Assembly (NCBI GenBank): GCA_008923315.1
Contig: WBSF01000002.1
Span: forward strand, 62,001 to 126,000
DNA length: 64,000 nt
Direction of reading: 5' to 3'
Origin: Betaproteobacteria bacterium SCN1
Lineage (GTDB): Bacteria > Pseudomonadota > Gammaproteobacteria > Burkholderiales > Thiobacillaceae
How positions within the stretch are numbered: the first letter of the stretch is position 1; each line of letters begins with the position of its first letter. This document shows, in pieces, positions 1 to 64,000 of this stretch. Both the position numbers and the translations under genes were made by a program. Under the pieces are notes generated by a model. It did not search any database and had not been told where the DNA came from. It saw only the letters and a program-made list of their open reading frames with translations.

Positions 1-543
<543 letters not shown>

Positions 544-556
544 GCGGAGCAACAAA

Positions 557-1399
557 ATGTCCGAACATGCCCTGGACGTCGGCCTGGCCGACTTCGACCT
601 GCATGTCGTCGAGGAGTCGACGCGCCGTCCCGTGGTCGTCGACTTCTGGGCGCCGTGGTGCGGTCCCTGCAAATCGCTGAAACCCATTCTGGAAAAGCTC
701 GCGTCAGAATACGGCGGTGCGTTTCTGCTCGCCAAGATCAATTCCGACGAGAATCAGGAACTCGCTACGCGCTATGCGGTGCGCGGCATTCCCAGCGTGA
801 AGGCTTTCGTCAACGGGCAGGTGGTCGACGAGTTTTCCGGCGCGTTGCCGGAAGGCGAAGTGCGCGCCTTTCTCGACCGTCTGATTCCCAGCCCGGCCGA
901 CGAATTGCGCATGCAGGCCGCGGATGCCCGTCTGGCCGGCGATGCCGCGGCCGCATTGCAATGGCTGGCCGAGGCCTCGAAGCTCGATCCGCAGCACATG
1001 GGCGTGCGCCTGGACGCGGCTGAAATCCTGCTTGACCTCGGCGAGGCCGGCGAGGCGCGGCGCCTGATCCAGAGCGTGCCCGACGACATCGATCCACGCG
1101 TGCCGCAGTTGAAGGCACGGCTGCAGTTTTCCGGTGCGGCCGGCGAAGATGCCGACGCGTTGCGTGCGCGGGTGGGCGCCGACGGCAACGACCTCGACGC
1201 GCGCCTGAAACTGGCCAATCTGCTGGTCGCGGCGGGCGAGCACGAGGCCGGCATGGATCAGTTGCTGGAGATCGTGCGGCGCGACCGTGGCTTCGGTGAC
1301 GACGTTGGCCGCAAGACCCTGCTGTCGGTATTCGATCTCCTGGGCGGGGGTGAGCCGGTGGGCCGTTACCGGCGCATGCTGGCGAGTGCGCTCAACTGA
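557..1399 (+). CDS. cnoX: Thioredoxin-domain co-chaperone with TPR tail (CnoX/YbbN family)
   Basis: 280 residues. An N-terminal thioredoxin fold (about 8-110) carries a complete WCGPC active site (C35, C38). It is followed by a helical TPR-like region (about 115-280), the domain order of CnoX/YbbN. The family protects and hands over clients to GroEL/DnaK during oxidative stress. E. coli CnoX lacks the full CxxC, so this copy may be redox-active as well as a holdase; that is inference. It starts with ATG 13 bases after purB (GAGC upstream) and is convergent with the cytochrome gene that follows. Confidence 0.88.
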   Translation: MSEHALDVGLADFDLHVVEESTRRPVVVDFWAPWCGPCKSLKPILEKLASEYGGAFLLAKINSDENQELATRYAVRGIPSVKAFVNGQVVDEFSGALPEGEVRAFLDRLIPSPADELRMQAADARLAGDAAAALQWLAEASKLDPQHMGVRLDAAEILLDLGEAGEARRLIQSVPDDIDPRVPQLKARLQFSGAAGEDADALRARVGADGNDLDARLKLANLLVAAGEHEAGMDQLLEIVRRDRGFGDDVGRKTLLSVFDLLGGGEPVGRYRRMLASALN

Positions 1400-1441
1400 A
1401 CGGTTGTCGACGTACGTCGCGTCCCGCCGGCGTGGCGCCGG

Positions 1442-1828
1442 TCACTCGCCCGCGTAGCGCGATACCGCGGCGAGTTCCGCATCGTTGAGGCCGGCCACGG
1501 CCTGCGTCATGGCGGTGGCCCTCTCGCCCTGTATCGAACCGGCGCGATAGTCCTTCAAACGCTGCATCATCGCGGCGGCCGTGAGGCCGCGCAACGCCGG
1601 GTGGCCATCGGTGCCCTGGCCCAGCACGCCGTGACAGCTTGCGCAGTGCGCGGTGTAAACGTCCAGCCCGTAGGGTTGCGCTTCGGGCGGCAAGGCATAG
1701 ATCACGTCCATCGGATTGGGGTACTGGCTGTCGGCGCTGCGGTTCACCGGCGCGGGCGTTTGGCTGTTTTCGCAGGCGGTAAGCAGGGCGCAGGCGATCA
1801 GAATGGACAGGCGGGGGGTGACGTGCAT
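1442..1828 (-). CDS. Lipoprotein-type class I cytochrome c
   Basis: 128 residues from the ATG at 1828, which has a well placed GAGG. Upstream in-frame starts would bury the signal peptide. The N-terminus is a short hydrophobic stretch ending in a lipobox (LLTAC, lipidated C19), followed by a linker and one c-type haem motif CASCH (C62, C65, H66). A methionine near residue 107 is the likely sixth ligand. It is probably a membrane-anchored periplasmic monohaem electron carrier. Its partner is not evident from the neighbours (convergent cnoX; greB upstream on the same strand, 86 bases away). Confidence 0.8.
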   Translation of the reverse strand: MHVTPRLSILIACALLTACENSQTPAPVNRSADSQYPNPMDVIYALPPEAQPYGLDVYTAHCASCHGVLGQGTDGHPALRGLTAAAMMQRLKDYRAGSIQGERATAMTQAVAGLNDAELAAVSRYAGE

Positions 1829-1914
1829 GACAACCTCGTTCGATGAAACGTTCGGGCGGCCAAGGCCGCCCGCAGTCATCATTCTGTCACATTACCCGGG
1901 TACCGCCGAATGGC

Positions 1915-2475
1915 TCAGGGCAAGGCTTCGTAGCGTACCTCGACGATTTCCACCTCGCGCCGGCCTTCCGGTGTCTGCACGCTGACCATGTCGCCTTCGC
2001 GCGCTTTCAGCAGGGCGCGTGCCATCGGCGAGATCCAGGCGATGCGGCCGCGTGCGGCGTCGGCTTCGTCGATACCGACGATGGCGTAGGTCGATTCGTC
2101 ACCGCTGGCGTCTGCAATCGTCACGGTCGCGCCGAAGAATACCTGGTCGGTGTCTTCGCGCGTGGCCGGGTCGACGACTTCGGCGTGTTCCAGCCGTTTC
2201 GACAGGAAACGGATGCGGCGGTCGACTTCACGCAGGCGCTTCTTGCCGTAGAGATAGTCGCCGTTTTCCGAGCGGTCGCCGTTGCTTGCCGCCCAGGCGA
2301 TGGTTTCGACCAGTTTGGGGCGTTCGGTTTTCCAGAGCTGGTTGAATTCGGCGTCGAGCCGCGCATAGCCTGCGGGCGTCATGTAATTCTTGCTGCCGGC
2401 CGGCAGCGCGGGCGGGCCGACGTCGTTCTCGTCGTCGTCGGGCGCGTCGGATTCTTTGACGAAGGCCTTGTTCAT
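1915..2475 (-). CDS. greB: Transcription elongation factor GreB
   Basis: 186 residues. The N-terminal coiled coil (about 30-105) contains the acidic tip region around SENGDY..KKRLREVDRRI, and the C-terminal FKBP-like domain contains the VFFGATV stretch. These are GreA/GreB hallmarks, and the KRLRE..RRIRFL pattern and basic surface favour GreB. It inserts into the RNA polymerase secondary channel and stimulates cleavage of backtracked RNA. A 30-residue acidic N-terminal extension is longer than in E. coli. The small DUF2905 gene lies 18 bases upstream on the same strand. Confidence 0.92.
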   Translation of the reverse strand: MNKAFVKESDAPDDDENDVGPPALPAGSKNYMTPAGYARLDAEFNQLWKTERPKLVETIAWAASNGDRSENGDYLYGKKRLREVDRRIRFLSKRLEHAEVVDPATREDTDQVFFGATVTIADASGDESTYAIVGIDEADAARGRIAWISPMARALLKAREGDMVSVQTPEGRREVEIVEVRYEALP

Positions 2476-2493
2476 GCGCAGAAAATCAAGGAT

Positions 2494-2694
2494 TCAGCGA
2501 CCAAGCAGCCAGGCAATCAGTGACAGCAGAAGAGAACCGAGCACGACACTGGCGAAGGGAAAGTAGAATAGACCGCGTTTGTGCCGGATGCGTACGTCGC
2601 CCGGCAGGCGGCCCCAGCCCAGGCGGTTGAGCCAGGGCGTAAGCAGTCCCAGGACCAGCAGGGCCGCGACGAGCGTGATCAGCCATTTCAACAT
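2494..2694 (-). CDS. Small inner-membrane protein, DUF2905 family
   Basis: 66 residues with two predicted membrane helices (about 3-23 and 44-64) separated by a short basic loop containing LGWGRLPGDVRI and RFYFPF-like residues, the pattern of the DUF2905 family. Function is unknown. It lies directly upstream of greB (18-base gap) and is divergent from tcdA with only 16 bases between start codons, so the two promoters must overlap or lie inside the genes. Confidence 0.8.
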   Translation of the reverse strand: MLKWLITLVAALLVLGLLTPWLNRLGWGRLPGDVRIRHKRGLFYFPFASVVLGSLLLSLIAWLLGR

Positions 2695-2710
2695 GTCCCG
2701 ATTCTAGCCG

Positions 2711-3445
2711 ATGGATGACCCCCTGCCGCCGCAATTCGAACGCACCCGCATACTCCTTACACCCGGGGAACAAGCGCGCCTGGCGAATGCGCACGTACTC
2801 GTCGCCGGTCTGGGCGGCGTCGGTTCCTACTGTGCCGAGGCACTGGCGCGGGCGGGTGTCGGCAGGCTGACGATCGTCGATCACGACACCGTCGCGCTGT
2901 CGAACATCAATCGTCAGCTGCCCGCCTTGCTGTCGACCGCAGGCCAGTCCAAGGCCGAACTCATGGCGGCCCGCATCCGCGATATCCATCCCGGCTGCCG
3001 ACTGACCGTGCTGCGGGAATTCCTCGTGCCGGAAACCGTGGCCGAGGTCGTGCCTGACGACACCGATTTCGTCGTGGACTGCATCGATTCGCTGAACTGC
3101 AAGGTCGCGCTGGTCGCCTGCAGTGTGCAGCGCGGCCTCCATGTCGCCTCCAGCATGGGGGCAGGCAATAAACTCGATCCCACGCGCATCCGCATTGCCG
3201 ACATCTCGCGGACCTGTGTCTGTCCGCTCGCCTCGGTGATGCGCAAACGGCTGCGCAAGCGCGGCATCGCCAAAGGGGTGCTGACCGTGTTTTCCGACGA
3301 GCCCGGCCGTGCGCCGCTGCCACCGCAACCGGTCGAGGGCCGGGGCCGCGCGCGCGCAGTGAACGGCACCATCAGTTACATGCCGCCGCTGTTCGGTCTC
3401 ATGCTTGCCGGCGCCGTCGTGCAGCGGCTGATCGGCGCTTCGTAA
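2711..3445 (+). CDS. tcdA: tRNA threonylcarbamoyladenosine dehydratase (TcdA/CsdL)
   Basis: 244 residues of the E1-like ThiF/MoeB fold. The nucleotide-binding loop GLGGVGS is at about 33-39, followed by DHDTVALSNINRQ, which holds the conserved Asp and Arg that contact ATP. It converts t6A37 to cyclic ct6A37 in tRNA by ATP-dependent dehydration. The C-terminal hydrophobic segment (about 222-240) is the usual membrane-associated tail. The length matches E. coli TcdA (about 268 residues). It starts with ATG at 2711. Confidence 0.92.
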   Translation: MDDPLPPQFERTRILLTPGEQARLANAHVLVAGLGGVGSYCAEALARAGVGRLTIVDHDTVALSNINRQLPALLSTAGQSKAELMAARIRDIHPGCRLTVLREFLVPETVAEVVPDDTDFVVDCIDSLNCKVALVACSVQRGLHVASSMGAGNKLDPTRIRIADISRTCVCPLASVMRKRLRKRGIAKGVLTVFSDEPGRAPLPPQPVEGRGRARAVNGTISYMPPLFGLMLAGAVVQRLIGAS

Positions 3446-3519
3446 AGTTTCGTCGCCGGTTGTGCGCATGCCGGCGTACTGTGCGAAGCTGGGACTTTAG
3501 TCGGATGGAGGAAACGGCG

Positions 3520-3927
3520 ATGGGACTTCTGGACAGCGCGATGGGTGCACTGGGCGGCGCGGGCGGCAACGGTAGCGGCAACAACGCCATGCTCGACGCG
3601 GTGATGCAGCTGCTATCGAATCAGGGCGGGCTCGCGGGCCTGGTGCAGGCTTTCCAGGACAAGGGGCTGGGCGATCTGATCGCATCGTGGATCGGCAGCG
3701 GAAGGAATCTGCCGATTTCGCCCGAACAGCTCAAGAGCGTGCTCGGCGGCAGCCAGCTCGGGCAGATCGCCGGCCAGCTCGGCATGAACGAATCGCAGGC
3801 CGCCGGCGGGCTCGCCGACCTGCTGCCGCAGGTGATCGACAAGCTCACACCCGACGGACAGATGCCGCAGGGCGATGACCTGCTGGCGCAGGGACTGACA
3901 TTGCTGAAAGGCAAACTGTTCGGTTAA
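3520..3927 (+). CDS. YidB-like DUF937 protein
   Basis: 135 residues from the ATG at 3520, preceded by GGAGG at a good distance; the longer in-frame start at 3460 lacks this. The Gly/Ala-rich N-terminus leads into the DUF937/YidB fold (MQLLSNQGGLAGLV, later GQIAGQLGMNESQA and LLPQVIDKLTP). The family is cytoplasmic and poorly characterised. It stands alone after tcdA and is convergent with the small lipoprotein gene. Confidence 0.85.
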   Translation: MGLLDSAMGALGGAGGNGSGNNAMLDAVMQLLSNQGGLAGLVQAFQDKGLGDLIASWIGSGRNLPISPEQLKSVLGGSQLGQIAGQLGMNESQAAGGLADLLPQVIDKLTPDGQMPQGDDLLAQGLTLLKGKLFG

Positions 3928-3937
3928 GGGCCGGCGC

Positions 3938-4135
3938 CTATTGCGCCGCCTCATCGATCTGTTTTTTCTGCGTCTCGGCCGCGTCCATTACCTGGCCTTC
4001 CACGGCGCGTGCTTTTTCCACCGCCTGGATCTGTGTCTCGAACACGGGGTTGGGCGAGCGTTCACCGGTTTGCGGCGGCGGGCTGGCGTCGCAGGCGGAG
4101 AGGATGAGCAGGCATGCGGCAAGCAGACGTTTCAC
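3938..4135 (-). CDS. Small lipoprotein with charged helical tail
   Basis: 65 residues from a GTG start at 4135, which has GGAGG eight bases upstream and overlaps the stop of the upstream gene (GTGA), so it is probably translationally coupled. A hydrophobic signal ends in a lipobox (ILSAC, lipidated C15). A proline-rich linker and a charged, likely helical tail (FETQIQAVEKARAVEGQV..) follow. Small lipoproteins with such tails are common and often sit in the outer membrane. No function is assignable. The start codon is not ATG and an automatic annotation could miss the gene. Confidence 0.72.
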   Translation of the reverse strand: MKRLLAACLLILSACDASPPPQTGERSPNPVFETQIQAVEKARAVEGQVMDAAETQKKQIDEAAQ

Positions 4136-4683
4136 GGAAAATCCTCCAGCAGGCCGGTAGGCAGGCCGTCGATGCTGACCTGGTTTTTTTCGCGCCAGTA
4201 GTCGAGCAGGCCGACCGGTCCCTTCTTTTCGGCCCAGCGGGCGAGTGTCTCGCGCTCGCCGCAGTAGGTGTACATCGGTACGGCGTAACCGCACGAGGTC
4301 TGCACGGATTCGATGTCGAGCACGATGAGCTGGCGTTCGCCCGGCAGCGCGGGAAAATGCGCGCGCAGACCGGCCCATTCGGCGGCCTGCCTGCGCACGG
4401 CATGGCCGCGCCCGTAAGCGCGCAGGATGAGCGGGTCGGTATCGAAACTGCACCACATCAGGGTCAGACGGCCATCGTGCCTGAGATGTGCGGCGGTTTC
4501 ATTGCCGCTGCCCGTGAGATCGAGCCAGGCGATGCGGGTGGGCGAAAGCACGCGCAGGCTGTCCATGCCTTTGGGCGAAAGATTGAGCCGGCCGCTGGCC
4601 GCGCCGCTGGCAGTGAAAAAGATTTTCTGGGTGGCGATGAAATCCCGGTGCCGGGCTTCGAGTTCGGGATAGAAGCGGGCCAT
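4132..4683 (-). CDS. Pyridoxamine 5'-phosphate oxidase-family protein
   Basis: 183 residues with the split-barrel flavin-binding pattern: an ARHRDFIATQKIFF start, then GRLNLSPKG and a WLDLTGSGNETAAHL core, as in PPOX-class proteins that bind FMN or related cofactors. The substrate is unknown. It follows the Lon-substrate-binding-domain gene by 1 base and overlaps the following lipoprotein gene by 4 bases, so it belongs to the minus-strand operon that begins upstream near ubiX. Confidence 0.82.
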   Translation of the reverse strand: MARFYPELEARHRDFIATQKIFFTASGAASGRLNLSPKGMDSLRVLSPTRIAWLDLTGSGNETAAHLRHDGRLTLMWCSFDTDPLILRAYGRGHAVRRQAAEWAGLRAHFPALPGERQLIVLDIESVQTSCGYAVPMYTYCGERETLARWAEKKGPVGLLDYWREKNQVSIDGLPTGLLEDFP

Positions 4684-4684
4684 C

Positions 4685-5266
4685 TCAGTTCATGTGTTTC
4701 CTGAGGATCTCGACAAGGATGCGCAGTCGCGCAAGGCTGTCGTTCATTTCCAGCAGATTCTGCCGGATCGAGAGTTTCAGGGGCAGGATTTCGGACAGGC
4801 GGTAGCCGACCCAGACGGCATCGTCGAGCGCGTGAGGTAACGGAAAGCGCGTTGCGCCGTATTCGCCGACGATGTGTTCGAGCACCTCGGCCGCGAGTTC
4901 GAATTCGCCGGGGATCGCCGAAGGCGCTTCGACGCTCACCGGTTCGACCTGACCGACCAGCAGGCCTGAGGTTTCGGTGTGTGTGCTGCGGATGACGAAG
5001 CGGTCGAGGCCTTCGGTCTCGATGTGAAGGATGCCGGTCTGCGGCATGTCCCATTCGATGATGCGCACGCGGGTGCCAATGGCATATGGCACGGCGGACG
5101 GGCCGACTTCGTTGCCCTCGCGGATGGCGCAAAGGCCGAAAGTCGTGTTGTCCGCAATGGCGCGCTTGACCAGATCGAGGTAGCGCTGCTCGAAGATACG
5201 GAGCGGCAGGCGGCCGCCGGGAAAGAGGACGGTGTTGAGCGGAAACAGCGGCAGCGTTTCGCTCAA
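4685..5266 (-). CDS. Lon N-terminal-domain (LAN/PUA-like) protein
   Basis: 193 residues. The protein begins [25 protein letters not shown], the classic start of the Lon substrate-binding domain (LonSB). It lacks the AAA and protease domains, so it is a stand-alone domain protein. The start is a TTG at 5266 that overlaps the ubiX stop (TTGA). No ATG exists near the conserved N-terminus, so coupled reinitiation after ubiX is likely. Biological role unknown. Confidence 0.85.
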
Positions 5267-5880
5267 GGCGTTTCGCCCCAGCGCGCCATCAGGGTGTGCG
5301 CGATGCCGAGCTGGTCGAGGATGCGCGCGACGATGAAATCGACCAGCGCCTCGACCGAAGCCGGATGATGGTAGAAGCCGGGATTGGCGGGCAGGATCAC
5401 CGCGCCCATGCGGGCGAGCGCGAGCATGTTTTCCAGGTGCAGAACCGAGAACGGCGTTTCGCGCGGCACCAGGATCAGCTTCTTCTGCTCCTTCAGCATC
5501 ACGTCGGCGGCGCGCTCGATGAGGTTGTCCGACAGGCCGTGCGCGATCGCGGCGAGCGTGCCCATCGAACAGGGGCAGACGACCATCGCGTCGGCGGGAT
5601 TGGAGCCGGAGGCGACCGGTGCGTTCCAGTCCTCGCGGCCGTACACGCGCAACTGGCCGTCGTAGGTGTCGAGGCCGTCGTCGAGCTGGCGTTGCAGGTC
5701 GACGGCGCGCGCGGGCAGGGCGACGCCGAGCTCCTGTTTGGCGACCAGATGCGCGGCCTGCGAGACGAGCAGGTTGACTTCGAGATCGGCCGCGACGAGG
5801 CATTCGAGCAGGCGCAGGCCGTAGGCCATGCCGGAGGCGCCCGAGAGCGCGAGGGTGACGGAGTTCAGGGGATAAGGCAT
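5263..5880 (-). CDS. ubiX: Flavin prenyltransferase UbiX
   Basis: 205 residues of the UbiX/Pad1 flavoprotein fold. The N-terminal [12 protein letters not shown] loop binds FMN, and the conserved [15 protein letters not shown] and PRETPF..HLENM segments form the prenyl and phosphate sites. It makes prenylated FMN from FMN and dimethylallyl phosphate, the cofactor of UbiD in ubiquinone synthesis. The ATG at 5880 lies inside the end of the upstream membrane-protein gene (16-base overlap). Length is normal for the family. Confidence 0.95.
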
Positions 5881-6416
5881 GGGGCGGATTGTCGCTTGTC
5901 GGGGTTGGGCGCGGCAAGCAGGCGCGAAACGACGAGGCCGTTGACCGTGCCGAAAACGAGCGCGGCGGCGGCGAAGACCGGCAGCAGCTTGATCAGCGCC
6001 GCGAACGGCAGCAGCCACGCCGCGGCGAGCGCGAGCTGGCCGCCGACGTGCGCGAAGGCGGCCAGCACCGACAGGCTGACGGGGCCGAAATGGCGTTCGG
6101 GCAGATGCCGCGCGACGGCGAGGAGCGCGAGGCTCGCCGTCGCGCCGGCCGCGGACAGCCAGAAGCCGGGCGCGAACAGCATGCCCAGCAGCAGGCCGCC
6201 CGCGAGCACGCGCAGGCCCGAAACCCAAGCCGCCGCGCGCCAGCCGTATTGCAGCAGCACGAGCAGCACCACGATGTTGGCCAGCCCCGGCTTCACGCCG
6301 GGCACCGGGCTGGGCAGGGCCGCCTCGGCGAGCGTGAGGCCGACCGCCAGCGCGGCGAGCCGCGCGATACGCCGGTCGTCGGCCGTGACCGGCAGTTCAA
6401 TACGCGAGCGTGTCAT
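5865..6416 (-). CDS. Gx transporter / heptaprenyl diphosphate synthase component I-family membrane protein
   Basis: 183 residues, mostly hydrophobic, with five or six predicted membrane helices. The family signature is an N-terminal [19 protein letters not shown] followed by helices rich in Gly/Ala. The name in databases derives from heptaprenyl synthase I. These proteins are ECF-S-like membrane components, and their substrate is not established. The gene overlaps the NusG-domain-II gene upstream by 20 bases and ubiX downstream by 16. The pairing with a NusG-II protein is seen elsewhere in bacteria (general knowledge) and suggests a joint function. Confidence 0.8.
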
Positions 6417-6762
6417 GGGCGGCGCGGCGGCCGGTGAGTTCGAGGCTCACCTGGTTGGGCAGGCACAGCGCGGCTTCGCCGGCCCGCGCGAGCCAGCCCT
6501 GTTTCACGCAGAGCTGGCGCGGCGAAGGATCGGCCTGCACCCGCGCGCGGCCGGCCGCGATCTCGATGCGCGTGACGCCGAGCGGGCCGGGCACGGTCAC
6601 GGTTTGCGGCTGGGCGAGCGCGACGGTGCGGACGATCGCGCCGCCGGCGCGGATGATAGCCGTGTCGGCGGCGTCGTTCGGCGCGAACCAGGCCTGCCAG
6701 GCGAGTCCGGCCACGACGGCCGCGCCGCCGGCCAGCACGCTCCAGTCGCCGGCGCGCAGCAT
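6397..6762 (-). CDS. NusG domain II-containing exported/membrane-anchored protein
   Basis: 121 residues. An N-terminal hydrophobic anchor (about 8-27) precedes a small beta domain with the pattern typical of NusG-II proteins (VRTVALAQPQTVTVPGPLG.. then ..CVKQGWLARAGEAALCLPNQVSLEL). A Cys pair (about 85 and 100) is visible. ATG at 6762 overlaps the rapZ stop by 1 base. Such proteins are often coupled to a Gx transporter-family gene, as here. Role unknown; the protein is probably periplasm-facing. Confidence 0.72.
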   Translation of the reverse strand: MLRAGDWSVLAGGAAVVAGLAWQAWFAPNDAADTAIIRAGGAIVRTVALAQPQTVTVPGPLGVTRIEIAAGRARVQADPSPRQLCVKQGWLARAGEAALCLPNQVSLELTGRRAAHDTLAY

Positions 6763-7598
6763 CACGCGAGCTCGCGGTGCCGCACCAGCACCTGTTCGCG
6801 TTCGCGGAAGGCCGCGGCCAGCGTCTCGGCGAAATATACGCTGCGGTGCTGGCCGCCGGTGCAGCCGATGGCCACGGTGAGGTAGGCGCGGTGGTCGCGG
6901 ATGAAGCAGGGCAGCCAGCTCTCGACGAAGCCGCGAATGTCGGCCAAGAGCGCCATCGCGTCGGCGCTGGCTTCGAGGAAGTTCTGCACCGGTGCGTCGC
7001 GGCCGGTCAGCGGGCGCAGTTCGGCGACGTAGTGCGGGTTGGGCAGGCAGCGCACGTCGAACACCAGGTCGGCGTCGAGCGGAATGCCGTGCTTGAAGCC
7101 GAAGGACTCGAACAGCAGCGTGATGCGCGAACGGTCCTGCCCGACCAGATCCTTGATCCACAAACGCAGCGCCGAGGCGGAGAGGTCGCTGGTGTCGATG
7201 CGGTGGGCGAGCGGCGCGACGTCGGCGAGCCGTTCGCGCTCCAGCTGGATGGCTTCCTGCAGCGACACGGTGTCGCTGGACAGGGGGTGCCTCCGCCGCG
7301 TTTCGGAGAAGCGTTTGACCAGCGACAATGTTTTCGCTTCGAGGAAGATCACGCGCAGGTCGTGACCCTGCGCGCGCAGGCCCTCGACGATTTCCGGCAG
7401 GTGGGCAAAGCGTTCGCCGCTGCGCGCGTCGATGGCGATCGCGACACGGGCATGCCCTTCGCTCCGCAGATGATCGATCAACGGCCCCAGCATGGCCAGC
7501 GGCAGGTTGTCCACGCAGTAGTAGCCGCTGTCCTCGAGCACCGCGATCGCGATGCTTTTGCCGGAACCGGACAGGCCTGAAACAAGCACGATCTGCAT
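6762..7598 (-). CDS. rapZ: RNase adapter / nucleotide-binding protein RapZ
   Basis: 278 residues from the ATG at 7598, where the protein begins [15 protein letters not shown], a Walker A loop at the extreme N-terminus. Further conserved stretches are [12 protein letters not shown] and the C-terminal [12 protein letters not shown] and REL-rich end. RapZ delivers the sRNA GlmZ to RNase E in enterobacteria; in betaproteobacteria the link to amino-sugar control is only assumed. It sits after hprK in the PTS-Ntr cluster, 52 bases away. Confidence 0.93.
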
Positions 7599-7650
7599 GG
7601 CGTTTCCTATGCGGGCACGTATCGTGCAGAGCGTCTGCCGGTGTCGCGCA

Positions 7651-8601
7651 TCAGCTGTTTCCGTCGATCGCCGCCTGCTGGCGGCGGATGAACTGTTCCA
7701 CGGGGTTGATGCCGCGACTTTTGAGGATGTGGTTGCGCACCGCAACCTCGACCAGCACCGCCAGATTGCGGCCGGCGGCGACCGGCACGCGCACCTTGGG
7801 AATGGCGACGCCGAGTATGGGTTCGGTGGACGCCACCATGTCGAGGCGATTGAGGCCGACCTCGCCGATTTCCTGCGGGCGTACGAGCTCGACGATGAGC
7901 TTGAGATTCTTCTGCTGCTTGACGGCGGTTTCGCCGAACAGGTAACGGATGTTCAGCACCCCCAGGCCGCGCACTTCGAGGAAGTCGCGGATCAGCGGAG
8001 GGCAGGCGCCTTCCAGCGTTTCCGGGGCGACGTGCTTGAGTTCGACGACGTCGTCCGCAATCAGGCGATGGCCCCGGGTGATGAGTTCGAGTGCGAGTTC
8101 GCTCTTGCCGACGCCGGCATCGCCCTTCAGCAGCACCCCCAGGCCCAGCACTTCGAGGAAGACACCATGAACCGAGTCGGTTTCGGCGAGTTCCTGCGTC
8201 AGGTAATGCCCGAGATGCGACATCAGGATGGGGCCGGGCAGGGGGGAAGTGAACAGGGGCGTCTGGCTTGCTTCCGCTGCGTCGAGCAGCGCGATGGGTA
8301 CGGTTTCGCCATTGGCGATCACGATGGCTGCGAGCTCGGCCGAAAATAAATGACGGATGGCGTCGGCCAGGCTGGTGCCATCGAGGCTGCGCAGATAGTC
8401 CATTTCGGCGCAGCCGAGTACCTGGACCCGGTTCGGGTGAATGAAATTCAGGTGCCCGATCAGCGCCAGCGTCGGTTTCTGGATGGTTTCGGACGACAGG
8501 GTGCGGCGCCCCCCCTGCTTGCCGGCCACCCATTGCAGACCGAGCTGTTCGGCCATCTGGTCGAACAGGGTTTCGACGGCGACGTGGGCGGGTTCGTGCA
8601 T
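7651..8601 (-). CDS. hprK: HPr kinase/phosphorylase
   Basis: 316 residues. The N-terminal domain (about 1-130) is followed by the catalytic domain with the GDAGVGKS P-loop at 160-167, the preceding SVHG histidine region, and the C-terminal signature around [17 protein letters not shown]. It phosphorylates or dephosphorylates Ser46 of HPr, and is widespread in betaproteobacteria. No ptsH is in the window, so the substrate gene must be elsewhere. It follows ptsN by 12 bases. Confidence 0.94.
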
Positions 8602-8613
8602 GATGTGCGCCGA

Positions 8614-9069
8614 TCAGCCGGACCAGGCGCCGAGCAGTGCGATGAATTCGGCCGGGTTGGCGAGTTTCATCAATTTTCCGCGCATGGTTTCGTCGCCGAA
8701 CAACTGGGCGAGCTCGCCCAGAATCTGCAGGTGCCGTTCATTGGCATCCTTGGGGACGAGCAGGATGAAACAGAGCGAGACCGGCTGGTTGTCCGGTGCG
8801 TCGAAGTCGAGCGGGGTACCCAGGCGGTAGAAGGCACCCTGGGCATCCTTCAGGCCCTTGATGCGGCCATGCGGAATCGCGATGCCACAGCCGAGTGCGG
8901 TCGACCCCAGGCGTTCACGCTCGAACAGGCTGGTGAAAATATCGGCAGCCTTGAGATCGTGGGTCCGGGCAAAGAGATCGGCGGCGTGTTCGAACAGTTT
9001 TTTCTTGCTGGTGAAATCGATGTCCAGCAGCGTGGTGTCCGGGGTGACGAGAGGAGCGATGAGGTTCAT
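8614..9069 (-). CDS. ptsN: PTS IIA-like nitrogen regulatory protein (EIIA-Ntr)
   Basis: 151 residues from the ATG at 9069. The phosphorylatable histidine is H67 in GIAIPHGRIKG, and the fold matches EIIA-fructose/EIIA-Ntr. The protein relays phosphate state to potassium uptake, nitrogen and carbon regulation. A longer in-frame start at 9144 would add a low-complexity proline-rich stretch and is not favoured. It lies between hpf and hprK. A TATAAT-like hexamer sits about 40 bases upstream (see separate entry). Confidence 0.94.
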   Translation of the reverse strand: MNLIAPLVTPDTTLLDIDFTSKKKLFEHAADLFARTHDLKAADIFTSLFERERLGSTALGCGIAIPHGRIKGLKDAQGAFYRLGTPLDFDAPDNQPVSLCFILLVPKDANERHLQILGELAQLFGDETMRGKLMKLANPAEFIALLGAWSG

Positions 9070-9115
9070 GCCGATTGCCGAGCCGGCTTGGGGAACCGGT
9101 GCGGGCGGATTATAC

Positions 9116-9142
9116 GCCGGGGGCGGTTTTTCGTCCCCCGGC
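9116..9142. other. Hairpin between hpf and ptsN with adjacent TATAAT hexamer
   Basis: GCCGGGGG (9116-9123) and CCCCCGGC (9135-9142) form an 8-bp stem with an 11-base loop in the 93-base hpf-ptsN gap. Immediately downstream on the minus strand is TATAAT (9114-9109), but no convincing -35 lies 16-18 bases upstream. It could be an attenuator, or a processing site giving ptsN its own expression level. Confidence 0.35.
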
Positions 9143-9162
9143 ATGGCTCAGGTGGGATGGGT

Positions 9163-9498
9163 TTAGCCGGCGTTCTGCGCAGCCTGGTGTTTGATGCCTC
9201 CGCTGCCCTGATGGACATCCGAGGTTTTTTCCTTGTGCTTGACGATCTGGCGATCCAGCTTGTCGGCCAGCAGATCGATCGCGGCGTACATGTTGCCGTC
9301 CTCGCTGTGGGCATGGAAATCATGACCTTTGACATGCAGGGTGGCCTCCACTTTGTGGACCAGTTTTTCCACCTGCATGATGACCGTGACATTGATGACG
9401 TGATCGAAATGGCGTTTCACGCGGCCGAGTTTCTCGGAGACATATTCGCGGATGGCCGGGGTCACGTCGAGGTGATGGCCGGAAATTGTCAAATTCAT
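9163..9498 (-). CDS. hpf: Ribosome hibernation-promoting factor (HPF)
   Basis: 111 residues, start ATG at 9498 with GGAGGG five bases upstream. The single S30AE/YfiA domain shows ISGHHLDVTPAIREYVSEKL and the AAIDLLADKLDRQI helix. This is short HPF, without the long C-terminal dimerisation domain. It binds the 30S decoding region of idle ribosomes and helps form 100S dimers. Placement between rpoN and ptsN is the conserved proteobacterial order. Confidence 0.94.
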   Translation of the reverse strand: MNLTISGHHLDVTPAIREYVSEKLGRVKRHFDHVINVTVIMQVEKLVHKVEATLHVKGHDFHAHSEDGNMYAAIDLLADKLDRQIVKHKEKTSDVHQGSGGIKHQAAQNAG

Positions 9499-9646
9499 AG
9501 ACCCTCCAAAGTCTTCTGGGGTTGACCGGGCGGGCGCGACCCCCGTGTCGGGGGCGGTATGCCCGGTTTCATTGTGGGACGAAAGCGGGGCACATTCAAG
9601 CGCACGGCGGCGGCTCGGCGGCGGCGGGCCGAAAAGCCCTGCCGGA

Positions 9647-11086
9647 TCAAAGCGTGCGGCGCATGTTGGCGGGCGGAATCTGCAGCGATTCGCGGTATTT
9701 CGCGACAGTGCGGCGGGCGACGACGATGCCCTGCTGGCCAAGCACTTCGGCAAGCTGGCCGTCGGACAGCGGTTTTTTGCCATTTTCGGCGGCCACGAGC
9801 TGCTTGATCAGCGCGCGGATCGCGGTTGAGGAACAGGCGCCGCCATTGTCGGTGGCGACGTGGCTGCCGAAGAAGTATTTCAGTTCGTACAGGCCGCGCG
9901 GCGTCATCATGTACTTCTGCGTGGTGACGCGCGAGATGGTCGATTCGTGCAGCTCGACGGCGTCGGCGATCTCGCGCAATACCAGCGGGCGCATGGCGAC
10001 TTCGCCGTGCTCGAAGAAGTGCTTCTGCCGGTCGACGATGGCCTGTGAAACGCGCAGGATGGTGTCGAAGCGCTGCTGCACGTTCTTGATCAGCCAGCGC
10101 GCTTCCTGCAACTGGCTGGCGAGCTGGCTGCCGCCGGATTCGCGGTGGCGCGCCAGGATGTCCGCGTACACGCGATTGACGCGCAGCTTGGGCATGGCGT
10201 CGGCGTTGAGGCTGGCGATCCACATGCCCTTGATCTTGCGCACGTATACGTCGGGAATGACGTAATGCGTTTCGTCGGCGCTGAATGCAGACCCCGGGCG
10301 GGGATTCATCGAGAGGATGAGCATGCGGGCGGCACGGAGTGTCGCGTCGTCGATGCCGAGCATTTTTTTCAGTTTGCCGACGTCGCGCGCGGCAAGGAGA
10401 TCAAGGTAATGCGCGGTCAGCCGCATGGCGGCATCGCGTGCCGGGGTGTCGGCCGGCAGGGCGCGCAGCTGCAGGGTCAGGCATTCGGACAGATTGCGCG
10501 CGCCGACGCCGGTCGGGTCCATGTTCTGCAGGTGCTTGAGTGCGGTTTCGAGCTCTTCGGGTTCGAGCTCCTCGATCTCGGCGTGCAGCGTGGCGACGAT
10601 GTCATCGAGCGGCTGGGTGAGGAAGCCGGCATCGTCGAGGTCGTCGATGAGCGCGGCGACCAGGGTTCGGTCGCGCGTGCCGAGCGGGCTGACGATGAGC
10701 TGGTTGAGCAGGTGCTCGCGCAGGGTGGCGCCGGTGACGGAGCCGTGGACGTAGTCGCCGTCCTCGTCGTCGCTGCCGGCCGCGCTGTAGTCGTTCCAGT
10801 CGGCGTCGTCGAGCGTGGCGGACGGTTCGATATCCGCATTGTCGGCCTGCTGGGGAGTTTCCAGGCTGTTCGATTCGGCTTCTGCGGTATGGGCCGGTGT
10901 CTCCGATTCGGGGCTGAACGCGGCTTCGTCCTCATCCTCGCGTTCGAGCAGGGGGTTGTCCTGAAGCATCTGCTCCAGTTCCTGATTCAGTTCGAGCGTG
11001 GACAGTTGCAGGAGCCGGATCGACTGCTGCAGCTGGGGCGTCAGCGTGAGGTGCTGACCGAGTTTGAGTTGCAGGCTGTGTTTCAT
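9647..11086 (-). CDS. rpoN: RNA polymerase sigma-54 factor
   Basis: 479 residues from the ATG at 11086. Region I is Gln/Leu-rich (LTLTPQLQQSIRLLQLS), an acidic region II follows (about 60-115), then the core-binding domain, and the RpoN box (ARRTVAKYRE) near the C-terminus. It directs polymerase to -24/-12 promoters and needs AAA+ activators. One such activator (the NtrC-family regulator at 30179-31609) and a consensus-perfect promoter (17301-17316) are in this window. It follows lptB by 118 bases and precedes hpf. Confidence 0.96.
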   Translation of the reverse strand: MKHSLQLKLGQHLTLTPQLQQSIRLLQLSTLELNQELEQMLQDNPLLEREDEDEAAFSPESETPAHTAEAESNSLETPQQADNADIEPSATLDDADWNDYSAAGSDDEDGDYVHGSVTGATLREHLLNQLIVSPLGTRDRTLVAALIDDLDDAGFLTQPLDDIVATLHAEIEELEPEELETALKHLQNMDPTGVGARNLSECLTLQLRALPADTPARDAAMRLTAHYLDLLAARDVGKLKKMLGIDDATLRAARMLILSMNPRPGSAFSADETHYVIPDVYVRKIKGMWIASLNADAMPKLRVNRVYADILARHRESGGSQLASQLQEARWLIKNVQQRFDTILRVSQAIVDRQKHFFEHGEVAMRPLVLREIADAVELHESTISRVTTQKYMMTPRGLYELKYFFGSHVATDNGGACSSTAIRALIKQLVAAENGKKPLSDGQLAEVLGQQGIVVARRTVAKYRESLQIPPANMRRTL

Positions 11087-11204
11087 GGAGCTGACTACGG
11101 CAAGAAATGTGCCGACTTGAGGCAAGTGTAACGCGATTCGCAGTGCCCGTGGCCGCGCCTTGAAAAATCAGGAGAAACCTAGGGTTTACCCGGACGGAAC
11201 GGGG

Positions 11205-11927
11205 TTACAGCCGGAAATTCTCGCCGAGATAGACCTTGCGGGCGTCCTCGTCCTGGATGAGCGCATCGGGCGTGCCGGCCGTGAGTACGCGGCCTTCGTT
11301 GATGATGTAGGCACGGTGGCAGATGCCCAGGGTTTCGCGGACGTTGTGGTCGGTGATGAGTACGCCGATGTCGCGTTCGATCAGAAACCGGACCAGCTTC
11401 TGGATGTCCAGCACGGCGATCGGATCGACACCGGCGAAAGGCTCGTCGAGCAGGATGAAACGCGGATTGATGGCCAGCGCGCGGGCGATTTCGACCCGGC
11501 GGCGTTCACCTCCCGACAGGCTGATGGCGGCCGCGTCGCGCAGGTGCCCGATGTGCAGATCCTCGAGCAGGTTGTCCAGGTGTTCCTTGCGCTCGTCGCG
11601 GGTGTAGGGCCGGAGTTCGAGAATGGCTTCGATGTTTTCCTCGACGGTCAGCTTGCGGAAGATCGAAGGTTCCTGGGGCAGGTACGACAACCCGAGCCGT
11701 GCGCGCCGGTGGATCGCCATGTGGGTGAGATCGTGTGCGTCGAGCGCCACGCTGCCGCCGTCCGCCGCGATCAGCCCCACCACCATGTAGAAGCAGGTGG
11801 TCTTGCCCGCACCGTTGGGGCCGAGCAGGCCGACGACTTCGCCGCTGCCGACTTCGAACGACACGTCGTGTACGACGGTGCGCCTGCCGTAGGTTTTTTT
11901 CAGGCCCTGGGCGACGATGCGGCTCAT
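11205..11927 (-). CDS. lptB: LPS export ABC transporter ATP-binding protein LptB
   Basis: 240 residues. Walker A GPNGAGKT at 36-43, ABC signature LSGGE at about 138, Walker [13 protein letters not shown], and the switch histidine in LITDHNV, as in LptB. It powers LptB2FG, extracting lipopolysaccharide from the inner membrane and pushing it along the LptC-LptA bridge. ATG overlaps the lptA stop (ATGA). LptF and LptG are encoded about 48 kb away in this window (59799-61948). Confidence 0.96.
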
Positions 11928-12475
11928 GGTTTGGCGGCCGGCTCGTCGGTGCGCGGCTTCGGCTTGATCACCGCGCGCACGCGGCCAGCCGGCGTCTGGG
12001 CGTTGGGCTGACCGACCACCTTGTAGAACGCGGTGTTGGCGTTGTAGGAGATCTGCGCGCCGCGCAGTTCGTCGCTGCCGCGTCGCAGGCGGGCCTGGCC
12101 GATCAGCTCGAGCTGGCCGGTGGCCCCGCTGTACTCGACACGGTCGGCAAAGCCCTCGATGAATTCGTCCTGGCCGTCGAGCTTCTGGCGGAAGGCGACC
12201 GGACGGCCGGTCGCGACGACCCGGTCGAGCCCGGCATCGTTCTGGGTTGCCTGAACGCGGTCGGCGCGCAGCAGGATCGTGCCCTGGGTCAGGATGACGT
12301 TGCCTTCGTAGACGCTGACCTTGCGGATGTCGTCGAGCGTGACCGTGTCGGCTTCGAGGTTGACCGGTTTGCTGCGGTCCGCCTGTTCGGCGGAAGCGGG
12401 TCCGGCAATCAGGCCCAGACACAGGGCGAAGAGAGCGGCGGTCGAAACGAGAGAGGAAGGATGGGGGGCGTTCAT
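11924..12475 (-). CDS. lptA: LPS transport periplasmic protein LptA
   Basis: 183 residues. A signal peptide ends near GPASA-EQA (about residue 29). The OstA/LptA beta-jellyroll core follows ([20 protein letters not shown] and later VRAVIKPK). It forms the periplasmic LPS bridge between LptC and LptD. Start ATG at 12475 overlaps the lptC stop by 4 bases and its own stop overlaps lptB by 4, so lptC-lptA-lptB are translationally coupled. Confidence 0.94.
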
Positions 12476-13044
12476 TTTGCCTGGGAAATATAACGGGCTT
12501 TTACACGTCCTGTCAGCTTGACGATGCGCGGGTCTGCACGATACTCCATCGCGCCGGCATGCAGCGTCATGCTCCGGTCCGTGACTTCGACGGCGCCGGG
12601 CGACCGCAGGAGGTTGCGCTCGGGAAACACCAGCAGCCGGGCCGAGCGCAGGGTCATGGCGGATTGCCGGGGGGTTGCGGCGCGCACCACGACGACATCG
12701 CCGCGCAGATCGACTTCGTTGCCGTCGGGCGACACGTTGGCCAGTTTCGCCGTTGCGGTTACGTCGCCGGCCTGTTTGTCGAGCTGGACGAAGTGCGGAG
12801 CTTCGAGTTCGGTCTGCTTGCTGCCACTGTAGTGCTTGAGGCGCACGGCCGACAGACGGTACTGCGGATTGCCCGCTGCATCGGTGCGCAGGGCGTCGAA
12901 GTCTTCCATGATGCCTTCGGGGTCGACATGGTCGATATCCGCACCTGCGCCGGGCGGCTGCACCGTACGTTCGATCCAGAAACTCAGGCCGGCCAGGACG
13001 AACAGGACGAGCAGGGGCAGCCAGAGCGAACCGCGCCCCATCAT
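12472..13044 (-). CDS. lptC: LPS export protein LptC
   Basis: 190 residues from the ATG at 13044, chosen because GGAGG lies 8 bases upstream; the GTG at 13053 lies within that ribosome-binding site. One N-terminal membrane anchor (about 5-25) precedes the LptC/OstA-like periplasmic fold ([13 protein letters not shown].. and [15 protein letters not shown]). It links LptB2FG to LptA. It follows kdsC by 22 bases. Confidence 0.9.
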
Positions 13045-13066
13045 GCGCCGCACCTCCCGTCAGGGT

Positions 13067-13594
13067 TCATCTCAGGTAGGGGGCGAGCGCGGCGTCGAGC
13101 GTGCCCTGTGCGCGCATCAGGAATTCGCAGGCTTCGCGCACCGCGCCGTGGCCGGCCTCGCGCGTCGTGGTGTAGTGGCTGTGCGCCTTCACCAGCTCCG
13201 GCGCGGCTGGTACGGTGATCGCGAGTCCGGCGCGCCGCATCACCGGCAGATCGACCACGTCGTCGCCCATGTAGGCAGTGGCTGCGCAGTCGATGCCGAG
13301 TTCGCGGCACAGGGCTTCGTAGACGACCAGCTTGTCGTGCGCGCCCTGGTGGACGATATCGATGCCGAGGTTTTTTGCGCGGTGTTCGACCACCCGCGAG
13401 CTGCGCCCGGTGATGATGGCGAGCTGCACGCCGCTGCTCTTCAGCATCTTCAGGCCGTGTCCGTCGAGCGAATTGAAGCCTTTGTATTCCTGGCCGTCGT
13501 CGGCGAGGAAGAGCGTGCCGTCGGTCATCACGCCGTCGACGTCGAAGGCCACGAGCCTGATCCCGCGTGCGCGCTGGAGAAGATCGGTCGCCAT
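13067..13594 (-). CDS. kdsC: 3-deoxy-D-manno-octulosonate 8-phosphate phosphatase
   Basis: 175 residues of HAD subfamily III. The N-terminal DVDGVMTDG motif carries the nucleophile and acid aspartates, IITGR is motif II, and YMGDDVVDLPVM is motif IV. It removes phosphate from Kdo-8-phosphate. The ATG at 13594 overlaps the kdsD stop (TGATG) and has GGAG seven bases upstream. Adjacent to kdsD upstream and lptCAB downstream, the usual Kdo/LPS export order. Confidence 0.94.
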   Translation of the reverse strand: MATDLLQRARGIRLVAFDVDGVMTDGTLFLADDGQEYKGFNSLDGHGLKMLKSSGVQLAIITGRSSRVVEHRAKNLGIDIVHQGAHDKLVVYEALCRELGIDCAATAYMGDDVVDLPVMRRAGLAITVPAAPELVKAHSHYTTTREAGHGAVREACEFLMRAQGTLDAALAPYLR

Positions 13595-14580
13595 CACACC
13601 ACTCCGGCTTTCAGGAGATCGTGCATGTTGAGTGCGCCGACCAAAGTGTCGCCGGCATCGACCACAAGCAGGCCGTTGATTTTCAGGGTGTCCATTTTTT
13701 CCACTGCCGCCACGGCGAGTGCGTCCGCGCGGATCGTTTTCGGGTTGCGGGTCATGAGGTCGGCGATCATCGCCTGATGCAGATCGAGCGGGCGCTCCAG
13801 CGCGCGGCGCAGGTCGCCGTCGGTGAACAGACCCGCGACCTTGCCCTCGGTGTCGACGATGGCGGTCATGCCGAGGCCTTTCTGCGTCATCTCGAACAGT
13901 GCGGCCTTGAGCGTCGCACCGGTGCCGACGCGCGGCAGGGCGTCGCCGCCATGCATCACGTCGCGGACATGGACGAGCAGACGGCGGCCCAGACTGCCGC
14001 CCGGGTGGGTGCGGGCAAAATCGTCAGCGGAAAAGCCGCGCGCGTCGAGCAGCGCCACCGCGAGCGCGTCGCCCATCGCGAGTGCGGCGGTGGTGCTGGC
14101 GGTGGGCGCGAGGTTGAGCGGGCAGGCTTCCTTTTCCACGCCGGTATCCAGATGCGCATCGGCTTCCCGTGCGAGGGTGGAGGCGGGGTTGCCGGTCATG
14201 GCCACGAGCTTGGCGCCGCGCCGTTTGAGCAGCGGCACGATGCTGACGATTTCGCTGCTCTCGCCCGAGTTCGACAATGCGAGCACGACGTCGTCGGCAG
14301 CGATCATGCCGAGGTCGCCGTGGCTCGCCTCGCCCGGGTGCATGAAGAAGGCGGGGGTACCGGTGGATGCCAGCGTCGCTGCGATCTTGCTGCCGACGTG
14401 GCCGGACTTGCCCATGCCGGAAACCACCACGCGACCCTGGCAGGCCAGAATCAGGGCCACGGCATCCGAAAATCCCCGGTCGAGCCGGCCCGACATCGTG
14501 CGCAGCGCGTCGGCCTCGATATCGAGCACGCGGCGCGCCTGGGCGAGCAATTCTTCGTGGGACGGGGGGTGGGGGCGCAT
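13594..14580 (-). CDS. kdsD: Arabinose-5-phosphate isomerase (KdsD/KpsF)
   Basis: 328 residues. The N-terminal SIS domain (about 30-170; GMGKSGHVGSKIAATLAS and LSNSGESSEI) precedes two CBS domains (about 200-325). It converts ribulose-5-phosphate to arabinose-5-phosphate, the first step of Kdo synthesis. Start ATG at 14580. It is divergent from the antiporter gene, with 44 bases between the start codons. Heads the minus-strand run kdsD-kdsC-lptC-lptA-lptB-rpoN. Confidence 0.95.
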   Translation of the reverse strand: MRPHPPSHEELLAQARRVLDIEADALRTMSGRLDRGFSDAVALILACQGRVVVSGMGKSGHVGSKIAATLASTGTPAFFMHPGEASHGDLGMIAADDVVLALSNSGESSEIVSIVPLLKRRGAKLVAMTGNPASTLAREADAHLDTGVEKEACPLNLAPTASTTAALAMGDALAVALLDARGFSADDFARTHPGGSLGRRLLVHVRDVMHGGDALPRVGTGATLKAALFEMTQKGLGMTAIVDTEGKVAGLFTDGDLRRALERPLDLHQAMIADLMTRNPKTIRADALAVAAVEKMDTLKINGLLVVDAGDTLVGALNMHDLLKAGVV

Positions 14581-14624
14581 GGGCGGCAAGTATACTAAAG
14601 CCCGTCCGAACCACCGCTTTCCCG

Positions 14625-16595
14625 ATGCACTCCAGCCTCCAGCTCGTCCTGATCCTGCTCGCGGTGGCCGTGCTGGTAGCAGCCGTCGCACGCGTCCTGC
14701 GCCTGCCCACGATGCTGGGGTATCTCGTGACCGGCATCGCCATCGGGCCTTTCGCGCTGGGCTGGATTCCGGACAGCGCGGATGAGCGCTACCTCGCCGA
14801 ATTCGGCGTGGTCTTCCTGATGTTTTCGATCGGCCTCGAATTCAGCCTGCCGCGCCTGATGACCATGCGTGCCACCGTTTTCGGTTTCGGCGGGGCGCAG
14901 GTCGTCTCCACCATCGCCCTGACCGCGCTGATCGCCTGGCTGTTCGATTTGCCGCCGCTGGCTGCCGTGGCGCTGGGCGGAATCATGGCCATGTCGTCTA
15001 CCGCGATCGTTTCCAAACTGCTGGCCGAACGGCTGGAAATCCAGACGCCGCACGGGCGGCAGATCTTCGGCGCCCTGCTGTTCCAGGATCTGGCCGTGGT
15101 GCCGCTCCTGATCCTGATTCCGGCATTCGCCCGGGAGTCGGACACCATGGCGGTCGATCTGGCGCTGGCGATGCTGAAGGCGGTCGCCGTGCTGGGGTTC
15201 CTGCTGTTCGTCGGCCAGCGCGTCATGCGCCCGTGGTTCCAGTGGGTGGCGGCGCGCAAATCACCCGAATTGTTCACGCTGAATCTGCTGCTGTTCACGC
15301 TGGGGCTCGCCTATCTGACCGAGCGTGCGGGGCTGTCCCTGGCGCTGGGCGCCTTCCTCGCCGGCATGCTGGTGTCAGAGACCGAATACCGCTATCAGGT
15401 GGAGGACGACATCAAGCCCTTCCGGGATGTGCTGCTCGGCCTGTTCTTCGTCACCATCGGCATGCGTCTCGACCCGATGCAGGTCGTGGTTCACTGGGAC
15501 AAGGTGCTGCTGCTGGTGGCAGCCATCGCGATCGGCAAGGGCCTGCTGGTGGCCGGGTTGGCACGCGCGTTCGGCAGCAGCCGGCCCACCGCCGTGCGTA
15601 CCGCGCTGGGTCTGGCGCAAGCGGGCGAATTCGGCTTCGTGCTGCTGGCGCAGGCCGCCGATCTGCGCCTGCTGGGCGCCGATATCACCCAGCCCGTGCT
15701 GGCGGCCATGGTCGTCTCCATGCTGATCGCGCCCATCCTCATCAACCGCATGGATGCGCTGACCCGTCTGTTCGCCGGCAGCGAATGGGCGGGCAAGGCG
15801 AAGGAAGTCCACGACATCGCGGTCAAGACCTTCGGCAAGAACAAGCACGTGATCGTCTGCGGCTATGGCCGCAGCGGACAGAATCTGTCTCGTCTGCTCG
15901 AGGCCGAAGGCATCACCTTCGTCGCGCTCGATGCCGACCCGGAACGCATTCGCGCAGTGGTCGCCTCGGGCGTATCGGTGGTCTACGGCGACGCCAGCCG
16001 GCGCGAGGTGCTGGTGGCGGCGGGGCTGTCGCGTGCCCAGGCCGTCGTCGTCACCTATGCCGACGTGCATTCCAGCATGGCCATCCTGCGACACGTGCGC
16101 GAACTGCGGCCCGAGCTGCCGGTTGTCGTGCGTACCATCGACGATACCCACATCGATGCGCTGAAGGCGGCCGGCGCGGCCGAGGTCGTGTCCGAAGTGA
16201 TGGAAGGTTCGCTCATGCTCGCTTCGCACGCGCTCATGCTGCTGGGCATACCGTTGTCGCAGGTGCTGAAACGCATCCGCAACGTCCGCGAATCGCGCTA
16301 TGCGCTCATGCGCGGATTCTTCCGCGGCGCCAGCGACGCCGACAACGAACTCGACCAGCACGCCCAGCCGCGGCTGAACACCGTGCTGATCACGCAGGGT
16401 GCGTCAGCGGCGGGGCATACGCTCGACGAACTGGCGCTGGAAGAACTGCTGGTCGAAGTCGTGGCGATCCGCCGTCAGGGGATCAAGGGCATCGAGCCGC
16501 AGCCCGATACCGTAATCGAGCCGGGCGACGTGCTGGTACTGCGCGGCGCCGCCGACGGGCTGGCCGCGGCAGAGTTCAGGGTGATGCAGGGTTAA
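14625..16595 (+). CDS. Monovalent cation:proton antiporter, CPA2/Kef type
   Basis: 656 residues. About 12 membrane helices (1-385) form the Na/H-exchanger domain, with SIGLEFSLPRL and GGIMAMSSTAIVSKLL conserved. A cytoplasmic TrkA-N (RCK) domain starts near 408 (HVIVCGYGRSGQN) and a TrkA-C domain ends the protein. Family members exchange K+ for H+ under NAD(H)/glutathione control (KefB/KefC/YbaL). The exact ion is not shown. Start ATG at 14625 has no clear Shine-Dalgarno. Its TAA shares bases 16592-16595 with the stop of the convergent prepilin gene. Confidence 0.92.
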   Translation: MHSSLQLVLILLAVAVLVAAVARVLRLPTMLGYLVTGIAIGPFALGWIPDSADERYLAEFGVVFLMFSIGLEFSLPRLMTMRATVFGFGGAQVVSTIALTALIAWLFDLPPLAAVALGGIMAMSSTAIVSKLLAERLEIQTPHGRQIFGALLFQDLAVVPLLILIPAFARESDTMAVDLALAMLKAVAVLGFLLFVGQRVMRPWFQWVAARKSPELFTLNLLLFTLGLAYLTERAGLSLALGAFLAGMLVSETEYRYQVEDDIKPFRDVLLGLFFVTIGMRLDPMQVVVHWDKVLLLVAAIAIGKGLLVAGLARAFGSSRPTAVRTALGLAQAGEFGFVLLAQAADLRLLGADITQPVLAAMVVSMLIAPILINRMDALTRLFAGSEWAGKAKEVHDIAVKTFGKNKHVIVCGYGRSGQNLSRLLEAEGITFVALDADPERIRAVVASGVSVVYGDASRREVLVAAGLSRAQAVVVTYADVHSSMAILRHVRELRPELPVVVRTIDDTHIDALKAAGAAEVVSEVMEGSLMLASHALMLLGIPLSQVLKRIRNVRESRYALMRGFFRGASDADNELDQHAQPRLNTVLITQGASAAGHTLDELALEELLVEVVAIRRQGIKGIEPQPDTVIEPGDVLVLRGAADGLAAAEFRVMQG

Positions 16596-17260
16596 AAGAG
16601 GATGGCCGCCCCGCAGTTGGTTTCGCCGCTACCGCCAGACCATTCACCGGTAGTCGTGTTGTAGCAGTTGGCGGCGGTCGGTGCCGTGCCGCCGGCATCA
16701 TAGGCCGAGAAGCGCATGTTGCCTCGAAGCGCATTGCCGTCGTCGATCTTGCGGTCAATTTCGGCCAAGATGGCCGCTGGAATTTGGGGGCCGGTCTTGA
16801 GATTCAGTCGGGTTGTCGGCGTACCTGCGTCGGCGTATGTATCGTCGTTGATCAGTTGGATACGTGCGCCGTAAGGATTGTTGGGTGTGGTGGCCGCGCT
16901 TTCCGTCGCGTTGTAGACGTAGGTGCCATTGATGAAACCGGCATGGGAAAGATGGTCCCAAACGGCGATCGATTCTGTGGCGTTGATGACGCCGTTGCCG
17001 TCTCCGTTCTGGGTGGCGCCGGCGATCTGTGTGGTGGCTGCGTTGAAATCTCCCGGCAAGGCACGGTATCGATCCTGGAAGCCAAAGAATGCGGCTTTGG
17101 TACCGTCAATTTGGGCAACGATGTTCTTGACACGGGCGCTGGTGATCAGCTCCTGTCCTTTCAGAATACCGCCCAGCAAAAGACCGATGATCACCAGTAC
17201 GATGGCGATCTCGATCAGCGTGAAGCCGGCCTGTCGGCGCGGAAAACGTGCGTTCTGCAT
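16592..17260 (-). CDS. Type IV-pilin/pseudopilin-like protein
   Basis: 222 residues from the ATG at 17260. A short basic leader (MQNARFPRRQAG) is followed by a classic prepilin peptidase site (G-FTLIEIAIVLVIIGLLL, E at +5) and an N-terminal hydrophobic helix. The globular part has two Cys near the C-terminus (NCY.. and NCGAAI) that could form the D-loop disulfide. An ATG at 17317 would lie inside the sigma-54 promoter (17301-17316) and is rejected. GGAGA ten bases upstream supports the chosen start. Likely under sigma-54 control. Confidence 0.85.
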   Translation of the reverse strand: MQNARFPRRQAGFTLIEIAIVLVIIGLLLGGILKGQELITSARVKNIVAQIDGTKAAFFGFQDRYRALPGDFNAATTQIAGATQNGDGNGVINATESIAVWDHLSHAGFINGTYVYNATESAATTPNNPYGARIQLINDDTYADAGTPTTRLNLKTGPQIPAAILAEIDRKIDDGNALRGNMRFSAYDAGGTAPTAANCYNTTTGEWSGGSGETNCGAAILF

Positions 17261-17300
17261 GGCCTTGTATTCTCCGTTTTTGATTTCCCTGCGCACGTTT

Positions 17301-17316
17301 TGCAAGATGCGTGCCA
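17301..17316 (-). promoter_or_regulatory. Consensus-perfect sigma-54 promoter for the pilin gene
   Basis: On the minus strand TGGCAC (17316-17311), five bases GCATC, then TTGCA (17305-17301). This matches the -24/-12 consensus TGGCACG-N4-TTGCW at every defined base. With GC at -13/-12 the start site falls near 17290, leaving a 30-base leader with GGAGA before the ATG at 17260. rpoN (9647-11086) and an NtrC-type activator (30179-31609) are in the same window. Confidence 0.88.
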
Positions 17317-17330
17317 TGCTGGATTTTTTG

Positions 17331-17343
17331 TAAATTCATGATT
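17331..17343 (-). promoter_or_regulatory. IHF-like site upstream of the sigma-54 promoter
   Basis: Minus-strand AATCATGAATTTA differs from the IHF consensus WATCAANNNNTTR only at position 6. It lies in an AT-rich patch (about 17321-17358) in otherwise GC-rich sequence, about 41-53 bases upstream of the predicted start. IHF bending between activator site and promoter is normal for sigma-54 genes. No activator site was identified with confidence. Confidence 0.5.
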
Positions 17344-17511
17344 AATTGTGGATTTTCCGGCGCGTGGCTGCGTCGCAGGCACGATTCTTGATGAAAATAC
17401 GACGGCTCTGGCGGCATTCCGTCAAATCCCGGCCTGCCTGCACCTCCATTTCCCCGGCCGTCTGCCGATAAGCAAAAGCATGCCGATCCGTCTGTGTTGC
17501 CCGAGTCCCGC

Positions 17512-19257
17512 ATGAATGTCGAACGCCCAGGAAGGATGCGCGGTCTCATCTGGCTGACCGCGCTGACGGCCCGGTTTACACGGGTGACGCCCGGCCGCTG
17601 GCTGGGCCTGATGCTGCTGGCCCTGCATGCGGCCGTCGTCTTCGATGCAGAAGTGGCGGTGACGCGTGCTTTCCTGCTTGTCCATTACGGTCTTTTTCTG
17701 CTGTGGCAGCCACTGGTGCGCAGCGAGGCGCGCATCGAACCGCGTCTTGCATTGCCGGTATTCGCGATGGCGGCGCTGCTGGTGCTGGTCGACAGCGCCT
17801 GGGTGATGGCGTTGTGGTTGGCGATTCTGACCGGGCTGGTTGGCGCGGCAGCGGCGGGGCAGTCCGAACGCGGGCCCCGCCTGGGTTATCTGCTGGCGCT
17901 GACCTATCTGCTGGCACTGCTGCTTGCCTGGATCTTGCCGCAAAGCCTGGGCGGCATGGAACTGCCCGACGGCCTGCACGCCGGCGTGCGCTATGGCCTG
18001 CCGCTGCTGCCGTTGGCCATCGTGTTCCTGCCGGCGTCGCGGCAGCGGGGCGCGTCGTCCACGCTCGATTTCGTCTACGGTCTGATGCTGTCGCTGCTGG
18101 TCATCGTGCTGGCGCTCGGCGTGTTCGCCGTGGTGGCGGTTTCGCGCGCGAGCTACGCCTGGGCGCTGGTACAGACGCTGCTGGGGATGGCGGCGTTATT
18201 GCTGGCCTTGTCGCTGCTGTGGAATCCGCGCGCCGGTTTCGCGGGCCTGGGGCAGGTCACCTCGCGCTACCTGCTGTCGGTCGGCCTGCCGTTCGAAGCC
18301 TGGGCGCGGCGGCTGGCCACGCTGGCCGAACGCGAGCGCGATCCCGAGTCCTTCGTCCGCGACGCGCTGGCTGACCTGCGCGAACTGCCCTGGATACGTG
18401 GCGGGCGCTGGCAGGCGGCGCGCGGCGAAGGCGCGTTCGGCGAGCCGGCCGCGCACGAGGTCACGCACCAATTCCACGGCCTTGCGCTGACCTGGCAGTC
18501 CGCCCGCCCGCTCACGCCTGCGCTGGCGCTGCATGTGCGGCTGCTGTCGCAGTTGCTCGGCTATTTCTACGCCGCCAAGGTGCGCGAACAGACGCTGCGC
18601 GAACAGGCCTACAGCCAGGCGATCCACGATACCGGCGCGCGCCTGACGCACGACGTGAAGAACATCCTGCAGTCGATGAAGACCCTGCTCGCCGCCGCCG
18701 ATACCTCCACCCCGGAAGATAGCGAACGCCTGCTGGCGCTGATGCGGCGCCAGTTGCCGCAACTGGCGAACCGGCTGTCGCAGACGGTGGACAAGTTGAA
18801 GCAGCCGGCCGAGATGGATGTCGCGCATGTTCCCGCACAGATGTGGTGGGCGGCCCTGCAGACGCGCTACGAGCACGACGACGTGCAGTTCTTTGCCGAA
18901 ACGCCCGACGACACGCCGCTGCCGCAGGACCTGTTCGACAGCGTCGCCGACAACCTGCTGACCAACGCGCTGCGCAAGCGGCAGAGCCAGCCGGGTGTCG
19001 CGGTGGAAGTGCGTCTGACGCTGCATCCGCTGGTGAATCTGACGGTGACCGACAGCGGCGCCGCCGCACCCGAACACGTCGCGCGCAACCTGTTCCAGAG
19101 CCCGGTGGCCTCGGATTTCGGGCTGGGCGTGGGGCTGTATCAGGCGGCGCGGCAGGCGGCGCGCTCGGGGTATAGGCTGGAATTACAGGACAACCATGCA
19201 GGCAGTGTGTGCTTCGCGCTGCTTGCTACGGCGATGGCGCACATGCAGAGCCACTAG
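17512..19257 (+). CDS. Membrane-bound sensor histidine kinase
   Basis: 581 residues from the ATG at 17512 (a GTG at 17494 is possible). Several hydrophobic segments (about 20-240), perhaps seven or more helices, form the sensor half. The dimerisation helix has the phosphoacceptor H380 in RLTHDVKNILQ. The HATPase domain shows the N-box (DNLLTNAL, N481) and G-box GLGVGLYQA. The layout resembles PrsK/PilS-like kinases lacking a periplasmic loop domain. It faces the pilus locus and overlaps the end of the convergent prepilin by 32 bases. The natural partner is probably the regulator at 30179-31609. Confidence 0.85.
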   Translation: MNVERPGRMRGLIWLTALTARFTRVTPGRWLGLMLLALHAAVVFDAEVAVTRAFLLVHYGLFLLWQPLVRSEARIEPRLALPVFAMAALLVLVDSAWVMALWLAILTGLVGAAAAGQSERGPRLGYLLALTYLLALLLAWILPQSLGGMELPDGLHAGVRYGLPLLPLAIVFLPASRQRGASSTLDFVYGLMLSLLVIVLALGVFAVVAVSRASYAWALVQTLLGMAALLLALSLLWNPRAGFAGLGQVTSRYLLSVGLPFEAWARRLATLAERERDPESFVRDALADLRELPWIRGGRWQAARGEGAFGEPAAHEVTHQFHGLALTWQSARPLTPALALHVRLLSQLLGYFYAAKVREQTLREQAYSQAIHDTGARLTHDVKNILQSMKTLLAAADTSTPEDSERLLALMRRQLPQLANRLSQTVDKLKQPAEMDVAHVPAQMWWAALQTRYEHDDVQFFAETPDDTPLPQDLFDSVADNLLTNALRKRQSQPGVAVEVRLTLHPLVNLTVTDSGAAAPEHVARNLFQSPVASDFGLGVGLYQAARQAARSGYRLELQDNHAGSVCFALLATAMAHMQSH

Positions 19258-19951
19258 GGCAGATGCGCTCGATCAGGCCGTAGTAGCCTGTCCACTGCAC
19301 GATGTCGTCATACTCTCCGGCTGGTTGACCGGGCAGGCTAGGGGGACGGCTGACATAAACACGATCTGTATCCAGATTGGCAAGCTCATTGGCGCCAGTC
19401 GGCGCCGCAAGCGTGCTGCCATTGACGTTACGCCCTCCCCATCCGTTCGGGCCATGCGACAGCAGTACAAAAGCCACGTTATCGGCCACAACATCTGGAC
19501 TATTTGGTGTACAGGTGGAGAGCGTGCATACCAAGAGCATGTTGGTCGGCGCAGAAGGGGGGGGTAGCCCGTCACTCTTGCGTGCCAGTGGAGGGTGTAC
19601 GGCGTAGCGTATCCGGTTTCCCCATGCGTCCTGGGCGGCCGCACCCAGGTCGACCCAAGGTAGCCATCCAACGTAGTCGATACATGCGTTGTCACTGGCA
19701 TCTCGGTCCTCGCGCCCATCCCCGGTCGTATCGGGACAAGGCAGAAGGCGTCTGTTGGGGTCATAACTGTTGTGTGTCATGGCGTACCCGTAGATGGCAT
19801 CGCGGGCCTCATTCAACGTCTGTTTCGTCTCCGCAACCCGTCTCGTCTGAATCTGCGCCGACAACGGCACCGCCAAGCCCCCGATCAGGATCGTGATGAC
19901 GACCAGCACGATGGCCAGTTCGATCAGCGTGAAGCCGCGCGTGCGTTTCAT
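19226..19951 (-). CDS. MSHA-type prepilin-like protein
   Basis: 241 residues. The leader is short and basic (MKRTRG), cleaved before FTLIELAIVLVVITILIGGLA. The globular domain has several Cys (LLPCPDTTGDG.., NACIDYVG, VCTLSTC, CPSGSAC) and a domain pattern seen in large pseudopilins with calcium-binding-like or disulfide-stabilised heads. ATG overlaps the stop of the mshK-like gene (ATGA). It is last in the msh operon and convergent with the kinase. Likely a minor or major pilin of this system. Confidence 0.8.
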   Translation of the reverse strand: MKRTRGFTLIELAIVLVVITILIGGLAVPLSAQIQTRRVAETKQTLNEARDAIYGYAMTHNSYDPNRRLLPCPDTTGDGREDRDASDNACIDYVGWLPWVDLGAAAQDAWGNRIRYAVHPPLARKSDGLPPPSAPTNMLLVCTLSTCTPNSPDVVADNVAFVLLSHGPNGWGGRNVNGSTLAAPTGANELANLDTDRVYVSRPPSLPGQPAGEYDDIVQWTGYYGLIERICPSGSACAPSP

Positions 19952-20304
19952 GGCGTTTCCTTTTCCGCAGCCTGCGGCGCGGGCGTCAGCACCTGATAGG
20001 GTTCGTAGATCCGTTTGCCGGCGCGGAGCTGGCCGGGTTTCAGGCCTTCGACGCCGGCGGCGTCGAGCTGCGGCTTGCCGTTGACCCAGCGGATGCGCTG
20101 GCCGTCGGCGCGCACGACGAGGCCGTCGTAGCGCACGGCGTCGGCCGCGTCGGGGATGCTGCCCGTTTTTGAGGACGGGCCGTGCGCGCGGGCGCTTTCC
20201 AGTTGCGCGCGTTCCGCCGGCGTGTAGAAGAGCCGGCCGGGATTGGCCGCCCAGGCCGGTCCGGCGGCCAGCAGGGCGAGCAGGCAGACGGCGGCGATTT
20301 TCAC
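19948..20304 (-). CDS. Small exported MshK-like pilus accessory protein
   Basis: 118 residues from a GTG at 20304 that overlaps the mshJ-like stop (GTGA). A cleavable signal peptide ends near GPAWA-A (about residue 20). The mature part carries VRYDGLVVRADGQRIRWVNGKPQ, a small beta motif that resembles the MshK/GspC-like 'own-product' pattern, and a Pro/Glu tail. The position between the PilO-like and prepilin genes supports an inner-membrane/periplasm adapter role. Family assignment is by position plus weak similarity; not secure. Confidence 0.6.
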   Translation of the reverse strand: MKIAAVCLLALLAAGPAWAANPGRLFYTPAERAQLESARAHGPSSKTGSIPDAADAVRYDGLVVRADGQRIRWVNGKPQLDAAGVEGLKPGQLRAGKRIYEPYQVLTPAPQAAEKETP

Positions 20305-20897
20305 GATGCGCCTCCGGGCGGGGCGAGGGTGAACCAGGCGATGTCGCATTCGGCCTGCAGGCGCGGCTCTGCGCTGGCCTGGAACGGGCCGTCGCTCAGG
20401 CGCGTCAGGCGGCAGCCCCGGACGCGCATCAAACCCGGTGCGCGCGCCTGCAGGGCGGCGAGGAAACGCGGCAGATCGGTTTCCACGAGCAGGGGCAGGG
20501 TGAGCGTCATGAGCGTGCTGCCGAGCGGCAGGCCTTGCGCGAATTCCGGGCGTTCGGCCTGGCGCGGGGCCAGACGATAGTCGAGCCCGTAGAGGCCGGC
20601 GTCGCGGTTGGCGAGTTGCGCCGCCTCGATCCAGGCGAGCCGCGCTTCGGGGCCGACGAAGCCGCGCGCGACCAGGGCGCGGTAGCCGTCCAGATGGGCG
20701 GCGACGAGGCGGGCTTCCTCGTGGCTTTGGGCGAGCCTGCCCTGGGCGGTCGCACGCTCGCCGCGCGCCGTCTCCAGTGCGAGCCGCGCGGCCGTGGCCT
20801 GCTGTCCGCTCCAGACGATGCCGGCGGCGGCGAACGCCAGCGCGAGCGCGATCAGCACCAGCGAAAACTTGAGGGCGGCGAACGGCGGGCGGTTCAT
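20301..20897 (-). CDS. mshJ: PilO/GspM-like (MshJ-type) inner-membrane protein
   Basis: 198 residues. One N-terminal membrane helix (about 10-32), a coiled-coil-prone stretch (about 33-75), and a small periplasmic domain, the architecture of PilO/GspM. It would assemble with the MshI-like and MshK-like neighbours into the inner-membrane platform. Start ATG at 20897 overlaps the mshI-like stop (ATGA), and its stop overlaps the next gene's GTG, so the run is translationally coupled. Confidence 0.7.
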   Translation of the reverse strand: MNRPPFAALKFSLVLIALALAFAAAGIVWSGQQATAARLALETARGERATAQGRLAQSHEEARLVAAHLDGYRALVARGFVGPEARLAWIEAAQLANRDAGLYGLDYRLAPRQAERPEFAQGLPLGSTLMTLTLPLLVETDLPRFLAALQARAPGLMRVRGCRLTRLSDGPFQASAEPRLQAECDIAWFTLAPPGGAS

Positions 20898-22396
20898 GTC
20901 GCGTCTTCCCGCAGTGCGACTTCGAGGCTGAATCGGGCCGCCGGCGCGGCGGCGCCGGATTGCGCGTCGAAGGTCTTGCCGCTGAGCGTGCGGGCCGAGT
21001 CGGTGTCGACCGGGCTGGCGCGCAGGCGCACGTCGCCGACCGCCGGCGCGGCGCGCAGGGCGCGCATGAACGCATCGATGCGCAGCATGGCGGCGCGGTA
21101 GTTGCCGTCGAAGGGCGCGACCGCGGCTTCGATCCGGAGCGTGCGTGCGGTGGTCTGGTCGGAGGGACCGTCCGCCCAGGCGAAGGCGTCGAGCCGGATG
21201 TCGGGCGTCTCCTGCAAGGCCCGGCCGAGCAGAGCGAACAATGTTTCCGGCTGGACCGGACTGCTTTCCAGCGTATGGGCCAGCGCCACGGTTCGGGCCA
21301 GTCGCGCGGGATCGGGCAGGTCTTGCGGGAAAGCGCGGGCGACCGCCCGGTAGCGGGCGTCGAGCTGCTGGCGCTGCACGTCGAGGCTGCTGGCCCGATC
21401 CAGCACCTCCTGCGCGTGCAGCCATATCGCGCCGGTGAGCGTGACGCCGGCGAGCGCGATGGCTCCCGCCGCGACATGCAGGTTGCGCCGCCAGCGGAAT
21501 TCGGTGTGCCGTTGCAGCAGTTCGCGGGGGGCGAGATTGAGCGAGGCGCCGACGCCGGCGATGGCGGCGAGCGGCGCGATCGCCGGCGTGGCGGACAGGA
21601 AATCGTCGGGCATGCGCAGCGCCTGCGCGAGCGCGGGCAGACCGACCAGCCGGGTGCTGAAGGCCGGGTCGGCGTTGAGCCGCGCCTGCGCGCTGTCGAG
21701 CTGACCGCTCGGGTCGATCAGCACGACGTGCAGGCGGGCTTCGCGCGGCAGGATGCGCTGGCCCGTGAGATAGAGCTGGGTCTTGGCGATCTCGTCGGCG
21801 GCGTTGCCCGCCGCCGTCGCCGGCGCGTCGCCGCCGATCAGGCGCGAAAAACGCAGGAGGCCGTTGTGGTAGTACGAGAGCCGCAGGCGGTTGTTGAGCC
21901 GGTAGGCCAGCAGCACGTGCGGCTCCTGGATGCGCAGCGCGGCGAGCAGATGCTGGCAGGCGAGCGCCAGCGGCGCGATGCCGGCGAGCGGCGCGCGCCC
22001 GTGTTCGAGCACGGCGAGCCAGGGCGTCAGCCAGTCCGCGTCGGTGAGCGCCGCGAACAGGTAGCGGTCGTCGCGGCGGCCGGCGGTTTCGCGCCCCTGG
22101 CGCCAGGCGCCGGTGAAGCGCGCGTTGCGGAACACCTGCCTGAGCTTGCGGGCGACCATTTCCTCGCGCGCCCGGCCCTGCACGTGCGGCAGGATTTCGC
22201 TGCGGTAGTCCTCGTCGACCGTGTCGGCGACGACCAGCGCCGGCTGGCGCGCATGACGCTCGACGACCTCGCGGAACGCCAGCAGCCCGTCGCCGGTGGC
22301 GTCGAATTCGCCCAGCCAGCGCAGGTTTCCGGGGCGCCAGTCGAGCGCGCCGATCTGGCGGGGCGTGGCGAGCAGGACGAGGCGGCGGTCGAACAT
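20894..22396 (-). CDS. mshI: MshI-like PilM/PilN-type inner-membrane assembly protein
   Basis: 500 residues. The first half (about 1-290) has the pattern of a cytoplasmic ASKHA-like PilM/GspL domain, followed by a single membrane helix (about 310-330, NLHVAAGAIALAGVTLTGAIWL) and a periplasmic PilN/GspL-like domain. The gene fuses the PilM and PilN functions into one protein, as in MshI. It would dock the MshE ATPase to the platform. ATG at 22396, 12 bases after mshG's stop. Confidence 0.68.
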   Translation of the reverse strand: MFDRRLVLLATPRQIGALDWRPGNLRWLGEFDATGDGLLAFREVVERHARQPALVVADTVDEDYRSEILPHVQGRAREEMVARKLRQVFRNARFTGAWRQGRETAGRRDDRYLFAALTDADWLTPWLAVLEHGRAPLAGIAPLALACQHLLAALRIQEPHVLLAYRLNNRLRLSYYHNGLLRFSRLIGGDAPATAAGNAADEIAKTQLYLTGQRILPREARLHVVLIDPSGQLDSAQARLNADPAFSTRLVGLPALAQALRMPDDFLSATPAIAPLAAIAGVGASLNLAPRELLQRHTEFRWRRNLHVAAGAIALAGVTLTGAIWLHAQEVLDRASSLDVQRQQLDARYRAVARAFPQDLPDPARLARTVALAHTLESSPVQPETLFALLGRALQETPDIRLDAFAWADGPSDQTTARTLRIEAAVAPFDGNYRAAMLRIDAFMRALRAAPAVGDVRLRASPVDTDSARTLSGKTFDAQSGAAAPAARFSLEVALREDAT

Positions 22397-22408
22397 GGCG
22401 GGCGCTCG

Positions 22409-23614
22409 TTACAGCGGCAGATTGCCGATCAGGTCGTAGACCGGCAGCAGGACCGAGACCAGGATGCCGCCGAGGATCAGGCCGAGGGTCGCGGTCAGGA
22501 GCGGCTCCAGCACGCGCAGGCCGTTCTCGATGGCGTCGAGCACTTCGCGGTTGTAGAAGTAGGTCACGTTGTCGAGCGCCTCGTCGAGCGCGCCGGTGGT
22601 CTCGCCCACCCGCAGCATGCGGATCACCAGCGGCGGAAACAGCGCCAGCGACTGGAAGCTCTCGGACAGGCCGCGGCCGTCGGCGATCTGCTGCGCGGCG
22701 CGGCGGATGCCGGCGGCGATGACGCGGTTGCCCGCGACGCGCTCGCCCGCGCGCAGGGCGTCGAGCACGGTCACGCCCGAGCGGTACATCATCGCCAGCG
22801 TGTTGGTGAAGCGGGCGAGCACGATCTTCTGCACGATCGGGCCGACGACCGGCAGGCGCAGGCGGGTGCGGTCCCACCAGTTGCGGCCGGCCTCGGTCTG
22901 CCTGGCCCAGAGCGGCAGCGCGATGCCGGCCGCCAGCAGCAGGACGAGGCCGATCAGCCAGTAGGAACGCAGCGCGTTCGACACCGCCATCAGGATCAGG
23001 GTGGGCCAGGGCAGCGCCACGCCCATCGTCTGCACGAGCTGCAGCACCTGCGGCACGAGATAGATCATCAGGAACAGGATCGCGACGCCGACCACCACCA
23101 GCACGATCGCCGGATAGATCATCAGCCGCTTGGCCTTGGCCGCGACTTCCTCCTGCCACTTCAGCGATTCGCCCAGCCGCTCGAACACCTCGTCGAGCAG
23201 GCCGGTCTGTTCTCCGGCCCTGACGCTGTGCACGAACACCGCGCCGAACACGGCCGGATGCGCGGCCAGCGCCTGCGACAGCACCTTGCCGCCTTCCAGG
23301 TCTTCCAGCAGCGCGGTCAACACGTCGCGGAAGCCGCGTTTCTCCATGCTGTCGCGCAGGTCGCGCAGGCCTTCCAGCAGCGGAATGCCGGCGCGCGTGA
23401 TGTAGCGCATGTGGATGCAGAAGGTGACCAGATCGCGCCGCGTCACCCGTTCGCGGCCCTGCGGTGCGTATTGCCGCGACAGTTCGTTGAGTGTAACGAG
23501 ATCGAGCCCCATGCGCTTCAGGCGCAGTTCGAGGTCGACGTCGTTGACGGCCGACAGCACGCCCTTGACCGAGCGTCCGGTCTGGTCGATGGCGCGGTAG
23601 TCGAAGAAGGGCAT
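22409..23614 (-). CDS. mshG: GspF/PilC/MshG-type inner-membrane platform protein
   Basis: 401 residues. Two T2SSF domains (about 65-190 and 270-395) surround three membrane helices. Signature stretches are FDYRAIDQTGRSVKG at the N-terminus, FCIHMRYITRAGIPLLEGL, and the second-domain MMYRSGVTVLDAL. It is the polytopic platform on which pilins assemble. Start ATG at 23614. It is separated from mshE by the 0.5-kb inverted-repeat module, unlike the other tightly packed genes of the operon. Confidence 0.9.
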   Translation of the reverse strand: MPFFDYRAIDQTGRSVKGVLSAVNDVDLELRLKRMGLDLVTLNELSRQYAPQGRERVTRRDLVTFCIHMRYITRAGIPLLEGLRDLRDSMEKRGFRDVLTALLEDLEGGKVLSQALAAHPAVFGAVFVHSVRAGEQTGLLDEVFERLGESLKWQEEVAAKAKRLMIYPAIVLVVVGVAILFLMIYLVPQVLQLVQTMGVALPWPTLILMAVSNALRSYWLIGLVLLLAAGIALPLWARQTEAGRNWWDRTRLRLPVVGPIVQKIVLARFTNTLAMMYRSGVTVLDALRAGERVAGNRVIAAGIRRAAQQIADGRGLSESFQSLALFPPLVIRMLRVGETTGALDEALDNVTYFYNREVLDAIENGLRVLEPLLTATLGLILGGILVSVLLPVYDLIGNLPL

Positions 23615-23635
23615 GGTTAGGCGGGCCTCGCGACG

Positions 23636-24138
23636 GCTTCGCTTTTCGCCTGCGGGCGAGTCACTTTCTTTTGCTTCGCCAAAAGAAAGTAACCAAAGAA
23701 AAGGCGACCCCACATCGCTGCCCTGCAGGTTCCCGATTTGGCGCGCGCGGGCGGGCGCTCCACCAACTCGCCCTGGCAAGGCACACAAAACGTGCCTTGC
23801 TGCGGAGCTCGGACACGGTTCCGCTTTTCCCCCGCCCGCGCGCGCCAAATCGGCAGCGCTGAAGGGGGAGAAAATCCGGAACCGCCCGTATGCAGTGCCA
23901 CCGACTCACCGAGTGTGGGCGTCCGTATCGGAGCCCCTTCTGCGTCGCTGAGCAGCGGAGCCGGACGGGAGAAAAAGGCGCGGGGTGTCTGAGCCTGCCA
24001 GGGCGAGTTCCCGCGCCGCCCCGGCCGGCGAGCAGCGCAGGGCAGCCGAAGGCCGGCGCAGCAGGGGTGGCCTTCTTTTTGGTTACTTTTTCTTGGCCAC
24101 GCAAGAAAAAGTGACTCGCCCGAAGGCGAAACGAAGCG
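23636..24138. repeat. Inverted-repeat module (about 500 bp) between mshG and mshE
   Basis: A non-coding stretch flanked by imperfect inverted repeats: about 70 bp at 23636-23707 and 24068-24138, both sharing GGGCGAGTCACTTT and AAAGTAACCAAA. Each arm holds a perfect 11-bp hairpin: ACTTTCTTTTG/CAAAAGAAAGT (23663-23690) and ACTTTTTCTTG/CAAGAAAAAGT (24085-24112), with compensating base changes. Inside are a 20-bp inverted repeat (23735-23754 with 23832-23851) and a 9-bp hairpin (23776-23800). ORFs across it are probably not genes. No transposase is present. Similar dispersed intergenic repeats occur in other proteobacteria, from memory and unverified. Confidence 0.8.
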
Positions 24139-24206
24139 TCCGCACACCACGGATGGCGCGGAAAGAAGGCATTCAGATCGCGCAACGCGCACAGAAAAAT
24201 GCCGCC

Positions 24207-25904
24207 TCATACCCGCCCCGTCAAATCCACCACCCGCGCCACCTCCGCCAGCGAAGTGACGCCGTCCTTCACGCGCTGGACGCCATCTTCGGCCAGCGGA
24301 CGATAACCGTGCTCGAACGCGGCGCGGCGGATTTCGTGCAGCGGCGCGTGGTTGGCGACGAGTTCGTCGAGCGCGGGGTCGAGGCGCAGCAGTTCGATCA
24401 GGGCCAGCCGGCCCCGGTAGCCCTTGTAGCCGCAGGCGGGGCAGCCGGCCGCGCGGTAGATGGGCGGTGCGGCATCCGGTTCGAGGCCGAGGATGCGCGC
24501 TTCGTCGGCGTCGGGCGTGTAGGCTTCGCGGCAGTGCGGGCACAGTTTGCGCACCAGGCGCTGGGCGATGACGCCGATGATGTTGCCCGACAGGATGCCG
24601 GGCTGGATGCCGATGTCCATCAGGCGCGGGAACACGCCGAGCGCGGAATTGGTGTGCAGGGTGGTGAACACCTGATGGCCGGTCATGGCCGCGCGGAACG
24701 CCATCTCGGCGGTGTCCTTGTCGCGGATTTCGCCGACCAGGATGATGTCCGGGTCCTGACGCATGATCGAGCGGATGCCGTTGGCGAAGTCGAGCTTGAG
24801 CGTCTCGTTGACCGAGCTCTGGCGCATCAGCGTGACCGGGTATTCGACCGGGTCTTCCAGCGTCATGATGTTCACGGTCTCGTTGTTCAGGTGCGAGAGC
24901 ATCGAATAGAGCGTGGTCGTCTTGCCCGAGCCGGTCGGCCCGGTGACGACGAGGATGCCCTCGGGGCGCGCCATCATCAGTTGCAGCTCGCGCAGCGCGT
25001 CGGTGGTGAAGCCCATCTGCTCCAGCGGCATGATGGATTTCTCGCGGTCGAGGATGCGCAGCACCAGGTTTTCGCCGTGGATGCCGGGCTGGCTGGAGAC
25101 GCGGAAGTCGATCGGGCGACCGTTCAGGGTCAGCGACATGCGGCCGTCCTGCGGCGCGCGCGTCTCGGCGATGTTCATCCCGCACAACACCTTGAGTCGC
25201 ACCAGGATGCCCGGCCAGTAGGTCTTGTGCAGGCTCCTGACCTGTTCCAGCACGCCGTCGATGCGGTAGCGGATGCGCAGGAAGGCGTGCTCGGGTTCGA
25301 AGTGGATGTCGGAGGACTCGCGTTTCACCGCGTCGGTCAAAAGCGCGCCGACCAGCCGCACCACCGGCTGGGTGTATTCCTCGGTGTCGGGGTTGAGGCT
25401 GGCGTAGTCGACCTCGCCGGTCTCGATCTCGCGCAGGATGCCGTCGAGCGAAAGATCGAAGCCGTAGAACTTGTCGATGCATTCGAGCAGTTGCGCCTCG
25501 GCCGCGAGCAGGGTGTCGATCTCCATCTTGCCGCCGAGCGCGGCCTTCAACTGATCGAGCGCAACCACGTTGAACATGTCGGTGGTGGCCAGCGTCAGCA
25601 CGTTGTGCGCGACGTCGTGGGCGATCGGCAGCAGATGGTGGCGGCGCGCGAATTCCTCGGGCACGAGCTGCAGGGCATCGGGGTCGGCGACGACCTGCGC
25701 GAGGTCGATGCCCTGGCTGCCGAGCGCGTTGGCGAGCTGGTCGCGCAGCACCGCCTCGGTCATGAAGCCGAGCGCGACGAGCTGGCGGCCGATGGGCAGA
25801 CCCGTGGCCTTCTGCTCCTTCAGCCCGATGCGCAACTGGTCGAGGGTGATGAGTCCCTGGGTGACCAGGGTTTCGCCCATGCGGAGTTTCTTGCGGCGCT
25901 CCAT
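24207..25904 (-). CDS. mshE: MshE/PilB-type pilus assembly ATPase
   Basis: 565 residues. The N-terminal MshEN-like region (about 1-160) is the domain that binds c-di-GMP in MshE. The catalytic half has Walker A GPTGSGKT at 322-329, Asp-box and Walker B (IILVGEIRD, about 387-395), and a tetracysteine zinc site CPHC (455, 458) and CPAC (488, 491). It powers pilus extension. AGGAG eight bases before ATG at 25904. Upstream neighbour is mshN. Conserved c-di-GMP residues could not be verified by eye. Confidence 0.92.
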   Translation of the reverse strand: MERRKKLRMGETLVTQGLITLDQLRIGLKEQKATGLPIGRQLVALGFMTEAVLRDQLANALGSQGIDLAQVVADPDALQLVPEEFARRHHLLPIAHDVAHNVLTLATTDMFNVVALDQLKAALGGKMEIDTLLAAEAQLLECIDKFYGFDLSLDGILREIETGEVDYASLNPDTEEYTQPVVRLVGALLTDAVKRESSDIHFEPEHAFLRIRYRIDGVLEQVRSLHKTYWPGILVRLKVLCGMNIAETRAPQDGRMSLTLNGRPIDFRVSSQPGIHGENLVLRILDREKSIMPLEQMGFTTDALRELQLMMARPEGILVVTGPTGSGKTTTLYSMLSHLNNETVNIMTLEDPVEYPVTLMRQSSVNETLKLDFANGIRSIMRQDPDIILVGEIRDKDTAEMAFRAAMTGHQVFTTLHTNSALGVFPRLMDIGIQPGILSGNIIGVIAQRLVRKLCPHCREAYTPDADEARILGLEPDAAPPIYRAAGCPACGYKGYRGRLALIELLRLDPALDELVANHAPLHEIRRAAFEHGYRPLAEDGVQRVKDGVTSLAEVARVVDLTGRV

Positions 25905-25914
25905 TGCGCGGCTC

Positions 25915-27072
25915 CTAGCGCAGGGCCTTGAGTTGCTCTGCGCGGGCTTCGGCCTGGCCGTGGTCGAAGCGGTGCGCGCCGCCGGCGGTCAGGGCCTTCT
26001 GGTAATACGTCAGCGCGGCGGCGTACTGGCGCAACTGGTCGAGGCTGACCGCGAGGTTGAAGGCGTAGTCCGCGTTGTCGGGCGCACCGCGCCAGGCCTC
26101 GAAATAGGCGGCCTGCGCGTCGCTCCAGCGCTGCTGGCCGGCGTACAGGTTGCCGAGCGACTGGTAGAGCTGCGGGCTGGGGCTGCGTTCGATCAGCGTT
26201 TTCAGGCGGCTTTCCGCGGCGGGGCTGTCGGCGCTGCCGAGCAGATCGAGCAGCGCGCCCTGCGCGATCGCATTGCGCGGGTCGCGTTCGAGAACCTGGC
26301 GATAGAGTCGCAGGGCGTCGGCGTCGTGGCCCTGCGCGCTGGCGACCGCGGCGAGCCCGAGCAGGGCGTCGACGTTGCGGCCGCCGGCCGCCGCCTGCGC
26401 GTAATGGCCTTGCGCCTCGTCGAGCGCGCCGCGCTGGTAGGCGGCGTAGCCCCGCGTCAGCGCGGCCGATTCGGCATCGGGCCGGAAGCTTGGCATGGCC
26501 GGGGCGCTCGGGGCGGGCGCGGCCGGGCGCTGTTGCGGCTGCAGCCGCGGTGCCGGCGTCGTCAGGGCGGCGGTGGCCGGGCGGGTCGTGGATGCCGACA
26601 CAGCGGGCGCCGCTACAGCAGGCGCTGCGGCAGGCGCGGATGCGACGGGAACGGCTGCGACGGGAACGGACGCGGCATCGGCCTGCGCCGACGGGGCGGG
26701 CGGCCGCTCGACGGACGACACCGGCAGCGCGGCGGGTGTCGGCGGCGCGACCGCGGCCGGCGGCTGCAGGGCGAAATAGAGGTAGGCGCCGTAGCCCAGC
26801 GCGATCACGACGGCGAAGAGGGCGGTGGCGGGCACCAGCGACAGGCGCGGCCAGTCGAAACGGCGCGCGGCGGCGGGCGCGGCGGGCGGCGCTTCGCCGT
26901 TGCCGAACAGCAGGCTCGGAGGCTCCACCCATTCGCGTCCCTGGATGCCGGGCGCGCCGAGCGGTTCGAGGTCGAAATCGGGCGCCGCCGAACGCCGGTC
27001 CGGCGCGCGCGCGTCCGCGCCGCCCTTGTCGCCGGCTTCGGCCTGCTTCAGCGCCTTGAGCAGCAGACTCAA
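25915..27072 (-). CDS. mshN: MshN-like TPR protein with membrane anchor
   Basis: 385 residues from a TTG start (27072) that overlaps the mshL stop (TTGA), beginning MSLLLKALKQAE, the usual first residues of this family. One membrane helix (about 76-101), a Pro/Ala-rich periplasmic linker (104-200), and TPR repeats (about 205-370). MshN-type proteins link the platform to the secretin and scaffold the assembly. The Pro/Ala linker gives an antisense-ORF artefact in the same region. Confidence 0.78.
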   Translation of the reverse strand: MSLLLKALKQAEAGDKGGADARAPDRRSAAPDFDLEPLGAPGIQGREWVEPPSLLFGNGEAPPAAPAAARRFDWPRLSLVPATALFAVVIALGYGAYLYFALQPPAAVAPPTPAALPVSSVERPPAPSAQADAASVPVAAVPVASAPAAAPAVAAPAVSASTTRPATAALTTPAPRLQPQQRPAAPAPSAPAMPSFRPDAESAALTRGYAAYQRGALDEAQGHYAQAAAGGRNVDALLGLAAVASAQGHDADALRLYRQVLERDPRNAIAQGALLDLLGSADSPAAESRLKTLIERSPSPQLYQSLGNLYAGQQRWSDAQAAYFEAWRGAPDNADYAFNLAVSLDQLRQYAAALTYYQKALTAGGAHRFDHGQAEARAEQLKALR

Positions 27073-28847
27073 GGCGCGCCTCGCGCGCTGACCGGCAGCA
27101 GGCGCTGGAACGGGCGCAGTTCCTCGCTGTCCAGCGTGGGGTTCGAAACGACGATGGGGCGCAGGAAGATGACCAGCTCGGTCTGGCTGTTGATGCGTTC
27201 GTGCTGGCCGAACAGCGCGCCGATGCCTTCCGGGCGCGACAGGCCGGGAATGCCGTCGCGCGCGTTGTTGCTGTCGTCCTGGATCAAACCGCCCAGCACG
27301 ACGGTCTGGCCGCTCTTGACCTGCAGCAGCGATTCCATTTCGCGCACCTGGATGACGGGGATCTGGTTGGGGATGCTGGCCGGAATGCTGGGATTGGGGT
27401 CGCGCACGAAGCCCACGCTGCGCGAGATGGTCGGGCGCACGGTCAGCGAAACCATGCCGTTCTCGTTGATCTGCGGCGTCATCGTCATCACGATGCCGAC
27501 CGGCACGGTCTGCGGCGTGGTGGTGAACGTGGTTGTCGTGCCGACGTTCACCGTGGCGGTGGTATCGGCCTTGACGTTGAAGTACACGAGGTTGTCGACC
27601 ACCTTGAGGAGCGCGGTCTGGTTGTTCAGCGCCATCAGCTTCGGACTCGACAGCACGCGGGTCTTGCCGAAGGATTCGAGCAGGTCGATGGCGGCGGTGA
27701 AGCCGTTGCTGCCGCTGTTGGTGTAGGTGGCCTGGATGAAGGGCGCCAGCGCGCCGGCCAGGGCATTGGTTCCGGCGCCGCCGGTGGTGATCGACCAGCC
27801 GGTCGCACCCTGCAAGGCCTTGGACCAGTCGATGCCGGCGCGGTAGCGGTCCTTCAGCGTGACTTCCACGATGGTGGCCTCGATCAGCACCTGCCGCTGC
27901 GCCGACTGCATCGTGCGGTCGAGATATTGCTGCACCAGGGCATGCTGCTGGGCTGTGCCCAGCACGGTCACGGTGCCGGCCACCGGGTTGACCGCGACGT
28001 CGTATTTGCTGTCGATCTGCGGCTGACTGGCGAAGGCGGTCGCGAACAGGCTGGCGGCGCCGGCGCCGGCCTTGCTGGCGGCCTCGGTCTGGGAGACGCG
28101 TTCCGCGCGCGCGGCTTTTTCCGCGTCGATCTGCGCTGCGCGTTCCTCGGTGGTCTGCGTGACCGCCCGGGTGCCGGCGAGAATGGTGCGGATGTTTTCG
28201 GCCAGCAGCGCCCATAGATCGCTGTTGGACTGGCTGGCCACGGTGGTGAGCGAGGAATTGCCGCTGGTCGAGGCGTTGGTGCCGCCGAGGGCGGTGGTAC
28301 CGGCCGAGTTGAGCCCGGCGCCGCCGGTGCTGGCGATCTGCGCGGCCACCCCGACGCTGGAGGTGGTGCTGCGCGCGACGTTGACGTAGTTGACCGTGTA
28401 GGTCTTGACGTAGGGCGTGTCCGGCATGACCGACACGGTGCGGCCGTGCATCTCGTAGCGCAGGTTGGCCTGCCGCGCGATGCGGTCGAGGATCGCCGGC
28501 AGCGGTTCCTGCACGGCGTTGAGCGAGACCTTGCCGGAAATGCCAGGATAGAGGTCGATGTTGTACTGGGTGTCGCGCGCGATCGAGAACAGCAGGTCCT
28601 TCACCGGCACCTCGTTGACGACCACGGTGTAGGTGGGCACCGGCGGCTCGGTGCGGGGCGGCGGCAGAGCCGGCGCGGCGCGGACCGGTGCGGGCGGGGC
28701 GCCGACGGGTTCGGCGGCGGGTCCGGTGCGGGCGATGTGGCCGGGCGAGGTGTCGAACGCGGGCGGCGGGACGCAACCGGCCAGCGTCAGCAGGCCGGCC
28801 AGCGCGAGGCGTCTCGTATGGGGGTTCGACACAGCGTTCATCGTCAT
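27069..28847 (-). CDS. mshL: MshL-type outer-membrane secretin
   Basis: 592 residues. The N-terminal signal ends in a lipobox (LLTLAGC, C25). N0/STN domain around YTVVVNEVPVKDLLFSIARDTQYNIDL. The C-terminal secretin domain (about 330-580) shows RQVLIEATIVEVTLKD, TRVLSSPKLMALNNQTA, and a C-terminal VVLGGLIQ. It forms the gated outer-membrane pore for the pilus. The ATG at 28847 overlaps the mshM stop (ATGA), so the two are coupled. Confidence 0.9.
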   Translation of the reverse strand: MTMNAVSNPHTRRLALAGLLTLAGCVPPPAFDTSPGHIARTGPAAEPVGAPPAPVRAAPALPPPRTEPPVPTYTVVVNEVPVKDLLFSIARDTQYNIDLYPGISGKVSLNAVQEPLPAILDRIARQANLRYEMHGRTVSVMPDTPYVKTYTVNYVNVARSTTSSVGVAAQIASTGGAGLNSAGTTALGGTNASTSGNSSLTTVASQSNSDLWALLAENIRTILAGTRAVTQTTEERAAQIDAEKAARAERVSQTEAASKAGAGAASLFATAFASQPQIDSKYDVAVNPVAGTVTVLGTAQQHALVQQYLDRTMQSAQRQVLIEATIVEVTLKDRYRAGIDWSKALQGATGWSITTGGAGTNALAGALAPFIQATYTNSGSNGFTAAIDLLESFGKTRVLSSPKLMALNNQTALLKVVDNLVYFNVKADTTATVNVGTTTTFTTTPQTVPVGIVMTMTPQINENGMVSLTVRPTISRSVGFVRDPNPSIPASIPNQIPVIQVREMESLLQVKSGQTVVLGGLIQDDSNNARDGIPGLSRPEGIGALFGQHERINSQTELVIFLRPIVVSNPTLDSEELRPFQRLLPVSARGAP

Positions 28848-30169
28848 TCCGTCGGTAGGGCGACCGTGCGCATTTTCTCGACCGTGCGCAAAAACGGCTT
28901 CGTGCCGGCCACCTCGGGCTGGGCGCGCAGGGTGGCCAGGGCGGCATCGCGGCTGGGGAATTCGCCCGCCAGGATCATCCAGGCAGGGCTTCCCCGGCTC
29001 ATGCCGTGCAGCAGCCTGACCGGTTGCGGCGTGGCGGCGTTCAGTCTCCCCAATAAAACGGCCGCCTCGGCGGCTTCTTTAGCCGAGCCGAGCTGGATGA
29101 CGTGCGTGTCGCCGGGCGCGGACGCCAGCCATTGCGCGGTCTGGCGGGCCCGTTCGACCGCATCCGCGGCGCTTGGCGCGGGGGGCGGTGCCGGCGGCGC
29201 GGCCTCGGCGGGGCGGGCGGGCGCGGCCGGAGGCGGACCCGGCTGCGGCGGCGGCGTTTCGCTCCGCGCCAGCCAGGCGACGAATCCGCCCAGACCGATC
29301 GCCGCCGCGAGGCCGATCGCCGGCCACATCCAGCGGCGCGCCGGGGCGGGTTTGCCGGGCGGCGGGGCGATCTCGGCGTCGCCCGCGGCGGCGTCCAGAT
29401 GCGCCGGGGCGAGCGTGTGGGTCTGCGCCGCGTAGGCGGCCAGCAGGGTCTTGTCCGCCAGCACGTTGATGCGCCGGGAGAGGCCGTCCGACAGCGCGGT
29501 CAGCCGGGCGATCAGCGGCGCGGGGAACAGATCGGGGCCGCGGTAGCCGGCTACCGCGAGGCGCGCGCGCACGTAGTCGCCGACCTCGGCCTCGGCGAGC
29601 GGCGATAGCCGCAGGCTGACGGTGATCCGGTCCTTGAGCTGGCGAATGCGCGGGTCGGCCAGCAGCGCGTCGAGTTCGGGCTGGCCGAACAGCACGATCT
29701 GCAGCAGCTTGTCGGTGGCGGTTTCGAGATTGGTCAGCAGCCGCAGGAATTCGAGATTGTCGAGCGGAATGCCCTGGGCTTCCTCGACGAAGACGACGAC
29801 GCGACGCCCGGCCGCGTGGCGTTCGAGCAGCGTGGCGTTGAGCTGGGCCAGCCGGGCCTGCCGGCCGGCTTCCGGCGCGGCGACGCCCAGGTCGGCCAGG
29901 ATGGCGGCCAGCATGTCGTCGGCGTCGAGCGTGGGGTTGCCGAGATAGACGCTGTCGACGGTGTCCGGGAGCTGGGCGACGAGCTTGCGGCACAGCATGG
30001 TCTTGCCGCTGCCGACTTCGCCGACGACCTTGACGATGCCTTCGCCCTGGTCGATGGCGTAAAGCAGGGCGGCCAGTACGTCGCCGCGCTGTCCGCCGTC
30101 ATGCCAGTACTCGGTATTCGGCGTGATGCGGAAAGGGGCTTCTTTCAGGCCGAAAAAATCGAAATACAC
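28844..30169 (-). CDS. mshM: MshM/ExeA-type AAA ATPase with SPOR-like tail
   Basis: 441 residues from GTG at 30169 (V Y F D F F G L..). Walker A GEVGSGKT at 50-57, Walker B FVEEAQ (about 127-132). A single membrane helix (about 282-302) and a Pro-rich linker precede a C-terminal SPOR-like domain (DTHVIQLGSAKEAAEA..). ExeA-like ATPases help secretin assembly at the cell wall. The start lacks a strong Shine-Dalgarno and follows the regulator stop by 9 bases, so it is probably in its operon. Confidence 0.82.
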   Translation of the reverse strand: MYFDFFGLKEAPFRITPNTEYWHDGGQRGDVLAALLYAIDQGEGIVKVVGEVGSGKTMLCRKLVAQLPDTVDSVYLGNPTLDADDMLAAILADLGVAAPEAGRQARLAQLNATLLERHAAGRRVVVFVEEAQGIPLDNLEFLRLLTNLETATDKLLQIVLFGQPELDALLADPRIRQLKDRITVSLRLSPLAEAEVGDYVRARLAVAGYRGPDLFPAPLIARLTALSDGLSRRINVLADKTLLAAYAAQTHTLAPAHLDAAAGDAEIAPPPGKPAPARRWMWPAIGLAAAIGLGGFVAWLARSETPPPQPGPPPAAPARPAEAAPPAPPPAPSAADAVERARQTAQWLASAPGDTHVIQLGSAKEAAEAAVLLGRLNAATPQPVRLLHGMSRGSPAWMILAGEFPSRDAALATLRAQPEVAGTKPFLRTVEKMRTVALPTE

Positions 30170-30178
30170 AGGGGTGTA

Positions 30179-31609
<1,431 letters not shown>

Positions 31610-31734
31610 GTGTTCTCCAGGTCTATGGCACTGCGCGCGTCCCGCACGGTGGACGAGCGTGTCGGACTTTCGACGATTGTGCCAGAGAGCCGGTGAAAGT
31701 TAAACCGGCGGAAATACGGGCAGTTGCGGGGCGG

Positions 31735-33432
31735 TCAGGTGGCGACCGGCTGTATGCCGACACGAATCCAGCCTTCGCTTCGTTCGATGGGCTGGCCGAG
31801 GGAAATGTACCGGGATGGCTGCGGCCCCTGGACATGGAAAACCCTGCCCGGCATGTAGAGCACGGGGTCGAGGATCAGGCTGTCGGCGGTGCCGTCCAGC
31901 CAGAGGCTGGCGTTGGGGCGGGCGCCGCCGCTGTTGTCCAGGCCATTCACCGTATAGCCGGAAGACGAGGCCGTGTCGTAAAGAATCGCCAGGGCGGGCA
32001 TTTCAGGCAGTGTTTCGATGCCGACGGAACTGGTGTCGTCGTTCAGGCGCGACAGCCGGCGCACGATACCCAGTCGCCATTCGCTGCCGTCGTGCGGCTT
32101 GACGCCGAGCAGGGCGCCGACGCGCAGCCAGTCCTTGTCGCGCGACTCCACGATCACGCCGTAGCCGCAATCGCTCTCGTCCTGCATTACCCAGCGCTCG
32201 ACGTCGGGCGAAGACGGGGACACGGGCATTTTCATCTGGGATACGCGTTCGCGCGTGCGCTCGGTGACGAAGCCGTAGACGCGGACATCGTCCGCTTCGC
32301 TGTCGCTGATGCCCAGGCTGTAAGGGGATGCGGCAGGGTCGGGCGCAGCCGTCGACAGTTTGAGCTGGTTGATGATGGCGTTGAGGCCGTGGGTGACATC
32401 GACCAGGCGCTTGACCGTGGCGCGGGGGGCGCGGCGCTGTTCGCGGGACGACAGCGCCGACCAGTGGTGCTGCAGATGGTCCAGCAGTTCCACGCTCTCG
32501 CCGGTGCGGGCATCGTCCGTCAGTCCGAGCTCGGCGGGCGTGCTGCCGTCGCGCAGCGCTGCCTGCAGATCCTGGAGCTTTTGCAGAAGCGTTTCCGTCG
32601 CCCAGTAACGGATCGGTTTCTCGCTGTCGGGTTTGCGCACGCGCCGGGGGCCATGATCCGTCGAGAGGTCGACCGCGAACGTGTGGCGGGCGGAATTGAA
32701 CTGGGGTTCCAGATACAGGAGGTTGTGCCAGTTGCAGAGCCAGCGATCGAGCAGGTCGAGCTGGCGCGGGTACAGCGTGCCGGAGTTCGCCAGATTCAGC
32801 ATCAGCACGTGGAGATAGGTGGATTCGACGCTGCAGGGCGTCGAGTCGTTCGGATAGGCCGTCATCCGCTGTTTGTGAAATCCCTCGTTTTCGGCGACCC
32901 GATAGAGGTTGTGCAGCCGCAACCAGAGCTTTTCCCCCGGCGCGAGGTAGCGCACGGCGCGCCACTTCAGCAATTGGCCGAAGATGCGCACGGCGCGCAG
33001 CGTAACCAGCGGAATCTGGCTTTCATGGGCATTCTTGCCTGCGCCGCGCGCGAAATCCAGTACAAAGGTGTGGTAGCCGCGTGCGATTTCCCAGTACAGG
33101 CTGTAGACCGCGTGCCAGAGCTGGCTTTCGACCTGACGCGACATGCGCGGATTGCGCAGGTACTGGCGGACCAGGGTGTCCTGCAGGTCGTGGGATTTCT
33201 CGTCGAGCAGCATCAGCACCGCGAGTCGATCTTTCGTGACTTCCGACGAGTTTTCGTTGAAGCGCTTGAGCTCTTCGAGGATCGTTTGCTGGCACTTGTA
33301 GGCATCGCCCACCGGCAGGGCGCCAACCCAGCGCGTGGCGGCCTTGAGGCTGGTCAATGGGTCGTCGTCGCGTTTGCCGAGATGGGCAAGACGGGCGATT
33401 CCCGAAGTGAGTTTACCGGCCAGCGAGCTCAT
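31735..33432 (-). CDS. Conserved protein of unknown function, 565 residues
   Basis: I do not recognise this protein. It is soluble-looking, with no signal peptide. The first half (about 1-280) looks all-helical (LTSLKAATRWVGALP.., VRQYLRNPRMSRQVESQLW). The second half contains EQRRAPRATVKRLVDVTHGL, reminiscent of the RxxxR start of PilZ c-di-GMP-binding domains, and then beta-rich sequence (about 430-560). That PilZ comparison is weak. It follows the pilus regulator (same strand, 125 bases upstream of it) and precedes nothing recognisable. A link to c-di-GMP control of the pilus is only a guess. Confidence 0.55.
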   Translation of the reverse strand: MSSLAGKLTSGIARLAHLGKRDDDPLTSLKAATRWVGALPVGDAYKCQQTILEELKRFNENSSEVTKDRLAVLMLLDEKSHDLQDTLVRQYLRNPRMSRQVESQLWHAVYSLYWEIARGYHTFVLDFARGAGKNAHESQIPLVTLRAVRIFGQLLKWRAVRYLAPGEKLWLRLHNLYRVAENEGFHKQRMTAYPNDSTPCSVESTYLHVLMLNLANSGTLYPRQLDLLDRWLCNWHNLLYLEPQFNSARHTFAVDLSTDHGPRRVRKPDSEKPIRYWATETLLQKLQDLQAALRDGSTPAELGLTDDARTGESVELLDHLQHHWSALSSREQRRAPRATVKRLVDVTHGLNAIINQLKLSTAAPDPAASPYSLGISDSEADDVRVYGFVTERTRERVSQMKMPVSPSSPDVERWVMQDESDCGYGVIVESRDKDWLRVGALLGVKPHDGSEWRLGIVRRLSRLNDDTSSVGIETLPEMPALAILYDTASSSGYTVNGLDNSGGARPNASLWLDGTADSLILDPVLYMPGRVFHVQGPQPSRYISLGQPIERSEGWIRVGIQPVAT

Positions 33433-33518
33433 GATTTAGCGAAAGGTCAGGGACGTATATCGAACACTGTTACGGCGATTTGAGCAAATACTGTACCCGT
33501 TTTTGCATACCGGGCAGT

Positions 33519-36137
<2,619 letters not shown>

Positions 36138-36301
36138 GGGGTTCGGACCGGGATTTCAAGGGCTTGCCCGCGCCGCGGGCGAATGGGGCAGTTTAGCACG
36201 CGGCCGCGGTGCCGCACGCGTTCCGGCCTGCGCACGCGACGGGCCGGAACCATCCCGGAGCCAGGCCAGTCACTCAGCGAAACCTGTTCCGGGAAACCGA
36301 T

Positions 36302-38380
36302 TTGCGACACGTTCTGGCCCGACTTGCCCTTGGCATTGTGCTGCTGCTGGCCGCTGCCGCCCAGGCGGCATCGACCGTCGAAACGCCGAACGTGCGCGCG
36401 ACGCTGCTTGCCTATGCGCCCGAGGGAGTCGCGGCCGGCCAGCCCGTCTGGCTGGGGCTGCAGTTGCGGCATCGTCCCCACTGGCATACCTACTGGAAAA
36501 ACCCGGGCGATTCCGGTCTGCCGACGACCTTCGAATGGACGCTGCCGGACGGCGTAACGGCGGGCGGGATCGAATGGCCTGCGCCGCGTCCGCTGCCGTT
36601 CGGTCCTCTGGTCAACTACGGGTACGAAGGCACGGTGTTGCTGCCGGTGCCACTCGACCTGTCGGACGCGGCGCGCGGCCGCGACTTGCGCGTGCGCCTG
36701 CGGGCCGATTGGCTGGTATGCCGCGAGACATGCATACCGGAAAGTGGCGATTTCGAAATCGTCCTGCCGGCCGGCCGGGTGCTGGCGGCCAACCGTGCGG
36801 CGTTCGAGACTGCCCGGGCCGCCCGTCCGGCGGTGCTGTCCGATGTCCGGGCCGCGGCGCAGGTGCGCGGCGATACCCTCGAAGTCGAAGTGGCGGGACT
36901 GCCTGTTCGCCTGCATGGTGCGACCCTGCGCCTGCTGCCCGAAACGGAAGGCCTGATCGACCACGCCCGGCCCGTTCCGCAAAGCTGGCAGGCCGGGCGC
37001 TGGCAGGGGCGGGTTCCGCTGTCGAGCCAGCGCAGTGCGAGCCCGGAACGCCTGGCGATGGTGCTGCTGGCCGGTGCGGACAGTTTCCGCGTCGATGCCC
37101 CGGTTGCCGGCTGGCGAGCGGCAATGGATGCGGCTGTTCCCGCCGAACCGGCGCCGGCCGCGTTAGCCGGCTTCGCCGCTGCGCTCGCGCTTGCTTTGGC
37201 CGGCGGTGTTTTGCTCAATCTGATGCCTTGCGTTTTTCCCATTCTTTCGCTCAAGGTGCTGGATTTCGCCCGCCACGCTGACGCGCGCCGCACACGGGTG
37301 CTGGGGGGGCTGGCCTACACGGTTGGTGTGCTGCTGTCCTTTCTGGCGCTGGCAGGCGCCCTGATCGCCTTGCGCGCGGGCGGCGAGCAGCTCGGTTGGG
37401 GTTTCCAGTTGCAGGAACCGGCCTTCGTTGCGGCGCTGGCGCTGCTGTTCACCCTGATCGGACTCAATCTGGCCGGCGTTTTCGAGGTGCGCGGCCTGTT
37501 ACCCGGTTCAGTGGCGGGGTGGCGCCTGCATCATCCGGCGGCCGATGCCTTCCTGACCGGCGTGCTGGCGGTGGTCGTCGCCTCGCCGTGCACGGCGCCT
37601 TTCATGGGGGCAGCGCTGGGATTCGCCTTTACCCTGCCGGCGGCGCAGACCCTGCTGATTTTTGCCGCATTGGGCCTGGGGCTGGCGCTGCCTTACCTGC
37701 TGGCCAGTCTGGTGCCGGCGGTGGCGCGTCTCCTGCCGAAGCCGGGGCCGTGGATGGCGCGCTTGCGCACCTTGCTGGCCTTCCCGATGTTCGCCACGGT
37801 GGTCTGGCTGCTCTGGGTACTGGGCGTGCAGGTGGGGGTGGCGGGCGTCGTCGGGTTGTTGGGCGTACTGCTGGCCGTCGCATTTGCCGTGTGGGCCTGG
37901 GCTCTGCCCGGCCGCAGTCGCATCGGGCTGGGCGTTCCAGCTTTGGCGCTGGCCGCCGCCGCCGGGGTTTGGGCGGCGCCGGCACTGCGTCCGGCGGGAG
38001 ACGTTCCGCCTGCCGTGGAGGCCGGCTGGATGCCCTGGACACCTGAACGGGAGGCCAGCCTCCGGGCGTCCGGCCAGCCGGTGTTCGTCGATTTCACCGC
38101 CGCCTGGTGCATCACCTGCCAGGTCAACAAGCGCACCACGCTGACCGATCCGGCCGTGCTGGCCGATTTCGAACGGGCCGGCGTGGCGTTGCTGCGTGCC
38201 GACTGGACTGCGCGCGATCCGGCCATTACGGCGGCACTGGCGCAGCTCGGCCGCAGCGGCGTGCCGGTGTATGTGTTGTATCCGGGCGGTGCGCGCGCAC
38301 CGCTGGTATTGAACGAACTGCTTTCTCCCGGAGCGATCCGGACCGCGCTCGACCCCCTGAAACGAAAGGAGACCTTATGA
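36302..38380 (+). CDS. DsbD/ScsB-type protein-disulfide reductase
   Basis: 692 residues from a TTG start at 36302, giving a clean signal peptide (LRHVLARLALGIVLLLAAAAQA). An upstream ATG at 36209 is possible but adds a 31-residue non-signal stretch. N-terminal periplasmic domain with CRETC; central eight-helix domain with NLMPCVFP and SPCTAPFMG cysteines; C-terminal thioredoxin-like domain with WCITC. It carries electrons from cytoplasmic thioredoxin to the periplasm. The stop overlaps the next gene (ATGA). Next to sox genes it may fulfil the role of SoxV; inference. Confidence 0.88.
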   Translation: MRHVLARLALGIVLLLAAAAQAASTVETPNVRATLLAYAPEGVAAGQPVWLGLQLRHRPHWHTYWKNPGDSGLPTTFEWTLPDGVTAGGIEWPAPRPLPFGPLVNYGYEGTVLLPVPLDLSDAARGRDLRVRLRADWLVCRETCIPESGDFEIVLPAGRVLAANRAAFETARAARPAVLSDVRAAAQVRGDTLEVEVAGLPVRLHGATLRLLPETEGLIDHARPVPQSWQAGRWQGRVPLSSQRSASPERLAMVLLAGADSFRVDAPVAGWRAAMDAAVPAEPAPAALAGFAAALALALAGGVLLNLMPCVFPILSLKVLDFARHADARRTRVLGGLAYTVGVLLSFLALAGALIALRAGGEQLGWGFQLQEPAFVAALALLFTLIGLNLAGVFEVRGLLPGSVAGWRLHHPAADAFLTGVLAVVVASPCTAPFMGAALGFAFTLPAAQTLLIFAALGLGLALPYLLASLVPAVARLLPKPGPWMARLRTLLAFPMFATVVWLLWVLGVQVGVAGVVGLLGVLLAVAFAVWAWALPGRSRIGLGVPALALAAAAGVWAAPALRPAGDVPPAVEAGWMPWTPEREASLRASGQPVFVDFTAAWCITCQVNKRTTLTDPAVLADFERAGVALLRADWTARDPAITAALAQLGRSGVPVYVLYPGGARAPLVLNELLSPGAIRTALDPLKRKETL

Positions 38381-38985
38381 ATACCGCACGTCTTTCTGCG
38401 CTGGCATTGTGTGCCAGCCTTGTCTTGCCGGCCGCCGCCTGGGCGGTCGCGACCGTGGGCCAGCCGGCGCCGGATTTCACTGCGGCCGATACGACCGGCA
38501 AGCGGCACAGTCTGGCGGACTACAAGGGCAAGTATGTGGTTCTGGAATGGGTGAACCCGGGTTGCCCCTTTGTCCGCAAGCATTACTCGTCGAACAACAT
38601 GCAGGCCACCCAGCGCGAGGCGGTCGACAGCGGCGCCGTCTGGCTGGCGGTGAATTCCACCAGCCCGCGCAGCGGCGACTATCTGCCGCCATCCGATATG
38701 GGCAAGTGGATGCAGGGGCAGCAGGCCGCCGCCAGTGCGACGCTGATGGATGCCGACGGCAAGGTCGGCATGGCATATGGAGCCAAGACCACCCCGCATC
38801 TCTATATCATCAATCCGCAGGGCACGCTGATCTACGCAGGCGCCATCGACAGCAAGCCCTCCGGTCGGGTGGAAGACATCGCTTCCGCCACCAATTACGT
38901 CAAGGCCGGATTGAAGGAAGCCCAGGCGGACAAGCCCTTGAGCCATGCCAATACCCGCGCGTACGGTTGCTCGGTGAAATACTGA
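38377..38985 (+). CDS. Exported thioredoxin-like protein
   Basis: 202 residues. Signal peptide ends near AAWA-VA (about residue 23). Thioredoxin/redoxin fold with a single resolving-type cysteine in NPGCPFVRKHY (C63), not a CxxC, and a C-terminal Cys (C198, YGCSVKY). It has the pattern of AhpC/TSA-like proteins. The ATG overlaps the DsbD-type stop (ATGA), so the two are coupled and DsbD may reduce this protein. It ends 44 bases before a terminator it shares with the convergent soxB. Confidence 0.8.
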   Translation: MNTARLSALALCASLVLPAAAWAVATVGQPAPDFTAADTTGKRHSLADYKGKYVVLEWVNPGCPFVRKHYSSNNMQATQREAVDSGAVWLAVNSTSPRSGDYLPPSDMGKWMQGQQAAASATLMDADGKVGMAYGAKTTPHLYIINPQGTLIYAGAIDSKPSGRVEDIASATNYVKAGLKEAQADKPLSHANTRAYGCSVKY

Positions 38986-39028
38986 ACGGGTGGGCGGTTG
39001 CCATGCCGTGCGTGCGCAGCCGCACATG

Positions 39029-39054
39029 AAAAAGGGGCCGTGAGGCCCCTTTTT
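39029..39054. terminator. Bidirectional terminator between thioredoxin-like gene and soxB
   Basis: AAAAAGGGGCC (39029-39039), loop GTGA, GGCCCCTTTTT (39044-39054). The stem is flanked by A and T runs on both strands, so it can stop transcripts of the plus-strand thioredoxin gene and of the minus-strand sox operon. Confidence 0.88.
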
Positions 39055-39074
39055 CGCGCTGCCCGAAGCGGCAA

Positions 39075-40817
39075 TCAGGCATAGCTGCCGTCGTAGTCGG
39101 CGATACCCGGATTCTTTTTGCCGATACCGACGATCTTGGGGGTGTTGAGCTTGACGCCCTTGATGGTCTTCTTGTCGCGCAGATAGGCCGCGACGACATC
39201 CCAGACCGGCTCGCCCTGCGCGCCTTCGCCCACCGGCGCCCAGCCGGCCACCTTGTAGGTCTTGTCGGCCTCGACCGGCTTGCCTTTGAGCATCATGTCG
39301 CCGATGCGCTCGCCGATCTTCTTGTTGGGATTGACGGTGTACTCGATGCCGCCGACACGTACCATGTCGCCGCCCTGCTGGTAATAGGGGTCGGCGTTGA
39401 AGAGGTTGTCGCAGACATCCTCCATGATGGTCTTGATGGTGGCACCGGTCATCTCGGTCAGCGTGGTCTGCGGGTAAGTGATGGCGGTCTGGTCCATCAG
39501 GCGTTCCATGGTGATGGGGTCGCCCGGCAGCAGGGTGGTGCCCCAGCGGAAGCCCGGCGAGAAGGCGGCATCGGCGCCTTTCACTTCCATCAGCGCGTCG
39601 ACGATCACCTGATCCCAGGTGCCGTTGAAGTTGCCGCGGCGGTAGAGGAAGTCGTCCGTGACGGCCAGCGTCTCGTTGAGTTTGGCTTCGTAGGGCGCAC
39701 GCACCGTCTTGATGAAGGCCTCCATGTCCCGGTCGGCCGGCAGCAGGTTGGAGAACACCGGCAACAGGCGGTATTTGTAACTGGTGACGCGCTTGCCCTT
39801 GACCTCGAAGTCCATGACGCCGAGAAACTTGCCATTCGAGCCGGCGTTGGTGACGAGGGTGATGCCTTTCGCGTTCTTGACCTGTACGGGTTGCGGTACG
39901 CCGTCGTGGGTGTGGCCGCCGAAAATGGCATCGATACCGGTGACGCGGCTGGCCATCTTGAGGTCCACGTCCATGCCGTTGTGCGAGATCACGACGACGA
40001 CCTGGGCGCCGTTGGCGCGGGCGTCATCGACCCATTTCTGCATGCCGTCGTCGCGGATGCCGAAGCTCCAGTCGGGCACCATCCAGCGCGGGTTGGCGAT
40101 CGGGGTGTAGGGGAAGGCCTGGCCGATGACGGCCACCTTCACGCCGTTCTGCTCCTTCATCACGTAGGGCTTGAAGACCTGGTCGCCAAAGTCGTTGGTG
40201 ACGACGTTCTGCGCGACGAAGTCGACGTTGGCGTTCTTGAAGTCCTTGTTGACGATTTCCATCACGCGCTCGGCGCCGAAGGTCGATTCCCAGTGCGGCG
40301 TCATGATGTTCACGCCGAGCTTGATGCAGGCGTCGACCATGTCCTGGGCGTTGGTCCACAGCGAAGTGGCGGAACCCTGCCAGGTATCGCCGCCGTCGAG
40401 CAGCAGTGCACCGGGACGCTGGGCGCGCATCTTGTCGACCAGCGTCTTCAGATGGGCAAAGCCGCCGACCTTGCCGTAGACCTTGGCGGCTTCGGTGAAA
40501 TCGAGATAAGTAAAGGCATGCGCCTCGGCGCTGCCGGGCTTGATGCCGTAGGTTTTCAGCAGATCCTGGCCGACGATGTGCGGTACCTTGCCGAGGGCTT
40601 CGCCGACGCCCAGGTTGACGTTGGGCTCGCGAAACCAGATGGGCAGCAACTGGGCGTGACAGTCGGTGAAATGCAGGAAGGAGACGTTGCCGTGACGCGG
40701 CACGTCATAGAAATTCGCAGGCGCTTTCCCGGCGAGAGCAGACCTGCTGTCGAGCGCCATGCCAGAGGCGGCGGCGACGGCCAGCAGTTGCATAAATTCG
40801 CGGCGATTCATGTGCAT
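39075..40817 (-). CDS. soxB: Thiosulfohydrolase SoxB
   Basis: 580 residues from ATG at 40817 (AAGGA eight bases upstream); a second ATG at 40811 is possible. A twin-arginine signal (MNRREFM) is followed by the calcineurin-like/5'-nucleotidase domain: HFTDCHAQ (metal-binding D52, H54), LLDGGDTWQGS, and GGHTHDG. It hydrolyses sulfate from SoxY-cysteine-S-sulfonate, binding two manganese ions. Last gene of soxXYZAB. A terminator-like hairpin separates it from soxA, so it may have its own promoter. Confidence 0.95.
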   Translation of the reverse strand: MHMNRREFMQLLAVAAASGMALDSRSALAGKAPANFYDVPRHGNVSFLHFTDCHAQLLPIWFREPNVNLGVGEALGKVPHIVGQDLLKTYGIKPGSAEAHAFTYLDFTEAAKVYGKVGGFAHLKTLVDKMRAQRPGALLLDGGDTWQGSATSLWTNAQDMVDACIKLGVNIMTPHWESTFGAERVMEIVNKDFKNANVDFVAQNVVTNDFGDQVFKPYVMKEQNGVKVAVIGQAFPYTPIANPRWMVPDWSFGIRDDGMQKWVDDARANGAQVVVVISHNGMDVDLKMASRVTGIDAIFGGHTHDGVPQPVQVKNAKGITLVTNAGSNGKFLGVMDFEVKGKRVTSYKYRLLPVFSNLLPADRDMEAFIKTVRAPYEAKLNETLAVTDDFLYRRGNFNGTWDQVIVDALMEVKGADAAFSPGFRWGTTLLPGDPITMERLMDQTAITYPQTTLTEMTGATIKTIMEDVCDNLFNADPYYQQGGDMVRVGGIEYTVNPNKKIGERIGDMMLKGKPVEADKTYKVAGWAPVGEGAQGEPVWDVVAAYLRDKKTIKGVKLNTPKIVGIGKKNPGIADYDGSYA

Positions 40818-40918
40818 GGGCGTATCCTTGGATCGATGGTGGTGCGGTTCGGTATTGTCGGTTTGAGACGTAAGCCGCGTAAATAGTAACTCCGGTTCAT
40901 GCGGGGCTGGCATAAATG

Positions 40919-40944
40919 AAAAAGCCCGGTTGCCCGGGCTTTTT
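40919..40944. terminator. Intercistronic terminator-like hairpin between soxA and soxB
   Basis: AAAAAGCCCGG (40919-40929), loop TTGC, CCGGGCTTTTT (40934-40944). On the minus strand it lies 22 bases after the soxA stop and is followed by T residues, so a share of sox transcripts may stop before soxB. It is symmetric, so it could also act on the plus strand. Confidence 0.8.
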
Positions 40945-40965
40945 CGACCACGGCTTGCCGCAGGC

Positions 40966-41808
40966 TTACTTGCGGAAGACCGAGGCTTTCATCGGCAGAC
41001 CATTGGACAACGAGGAATGGAAATATTCCAGGTCGTTCATCGTGGTGCTGCCTTGTGCGGGCGGTACGGCGCGAACCTGCTTGAAACAGCCTTCGTAACG
41101 CGATTGCAGCGTCACGAGATTGTCGCCGCCGCGGAACACAGGCCAGTGTACGGCATGACCGACTGCCGGCGAGATGAGTTCCGAACGCAGGCGAACACCG
41201 GCATTCTGCACGTGGCAGTTGGCGCAGGCGAAGTTCAGCTGGCCTTTGCGGGCATAGAAGGTCTTTTTGCCGTCTTCGTACGCGGCCATGGCTTTCGGGC
41301 CTTCGACCTTGATGTTCATGAGCATGCCGTCCGACAGGGTCCGCATGTAGGCGGTGAGCACGCCCAGCGTTTTCTTGTCGCCGAGCTTGTAGGCGGTTTC
41401 GCCATTGGCGGTACGGCAATTGTTGAGCGCACCCTCAAGCGTCACGACCTTGCCCGTGGCGTCATCGAACATCGGGTAGTTGCCGGCGATCATCTTGCCG
41501 CCATTGGGCAGGCATTCGGCGTAAGTCTTGCCGTTCTTGAAAGGCGTTTCCCACAGTTTGCGCCCTGTATCGAGCTCGGATTCGAAAGGCGGAAACTCCA
41601 TGATCGCATCGTACTGGGCCTTGCTGTCGGCGTCGAAAGCGAGCGCGCCGTAGACGTAGTCTTCGATCTTGACGTTCGGATATTTGCTCGTGTAGTACTT
41701 GATGAGATCCTGCCTGTCCTGTTCGGGCGAGGCCTGAACGCTGGCAGCGCCCAGCGCGATTCCCAGACTGGCCATCCCTGCCAGCAATTTCACGATTTGT
41801 TGTTTCAT
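40966..41808 (-). CDS. soxA: L-cysteine S-thiosulfotransferase subunit SoxA
   Basis: 280 residues with a Sec signal (about 1-26). One haem motif CANCH (C195, C198, H199) is present in the C-terminal part. The N-terminal haem of some SoxA proteins is missing: C99 and C131 remain instead, probably as a disulfide. Active-site haem ligand C241 lies in RYEGCFKQVR. It conjugates thiosulfate to SoxY with SoxX. GGAGG precedes the ATG at 41808. A hairpin separates it from soxZ. Confidence 0.95.
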   Translation of the reverse strand: MKQQIVKLLAGMASLGIALGAASVQASPEQDRQDLIKYYTSKYPNVKIEDYVYGALAFDADSKAQYDAIMEFPPFESELDTGRKLWETPFKNGKTYAECLPNGGKMIAGNYPMFDDATGKVVTLEGALNNCRTANGETAYKLGDKKTLGVLTAYMRTLSDGMLMNIKVEGPKAMAAYEDGKKTFYARKGQLNFACANCHVQNAGVRLRSELISPAVGHAVHWPVFRGGDNLVTLQSRYEGCFKQVRAVPPAQGSTTMNDLEYFHSSLSNGLPMKASVFRK

Positions 41809-41841
41809 GCCGTCCTCCAGAAACCTGATGAATAAAGCGAA

Positions 41842-41864
41842 GCGGGGCTTTCGCCCCGCTTTTT
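41842..41864. other. Intercistronic GC hairpin between soxZ and soxA
   Basis: GCGGGGC (41842-41848), loop TTTC, GCCCCGC (41853-41859), then TTTTT on the plus strand. On the minus (sox) strand the stem has a GAAA tetraloop and only a weak T run (TTCGCTTTATT), so it is probably an RNA-stabilising or attenuating element rather than a full terminator. It sits between the soxZ stop (41876) and the soxA ribosome-binding site. Confidence 0.7.
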
Positions 41865-41875
41865 GTCCTGCCTGA

Positions 41876-42190
41876 TCAGCCGATTGCGGCTTCAGCAGAG
41901 TTTTTGTCGCCGGTGTTGTCTACCCAGTTGACGACGATCTTGTCGCCTGCCTTGGCACCCTTGACCTTGAAGCCGAGGTAGGGGTTTTTGGAGATGCCGC
42001 TACCGAGGTCGGCGGACAGTACTTCCTTGCCGTTGAGGGTTGCGGTGACTTCCTGGATGAAGTGCGCGGGGACCAGCTGGCCGGTCTTGGCGTCCTTACG
42101 CAGACCGGTTTCCATCGGGTGGTTCATCAGCACTTTGACGTCGGCAACATCGCCAGCCATGGTGGCGCGGATACGCATCGGTTCAGCCAT
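41876..42190 (-). CDS. soxZ: Thiosulfate oxidation carrier complex subunit SoxZ
   Basis: 104 residues, the normal SoxZ length. Starts MAEPMRIRAT, contains GDVADVKVLMNHPMETGLRKD and FIQEVTATLNGKEV, typical of the immunoglobulin-like SoxZ fold. No signal peptide; it is exported by piggyback on SoxY. Partner of SoxY in the carrier complex. Follows soxY by 58 bases. Confidence 0.95.
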   Translation of the reverse strand: MAEPMRIRATMAGDVADVKVLMNHPMETGLRKDAKTGQLVPAHFIQEVTATLNGKEVLSADLGSGISKNPYLGFKVKGAKAGDKIVVNWVDNTGDKNSAEAAIG

Positions 42191-42248
42191 TTGGCTATCC
42201 TTTCCTAAATATATTCAGTTCAATCGGGCGGTGTCGGGAGAGGGGGGG

Positions 42249-42716
42249 TCAGCCGCCGCAACCGCCGATGGTGACCTTGACTTCCTTGGCGGCGGTGTAG
42301 GACTTGCCGCCGGCGCTGACCACTGCGCGCACCAGCGCGGTCTGGCCCATTTTGATCCGGGTCGAGACATAGCCTTCGGTGCCGCCCGCCAGCGCGTAGC
42401 TGGCGACCAGCGGGGTCGCGTTCTTCTCGGCGAAGATGGCGATGCTGGTGGTGCCGGCAAGGTTGCTGGTGACTTCGACCGGGACCACTGCGCCGTTCTC
42501 GGCGATGTCGGGGGCCTTGATGGCGATGTCCTTGGAATCGGCGGGGGCGGAAACGCCCAGCCCCTTCATCGCGTCGCCAACGTTCTTGGCTTCGAAAGCG
42601 GGTTTGTTCCAGGCGGCCATTGCCTGAGTGGGCTTGAGCAGGCCTGCGGCCACGGCCACGGCCACGGTGCCGGCGCCCGCAGCGCCTTTCAGTACGTTTC
42701 TACGAAGTGCATTCAT
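42249..42716 (-). CDS. soxY: Thiosulfate oxidation carrier protein SoxY
   Basis: 155 residues from the ATG at 42716 (AAGGAG nine bases upstream). Twin-arginine signal (NALRRNVLKG). The C-terminal carrier motif GGCGG ends the protein, with carrier C153 as the site of sulfur attachment. Preceding KVTI and Ser/Lys pattern match SoxY. It carries sulfur intermediates between SoxAX and SoxB. Starts 36 bases after the soxX stop, so they are probably cotranscribed. Confidence 0.95.
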   Translation of the reverse strand: MNALRRNVLKGAAGAGTVAVAVAAGLLKPTQAMAAWNKPAFEAKNVGDAMKGLGVSAPADSKDIAIKAPDIAENGAVVPVEVTSNLAGTTSIAIFAEKNATPLVASYALAGGTEGYVSTRIKMGQTALVRAVVSAGGKSYTAAKEVKVTIGGCGG

Positions 42717-42751
42717 TGGCAAGTCTCCTTTGAACAATTGCAAATAGGGTT

Positions 42752-43117
42752 TCAAAGACCGTACACGAAGTCGGTCACTTTATCGATTTCCTGCTCGCTC
42801 AGTACGCCATGCTTGCCGAAGGGCGGCATCGATGTGCTGGGGTTGGTGGCGGTGGCGTCCCAGATCTGGGCGCGCAGCTTGGCCTTGTCGGGGAAGCGGG
42901 CGCTCATCGCGATGAGGGGGGGGCCGTACAGGCCGGTGGACTCGGCGTCCGGCACGGTGGGCATGCCGTGGCAGGCGAGGCAGTTGCCTTTCGAGCGGTT
43001 GAACGCGATGTCCTTGCCGGTCTCTTCCTTGGCAGCGGCGGTCTGGGCCATCACGTTACCGGCCACCATGGCGGCGCCGATGGCACATACGGCTGCGATA
43101 CGGTGCAACTTTCGCAT
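42752..43117 (-). CDS. soxX: Sulfur oxidation c-type cytochrome SoxX
   Basis: 121 residues with a Sec signal (about 1-24). One haem motif CLACH (C46, C49, H50) and a distal methionine (TSMPPFGKHG, about M97), typical of SoxX. Electron-accepting partner of SoxA. AGGAGG lies six bases before the ATG at 43117. First gene of the soxXYZAB run, with a 207-base upstream region to bepA. No soxCD is present anywhere in the window. Confidence 0.93.
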   Translation of the reverse strand: MRKLHRIAAVCAIGAAMVAGNVMAQTAAAKEETGKDIAFNRSKGNCLACHGMPTVPDAESTGLYGPPLIAMSARFPDKAKLRAQIWDATATNPSTSMPPFGKHGVLSEQEIDKVTDFVYGL

Positions 43118-43214
43118 TGTCGTCCTCCTAAAAAATTATCTGGCGTATTCGAAGAGCGCGCGTGCTGCTTGGGTTTGCCGCGCAGTGAACGCTATCCAGT
43201 CATGGATGGACCGA

Positions 43215-43244
43215 AGCATAGTGGAATTGGTTTTTGGCATGCAA
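43215..43244 (-). promoter_or_regulatory. Possible sigma-70-type promoter upstream of soxX
   Basis: Minus strand TTGCAT (43244-43239), 18-base spacer, TATGCT (43220-43215), about 98 bases before the soxX ATG. Each hexamer matches four of six consensus bases. The 207-base soxX-bepA gap is the only plausible site for the main sox promoter. No SoxR gene is in the window. Confidence 0.4.
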
Positions 43245-43324
43245 GGCCAAGTGCGAATTTTTACAGACCAAATGCGGGGTAATTTCCTACCAGCCCCGCC
43301 AATGCTGGATTGCGTGCAGTCGGC

Positions 43325-44746
43325 CTATTTTCCGCGCTGGGCCTTTTCCTGTGCTTGCCATTCGCGTTTTCGCGCCTCAGCCGCCGACTGGTCGTAAAAG
43401 CTGCCGTCCCCGGTTTTGATACCGAGCGAAATCTGTTCGATGGCCGCGACGAGGTTGCCGGAAAGCGCAGCGGCCTCGGCCTGGGCGCGGTGGCTCATCA
43501 GTTGATGGCCGAGCCGGGCGTGCGTCTTTGCGCTCAGTTGCCAGAGACGGCGGTCACCCGGGTAGAGATCGAGTTGCCGGTCCGCCAGTGCAAGCGCATC
43601 GCTGTTCCGGCCGGCTGTCAGGAGGGTGTCGATGTAACCATATTGCAGTGGGCGATAGCCCGGGTACTCGCGACTGCCGGACTGGTAGCGTTGCAGCGCG
43701 AGCGCGGAATTGCCGCCCTCGGCGGCGACTTGGGCGGCGAGCAGCTGGATCAGGGCGCTGCCGGATTTCGCAGCGAGCAGTTTCTGCGTTTCGGTTTCGG
43801 CCTCGCCGTACTGGCGCGCGCGCAACAGGGCGATGACCAGGCCGTAGCGTGCGGCGATCGCGCTGCTGTAACGTTTGTCTTTCAGGCTGGCGCGTGCCGT
43901 ATTGAGTGCGTCGGCGGGATTGTCCGTCCGTGCGCGGAGGCGGGCACGTACCAGCTGGAAGTCCAGACTGTCCGGCACCTGGTGGTAAGGCGCGGATTCG
44001 CTGCGTGCCTCCATGTCGGCGATGCGCTCGCTGGTGATGGGGTGGGTGCGCAGATAGGCGGGCGCGCTGGTGTCGTAGAAACGGTTCGCGCGTTGCAGCC
44101 GCTCGAAGAAGCTGCTCATCGCGTGAGGATCGAACCCGGCGCGGCCGAGCATGTCGTAGCCGAGACGGTCGGCTTCGCGTTCATAGTCGCGGCTGAAGCT
44201 GAGCTGGTTCTGGATCGCGTAGGCCTGGGTCGATGCGATGGCTGCCCCGGCCACGTTGGCGTTGGAGCGCGAAGCCAGAAGGGCGAGCGCCAGTGCCGCC
44301 ATGGTCGGCCAGTAGCTCTGGCTCTGTGCGGCGACCATGCGTGCCATATGGTCCTGGGTGACGTGGGCGATCTCGTGGGCGATTACGCTCGCCAGTTCGG
44401 ATTCACTTTGCGCGGCGAGCAGCAGGCCGGTATGGACGCCGACGTTGCCGCCAGGCAGGGCGAAGGCATTGATACTGGGGTCGTCCACGACGAAGAAGGT
44501 GAAATCGCGCTGGCTGCGGCTGCTGACCGAGACCAGCTTGTAGCCCAGCTGGTTGAGATAGGTTTCGGCCACCGGATCGTCGAGGTAGCGCGGATCGGCA
44601 TAGACGTCGCGCAGTATCGCGCGGCCCAGCGACTGTTCTTCCTGATCGGAGAAGTACTGGCGCGAAACCTCGCCGAGATCCGGCAGGTCGGTTGCTGCGA
44701 AAACCGGCGGGCAGGCAAGCGCAATAACGAGCAGGGAACGAAGCAT
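43325..44746 (-). CDS. bepA: BepA-type outer-membrane M48 metalloprotease/chaperone
   Basis: 473 residues. Signal peptide (about 1-17), then the M48 domain with zinc motif HEIAH at 124-128, plus a third ligand in FSRDYEREADRLG. A TPR domain (about 270-440) follows. BepA assists LptD and OMP assembly in the periplasm and degrades stalled intermediates. Length matches E. coli BepA (487). It is divergent from moaC (71 bases). Unrelated to sox next door, apart from orientation. Confidence 0.92.
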   Translation of the reverse strand: MLRSLLVIALACPPVFAATDLPDLGEVSRQYFSDQEEQSLGRAILRDVYADPRYLDDPVAETYLNQLGYKLVSVSSRSQRDFTFFVVDDPSINAFALPGGNVGVHTGLLLAAQSESELASVIAHEIAHVTQDHMARMVAAQSQSYWPTMAALALALLASRSNANVAGAAIASTQAYAIQNQLSFSRDYEREADRLGYDMLGRAGFDPHAMSSFFERLQRANRFYDTSAPAYLRTHPITSERIADMEARSESAPYHQVPDSLDFQLVRARLRARTDNPADALNTARASLKDKRYSSAIAARYGLVIALLRARQYGEAETETQKLLAAKSGSALIQLLAAQVAAEGGNSALALQRYQSGSREYPGYRPLQYGYIDTLLTAGRNSDALALADRQLDLYPGDRRLWQLSAKTHARLGHQLMSHRAQAEAAALSGNLVAAIEQISLGIKTGDGSFYDQSAAEARKREWQAQEKAQRGK

Positions 44747-44817
44747 CGATCAGCGGGCGCGCGGGGCGGGAGAGGTATTTCGTTTACGATGCGCGAATTG
44801 CATAGGGGTTCCGATAC

Positions 44818-45306
44818 ATGAGCGATTTCACCCATTTCGATGCAGGGGGCCAGGCGGTCATGGTGGACGTGGCCGGCAAGGCCGATACGCGCCGCATTGC
44901 CGTGGCCAGCGGCCGGATTCGCATGTTACCCGATACGCTGGCCCGCATTCAGGAAGGCCGGGCCGGCAAGGGGGATGTGCTGGGGATTGCCCGCATCGCA
45001 GCGATTCAGGCGACCAAGCGTACCGCCGAGCTGATCCCGTTGTGCCACCCGATCGCATTGACTCGCGTGGGGGTCGAATTCGAGCCGGATGCCGCGTCGT
45101 CGTCCGTGCGCTGCGTGGTCACTGCAGAGACGGTCGGCAAGACCGGAGTCGAAATGGAAGCGTTGACGGGCGTATCGGCGGCCCTGCTGACCATCTACGA
45201 CATGTGCAAGGCGGTTGATCGCGGGATGACGCTTTCGGATATCCACCTGCGGGAGAAGCAGGGGGGGCGTTCCGGATACTGGCGCGCCGATGGCCAGAAT
45301 GATTAG
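44818..45306 (+). CDS. moaC: Cyclic pyranopterin monophosphate synthase MoaC
   Basis: 162 residues. Conserved [28 protein letters not shown] and [24 protein letters not shown] match MoaC throughout. It completes cPMP formation with MoaA in molybdopterin synthesis. Placed about 1.6 kb before soeA, a molybdenum enzyme gene, so expression may be coordinated. AGGGG lies upstream of ATG 44818. Next gene starts 56 bases later. Confidence 0.95.
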
Positions 45307-45362
45307 CCGTTGGTCCGTTCGTTCTCTTTGTGAATCTGTTGCAGTCCGGCAGGATTAGCGGC

Positions 45363-46073
45363 ATGCACTTCGGACGAACGATGAAATGGCTGTGGGCATT
45401 GGCTGCGCTTCCCGCTTTTGCCGTGCAGGCGGCATTGCCGGAATACCGGGGCTTTCCCGGCGAGGGTACGCGGCTCCTGCTCTGGGTAAGCGCCGAACGC
45501 GGTCGTGCCGGACCCGAAGCCGAGGCGGCCGGCAGGCTGGCGTCACAAGGTGTGGCGGTATGGTCTCTCGATCCCACGGGCGCCTATTTCCTGCCGCAAT
45601 TGCCCAGCAGCATGGATGCGATTCCTGTCGCGGACATTGTCGACTGGTTGCGGGCGGCGCTTGCCAGTGGCAAGTCGGTGACGGTATATGCGGTATCGCG
45701 GGCGGCGGTGCCGGTGCTGCGCGCTGCCGCGCGGCTGGATGCGGGTGAACGTGCGCGCCTGTGCATGCTGCTGATGTATCCGAATCTGTATGCATCGGCC
45801 GAAGCGTTGGACGAAGCCGATTATCTCGATGTCGGCCGGCTGGAACGATTGAGGGTGCGCATTCTGCAACCGCGCCGTTCGGCGGCGACGCTCTGGCTTC
45901 CGGTGCAGATCGACCACCTGGCCGGACTCGGTGCGCAGGTGAGCCACGTAATTCTGGAGAATCTGCGCGAGGGATTCTGGGGGCGCGAGACGCCCACTGA
46001 GTATGAAACGGCCGAGAGTCGGCACCTGGATGCGTTGTTGCTGCGGGAAATGGAGAGCGAGGCGTGCAAATGA
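45363..46073 (+). CDS. Exported protein with an alpha/beta-hydrolase-like pattern
   Basis: 236 residues from ATG at 45363 (AGGA nine bases upstream); ATG at 45381 also fits the signal peptide. Signal peptide ends near FAVQA-A. The mature part has LLLWVSAERG, a GVAVWSLDPTGAYFLPQLPSSM stretch, and VYAVSRAAVPVLRAAARL, resembling a hydrolase loop with a serine nucleophile (VSRAA), but catalytic residues were not proven. The stop overlaps the tlpA-like start (ATGA), so they are coupled. Role unknown. Confidence 0.6.
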   Translation: MHFGRTMKWLWALAALPAFAVQAALPEYRGFPGEGTRLLLWVSAERGRAGPEAEAAGRLASQGVAVWSLDPTGAYFLPQLPSSMDAIPVADIVDWLRAALASGKSVTVYAVSRAAVPVLRAAARLDAGERARLCMLLMYPNLYASAEALDEADYLDVGRLERLRVRILQPRRSAATLWLPVQIDHLAGLGAQVSHVILENLREGFWGRETPTEYETAESRHLDALLLREMESEACK

Positions 46074-46594
46074 GTGTGTGGTCGAAACTGGCGATTGCGG
46101 CAGGCGTGGCCTTGGGCCTGCAGGCGCAGGGTGCGGGCCTTGAGGCACGCGCGAAACTGGAAGCGCCCGAGATGCGGGCCATCGATCTGCAGGGGCAATT
46201 CCGTTCGCTGGGCGAATATCGCGGCAAGGTGGTATTGCTGAATTTCTGGGCGACCTGGTGTCCGCCCTGCCGGCGCGAAATGCCCTCGATGGAGCGCCTG
46301 CGTCGCAACATGGCTGGCCGGCCGCTGGAAATCGTGGCGGTCGACAGTGCGGAAACGCCGGAGGAGGTTCGGGCTTTTCTGGACACCCTGGATCTCGGTT
46401 TCCCGATTTTGCTGGATTCCGACGGCCAGAACACGCGTCGCTGGAAAGTGTACGCATTGCCGACCTCTTTTTTACTGGACGCAGAGGGCCGCATCCGCTA
46501 TGTACTCAAGGGTGGGGCCGAATGGGACGAGGGCGAAGCGTTGCAGGCGATCGAGAACCTGCTGGGGGAAGCGGCGCAACCGGTGGCCCGGTAA
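46070..46594 (+). CDS. TlpA-type thioredoxin/disulfide reductase
   Basis: 174 residues from the ATG at 46070 (ATGA overlap, GAGG eight bases upstream); a GTG at 46064 is less likely. Signal peptide ends near about residue 22. Thioredoxin fold with C64-PP-C67 in NFWATWCPPCRREMP, typical of TlpA/ResA. It acts in the periplasm, for example in cytochrome c maturation. A second periplasmic thiol-redox protein in the sulfur region. 265 bases follow to soeA. Confidence 0.88.
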   Translation: MSVWSKLAIAAGVALGLQAQGAGLEARAKLEAPEMRAIDLQGQFRSLGEYRGKVVLLNFWATWCPPCRREMPSMERLRRNMAGRPLEIVAVDSAETPEEVRAFLDTLDLGFPILLDSDGQNTRRWKVYALPTSFLLDAEGRIRYVLKGGAEWDEGEALQAIENLLGEAAQPVAR

Positions 46595-46805
46595 GTGGGG
46601 AATCCTATAACCTCATAAAAAATAAGGATTTCTATCGGCCGGCTTTATCGGCTTATCAAGCATATTGCTTGCCACGGAGCTGGCCGGAAGTGCAAAATAA
46701 CGGCATATTCGAAATGTTTAATATATAGCCGTTCCCCGCGGTAATGGTGCTGTAGCGCCGACGCCGCCCCGCATTACCCCAGCATTTGATATATGAATCA
46801 GGGCA

Positions 46806-46819
46806 AAGCTGCGCAGCTT
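46806..46819. promoter_or_regulatory. 14-bp perfect palindrome upstream of soeA
   Basis: AAGCTGCGCAGCTT is a perfect palindrome 40 bases before the soeA ATG. A second hairpin can form with CGCAGC/GCTGCG just downstream (about 46812-46832). The 265-base gap also contains AT-rich stretches (46690-46730) that could hold the promoter. The function is unknown; it could be an operator or a 5'-UTR structure. Confidence 0.4.
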
Positions 46820-46859
46820 CCGTGAGGCTGCGGGGGACGTTTTTGAACTCAGAGACCGC

Positions 46860-49736
46860 ATGAACGCCAAGATCAAACTCGAAAACCACGACCGGCAACA
46901 GATCAAGTACACCACCTGCTACATGTGTGCCTGCCGGTGCGGCATCAAGGTGACGCTGGAGGACGACAAGGTCCGCTTCATCCAGGGCAACCGCAATCAC
47001 CCGACCAACCAGGGCGTGCTGTGCGCCAAGGGTTCGGCCGGCATCATGAAGCAGTATTCGACGGCCAAGCTGACACAGCCGCTGATGCGCAAGCCGGGCA
47101 CCGAGCGCGGGGAAGGCATCTACGAGGCCATCAGCTGGGAACAGGCGCTCGACGTGCTGACCGAACGGCTGGAGGAAATCCGCGCGACCGATCCGTCCAA
47201 GCTGGCGTATTTCACCGGCCGCGACCAGATGCAGGCATTGACGGGTCTTTGGGCGCAGCAGTTCGGCACTCCGAACTGGGCAGCGCACGGTGGTTTCTGT
47301 TCGGTGAACATGGCGGCGGCCGGTCTCTACACCATCGGTTTCTCGTTTTGGGAGTTCGGCGCGCCCGACTGGGATTTCGCCAAGTATTTCATCATGTGGG
47401 GCGTGGCCGAGGATCACTCGTCCAACCCGATCAAGATCGGCCTGGAAAAGCTCAAGCGTCGCGGCGGCAAATTCGTCACCGTGAATCCGGTGCGCACCGG
47501 CTATTCGGCGATCGCGGACGAATGGCTGCCGATCAAGCCCGGCATGGACGGCCTGCTGGCCATGTCGATGGTGCACGTGCTGCTGAAGCACGAGCAGTTC
47601 GATTACGACTTCCTGGTCAAGTACACCAATGCCTCCTGGCTGGTGGTGCAGACACCGGGCCAGAAGGGCGATGGCCTTTTCCTGCGTGACGAAGCCGGCA
47701 ATCCGCTGATCTGGGACATTGAGAAGGAGATCTTCAAGAACGGTGTCGACGGCGATATCGCCCCCGCGCTGTTCGGCGAATACGTGGCGCCGGACGGCCG
47801 CCGCGTGAAAACGGTGTTTTCGATGCTTGCCGAGCGCTATCTCGATGTGCGCTATGCGCCGGAAAACGTCGCGCTGGAAGTCGGCCTGCCGGCCGAGACC
47901 ATCGAGCGCATCGCGCTGGAAATGGCGCACGTCGCGTTCAAGGAAGCGGTCGAACTGCCGATCGAATGGACCGACGTGTGGGGGCGTAAACACGACAAGG
48001 TCGTAGGCCGGCCTGTCGCCATGTACGCCATGCGCGGCATCTCGGCGCACTCGAATGGTTTCCATGCCTGTCGTGCCGTGCATTTCATCCAGATGCTGCT
48101 CGGCGCGCTCGACGGCCCGGGCAACTTCCGCGCGCGCGCGCCTTATCCCAAGCCCATTCCGCCGCACCAGCTGCCGGAAAACAACATCGACATCATCAAT
48201 GCGCCGAATACTCCGCTATCGCGCCCGCCGCTCGGCTTCCCGACGCGACCGGAAGATCTCGTCGTCGACGAATTCGGCAACCCGCTGCGGATCGACAAGG
48301 CGTATTCGTGGGAGGTGCCCATCGCCTCGCACGGCATGATGCACATGGTGATCACCAATGCGACCAACCACGACCCGTATGCGATCGACACGCTGATCCT
48401 GTTCATGGCGAACATGGCCTGGAACTCGACCATGAACACCAAGAACGTGCAGGACATGCTGCGCATGAAGGATCCCGAGGAGCCGGGCGAATACAAGATT
48501 CCGTTCCTCGTCGTCATCGACGCCTTCCATTCGGAGATGACCAATTTCGCCGACCTGATCCTGCCGGATACGACTTATCTGGAACGTTACGACACGATCT
48601 CATTGCTTGATCGGCCGATTTCCGAACCGGATGCTGCGGCCGATGCGATCCGGTATCCGCTGGTCACCCCCGACCGCAACGTGCGCCCCTGGCAGGAAGT
48701 GATGGTCGAACTGGCTTCACGCCTCAAGTTTCCGGCGTTCACCAAGCCTGACGGTAGCCGAAAGTTCAAGGATTACCCCGACTTCATCGTCAATTTCGAA
48801 CGCTCGCCGGGCATCGGCTTCCTGTCGGGCTGGCGCGGCAAGGACGGTTCCAAGTCGCTCAAGGGCGAGCCGAATCCGAAACAGTGGGAAAAATACATCG
48901 AGAACCAGAGCTTTTTCGCACACCACTGGCCGGAGAACCAGAAGTACATCCGCTACGCCAACAAGGACTATCTGGAGGTCGCCGCCGATGCCGGTTTCGT
49001 CGGCAAGGTCGAGCCCATCATCATGCAGTTCTATTCCGAGCCGCTGCAGAAATTCCGCCTGGCCGGCATGGGGTTGTATGACGGCCCGCAGCCAAACAAT
49101 CAGGTTGACCGCGAGCGTCTGGTGAAGTATTTCGATCCGCTGCCGATGTGGTACGAGCCGCTGGAACAGCAGCGCGTCGACGCCGGCGAATATCCGTTCT
49201 TCGCGCTGACCCAGCGCCCCATGTTCATGTATCACTCGTGGGATTCTCAGAACGTGTGGCTGCGTCAGATCATGGCGCAGAACTACATGTACATGAATGC
49301 CCGCAAGGCGGCCGAAATGGGCATCAAGGATTTCGACTGGATCTGGGTGGAGTCGCACAACGGCAAGATCCGCTGCCAGGTGAAGACCATGGAAGGCACG
49401 CAGGAAGACACCATCTGGACCTGGAATGCCATCGGCAAGCAGAAGGGCGCGTGGGGCCTGAAGGAAAATGCATCCGAGGCGACCAAGGGCTTCCTGCTCA
49501 ACCACCTGATTTCCGAGCTGTTGCCGGAGAAATCGGGCGAGCGTCGCGTCACCAACTCCGACCCGGTGACCGGGCAGGCGGCGTGGTTCGACCTGCGCGT
49601 GCGTATCTGGAAGGCTGAGCCCGGTGAAACCGGATCCTGGCCGCAATTCGACACGTTGAAGCCCTATCCGGGCGATGAGCGTTACGAGCGGCCGAACGTG
49701 TTGCGTTACGACGCGCGCAGCCACGAGAAGAATTGA
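46860..49736 (+). CDS. soeA: Sulfite dehydrogenase molybdoprotein subunit SoeA
   Basis: 958 residues of the DMSO-reductase family. The Fe4S4 site is CxxCxxxC with C20, C23, C27, and C55. There is no Tat signal, which favours the cytoplasmic SoeA type over periplasmic PsrA/PhsA. Conserved molybdopterin segments (DVLTERLEEIR.., VWGVAEDHSSNPIK, ANMAWNSTMNTKN) are present. It oxidises sulfite to sulfate with SoeB and SoeC in the membrane. The name rests on length, lack of Tat signal, and neighbours; polysulfide-reductase relatives are alternatives. Confidence 0.88.
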   Translation: MNAKIKLENHDRQQIKYTTCYMCACRCGIKVTLEDDKVRFIQGNRNHPTNQGVLCAKGSAGIMKQYSTAKLTQPLMRKPGTERGEGIYEAISWEQALDVLTERLEEIRATDPSKLAYFTGRDQMQALTGLWAQQFGTPNWAAHGGFCSVNMAAAGLYTIGFSFWEFGAPDWDFAKYFIMWGVAEDHSSNPIKIGLEKLKRRGGKFVTVNPVRTGYSAIADEWLPIKPGMDGLLAMSMVHVLLKHEQFDYDFLVKYTNASWLVVQTPGQKGDGLFLRDEAGNPLIWDIEKEIFKNGVDGDIAPALFGEYVAPDGRRVKTVFSMLAERYLDVRYAPENVALEVGLPAETIERIALEMAHVAFKEAVELPIEWTDVWGRKHDKVVGRPVAMYAMRGISAHSNGFHACRAVHFIQMLLGALDGPGNFRARAPYPKPIPPHQLPENNIDIINAPNTPLSRPPLGFPTRPEDLVVDEFGNPLRIDKAYSWEVPIASHGMMHMVITNATNHDPYAIDTLILFMANMAWNSTMNTKNVQDMLRMKDPEEPGEYKIPFLVVIDAFHSEMTNFADLILPDTTYLERYDTISLLDRPISEPDAAADAIRYPLVTPDRNVRPWQEVMVELASRLKFPAFTKPDGSRKFKDYPDFIVNFERSPGIGFLSGWRGKDGSKSLKGEPNPKQWEKYIENQSFFAHHWPENQKYIRYANKDYLEVAADAGFVGKVEPIIMQFYSEPLQKFRLAGMGLYDGPQPNNQVDRERLVKYFDPLPMWYEPLEQQRVDAGEYPFFALTQRPMFMYHSWDSQNVWLRQIMAQNYMYMNARKAAEMGIKDFDWIWVESHNGKIRCQVKTMEGTQEDTIWTWNAIGKQKGAWGLKENASEATKGFLLNHLISELLPEKSGERRVTNSDPVTGQAAWFDLRVRIWKAEPGETGSWPQFDTLKPYPGDERYERPNVLRYDARSHEKN

Positions 49737-49771
49737 CCCGTCCCTGAACGATAACAAGACGAGAGAGAATC

Positions 49772-50467
49772 ATGAGACTAGGTTTGGTCATCGACCTTGA
49801 TGTGTGCGTGGGCTGTCATGCCTGTGCGATCGCCTGCAAGGAGTGGAACGCCTCCGGCACGATCGGTCCGTTGTCGGACTACCAGCCCTACGGTGCGGAG
49901 CCGTCGGGCGTCTGGTTCAACCGGATTCGCCATTTTGAAATGGACGAATATCCGAACAACAAGACCGTCAACTTTCCGATGTCGTGCAACCACTGCGAGG
50001 ACGCAGATTGCGTCACGGTGTGCCCGACTGGTGCATCGTACAAGCGCGCGGAAGACGGCATCGTGCTGGTCGACCAGGACAAGTGCATGGGGTGCAACTA
50101 CTGTTCGTGGGCCTGCCCCTACGGCGCGCGTGAACTCGACCGTTCGTCCGGCACGATGAAAAAATGCACGCTGTGCGTGGACCGCATCTACGACCAGAAT
50201 CTGCCGGTGGAAGAGCGTCAGCCGTCCTGCGTGCTGACCTGCCCCGCACATGCGCGCATGTTCGGCGATTTCGACGATCCGGATTCGGCTGTGTCACGCG
50301 TCGTGCGCGAGCGCGGCGGCTACGGCCTCATGCCCGAGCTCAACTACAACCCGACCAACCAGTATCTGCCGCCGCGCCGCAAGCCGGTGATCGAGATGAG
50401 CGGTGCACCCAAGGGCGGTTTGAAGGAGAGCATCAAGCAGTTCGCCAACCGGCTGGTTCGCCGCTAG
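49772..50467 (+). CDS. soeB: Sulfite dehydrogenase iron-sulfur subunit SoeB
   Basis: 231 residues, with multiple Fe4S4 motifs: DVCVGCHACAIACKEW, CEDADCVTVCPTGASY, DKCMGCNYCSWACPYGAREL and KKCTLCVDRI..SCVLTCP, so about four clusters. DmsB/PsrB-type electron relay between SoeA and SoeC. No signal peptide. Starts 35 bases after soeA with GAGAGA upstream. Forms soeABC. Confidence 0.93.
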   Translation: MRLGLVIDLDVCVGCHACAIACKEWNASGTIGPLSDYQPYGAEPSGVWFNRIRHFEMDEYPNNKTVNFPMSCNHCEDADCVTVCPTGASYKRAEDGIVLVDQDKCMGCNYCSWACPYGARELDRSSGTMKKCTLCVDRIYDQNLPVEERQPSCVLTCPAHARMFGDFDDPDSAVSRVVRERGGYGLMPELNYNPTNQYLPPRRKPVIEMSGAPKGGLKESIKQFANRLVRR

Positions 50468-50545
50468 GCGCACGATATGGCTTTCGCGTTTTGGCCGCTG
50501 CGCAGTCTGCGCCAGAACGTCGGAATTTAATCCAAGGAATTCAAT

Positions 50546-51484
50546 ATGCATCCCGCATTTTCCGTCATCTTTTTTACTGTGGCGTCGGGCGCCGGTTTCG
50601 GTTTGTTCTCGCTGCTGTTCATCGCCGATACGTTCAAGCTGGGCGGCGGTTTCGAACGCGACCAACTGGTTGCGGGCGGGTTGATCGCCATGGCGCTGGT
50701 CGTGTTCGGTCTGCTCTCGTCCACCTTCCACCTGGCCAATCCGAAGAATGCCTGGCGCGCCTTCTCCCGTTTCCGCACTTCGTGGCTGTCGCGCGAAGGC
50801 GTGTTTGCCATGATTTTCATGCCGCTGGCGCTCATCTACCTGGCCAGCATCATGTTCGACGCGCCCTTGTGGCTGCGCGAAATCAGCGGCTTCCTGACCG
50901 CCGTGCTGGCCTGGATCACCGTGTTTTCGACCGGCATGATCTACGCTTGTCTGAAGACCATCCGCCAGTGGAATACGCCGCTTGTGCCAGCCAACTATCT
51001 GGCGCTGGGCTACGCCAGCGGCAGCCTGCTGCTGCTGCTGGGCGCAGTCATCTCCGGGCTCGATACCATGCCCTATATCGCGATGTCGGCCCTGATCGTG
51101 GCGATCGCGGCAGTGCTCAAAGCCATTTACTATTTCTGGATTCGCGACCCCGGACTTTCGCCCACTATCAACACCGCAACGGGACTGACCCGAGCGAAGG
51201 TGAAGCTGCTGGATACCGGGCATACGCACGGCACCTTTCTTACCCAGGAATTCGGCTATCGCCTGGCGCGCAAAAAGGCAGGCCTTATCAAGACACTGGT
51301 ATTCGTCATCGGGTTTGGTTTGCCGGGACTGATGCTGATCGCGGTATTTAACGGAGAAAGCGGGCAGTTCGCGGCACTGGCGGCCGCATTGGGGGGGCTG
51401 ATCGGCGCGGCCATGGAGCGCTGGCTATTTTTTGCCGAGGCACGGCATGTCGTGAATCTGTACCACGGTGCACAGCGTTGTTAA
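50546..51484 (+). CDS. soeC: Sulfite dehydrogenase membrane anchor SoeC (DmsC/NrfD-like)
   Basis: 312 residues with about eight predicted membrane helices. Starts MHPAFSVIFFTVASGAGFGLF, as in DmsC-type quinone-binding anchors. SoeC passes electrons from sulfite oxidation to quinone. The order soeA-soeB-soeC and size match the cytoplasm-facing SoeABC enzyme of Allochromatium. Follows soeB by 78 bases. Confidence 0.9.
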   Translation: MHPAFSVIFFTVASGAGFGLFSLLFIADTFKLGGGFERDQLVAGGLIAMALVVFGLLSSTFHLANPKNAWRAFSRFRTSWLSREGVFAMIFMPLALIYLASIMFDAPLWLREISGFLTAVLAWITVFSTGMIYACLKTIRQWNTPLVPANYLALGYASGSLLLLLGAVISGLDTMPYIAMSALIVAIAAVLKAIYYFWIRDPGLSPTINTATGLTRAKVKLLDTGHTHGTFLTQEFGYRLARKKAGLIKTLVFVIGFGLPGLMLIAVFNGESGQFAALAAALGGLIGAAMERWLFFAEARHVVNLYHGAQRC

Positions 51485-51507
51485 CCCGCATAGAGGTGGG
51501 GGTTTGC

Positions 51508-51536
51508 TTGGCCTGACAGCGGAATTTGGTTATATT
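51508..51536 (+). promoter_or_regulatory. Sigma-70-type promoter upstream of the rhodanese gene
   Basis: -35 TTGGCC (51508-51513), 17-base spacer, -10 TATATT (51531-51536), predicted start near 51543, 31 bases before the rhodanese ATG. An inverted repeat ATTAG-TAAATT-CTAAT (51534-51549) overlaps the -10 and start site and could be a repressor operator. Confidence 0.55.
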
Positions 51537-51573
51537 AGTAAATTCTAATTTCCTTTGCGGGAGCATTACGACT

Positions 51574-51903
51574 ATGTTTGGATTGTCCGGTTTCAAGGAA
51601 GTCGACCCTGCCTACGTTGCCGAAATCGCCGCCAAGGGTGCGCACCTCATTGATGTGCGTACGGAAGCCGAGGTTGCACAGGGCGTCATCGGTGGCGCGA
51701 TCCACATTCCCCTGCATTTGCTGCCGTTGCGTGCCGCTGACATTCCCCAGGACAAACCGGTGGTGATCTACTGCCGTTCCGGTGCGCGATCCGCTCAAGC
51801 CTGCGCGTTCATGGCCTCCAAAGGCTACAGCAACATGCACAATCTGGCTGGCGGCATCATGGCCTGGGCGCGCTCCGGGAACACTCTCGCACAGCCTGGC
51901 TGA
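51574..51903 (+). CDS. Rhodanese-like sulfurtransferase
   Basis: 109 residues from ATG at 51574 (the in-frame start at 51526 lies within the -10 region). Single rhodanese domain with DVRTEAEVAQG and the active-site loop YCRSGARS (C67). It binds and passes on persulfide sulfur. Next genes are tusA and dsrE2, so this is the rhd-tusA-dsrE2 set known from sulfur oxidisers, where it moves sulfane sulfur to the cytoplasmic oxidation machinery. Confidence 0.9.
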   Translation: MFGLSGFKEVDPAYVAEIAAKGAHLIDVRTEAEVAQGVIGGAIHIPLHLLPLRAADIPQDKPVVIYCRSGARSAQACAFMASKGYSNMHNLAGGIMAWARSGNTLAQPG

Positions 51904-52025
51904 CCGGCGGAAAAACGCTCATAAGCAAAGCTGATCGGAGACCAAATTTTGTTGCAATGGTGTGGCTTCTGGTTTAAGGTACCGCAGCATTTTTTATGCT
52001 CGCCGATTAATGTTAGGAGAACAAC

Positions 52026-52253
52026 ATGAACTTCGATAAAGAACTCGACGCACGTGGTTTGAACTGTCCGCTGCCCATCCTGCGCGCCAAGAAGGCCCTG
52101 GCTGAAGTCGGCAGCGGTCAGGTGCTGAAAATCCTGTCCACCGATCCGGGTTCGGTCAAGGATTTTGCCGCTTTCGCCAAGCAGACGGGTAACGAACTGC
52201 TGTCCACCGCAGAAGCGGGTGGCGAATTCACCTTCTTCATGAAGAAGAAGTAA
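52026..52253 (+). CDS. tusA: Sulfur carrier protein TusA
   Basis: 75 residues. The CPxP motif with carrier C14 in DARGLNCPLPILRAKKAL. Acts as a cytoplasmic persulfide relay. AGGAG precedes ATG at 52026. In lithotrophs TusA hands sulfur from rhodanese and DsrE2 to rDsr or sHdr. Neighbour order supports this. A terminator at 52273-52313 sits just after the gene. Confidence 0.93.
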   Translation: MNFDKELDARGLNCPLPILRAKKALAEVGSGQVLKILSTDPGSVKDFAAFAKQTGNELLSTAEAGGEFTFFMKKK

Positions 52254-52272
52254 GTCAGAAGCCCGGATACGC

Positions 52273-52313
52273 GCGCCGTCTGTTCGTTCGAACACACGGC
52301 GCCGTTTTTTTTT
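52273..52313 (+). terminator. Strong intrinsic terminator between tusA and dsrE2
   Basis: Stem GCGCCGT (52273-52279) pairs with ACGGCGC (52296-52302), and the inner TGTTCG pairs with CGAACA; nine T residues follow (52305-52313). It could reduce read-through from tusA to dsrE2, giving the small carrier more transcript. Confidence 0.85.
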
Positions 52314-52334
52314 AACGGTACAGGAGAAAGAGCT

Positions 52335-52844
52335 ATGGATACTAAAAAAATGGCCATAATCGCTACCAAGGGCACGCTGGACTGGGCCTATCCCCCGTTC
52401 ATCCTGGCGTCCACTGCAGCGGCACTGGGCTATGAAACCCAGATTTTCTTTACTTTCTACGGCCTTCAGCTCGTCCGCAAAGACCTGTCCGGCCTGAAAG
52501 TCAGCCCGCTCGGCAATCCGGGCATGCCGATGAAGATGCCTTTCGGGCCCAAGTGGTTCAAGAGCATCAACTGGAATATGCCCAACGCCATTCAATCGCT
52601 GGTTCCCGGCTATGAGAGCGTGGCAACCGGTCTTATGAAAATGACCATCGCCAACAATGGTGTGGCAACCATTCCCGATCTGCGCAGCCTTTGCCAGGAG
52701 GCCGAAGTCAAATTCATCGCCTGTCAGATGACGGTCGAACTGTTCGGTTTCGAACACGCTGATTTCATCGATGGACTCGAATACGGCGGCGCGGCCACCT
52801 TCTTCGAATTCGCGGGCGAGACCGATATCTGCCTGTTCATCTGA
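52335..52844 (+). CDS. dsrE2: DsrE2-type sulfurtransferase
   Basis: 169 residues of the DsrE/DsrF/DrsH-like family, subgroup DsrE2. Two cysteines are C120 and C130 (SLCQEAEVKFIAC), the expected spacing for persulfide transfer. The N-terminal hydrophobic stretch (about 17-45) could associate with the membrane. AGGAGA precedes ATG 52335. Member of the rhd-tusA-dsrE2 module. A terminator follows (52874-52899). Confidence 0.86.
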   Translation: MDTKKMAIIATKGTLDWAYPPFILASTAAALGYETQIFFTFYGLQLVRKDLSGLKVSPLGNPGMPMKMPFGPKWFKSINWNMPNAIQSLVPGYESVATGLMKMTIANNGVATIPDLRSLCQEAEVKFIACQMTVELFGFEHADFIDGLEYGGAATFFEFAGETDICLFI

Positions 52845-52873
52845 GCGAACGCGGGATGACAGAACGATGGTGG

Positions 52874-52899
52874 GCCGGAGTGATCCGGCTCATTTTTTT
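52874..52899 (+). terminator. Intrinsic terminator after dsrE2
   Basis: Stem GCCGGA (52874-52879), loop GTGA, TCCGGC (52884-52889), then CA and a seven-T run (52893-52899). It ends the rhd-tusA-dsrE2 transcript and isolates the fadL-like gene. Confidence 0.82.
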
Positions 52900-53043
52900 A
52901 TGTGTCATTTGTACCACAGCAAATGGTAGTCCATCGGAAATAATAATCGCGCCGCCCTTGTTTGCGGCCGATTACACGCGTAGCCTTCGTCAGCAGCATC
53001 TAATAAATTTATCAACAACACCTAGTTTTCTGAGGAGAAACCT

Positions 53044-54339
53044 ATGAAATTCACCCGAGTATTCGCTTTTATGGCACTGGCCGGCCTGACGGGCAGCGCA
53101 TTTGCGACCAATGGCTATTTTTCGCATGGCTACGGGATGAAAGCAAAGGGCATGGGGGGGGCGGCTACGGCGTCATACGACGACGCATTCTCCGGTGCGA
53201 ACAACCCTGCGGCCGCTGCGTTCGTGGGCAATCGTTTGGATCTTGGCGCAGACTTGTTCAGTCCTCGCCGCGAAGCGAGCCGGACGGGTTTGGGCCCATT
53301 CGATTTCAGCGCTGACAGCGACAGCAAATATTTCATCATTCCCGAATTCGGTTATAACCGCATGGTCAACAGCAATTTGGCCATGGGGATCACCGTTTAT
53401 GGCAATGGCGGCATGAATACGGATTACCCGGGCGGACAGCTGGATGCCGGCATGTGTGCGGGCGGTGCGCCAAATGGCATGCCGGCCAACGCACTGTGCG
53501 GGGCGGGCAGCCTGGGGGTGGACTTGATGCAGCTGATTATTGCGCCGACCGCCGCGTATAAAATCGCACCCAATCACTCGCTTGGCATCTCGCCGTTGTT
53601 GGGTTATCAGCGGTTCAAGGCAGAAGGCCTGCACGCATTCGGAGCCGCCACGATGGATGCGGGCAATCTGACCAACCGCGGCTATGACGATTCGTTCGGC
53701 TACGGCGTTCGCATCGGATACATGGGGAAAATCACTCCGACCATCACGATTGGCGCGGCCTATGCCAGCAAAATGCAATTCGAGGAGTTCAGCAAATACA
53801 GTGGCTTGTTTGCTGAGCAGGGCGATTTTGATATCCCGGAAAACTACAACCTGGGAGTCGCATGGCAAGCCACGCCGGTCCTGAAACTGGCGCTTGATTA
53901 TCAGCGAATCAATTACAGCAGCGTTGCTTCGGTAAGCAATCCCAGTACGAACGCATTCATCCCCGCGCCTTTGGGCGCAGACAACGGTCCCGGATTTGGC
54001 TGGAGCGATATCGACGTCTGGAAACTGGGGGTTGAGTACAAATACAGCGGCAATCTGACGCTGCGTGCGGGCTACAACCATGGCGACAATCCCGTTACGG
54101 CACGTGACGTGACTTTCAATATTCTGGCGCCTGGCATTATCAAGGATCACGCGACGCTGGGCTTTACGTATACGCTGGCCTCGGGTAACGAGCTGACGGT
54201 GAGCTACATGCATGCATTCAAGAATGACGTGACTGGTACTTCGATTCTGCCGGCATTCAGCGGCAATCCGCCTTCCGGAACGGAGAAGATCGATATGTAT
54301 CAGAACTCCCTTGGGGTTCAGTACAGCTGGAAAATGTAA
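53044..54339 (+). CDS. FadL/OmpP1-type outer-membrane transporter
   Basis: 431 residues. Signal peptide about 1-21 (TGSAFA-TNGYFSHGYG). The ATNGYFSHGYGMKAKGMGGA motif and C-terminal YSWKM end are typical of FadL/TodX beta-barrels. Such barrels carry hydrophobic molecules. Next to the sulfur-relay genes it could take up elemental sulfur or another hydrophobic sulfur species, but that is inference. GAGGAG lies upstream of ATG at 53044. Ends before a double hairpin. Confidence 0.86.
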   Translation: MKFTRVFAFMALAGLTGSAFATNGYFSHGYGMKAKGMGGAATASYDDAFSGANNPAAAAFVGNRLDLGADLFSPRREASRTGLGPFDFSADSDSKYFIIPEFGYNRMVNSNLAMGITVYGNGGMNTDYPGGQLDAGMCAGGAPNGMPANALCGAGSLGVDLMQLIIAPTAAYKIAPNHSLGISPLLGYQRFKAEGLHAFGAATMDAGNLTNRGYDDSFGYGVRIGYMGKITPTITIGAAYASKMQFEEFSKYSGLFAEQGDFDIPENYNLGVAWQATPVLKLALDYQRINYSSVASVSNPSTNAFIPAPLGADNGPGFGWSDIDVWKLGVEYKYSGNLTLRAGYNHGDNPVTARDVTFNILAPGIIKDHATLGFTYTLASGNELTVSYMHAFKNDVTGTSILPAFSGNPPSGTEKIDMYQNSLGVQYSWKM

Positions 54340-54352
54340 AGACCGTGGCCTT

Positions 54353-54390
54353 GGCCTTTTCGAGCCGGGATGACCCGGCTCGAAAAGGCC
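54353..54390. terminator. 17-bp perfect hairpin after the FadL-type gene
   Basis: GGCCTTTTCGAGCCGGG (54353-54369), loop ATGA, CCCGGCTCGAAAAGGCC (54374-54390). It shares its last three bases with the next, larger inverted repeat, so the two structures compete. Confidence 0.75.
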
Positions 54391-54435
54391 GGCAACAAAA
54401 AAGCGCAGCCAAGGCTGCGCTTTTTTGTTGCCGGC
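54388..54435. terminator. 23-bp inverted repeat, bidirectional terminator between fadL-like and valS
   Basis: Left arm 54388-54410 (GCCGGCAACAAAAAAGCGCA, then GCC) and right arm 54413-54435 are perfect complements with AA between. The inner stem GCGCAGCC/GGCTGCGC is flanked by six A and six T residues, so it works on both strands, stopping the FadL-type and valS transcripts. Confidence 0.9.
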
Positions 54436-54440
54436 ACCGC

Positions 54441-57182
54441 TTATCCCAGACGATCGTGCTGGGCTTCCATCTTCTGCAGCATGGTGCCGAAATCCGCGAG
54501 TCGGGCCCGTTCTTGCGCGACAACCGTGGCCGGTGCCTTGTCGACGAAACTCGCATTGGCGAGTTTGGCTTCGGCTTTTCTGATTTCAGCCTGCAATCGA
54601 GCAATTTCCTTTTCGAGCCGTATGCGTTCGGCTTCTCTGTCAATTTCAACGACCAGCATCAGGCGCATCTCGCCGACCAGGGCGACGGGGGCGTCTGCGT
54701 CTTCCAGACGGGATACGGCCTCGACACCGGAGAGCTTGGCAAGCGACTGGATGTAAGGTGCGAGTGCCTCGACGAGCCTGGCATCGCCTTCGACGATGAG
54801 CGGGACACGTTGCGCGGGAGAAAGATTCATTTCACCGCGCAGGGTGCGACAGGCGCCGACCAGCGCTTTGAGGGTGGCGATGCGTGTTACTCCAGCTTCG
54901 TCGGCGGTGAAATCGTCCGGGCGCGGATAAGCGGCGAGCATGAGACTGTCGCCGGTCGCGCCCGCAAGCGGTGCGGCTTTCTGCCATAGTTCTTCGGTGA
55001 TGAACGGGACGATGGGGTGAGCCAGCCGCAAGGCGGATTCGAGCACGGTCGCGAGCGTGCGGCGCGTAGCGCGCTGCTGCGCGTCGGTGCCGCCGTTGAG
55101 CTGTACTTTCGCCAGTTCCAGATACCAGTCGCAGAATTCGTCCCAGACGAATTCATAGATCGCGCGCGCAGCCTGGTCGAAACGGTAGATCGCAAAACTT
55201 TCGCGTACGTCGACGACCGCCTGCCGCAGTCGTGTGACGATCCATTTGTCGGCATCGGAATACTCGAATGCCGCTTGCGTGCCGTCGAAGCCGAAGTCGT
55301 GGCCCTCGAGGTTCATCAGGGCGAAGCGCGTCGCATTCCATAGTTTGTTACAGAAATTGCGGTAACCCTCGCAGCGCTGCAGATCGAATTTAATGTCGCG
55401 GCCATGGGTGGCGAGGCTGGCGAACGTGAAACGCAGGGCGTCGGTTCCGAATGCGGCGATGCCTTCTGGAAATTCCTTGCGTGTGCGCTTTTCGATGGCT
55501 GGCGCCTGTTTCGGATCCATGAGGCCGCTGGTGCGCTTGGCAACCAGTGCATCGATGCCAATGCCGTCGATGAGATCGATGGGGTCGAGCACGTTGCCCT
55601 TCGATTTACTCATTTTCTGGCCTTCGGCGTCACGGACGAGGCCGGTGACGTAGACCTCGCGGAACGGCACCTTGCCGGTGAAGTGCAGTGACATCATCAC
55701 CATGCGGGCGACCCAGAAAAAGATGATGTCGAAACCGGTGACGAGCACCGAGGTCGGCAGATAACGTTCCAGTTCGGGCGTCCGATCGGGCCAGCCCAGG
55801 GTTGAGAACGGCCAGAGGGCGGACGAGAACCAGGTGTCGAGCACGTCGCTGTCCTGGATGAGCGGACGGCCGCCGGCCTGCTTGCAGGCCTCGGCCTCGT
55901 CGTGCGCGACGTAGAAATTGCCATCCTCGTCGTACCAGGCAGGGATACGGTGCCCCCACCAGAGCTGGCGCGAGACGCACCAGTCCTGGATGTTCTCCAG
56001 CCATTGGCGATAGGTGGTGGTCCAGTTTTCCGGCACGAACCGGAGTTCGCCGCTATCGACGACGGAAAGCGCGCGCTGGGCCAGGTTTTCCATGCTCATG
56101 AACCACTGGTCGGTGAGCATTGGCTCGATCACGACATTGGTGCGGTCGCCACGCGGGATCATGAGCTTGTGCGGCTTGGCCGAGACCAGCAGCTCCTGTG
56201 CCTGTAGTTCATCCAGCAGTTTCTGGCGTGCGGCGTAGCGGTCAAGGCCCTGGTATTCGGCAGGACAGACGTCGCTCATCTTCGCATCGGGCGTGAAGAC
56301 GCTGATGGCCACGAGTTTGTGACGCTGTCCGACCTGCCAGTCGTTGAAGTCGTGCGCGGGCGTGATCTTGACGACGCCGGTGCCGAACGCGGGGTCGACG
56401 TATTCGTCGGCGATGATGGGAATGCTGCGTTCGGCAATGGGCAGTCGCACTGTCTTGCCGATGAGGTGTGCGTAGCGTTCGTCGGCGGGGTGGACCGCGA
56501 CGGCGGTGTCGCCGAGCAGGGTCTCGGGACGGGTCGTGGCGACGGTCAGATGGCCCGAGCCGTCTTCGAGCGGGTAGCGGATGTCCCAGATGAAGCCGTC
56601 TTCTTCCTGCGAGACGACTTCCAGGTCGGATACGGCGGTCTGCAACACGGGGTCCCAGTTGACCAGACGTTTGCCGCGATAGATCAGGCCTTCACGATAC
56701 AGGCGTACGAATACTTCGGTAACCGCCTTCGACAGGCCGTCGTCCATGGTGAAGCGTTCGCGGCTCCAGTCCGGGCTGGTACCGAGCCGGCGCATCTGCC
56801 GGGTGATGGTCGAGCCGGAATGCGCTTTCCATTCCCAGACTTTTTCGAGGAATTTTTCGCGGCCGAGGTCGTGGCGCGAAACCTTCTGTGCGTCGAGCTG
56901 ACGTTCCACGACGATCTGGGTGGCGATACCGGCATGGTCGGTACCGGGTTGCCATAGGGTGTTGTCGCCGTCCATGCGGTGGAAACGGACCAGTGCATCC
57001 ATCAGCGTGTGCTGGAACGCGTGGCCCATGTGCAGTGTGCCGGTGACGTTGGGCGGCGGCAGCATGATGCAATAGGCCGGCGCACTGGCCGCATCGCCTG
57101 CCTTGAAGTAGCCGGCGCTTTCCCAGCGGGCGTACCAGTGTTTCTCGATCTCGGCGGGTTCGAAGGATTTGGCGAGTTCCAT
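54441..57182 (-). CDS. valS: Valine--tRNA ligase
   Basis: 913 residues from the ATG at 57182 ([21 protein letters not shown]). HIGH-type motif [15 protein letters not shown] and KMSKS motif [15 protein letters not shown] are present. CP1 editing domain lies between. The C-terminal coiled coil (about 850-910) is complete. Charges tRNA-Val. Ends 6 bases from the bidirectional terminator. Upstream lies the 147-residue unknown gene, 82 bases away. Confidence 0.96.
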
Positions 57183-57264
57183 GATGCGGGGGCAGGACAA
57201 CAAAACGCCGATTATCCCAGAAGGCGCGCGTTCTCGGACGGCGGTCCCCTATGTGCGGGAGCAA

Positions 57265-57708
57265 TTACTCGCGGGGCGGCTTCAGCGTGTCCGTCAGGGT
57301 GTCGCGCACGATCTCCCGTACATGGACGTCGAGTTGGGCAAGGAGGGCGGCGAGTGTCTGGTCGAGATTGCGGTGCAGTTCTGCGGCGATTCTTTGTTCG
57401 ACGATTTCAGTGAGGCGGGGAGCAAGCGCCTGCATCAGGCGATCCACAAGTGCGTCCTCGTCCCCCGGCCTGCCGGCATCCGGCGATAGGACAGGGCCCG
57501 GCCCTATCGCGGAGACGGCAGTATCCGGAGGCAGGCTGGCGGGCTCTTCGGGCGGCGAACCGCGTTCGATGACCTGGGTCAGCACCGGCAACCAGCCGGG
57601 TGCCGCGGACGGCGGGGTCTCCGGCGCCGGGGGCGGGTTCTTGGTCTCTCCTCGATGCCTTTTCAGCAGCGCATCCATCTTGTGCAGAAGCGGATCCTCG
57701 CTGCTCAC
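57265..57708 (-). CDS. Protein of unknown function downstream of holC
   Basis: 147 residues from a GTG at 57708, one base after the holC stop, with GGGAA upstream, so coupled to holC. Pro/Ala-rich first half, then a helical, charged half (DALVDRLMQALAPRLTEIVEQRI..REIVRDTLTDTL), likely coiled coil. No recognised family. Its place between holC and valS is typical of proteobacterial holC-hypothetical-valS runs. Confidence 0.62.
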   Translation of the reverse strand: MSSEDPLLHKMDALLKRHRGETKNPPPAPETPPSAAPGWLPVLTQVIERGSPPEEPASLPPDTAVSAIGPGPVLSPDAGRPGDEDALVDRLMQALAPRLTEIVEQRIAAELHRNLDQTLAALLAQLDVHVREIVRDTLTDTLKPPRE

Positions 57709-57709
57709 T

Positions 57710-58138
57710 TCAATTCCCGTGCGCGCGTAAATCGTGCGTTGTGAGGGCATAGCCGCGCGACTGGTAGAAGCGATAACGCTCGCGGCCGTGTGCCCGGCTT
57801 GTGTCGTCCAGTCCGACGATCTCGACCAGACGCTCGAAGCGTGCGAAGGCGGGGGGCTCCGTCTGGCCGAGGTTGATCATGACATCGGCCTGCGCCAGCG
57901 CATCGGCATGAATGCCGATCAGCACGGGCGTTTCGCCCGCCAGGGCATCGGTGTCACGACAGTGCGGTACGAAGCCCAGCGCCGGGGTCGTCCACAGCAG
58001 CCGGTCGATGCTGTCGGCGATGGCGGGGTCGGGCGCGTGGATCAGCACGCGTTTGCCCTGCGCGTGTGCCTTGGCCGCCACGCGCCGGGCAACGTCGAGC
58101 GGATTCACGGCAAAGGTATAGAACAGGATTTCGGTCAC
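57710..58138 (-). CDS. holC: DNA polymerase III subunit chi
   Basis: 142 residues from a GTG at 58138 (VTEILFYTFAVNPLDVA). Conserved KAHAQGKRVLIHAPDPA, LWT..LGFVPHC and LINLG-like segments match HolC. It links the clamp loader to SSB. The start is not ATG and no strong Shine-Dalgarno is visible. Follows pepA by 20 bases, the usual order pepA-holC-valS. Confidence 0.9.
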   Translation of the reverse strand: MTEILFYTFAVNPLDVARRVAAKAHAQGKRVLIHAPDPAIADSIDRLLWTTPALGFVPHCRDTDALAGETPVLIGIHADALAQADVMINLGQTEPPAFARFERLVEIVGLDDTSRAHGRERYRFYQSRGYALTTHDLRAHGN

Positions 58139-58158
58139 GTCGGTGCCGGTAGTCGAAT

Positions 58159-59673
58159 TCAGACCTTGTCTGCGCGATTCAGCAGAAAATGCATCAGGAG
58201 CCCGACCGGCCGGCCGGTCGAGCCCTTGTCCCGGCCGCCCTTGTAGGCCGTACCGGCGATGTCGAGATGCGCCCAGTGGTATTTCCGGGCAAACCGTGAC
58301 AGGAAGCAGGCGGCCGTGATCGAGCCACCCGGCCGGCCGCCGATGTTGGCCATGTCGGCGAGACTGCTTTTCAGCTGATCCTGGTAGTCGTCCCATAACG
58401 GCATGCGCCAGACGCGGTCCCAGGCGTCGTCGGCGGCGTGTTCGATCTCGCGGGCCAGCGGGTCATGGTTGGCGTACAGCGCGCTGGGGTGCGCACCGAG
58501 CGCGATCACGCAGGCGCCGGTCAGCGTGGCGAGGTCGACGACGGCCTCAGGTTCGAAGCGTTCGGCGTAGGTCAGCGCGTCGCACAGGATGAGGCGCCCC
58601 TCGGCGTCGGTGTTGAGGATTTCGATGGTCTGGCCGGACATCGAGGTGACGATGTCGCCCGGCTTGTTGGCGGTTGCGTTCGGCATGTTTTCGCACGAAG
58701 GGACGAGGCCGACGACGTTGAGCTTGAGGCCGAGCTCGCCGATGGCGCGGAACGCCCCGAGCACCGCGCCGCCACCGCTCATGTCGTAGTTCATCTCGTC
58801 CATTTCGGCGGGCGGTTTCAGCGAGATGCCGCCTGAATCGAAGGTGATGGCCTTGCCGACCAGCACGACGGGCTTTTCGCCCTTGGCGCCGCCTTCGTGT
58901 TTGAGCACGATGAAACGCGGCGGCTTGTCGCTGCCCTTGCCGACCGAGAGGAAGGAGCCCATGCCCAGTTTCTCGCAGGCGGCCTGGTCGAGTACTTCGC
59001 AGCCGAAGCGGTAGGTCTTCGCCAGTTTGCGCGCTTCGGTGGCGAGATACTCGGGCGTGCAGACGTTGGACGGCGTATTGCCGAGGTCCTTGGCGAGACC
59101 GATGCCGTGCGCGATGGCCAGGCCGCGCGCGAGGCCGATTTCGCCGAATTTGAGTTCGCCGCGGCGCGACACGGCGAATACCGCGCGCTTGAGCGGCCGG
59201 CGCGGTTCGCTGGTCTTGCTTTTCATGAGATCGAAGCGGTAGAGCGCTTCGTGCGCGGCGATTACGGCCTGTTCGATGTTCCAGGCGACGTCGCGCTTCT
59301 TCACGGGAATTTCGGACAGGGTGATCGTCGCTTCCATCGATCCGGTGTCGCGCAGGGTGCGGATCGCGCAGGCGATGGCGTCACGGTAGGCCTTTTCGTG
59401 GAAGTCGCGCTCCTTGCCCAGGCCGATCAGCAGCACGCGGTCTGCGAGAATATTGGGTACCCGGTGCAGCAGCAGGGTGCTGCCGGCCTTGCCGTCCATG
59501 TCACCGCCACGCAGGATATCCGACAGATAGCCGTCGCTCGTGCGGTCAATGTCGACGGCCGGTGCCGAGAGCTTGCGGCTCTCGAACACGCCGACGACGA
59601 CGCAGGCGGTGCGCTGCTTTTCGGGTGCCCCGCTTTTTATGCTAAATTCGAGATCGATTTCCTTGTTTTCCAT
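58159..59673 (-). CDS. pepA: Leucyl aminopeptidase (cytosol aminopeptidase, PepA)
   Basis: 504 residues from the ATG at 59673 (a TTG at 59685 is possible). The M17 signature NTDAEGRLIL lies in the C-terminal catalytic domain, with metal ligands in VGKAITFDSGG and MDEMNYDMSGGGAV. Length matches E. coli PepA (503). Cleaves N-terminal Leu and others, and PepA can also bind DNA. Divergent from lptF with about 125 bases between. Confidence 0.96.
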   Translation of the reverse strand: MENKEIDLEFSIKSGAPEKQRTACVVVGVFESRKLSAPAVDIDRTSDGYLSDILRGGDMDGKAGSTLLLHRVPNILADRVLLIGLGKERDFHEKAYRDAIACAIRTLRDTGSMEATITLSEIPVKKRDVAWNIEQAVIAAHEALYRFDLMKSKTSEPRRPLKRAVFAVSRRGELKFGEIGLARGLAIAHGIGLAKDLGNTPSNVCTPEYLATEARKLAKTYRFGCEVLDQAACEKLGMGSFLSVGKGSDKPPRFIVLKHEGGAKGEKPVVLVGKAITFDSGGISLKPPAEMDEMNYDMSGGGAVLGAFRAIGELGLKLNVVGLVPSCENMPNATANKPGDIVTSMSGQTIEILNTDAEGRLILCDALTYAERFEPEAVVDLATLTGACVIALGAHPSALYANHDPLAREIEHAADDAWDRVWRMPLWDDYQDQLKSSLADMANIGGRPGGSITAACFLSRFARKYHWAHLDIAGTAYKGGRDKGSTGRPVGLLMHFLLNRADKV

Positions 59674-59798
59674 GTCCGTGCTCAAAAAAGACCAATTTGC
59701 TGCGCGCGCGTCGGGCGCGGTGCTTCAGGCGATTATTGGCGCGGGCATGGCTGAATGTCAAAAGTCCACGTCCGCCCCCGCCCGGGGGCGCAGATAGC

Positions 59799-60878
59799 AT
59801 GCTGTATCGTCGTGCGCTGACCCGCGAAATGGGCCTGACCACCGGCGCGGTGCTCGCGGTGCTCGTATCGATTGCGCTGGTCATTCTCTTCATCCGTCTG
59901 CTGGGCGATGTCGCGCGGGGCGAGCTCGCCAACGAGGCGGTATTCGTGTTCCTCGGCTTTTCACTGCTGTATTTTCTGCCGGTCTTGATGACCATCGCGC
60001 TGTTCGCGGGCGTACTGATGCCGCTGTCCCGCATGTGGCGGGACAGCGAAATGGTGATCTGGTTCAACGCAGGCCTGTCGCTGACGCAGTGGATACGGCC
60101 GGTGATGACGTTTGCAGCGCCCTTTGCGCTGGTCATTCTTTTACTGACGCTGGTGCTCAATCCCTGGGTGCAGAGCAAAAAGAACGACTATAGACAGGAT
60201 CTGCAAAGCCGCAGCGACAGCGCGATGATCGTGCCGGGCATGTTCGCCGAATCCGGCGGAGGCGAGCGCGTCTATTATGTCGATTCGCTGAATCCCCTGA
60301 CGGGCGTGGTGCGCAACGTGTTCATGCAATCCCGTCTGGATGGCAAGCTGGGGCTCGTGGTCGCCAAGGAGGGCAACTATACGCAACTGGAGGACGGTTC
60401 GCGTTACTTGGTGTTCCACGAAGGCCGCCGTTACGAAGGCGTGCCTGGCCAGCTCGACTACCGGATCGTGCGTTTCACGCGTTACTGGATGCGACTCGAT
60501 CCTGCCGAGGTGCAGCCGCGGCAGACCAACGTCCGGCAGGTGTCGCCGATCGCGCTGCTCGACGACGACTCGCCGGCTGCCCGGGCCGAGCTGCTGTGGC
60601 GTCTGGGCGTGCCGCTGTCCGCGCTGGTGCTGGCTGCGATGGCCATTCCGCTCAGTTTCGTCAATACGCGGGCGCGCCGTTCCTACGGCCTGATCGTCGC
60701 ACTGCTGCTTTATTTCATTTACAACAACATGGTTTCGCTGGCTCAGGCCTGGGTCGGGCAGGGCCGGTTCGATCCATGGCTCGGTATGGCGGCTCCGCAT
60801 GCCGCGATGCTGCTTGCCGTGGTGGTCCTGTTTTATCTGCGCACCCAGGGGCGCTCGTTCCGGAGGCGGCGCGCATGA
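59799..60878 (+). CDS. lptF: LPS export ABC transporter permease LptF
   Basis: 359 residues with six membrane helices (three near each end) and a periplasmic beta-jellyroll (about 130-260). Starts MLYRRALTREM, typical of LptF. Works with LptG and LptB. A 7-bp hairpin (59773-59790, CGCCCCC/GGGGGCG) lies just before the ATG at 59799 and could cover a weak ribosome-binding site. The stop overlaps lptG (ATGA). Confidence 0.94.
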   Translation: MLYRRALTREMGLTTGAVLAVLVSIALVILFIRLLGDVARGELANEAVFVFLGFSLLYFLPVLMTIALFAGVLMPLSRMWRDSEMVIWFNAGLSLTQWIRPVMTFAAPFALVILLLTLVLNPWVQSKKNDYRQDLQSRSDSAMIVPGMFAESGGGERVYYVDSLNPLTGVVRNVFMQSRLDGKLGLVVAKEGNYTQLEDGSRYLVFHEGRRYEGVPGQLDYRIVRFTRYWMRLDPAEVQPRQTNVRQVSPIALLDDDSPAARAELLWRLGVPLSALVLAAMAIPLSFVNTRARRSYGLIVALLLYFIYNNMVSLAQAWVGQGRFDPWLGMAAPHAAMLLAVVVLFYLRTQGRSFRRRRA

Positions 60879-61948
60879 GCCTGCTGGCCCGTTATCTCGG
60901 CGCGCAGATCGTGACGGCCGCTGCGTTCGTGCTGCTGGCCCTGCTGGCACTGTTTGCCTTCTTCGACGTCATTCAGGAGATCGGCAGTCTGGGCCGCAAC
61001 AATTACGGTCTCGGCCAGATTTCGGTGGTGGTGCTGCTGAATGTGCCGGGTCATCTTTATGAGATTCTGCCCATCGCCGCACTGATCGGTACCCTGTTTG
61101 CGCTGTCGCGACTGGTTGCCAATTCCGAATATGCGGTCATGCGGGTGTCGGGCCTGTCGAGCTGGCGAATGGCGGCCTACTTCGGCGCCATCGGCGTACT
61201 GCTGGCCTTGCTGGCGCTGTTCCTCGGGGAATATGTCGCGCCCTGGTCCGAGCAGGCCGCGCAACGCTACAAACTGACGGTGACGCGTTCGGTCGTGGCG
61301 CAGCAATTCCGGTCCGGGCTCTGGGTCAAGGACGGGAATACCTTCGTCAACGTACGTGAAGTCATGCCCGACAACACCCTGCGGCAGATCGAGATCTACG
61401 GCTTCGGCACCGAAGGCCGTCTGGATTCGATTCGCGCTGCCGACGAGGCGGACTGGCAGGGCGGTCAGCGCTGGGAGCTGAAGCAGATACTCGAAACGCG
61501 CTTCTCGAACGAGGGCATACGTGCGGAGCGGCACGCCAGCCAGGAATGGCAGTCCGTGCTCACGCCCGACATTCTCAGCATTCTTCTGGTTGCGCCGGAG
61601 CAGATGTCGGCGCGCACGCTCTGGCGATACGTCGAGCACCTGCGCGAAAACGGCCAGAAGGCGACTCGCTACGAACTCGCACTGTGGTCGAAATTCCTCA
61701 ATCCCTTCGTGATTCCGATCATGATGCTGATCGCCGTGCCCTTCGCCGTCCAGGGGCCCCGCTCGGCCGGCGCCAGCAGCAAGCTTTTCTTCGGCATTCT
61801 GGCCGGCCTGGGATTCCATCTGCTCAGCCGGCTGTTCGGGCACCTCGGTCTCCTGAACGACTGGCCGCCGGCCATGGTGGTCAGCCTGCCGTTGCTGATT
61901 TTCCTTGCCCTTGCGCTGGGCGGCATCCGGTGGATGGACCGACGCTGA
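60875..61948 (+). CDS. lptG: LPS export ABC transporter permease LptG
   Basis: 357 residues with six membrane helices and a periplasmic jellyroll, paralogous to lptF. Starts MSLLARYLGAQIV. Forms the LptB2FG complex with lptB (11205-11927). Coupled to lptF by ATGA. The end overlaps the DUF455 gene's likely GTG start by 19 bases. Confidence 0.94.
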   Translation: MSLLARYLGAQIVTAAAFVLLALLALFAFFDVIQEIGSLGRNNYGLGQISVVVLLNVPGHLYEILPIAALIGTLFALSRLVANSEYAVMRVSGLSSWRMAAYFGAIGVLLALLALFLGEYVAPWSEQAAQRYKLTVTRSVVAQQFRSGLWVKDGNTFVNVREVMPDNTLRQIEIYGFGTEGRLDSIRAADEADWQGGQRWELKQILETRFSNEGIRAERHASQEWQSVLTPDILSILLVAPEQMSARTLWRYVEHLRENGQKATRYELALWSKFLNPFVIPIMMLIAVPFAVQGPRSAGASSKLFFGILAGLGFHLLSRLFGHLGLLNDWPPAMVVSLPLLIFLALALGGIRWMDRR

Positions 61949-62736
61949 ATCTGGCCGACCGGCTGGCGGCCTGTCTGCGGGCGGCCGATCCGGCAGACAA
62001 GCTGGCGTGCGTGCGCGCCTTGCATGCGGACTGGCGGGCAGGACGGGTCGATGCGGCCTGCGATGTGCCCCGCGATGCGATCGATACGCCCGGCCGGCCG
62101 CACCGGCCCGATCTGGTGTCGCCGCACCAGGTGCCGCGGCGCCGGCCCGACACGCCTGCGGGGCGGGCTGCGCTCGTCCACGCGCTGGCACATATCGAAT
62201 TCAATGCCATCAATCTTGCACTCGACGCGGCCCACCGTTTCGCGGGCATGCCGCGTGCCTACTATGACGACTGGCTCGGCGTCGCGGCGGAAGAGGCCCT
62301 GCATTTCGAATTGCTGAATGCACACATGGCCGCGATGGGGCACGGTTACGGCGATCTGCCCGGGCACAATGGTCTGTGGGACATGGCGCTCAAGACCGCA
62401 CATGATCCGCTGGTTCGCATGGCGCTGGTGCCGCGCGTGCTGGAAGCACGGGGTCTGGATGCGACGCCGCTGATCGTCGGCAAACTGCGCGCGGCGGGCG
62501 ACGGCCGGCTGATCGAAATACTCGCGCTCATCGAGCACGACGAAATCGGTCACGTGGCCATCGGCAGCCACTGGTACGGCTATTTGTGCGCGCAGCGCGG
62601 TCTGGAGGCCGATGCAACGTTTCGGCAACTGCTTGCCGACTACGATGCGCCGCCGCTGAGGCCGCCGTTCAATCTTGCCGCACGTCGCCGTGCCGGTTTC
62701 AGCGAAGGAGAGCTGGCCTGGCTGACAACGCTGTAA
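61930..62736 (+). CDS. DUF455 ferritin-like protein
   Basis: 268 residues from GTG at 61930 (overlapping lptG's last codons). A CTG at 61945 is an alternative. Four-helix ferritin-like pattern with acid/His motifs HIEFNAINLA, EEALHFELL and EHDEIGHVAIG, suggesting a dimetal site. Family role is unknown; some members are linked to tRNA modification by general family knowledge. It is convergent with the next minus-strand gene, 16 bases away. Confidence 0.85.
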   Translation: MDGPTLNLADRLAACLRAADPADKLACVRALHADWRAGRVDAACDVPRDAIDTPGRPHRPDLVSPHQVPRRRPDTPAGRAALVHALAHIEFNAINLALDAAHRFAGMPRAYYDDWLGVAAEEALHFELLNAHMAAMGHGYGDLPGHNGLWDMALKTAHDPLVRMALVPRVLEARGLDATPLIVGKLRAAGDGRLIEILALIEHDEIGHVAIGSHWYGYLCAQRGLEADATFRQLLADYDAPPLRPPFNLAARRRAGFSEGELAWLTTL

Positions 62737-62752
62737 GGTGCGTTGCGCGTGT

Positions 62753-63229
62753 TCAGAGCCCCAGCGGCGTAGCGGAAATCCGGACGGCGGCGCGTTGCCA
62801 CAAAGCCTCGAAAGTCTGGTGTAAACGTGTGGCGCGTCCCGGATCGTCCGGATGCATGATGCCGTGCAGCGCGGCCTTGTCCGCACGCAGCAATATGCCG
62901 TGCCGGTCGGCCAATGCGAACGCTTCGTCGGGCAAAGGCGTATCGGCTTCGGTCTGCCGGATTTCGAGTACATGCCCAAAATCGCGCAGCAGCCGCATGA
63001 GGCGTGGGCAGTCGCGTGTCAGATGGCGGGTGTCGTCGAACAGGCATTCGATGCGCCGTCCGCCGCCGGCTGCGCAAAACGCGCGCAGCACTGCATGACG
63101 ATCCGTGTCGTCGAGTGCCCAGGGCAAGGGCTCACGGTCGTACAGGCGGATCAGACGGTGCGCGCCGGCCAGCAGCGTGTCGAATGCGGCGCGGCCCTCG
63201 GCCGGAGTGTCGAAGGTTAGGGCATTCAT
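62753..63229 (-). CDS. Protein of unknown function next to roxA
   Basis: 158 residues from the ATG at 63229, which overlaps the roxA-like stop (ATGA). The sequence has RLIRLYDREPLPWALDD, ECLFDDTRHLTRDCPRLMRLL and HGILLRADK. It slightly resembles a phospholipase D-like fold with no HKD motif. No signal peptide. Function unknown; coupled to the oxygenase gene. Confidence 0.6.
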   Translation of the reverse strand: MNALTFDTPAEGRAAFDTLLAGAHRLIRLYDREPLPWALDDTDRHAVLRAFCAAGGGRRIECLFDDTRHLTRDCPRLMRLLRDFGHVLEIRQTEADTPLPDEAFALADRHGILLRADKAALHGIMHPDDPGRATRLHQTFEALWQRAAVRISATPLGL

Positions 63230-64000
63230 GGTGCGGCGATCTCCAGCCACCCCGCCGCATACCAGTCGTAAAGACAGCCGGGCAGAGGGTCTGGAGAGGC
63301 GGGCAGCTCGCGTGTATCCGCCAGTCGTTGCAAGGCGGCGGATTCTTCGGGTGACGCGTCAAGCGCTTCGCCATTGATGTAAAAACGCATGCCGATGAAC
63401 AGCAGGCGTGAGCGGCGGTCGAGCCGCACTCCCTGCCTGCCGGCCTGTCGTTTGAATGCGGCCGGCGTAAGCGGTGTCTCGGGGGGATCGAAGAATACGC
63501 TGGGTTTCGGTTCGGAGAGATACAGCCCCGCAAAGTCGGCGACCGTCTGCCGGTCCCATTTGATCCGCCCGATCATGCGCTCGATCTGCACCAGCATCGC
63601 GCGGCCGATTTCGCCGGGGTGACGCTGCGGGTGAAGGCCGGGGTCGGCGTAGCGCCCGTCCAGGGTCACGGTGTCCTGCAAATGCATCAGGAAAGCGTGC
63701 GCCAGTTCCTCGGCGGTGGGCGCGCGAAAGCCGATCGAGTAGGTCGTACAGGCATCGACGGCCACACCGTGGTGAGCGATCTGTGGCGGCAGGTATAGCA
63801 TGTCGCCCGCCTCCAGCACCCATTCCGTTTCCGGTTCGAACCGGCGCAGGATTCTGAGTGGCGCGTCCGCCAGGCAAGTGAGATCGGTCTGCGCGCCGAT
63901 CTGCCAGCGGCGGCGCCCGGGCCCCTGCAGCAGGAACACGTCGTAGGAGTCGAAGTGCGGCCCCACGCTGCCGCCAGGCGCGGCGTAGCTGACCATGAGA
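63226..64000 (-). CDS. roxA: RoxA/YcfD-like ribosomal oxygenase, 5' end outside window
   Basis: Partial: the gene continues past 64000, so the N-terminus is missing; 257 codons are visible. JmjC/cupin pattern: MVSYAAPGGSVGPHFDSYD (metal HxD), WQIGAQT, MLYLPPQIAHHG (second His). The C-terminal winged-helix-like part matches RoxA. It hydroxylates Arg of ribosomal protein L16 in E. coli using Fe(II) and 2-oxoglutarate. Overlap of 4 bases with the next gene. Confidence 0.85.
   Translation of the reverse strand, partial: LMVSYAAPGGSVGPHFDSYDVFLLQGPGRRRWQIGAQTDLTCLADAPLRILRRFEPETEWVLEAGDMLYLPPQIAHHGVAVDACTTYSIGFRAPTAEELAHAFLMHLQDTVTLDGRYADPGLHPQRHPGEIGRAMLVQIERMIGRIKWDRQTVADFAGLYLSEPKPSVFFDPPETPLTPAAFKRQAGRQGVRLDRRSRLLFIGMRFYINGEALDASPEESAALQRLADTRELPASPDPLPGCLYDWYAAGWLEIAAP

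Follow-up and report, generated by a model that had tools for sequence, protein, structure and literature searches.

A paired inverted repeat at the mshE/mshG junction of a Thiobacillus genome and its apparently undescribed repeat family with a predicted RNA triple-helix pseudoknot

We found that a 504-bp inverted-repeat module between mshE and mshG in a Thiobacillus genome consists of two copies (A and B) of one ~230-nt unit in opposed orientation, and that this unit belongs to a widespread, apparently undescribed bacterial repeat family. Throughout, "the window" is the whole 64,000-nucleotide stretch of this genome that was analyzed. Computation supports the family itself, the structure of its unit, the strand read as RNA, the presence and absence of the element among relatives, the mobility of a Methylobacter MITE that carries the unit, and the arrangement of units in pairs. 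On balance we consider the module to be probably a non-autonomous mobile repeat of the ERIC/Correia kind, selected at the RNA level for a pseudoknot with a triple helix and acting in cis on the mRNA of its operon.

Results

Anatomy of the element

The coordinates of the element and its parts are collected in Table 1. A sequence-only reading of this DNA had described imperfect inverted arms of 70 bp with a 20-bp inverted repeat nested inside; the outer arms (23644-23711 and 24064-24131) are indeed imperfect but measure 68 nt with 85% complementarity, and the inner repeat, found in unit A, is real but has arms of 23 nt that are 100% complementary. That reading was right that each outer arm holds a perfect 11-bp hairpin, ACTTTCTTTTG/CAAAAGAAAGT in one and ACTTTTTCTTG/CAAGAAAAAGT in the other, with the differences between the two compensated. 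Beside each hairpin we noted that its purine strand recurs in mirror image (AAAGAAAAGG; AAAAAGAAGG), and this copy co-varies with the hairpin. Read on strand 1 (plus for unit A, minus for unit B), the unit opens with a small GC hairpin, the pyrimidine arm ACTTTCTTTTG, a loop containing TCGCC, and the purine arm CAAAAGAAAGTAACC, and continues with a second purine run AAAGAAAAGG mirroring the first, CGACCCC, and a long variable hairpin domain that extends to near AAGGGG.

The element fills the intercistronic gap, with ~20 nt separating its end from the mshG start codon. The neighboring ORFs are otherwise tightly packed, as had been pointed out: only 12 nt lie between the ORF at 20894-22396 and position 22409, and there is contact or overlap at the ORFs of 25915, 27069, and 28844. 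Long open frames cross the module in several frames (e.g., window 23617-25482 on the minus strand), and spurious gene calls are possible there. In its terminal inverted repeats, small size, and lack of a transposase, the window element resembles a MITE. When 91 non-redundant units were folded and compared with dinucleotide shuffles, the mean z-scores were -4.5 and -4.9 on the two strands; given these scores and the further copies in its own genome and many others, the module is not a product of chance. The predicted fold of an operon transcript across the window is a single long hairpin made of both units.

Table 1. Positions in the window of the element, its predicted parts, and the flanking genes
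Feature	Position	Strand	Basis
Whole element, two inverted units	23635..24138		Inverted-repeat analysis of window
Unit A	23635..23870	- (predicted RNA strand)	Pseudoknot at mshG side; borders by eye from conserved motifs
Unit B	23930..24138	+ (predicted RNA strand)	Pseudoknot at mshE side; borders by eye
Inner inverted repeat of unit A, left arm	23733..23755
Inner inverted repeat of unit A, right arm	23831..23853
Small GC hairpin, outer end of unit A	23647..23658		Sequence-variable hairpins by eye at same place in other units
Small GC hairpin, outer end of unit B	24117..24128		By eye
Unit A S2 3' strand (S2b) with loop-closing base	23660..23673	-	Covariation
Unit A S1 3' strand (GGCGA)	23676..23680	-	Covariation
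Unit A S2 5' strand (GTTACTTTCTTTT)	23681..23693	-	Covariation
Unit A loop L1 (TTTTCTTT), predicted third strand of triple helix	23695..23702	-	Triple covariation
Unit A S1 5' strand (TCGCC)	23703..23707	-	Covariation
Unit B S1 5' strand (TGGCC)	24068..24072	+	Covariation
Unit B loop L1 (TTCTTTTT), predicted third strand	24073..24080	+	Alignment row L001:1927-2013
Unit B S2 5' strand (GTTACTTTTTCTT)	24082..24094	+	Covariation
Unit B S1 3' strand (GGCCA)	24095..24099	+	Covariation
Unit B S2 3' strand (AAGAAAAAGTGAC)	24103..24115	+	Covariation
mshG (T2SSF), downstream cistron	22409..23614	-	Pfam; gene start 23614
mshE (T2SSE + MshEN), upstream cistron	24207..25904	-	Pfam; gene end 24207

A predicted pseudoknot with a third strand

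On strand 2 the core of the unit reads 5' UCGCC - UUUUCUUU - G - GUUACUUUCUUUU - GGCGA - AGC - AAAAGAAAGUAAC. We predict from covariation that the interlocking helices S1 (UCGCC/GGCGA, ~5 bp) and S2 (13 bp) form an H-type pseudoknot, and that the pyrimidine loop L1 (UUUUCUUU) runs parallel to the purine strand of S2 as a third strand, giving a putative major-groove triple helix of seven or eight U.A-U/C+.G-C layers. The RNA strand, whose end coincides with the element's outer edge, would carry a variable domain closed by the helix P1, then the pseudoknot, and then the small GC hairpin. Telomerase RNA and the SAM-II riboswitch contain H-type pseudoknots where U.A-U triples join a U-rich L1 to S2; compared with these, the predicted helix here has seven or eight layers and lies within a dispersed bacterial repeat.

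Our core alignment held 170 cores (174 distinct cores less 4 wrong-strand matches), 121 of which were kept by similarity. In these 121, S1 and S2 were paired in 94.9% of cells, and both sides had changed at 14 of the 18 pairs (shuffled mean 9.4, as high in 1 of 500 shuffles), with 194 double-change cells versus 41 on shuffling (0 of 500 as high). Sliding the partner by 1-3 columns dropped the double-change cells to 6-58. Thirty of the 121 rows were without a standard first S1 pair, partly from misalignment of 8-nt variants. P1 likewise showed many double changes in an alignment of 25 of the 28 full units. A protein-coding reading of the module was set aside, as open frames in multiple registers occur in GC-rich DNA and P1 and S1 vary freely by compensation; what we saw conserved is RNA pairing, with compensated changes frequent.

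Supporting the third strand, 896 of 951 L1 cells (94%) formed canonical U.A-U or C.G-C triples, versus 84.6% (maximum 87.3%, 0 of 2000 as high) when L1 was shuffled among rows; restricting the count to the 52 rows whose S2 is not the dominant one (in some of them only because of a gap) gave 89.0% against 75.2% shuffled. Matches in other genomes, found by the covariance model and parsed without alignment, gave 392 of 412 (95%) against 76.5% (0 of 5000), a set that is independent in its organisms but not wholly in its detection, since the model includes L1 as sequence, and the shuffles leave relatedness among rows in place; 38 of the 98 matches had been excluded from this set (28 partial, 4 identical, 4 without S1, and 2 with a short S2). 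An exact 7-nt mirror was seen in 134 of 168 parsed rows (16 of 184 were unparsed), and a direct-repeat relation of L1 in place of the mirror was rejected at 60% canonical versus 95%. Plain hairpins were ruled out by the mirror covariation. Inverted S2 pairs were also answered in L1: where S2b was U and S2a was A, L1 was G (2 rows from one genome; a G placed on a T-A inversion is a known pyrimidine-motif triplet), and where S2b was C and S2a was G, L1 was C (6 of 6 rows, two genomes). Since a mirror relation cannot come from DNA copying, a triple helix is the simplest reading, and the co-variation of S1 and S2 together with the parallel match of L1 to S2 is what would be expected of an H-type pseudoknot with a major-groove triple helix. 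The selection on structure that the sequence-only reading had proposed is supported by the covariation of S1, S2, P1, and the L1 triples. In 9 of the 20 parsed Methylobacter tundripaludum MITE copies (L245-L252, L254) there are 47-119 nt between S2a and S1b, with L1 and S2 kept; as the model wants the two helices stacked at that point, these inserts count against a fully rigid knot.

On strand 2, S1 and S2 held 86 G.U cells versus 12 A.C cells (47 of the 86 stemming from one pair), and P1 leaned the same way (32 versus 6, counted from the table of 25 sequences). Strand 2 was the more stable in 80 of the 91 units, or 67 of 91 once the shuffles were subtracted. This excess of G.U over A.C, with the stability of strand 2, points to selection on RNA, or at minimum on strand 2 as a single strand, and the G.U bias disfavors a purine-motif triplex on the opposite strand.

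Distribution of the family

The sequence-only reading would have been undercut by a lack of other copies in the genome together with a conserved coding signal, but other copies exist: the genome has isolated units at C4:73912 and C6:359879, as well as a pair on either side of a 260-aa ORF at C4:63394-64724. An exact-pattern scan of named genomes returned at least 117 stretches, in Thiobacillus, Gallionella, Sideroxydans, Methylobacter, Comamonadaceae, and others, and a simple pattern matched 21 of 370 genomes of the class, with 0 for a reversed-pattern control. With a covariance model of the core we obtained matches (E 1e-4 or better) in 77 of 397 sampled Pseudomonadota genomes, 16 of the 77 being outside the class and all in one family (f192); in another family of ~2-Mb genomes (f155) the model matched 24 of 41. 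Units were present on named replicons of Caballeronia, Variovorax, Pasteurella multocida (a pair between dapF and a DUF484 gene, followed by xerC), and the fusobacterium Ilyobacter polytropus (7 matches), and one unit was readable in an Aeromonas caviae record. Searching 5,426 E. coli genomes with an 83-nt unit query gave no match; a phage origin was rejected, as the same query had no match among 50,697 phage records.

Rfam 15 gave no match at its gathering cut-off in the window or at 11 other loci, and the three weak matches below the cut-off (E 0.77 or worse) were all to microRNA models. A literature text search with the core sequence, in a collection thin on subscription journals, found no paper, so an earlier description is possible; topic searches, likewise covering few subscription journals, found analogues only. 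A 2008 survey of stem-loop families appears, in the accessible part of its text, to list one initial cluster for P. multocida and three for H. influenzae (PMC2267715), and from that part these clusters could not be matched to the present repeat.

Turnover at the msh and sdh junctions

All 56 Thiobacillus genomes searched, our own included, matched a 2-kb query, a few of them weakly, and a near-identical extent of the element (query 730/736-1238) was found again in other genomes of the genus. We compared 42 mshE/mshG junctions, i.e., 41 fetched junctions with both flanks on one contig plus that of the window, and found the element present, inverted, lacking, or replaced. It had the orientation of the window at 8 junctions (own included) and the inverse one at 7, and it was lacking at 27; 6 junctions were empty (1-24 bp), which agrees with the earlier proposal of an insertion without a transposase, and 4 were otherwise short, with two of the short junctions (L188, 96 bp, and L206, 82 bp) resembling by eye the outcome of deletions in which part of the outer arm survived. 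Other inserts occupied the junction in close relatives. Thirteen junctions had GGGGTCAGG palindrome-type inserts, and 4 had a GxxExxY-type PD-(D/E)XK gene between AACCACAGAG inverted repeats (one checked with Pfam).

The latter (L176, L201, L207, L211), with inverted repeats AACCACAGAGGCACAGAG and the Pfam check made on L211 alone, is another small cassette flanked by inverted repeats at the same hot spot. The thirteen palindromic inserts, a third and unrelated kind, have GGGGTCAGGATTCAGGGG repeats, mostly around a GC hairpin (L177, L178, L180, L182, L184, L185, L187, L193, L195, L196, L203, L208, and L212, with L178 of GGGGACAGC type).

On a tree of the flanks, presence of the element required 13 changes (shuffled mean 12.4) and orientation required 2 (shuffled mean 5.2, as low in 1 of 500), indicating that the junction turns over while orientation is inherited. 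Since orientation at msh follows the tree, old inheritance with exchange fits better than frequent new insertion, and the reading of the Thiobacillus inversions as repeated new insertions is disfavored. Outside msh, among the matches listed, which reach below full-copy scores, all 14 full or contig-cut copies adjoin the start of sdhB; 11 of these also show the end of sdhA, and the remaining 3 are cut by contig ends. The fetched Thiobacillus copies of the pair thus occupy two operon junctions, mshE/mshG and sdhA/sdhB, and both orientations occur at both. In two contigs (L231 in G022, L232 in G049), identified by fuzzy matching, the end of sdhA is linked through the element to mshE, which is either recombination between two element copies or chimeric assembly at the repeat. 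No target duplication was recognized by eye at the Thiobacillus msh or sdh junctions, though empty junctions exist.

Placement relative to genes

At proteobacterial loci of low GC, in which genes are easier to call, co-directional genes flanked 26 of the 27 units scored, or 24 of 25 junctions once repeats were merged. In this census 10 of the 43 loci were unscored, and three of the scored sites were seen twice. The sole exception (L365) was convergent and none of the 27 was divergent; the knot end lay from ~20 nt inside to 120 nt off the end of the neighboring ORF. Five distinct scored sites in Ilyobacter comprised three divergent-looking, one convergent, and one co-directional. A cruder gene calling that included GC-rich loci started from 184 units, of which 62 touched a contig edge, 65 overlapped an ORF, and 57 were clean intergenic cases, and found 31 of the 57 clean units co-directional and 26 not, 8 being divergent, with no orientation bias.

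Mobility, pairs, and cargo

In M. tundripaludum SV96 the unit sits inside a ~320-bp element with ACTGATGTTACGCA ends, of which 21 copies were examined; among the 19 with both ends, 13 had a 5-bp target duplication, against a mean of 1.0 and a maximum of 6 in a control with re-paired flanks. Three 1107-bp spans have the same ACTGATGTTACGCA ends, and the one read (L301) encodes an IS701-family transposase. This element is a MITE both in having terminal inverted repeats common to an autonomous IS in the same genome and in its target-site duplication. The earlier suggestion of a non-autonomous mobile element is supported for the family; around the Thiobacillus pair itself no such duplication was seen, nor were the IS701-common ends.

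Units also occur as neighbors, and 45 of 55 such pairs have the arrangement of the window, with the knots outermost, while 7 are tandem and 3 opposite (one of them close); the 55 are not independent, as over a dozen are the Thiobacillus element. In Caballeronia, nine complete pairs on one replicon, and one cut pair, all have this same arrangement, with no clear target duplications at the pairs. Twelve of the 45 pairs are spaced 700-3000 bp apart, and in 12 of 12 the intervening GC is below that of the locus, by 0.03-0.16; nine of the twelve enclose one or two clear genes. From nine loci we took ten cargo proteins, six of which had Pfam matches (DUF2441, GIY-YIG, RES, AAA_15/AAA_21, Shedu SduA_C, and PD40) and four of which had none. 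Defense- or toxin-like families (Shedu, AAA_21, RES) are held by 3 of the 9 scanned cassettes. Two Methylobacter-type cassettes (L126, L281) have a GIY-YIG nuclease gene beside the left unit (Pfam run on the L126 copy), the two proteins being near-identical and their partner genes different. At five further loci (L049, L059, L122, L134, and L139) symmetry or motifs reach by eye past the unit into other intergenic repeats, as nested quasi-palindromes (GTAGGATGGGTTG..., GGGAGAGGG...CCCTCTCCC).

Discussion

We favor, as the probable explanation, that the module represents a non-autonomous interspersed repeat, of which it is one copy, and that two inverted ~230-nt units make up this repeat. Insertion would be between co-directional genes, and in either orientation the mRNA would then carry an antisense (strand-1) unit after the upstream stop and a strand-2 unit before the next start codon. 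The inverted units may offer an RNase cleavage site, by analogy with Correia and ERIC, and the triple-helix knot may resist exonucleases or control entry to the next cistron. By the same analogy, a cis effect on mRNA processing or decay is possible for whichever operon has been entered. For the copy studied here, that it moved in Thiobacillus, that it is transcribed, and that it affects mshE/mshG in any way are inferences. Eukaryotes and their viruses have triple-helix RNA stability elements, and we raise tentatively, at less than even confidence, that the repeat could be a bacterial counterpart of these, spread between genera by DNA transposition and capping or insulating cistrons and captured cargo.

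An alternative we regard as unlikely places the function in DNA: the units would be transposon-like terminal inverted repeats, recognized as folded single-stranded DNA (hairpin plus pyrimidine triplex) by a transposase or recombinase, with RNA irrelevant. The outermost position of the knots in most pairs and the lower-GC cargo that can be enclosed suit such a role, and a pyrimidine-motif triplex is also possible in DNA; arguing against it, G.U far exceeds A.C on one strand in the knot and in P1 (though DNA tolerates G.T somewhat), and the mobile ends in Methylobacter are repeats outside the unit, common to the IS701 element. It is also quite improbable, in our estimation, that the repeat is selfish junk, its structure kept because copies spread and its effect on host mRNA mere tolerance between cistrons, a reading that draws on the patchy presence and the few divergent placements in proteobacteria; selection at the RNA level on a detailed knot across Beta- and Gammaproteobacteria and Fusobacteriota requires the RNA to have a function of some kind, even if that function is selfish.

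The sequence-only reading had also raised an RNA element controlling mshG versus mshE. An element evolved to set mshE:mshG stoichiometry could be read from the filled gap and the short distance to the mshG start codon, but we consider it very improbable: most of the compared junctions lack it, with other inserts in close relatives, its presence on the tree is as patchy as shuffled labels, and the same pair adjoins sdhB in other species, in the 14 fetched copies, so a dedicated mshE/mshG regulator is not supported.

The usual description of interspersed repeats in bacteria is one of hairpins or palindromic DNA. REPs are GTAG/CGTC-tagged palindromes with RAYT transposases. The present element resembles REP/BIME in forming inverted pairs of palindromic units between genes, and differs in that its unit is ~230 nt with a predicted RNA pseudoknot while REPs are 20-40 bp (PMC3733652, accessible part). 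The intergenic dyad sequences of H. influenzae are among the nearest known systems. The IS701-family MITE of Methylobacter carries the same unit between ends common to an IS701-family element, ends that were not seen on the Thiobacillus pair. According to the accessible part of PMC10969869, Correia (NEMIS, Neisseria) and ERIC (enterobacteria) are, like the repeat here, small, palindromic, non-autonomous, and mostly intergenic; both are present in host transcripts, Correia elements are capable of inversion and their transcripts are cut by RNase III, and an RNase E site can be unmasked by ERIC. Unlike either, the element here is ~500 bp built from two units with a predicted triple-helix pseudoknot, and it can hold cargo genes; that it differs from ERIC in sequence is judged from the E. 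coli search described above.

In a repeat matched in about a fifth of the sampled Pseudomonadota genomes, the sequences give evidence of a long RNA triple helix, one apparently kept by three-way covariation that includes base-pair inversions answered in the third strand. If confirmed, it would provide many natural variants with which to study the rules of RNA triplexes, a role for intra-operon repeats that can be put to the test, and a marker by which to spot single-gene cassettes. Should the tentative counterpart to RNA stability elements prove true, mobile DNA would be handing out a ready-made mRNA-stability device wherever the repeat lands.
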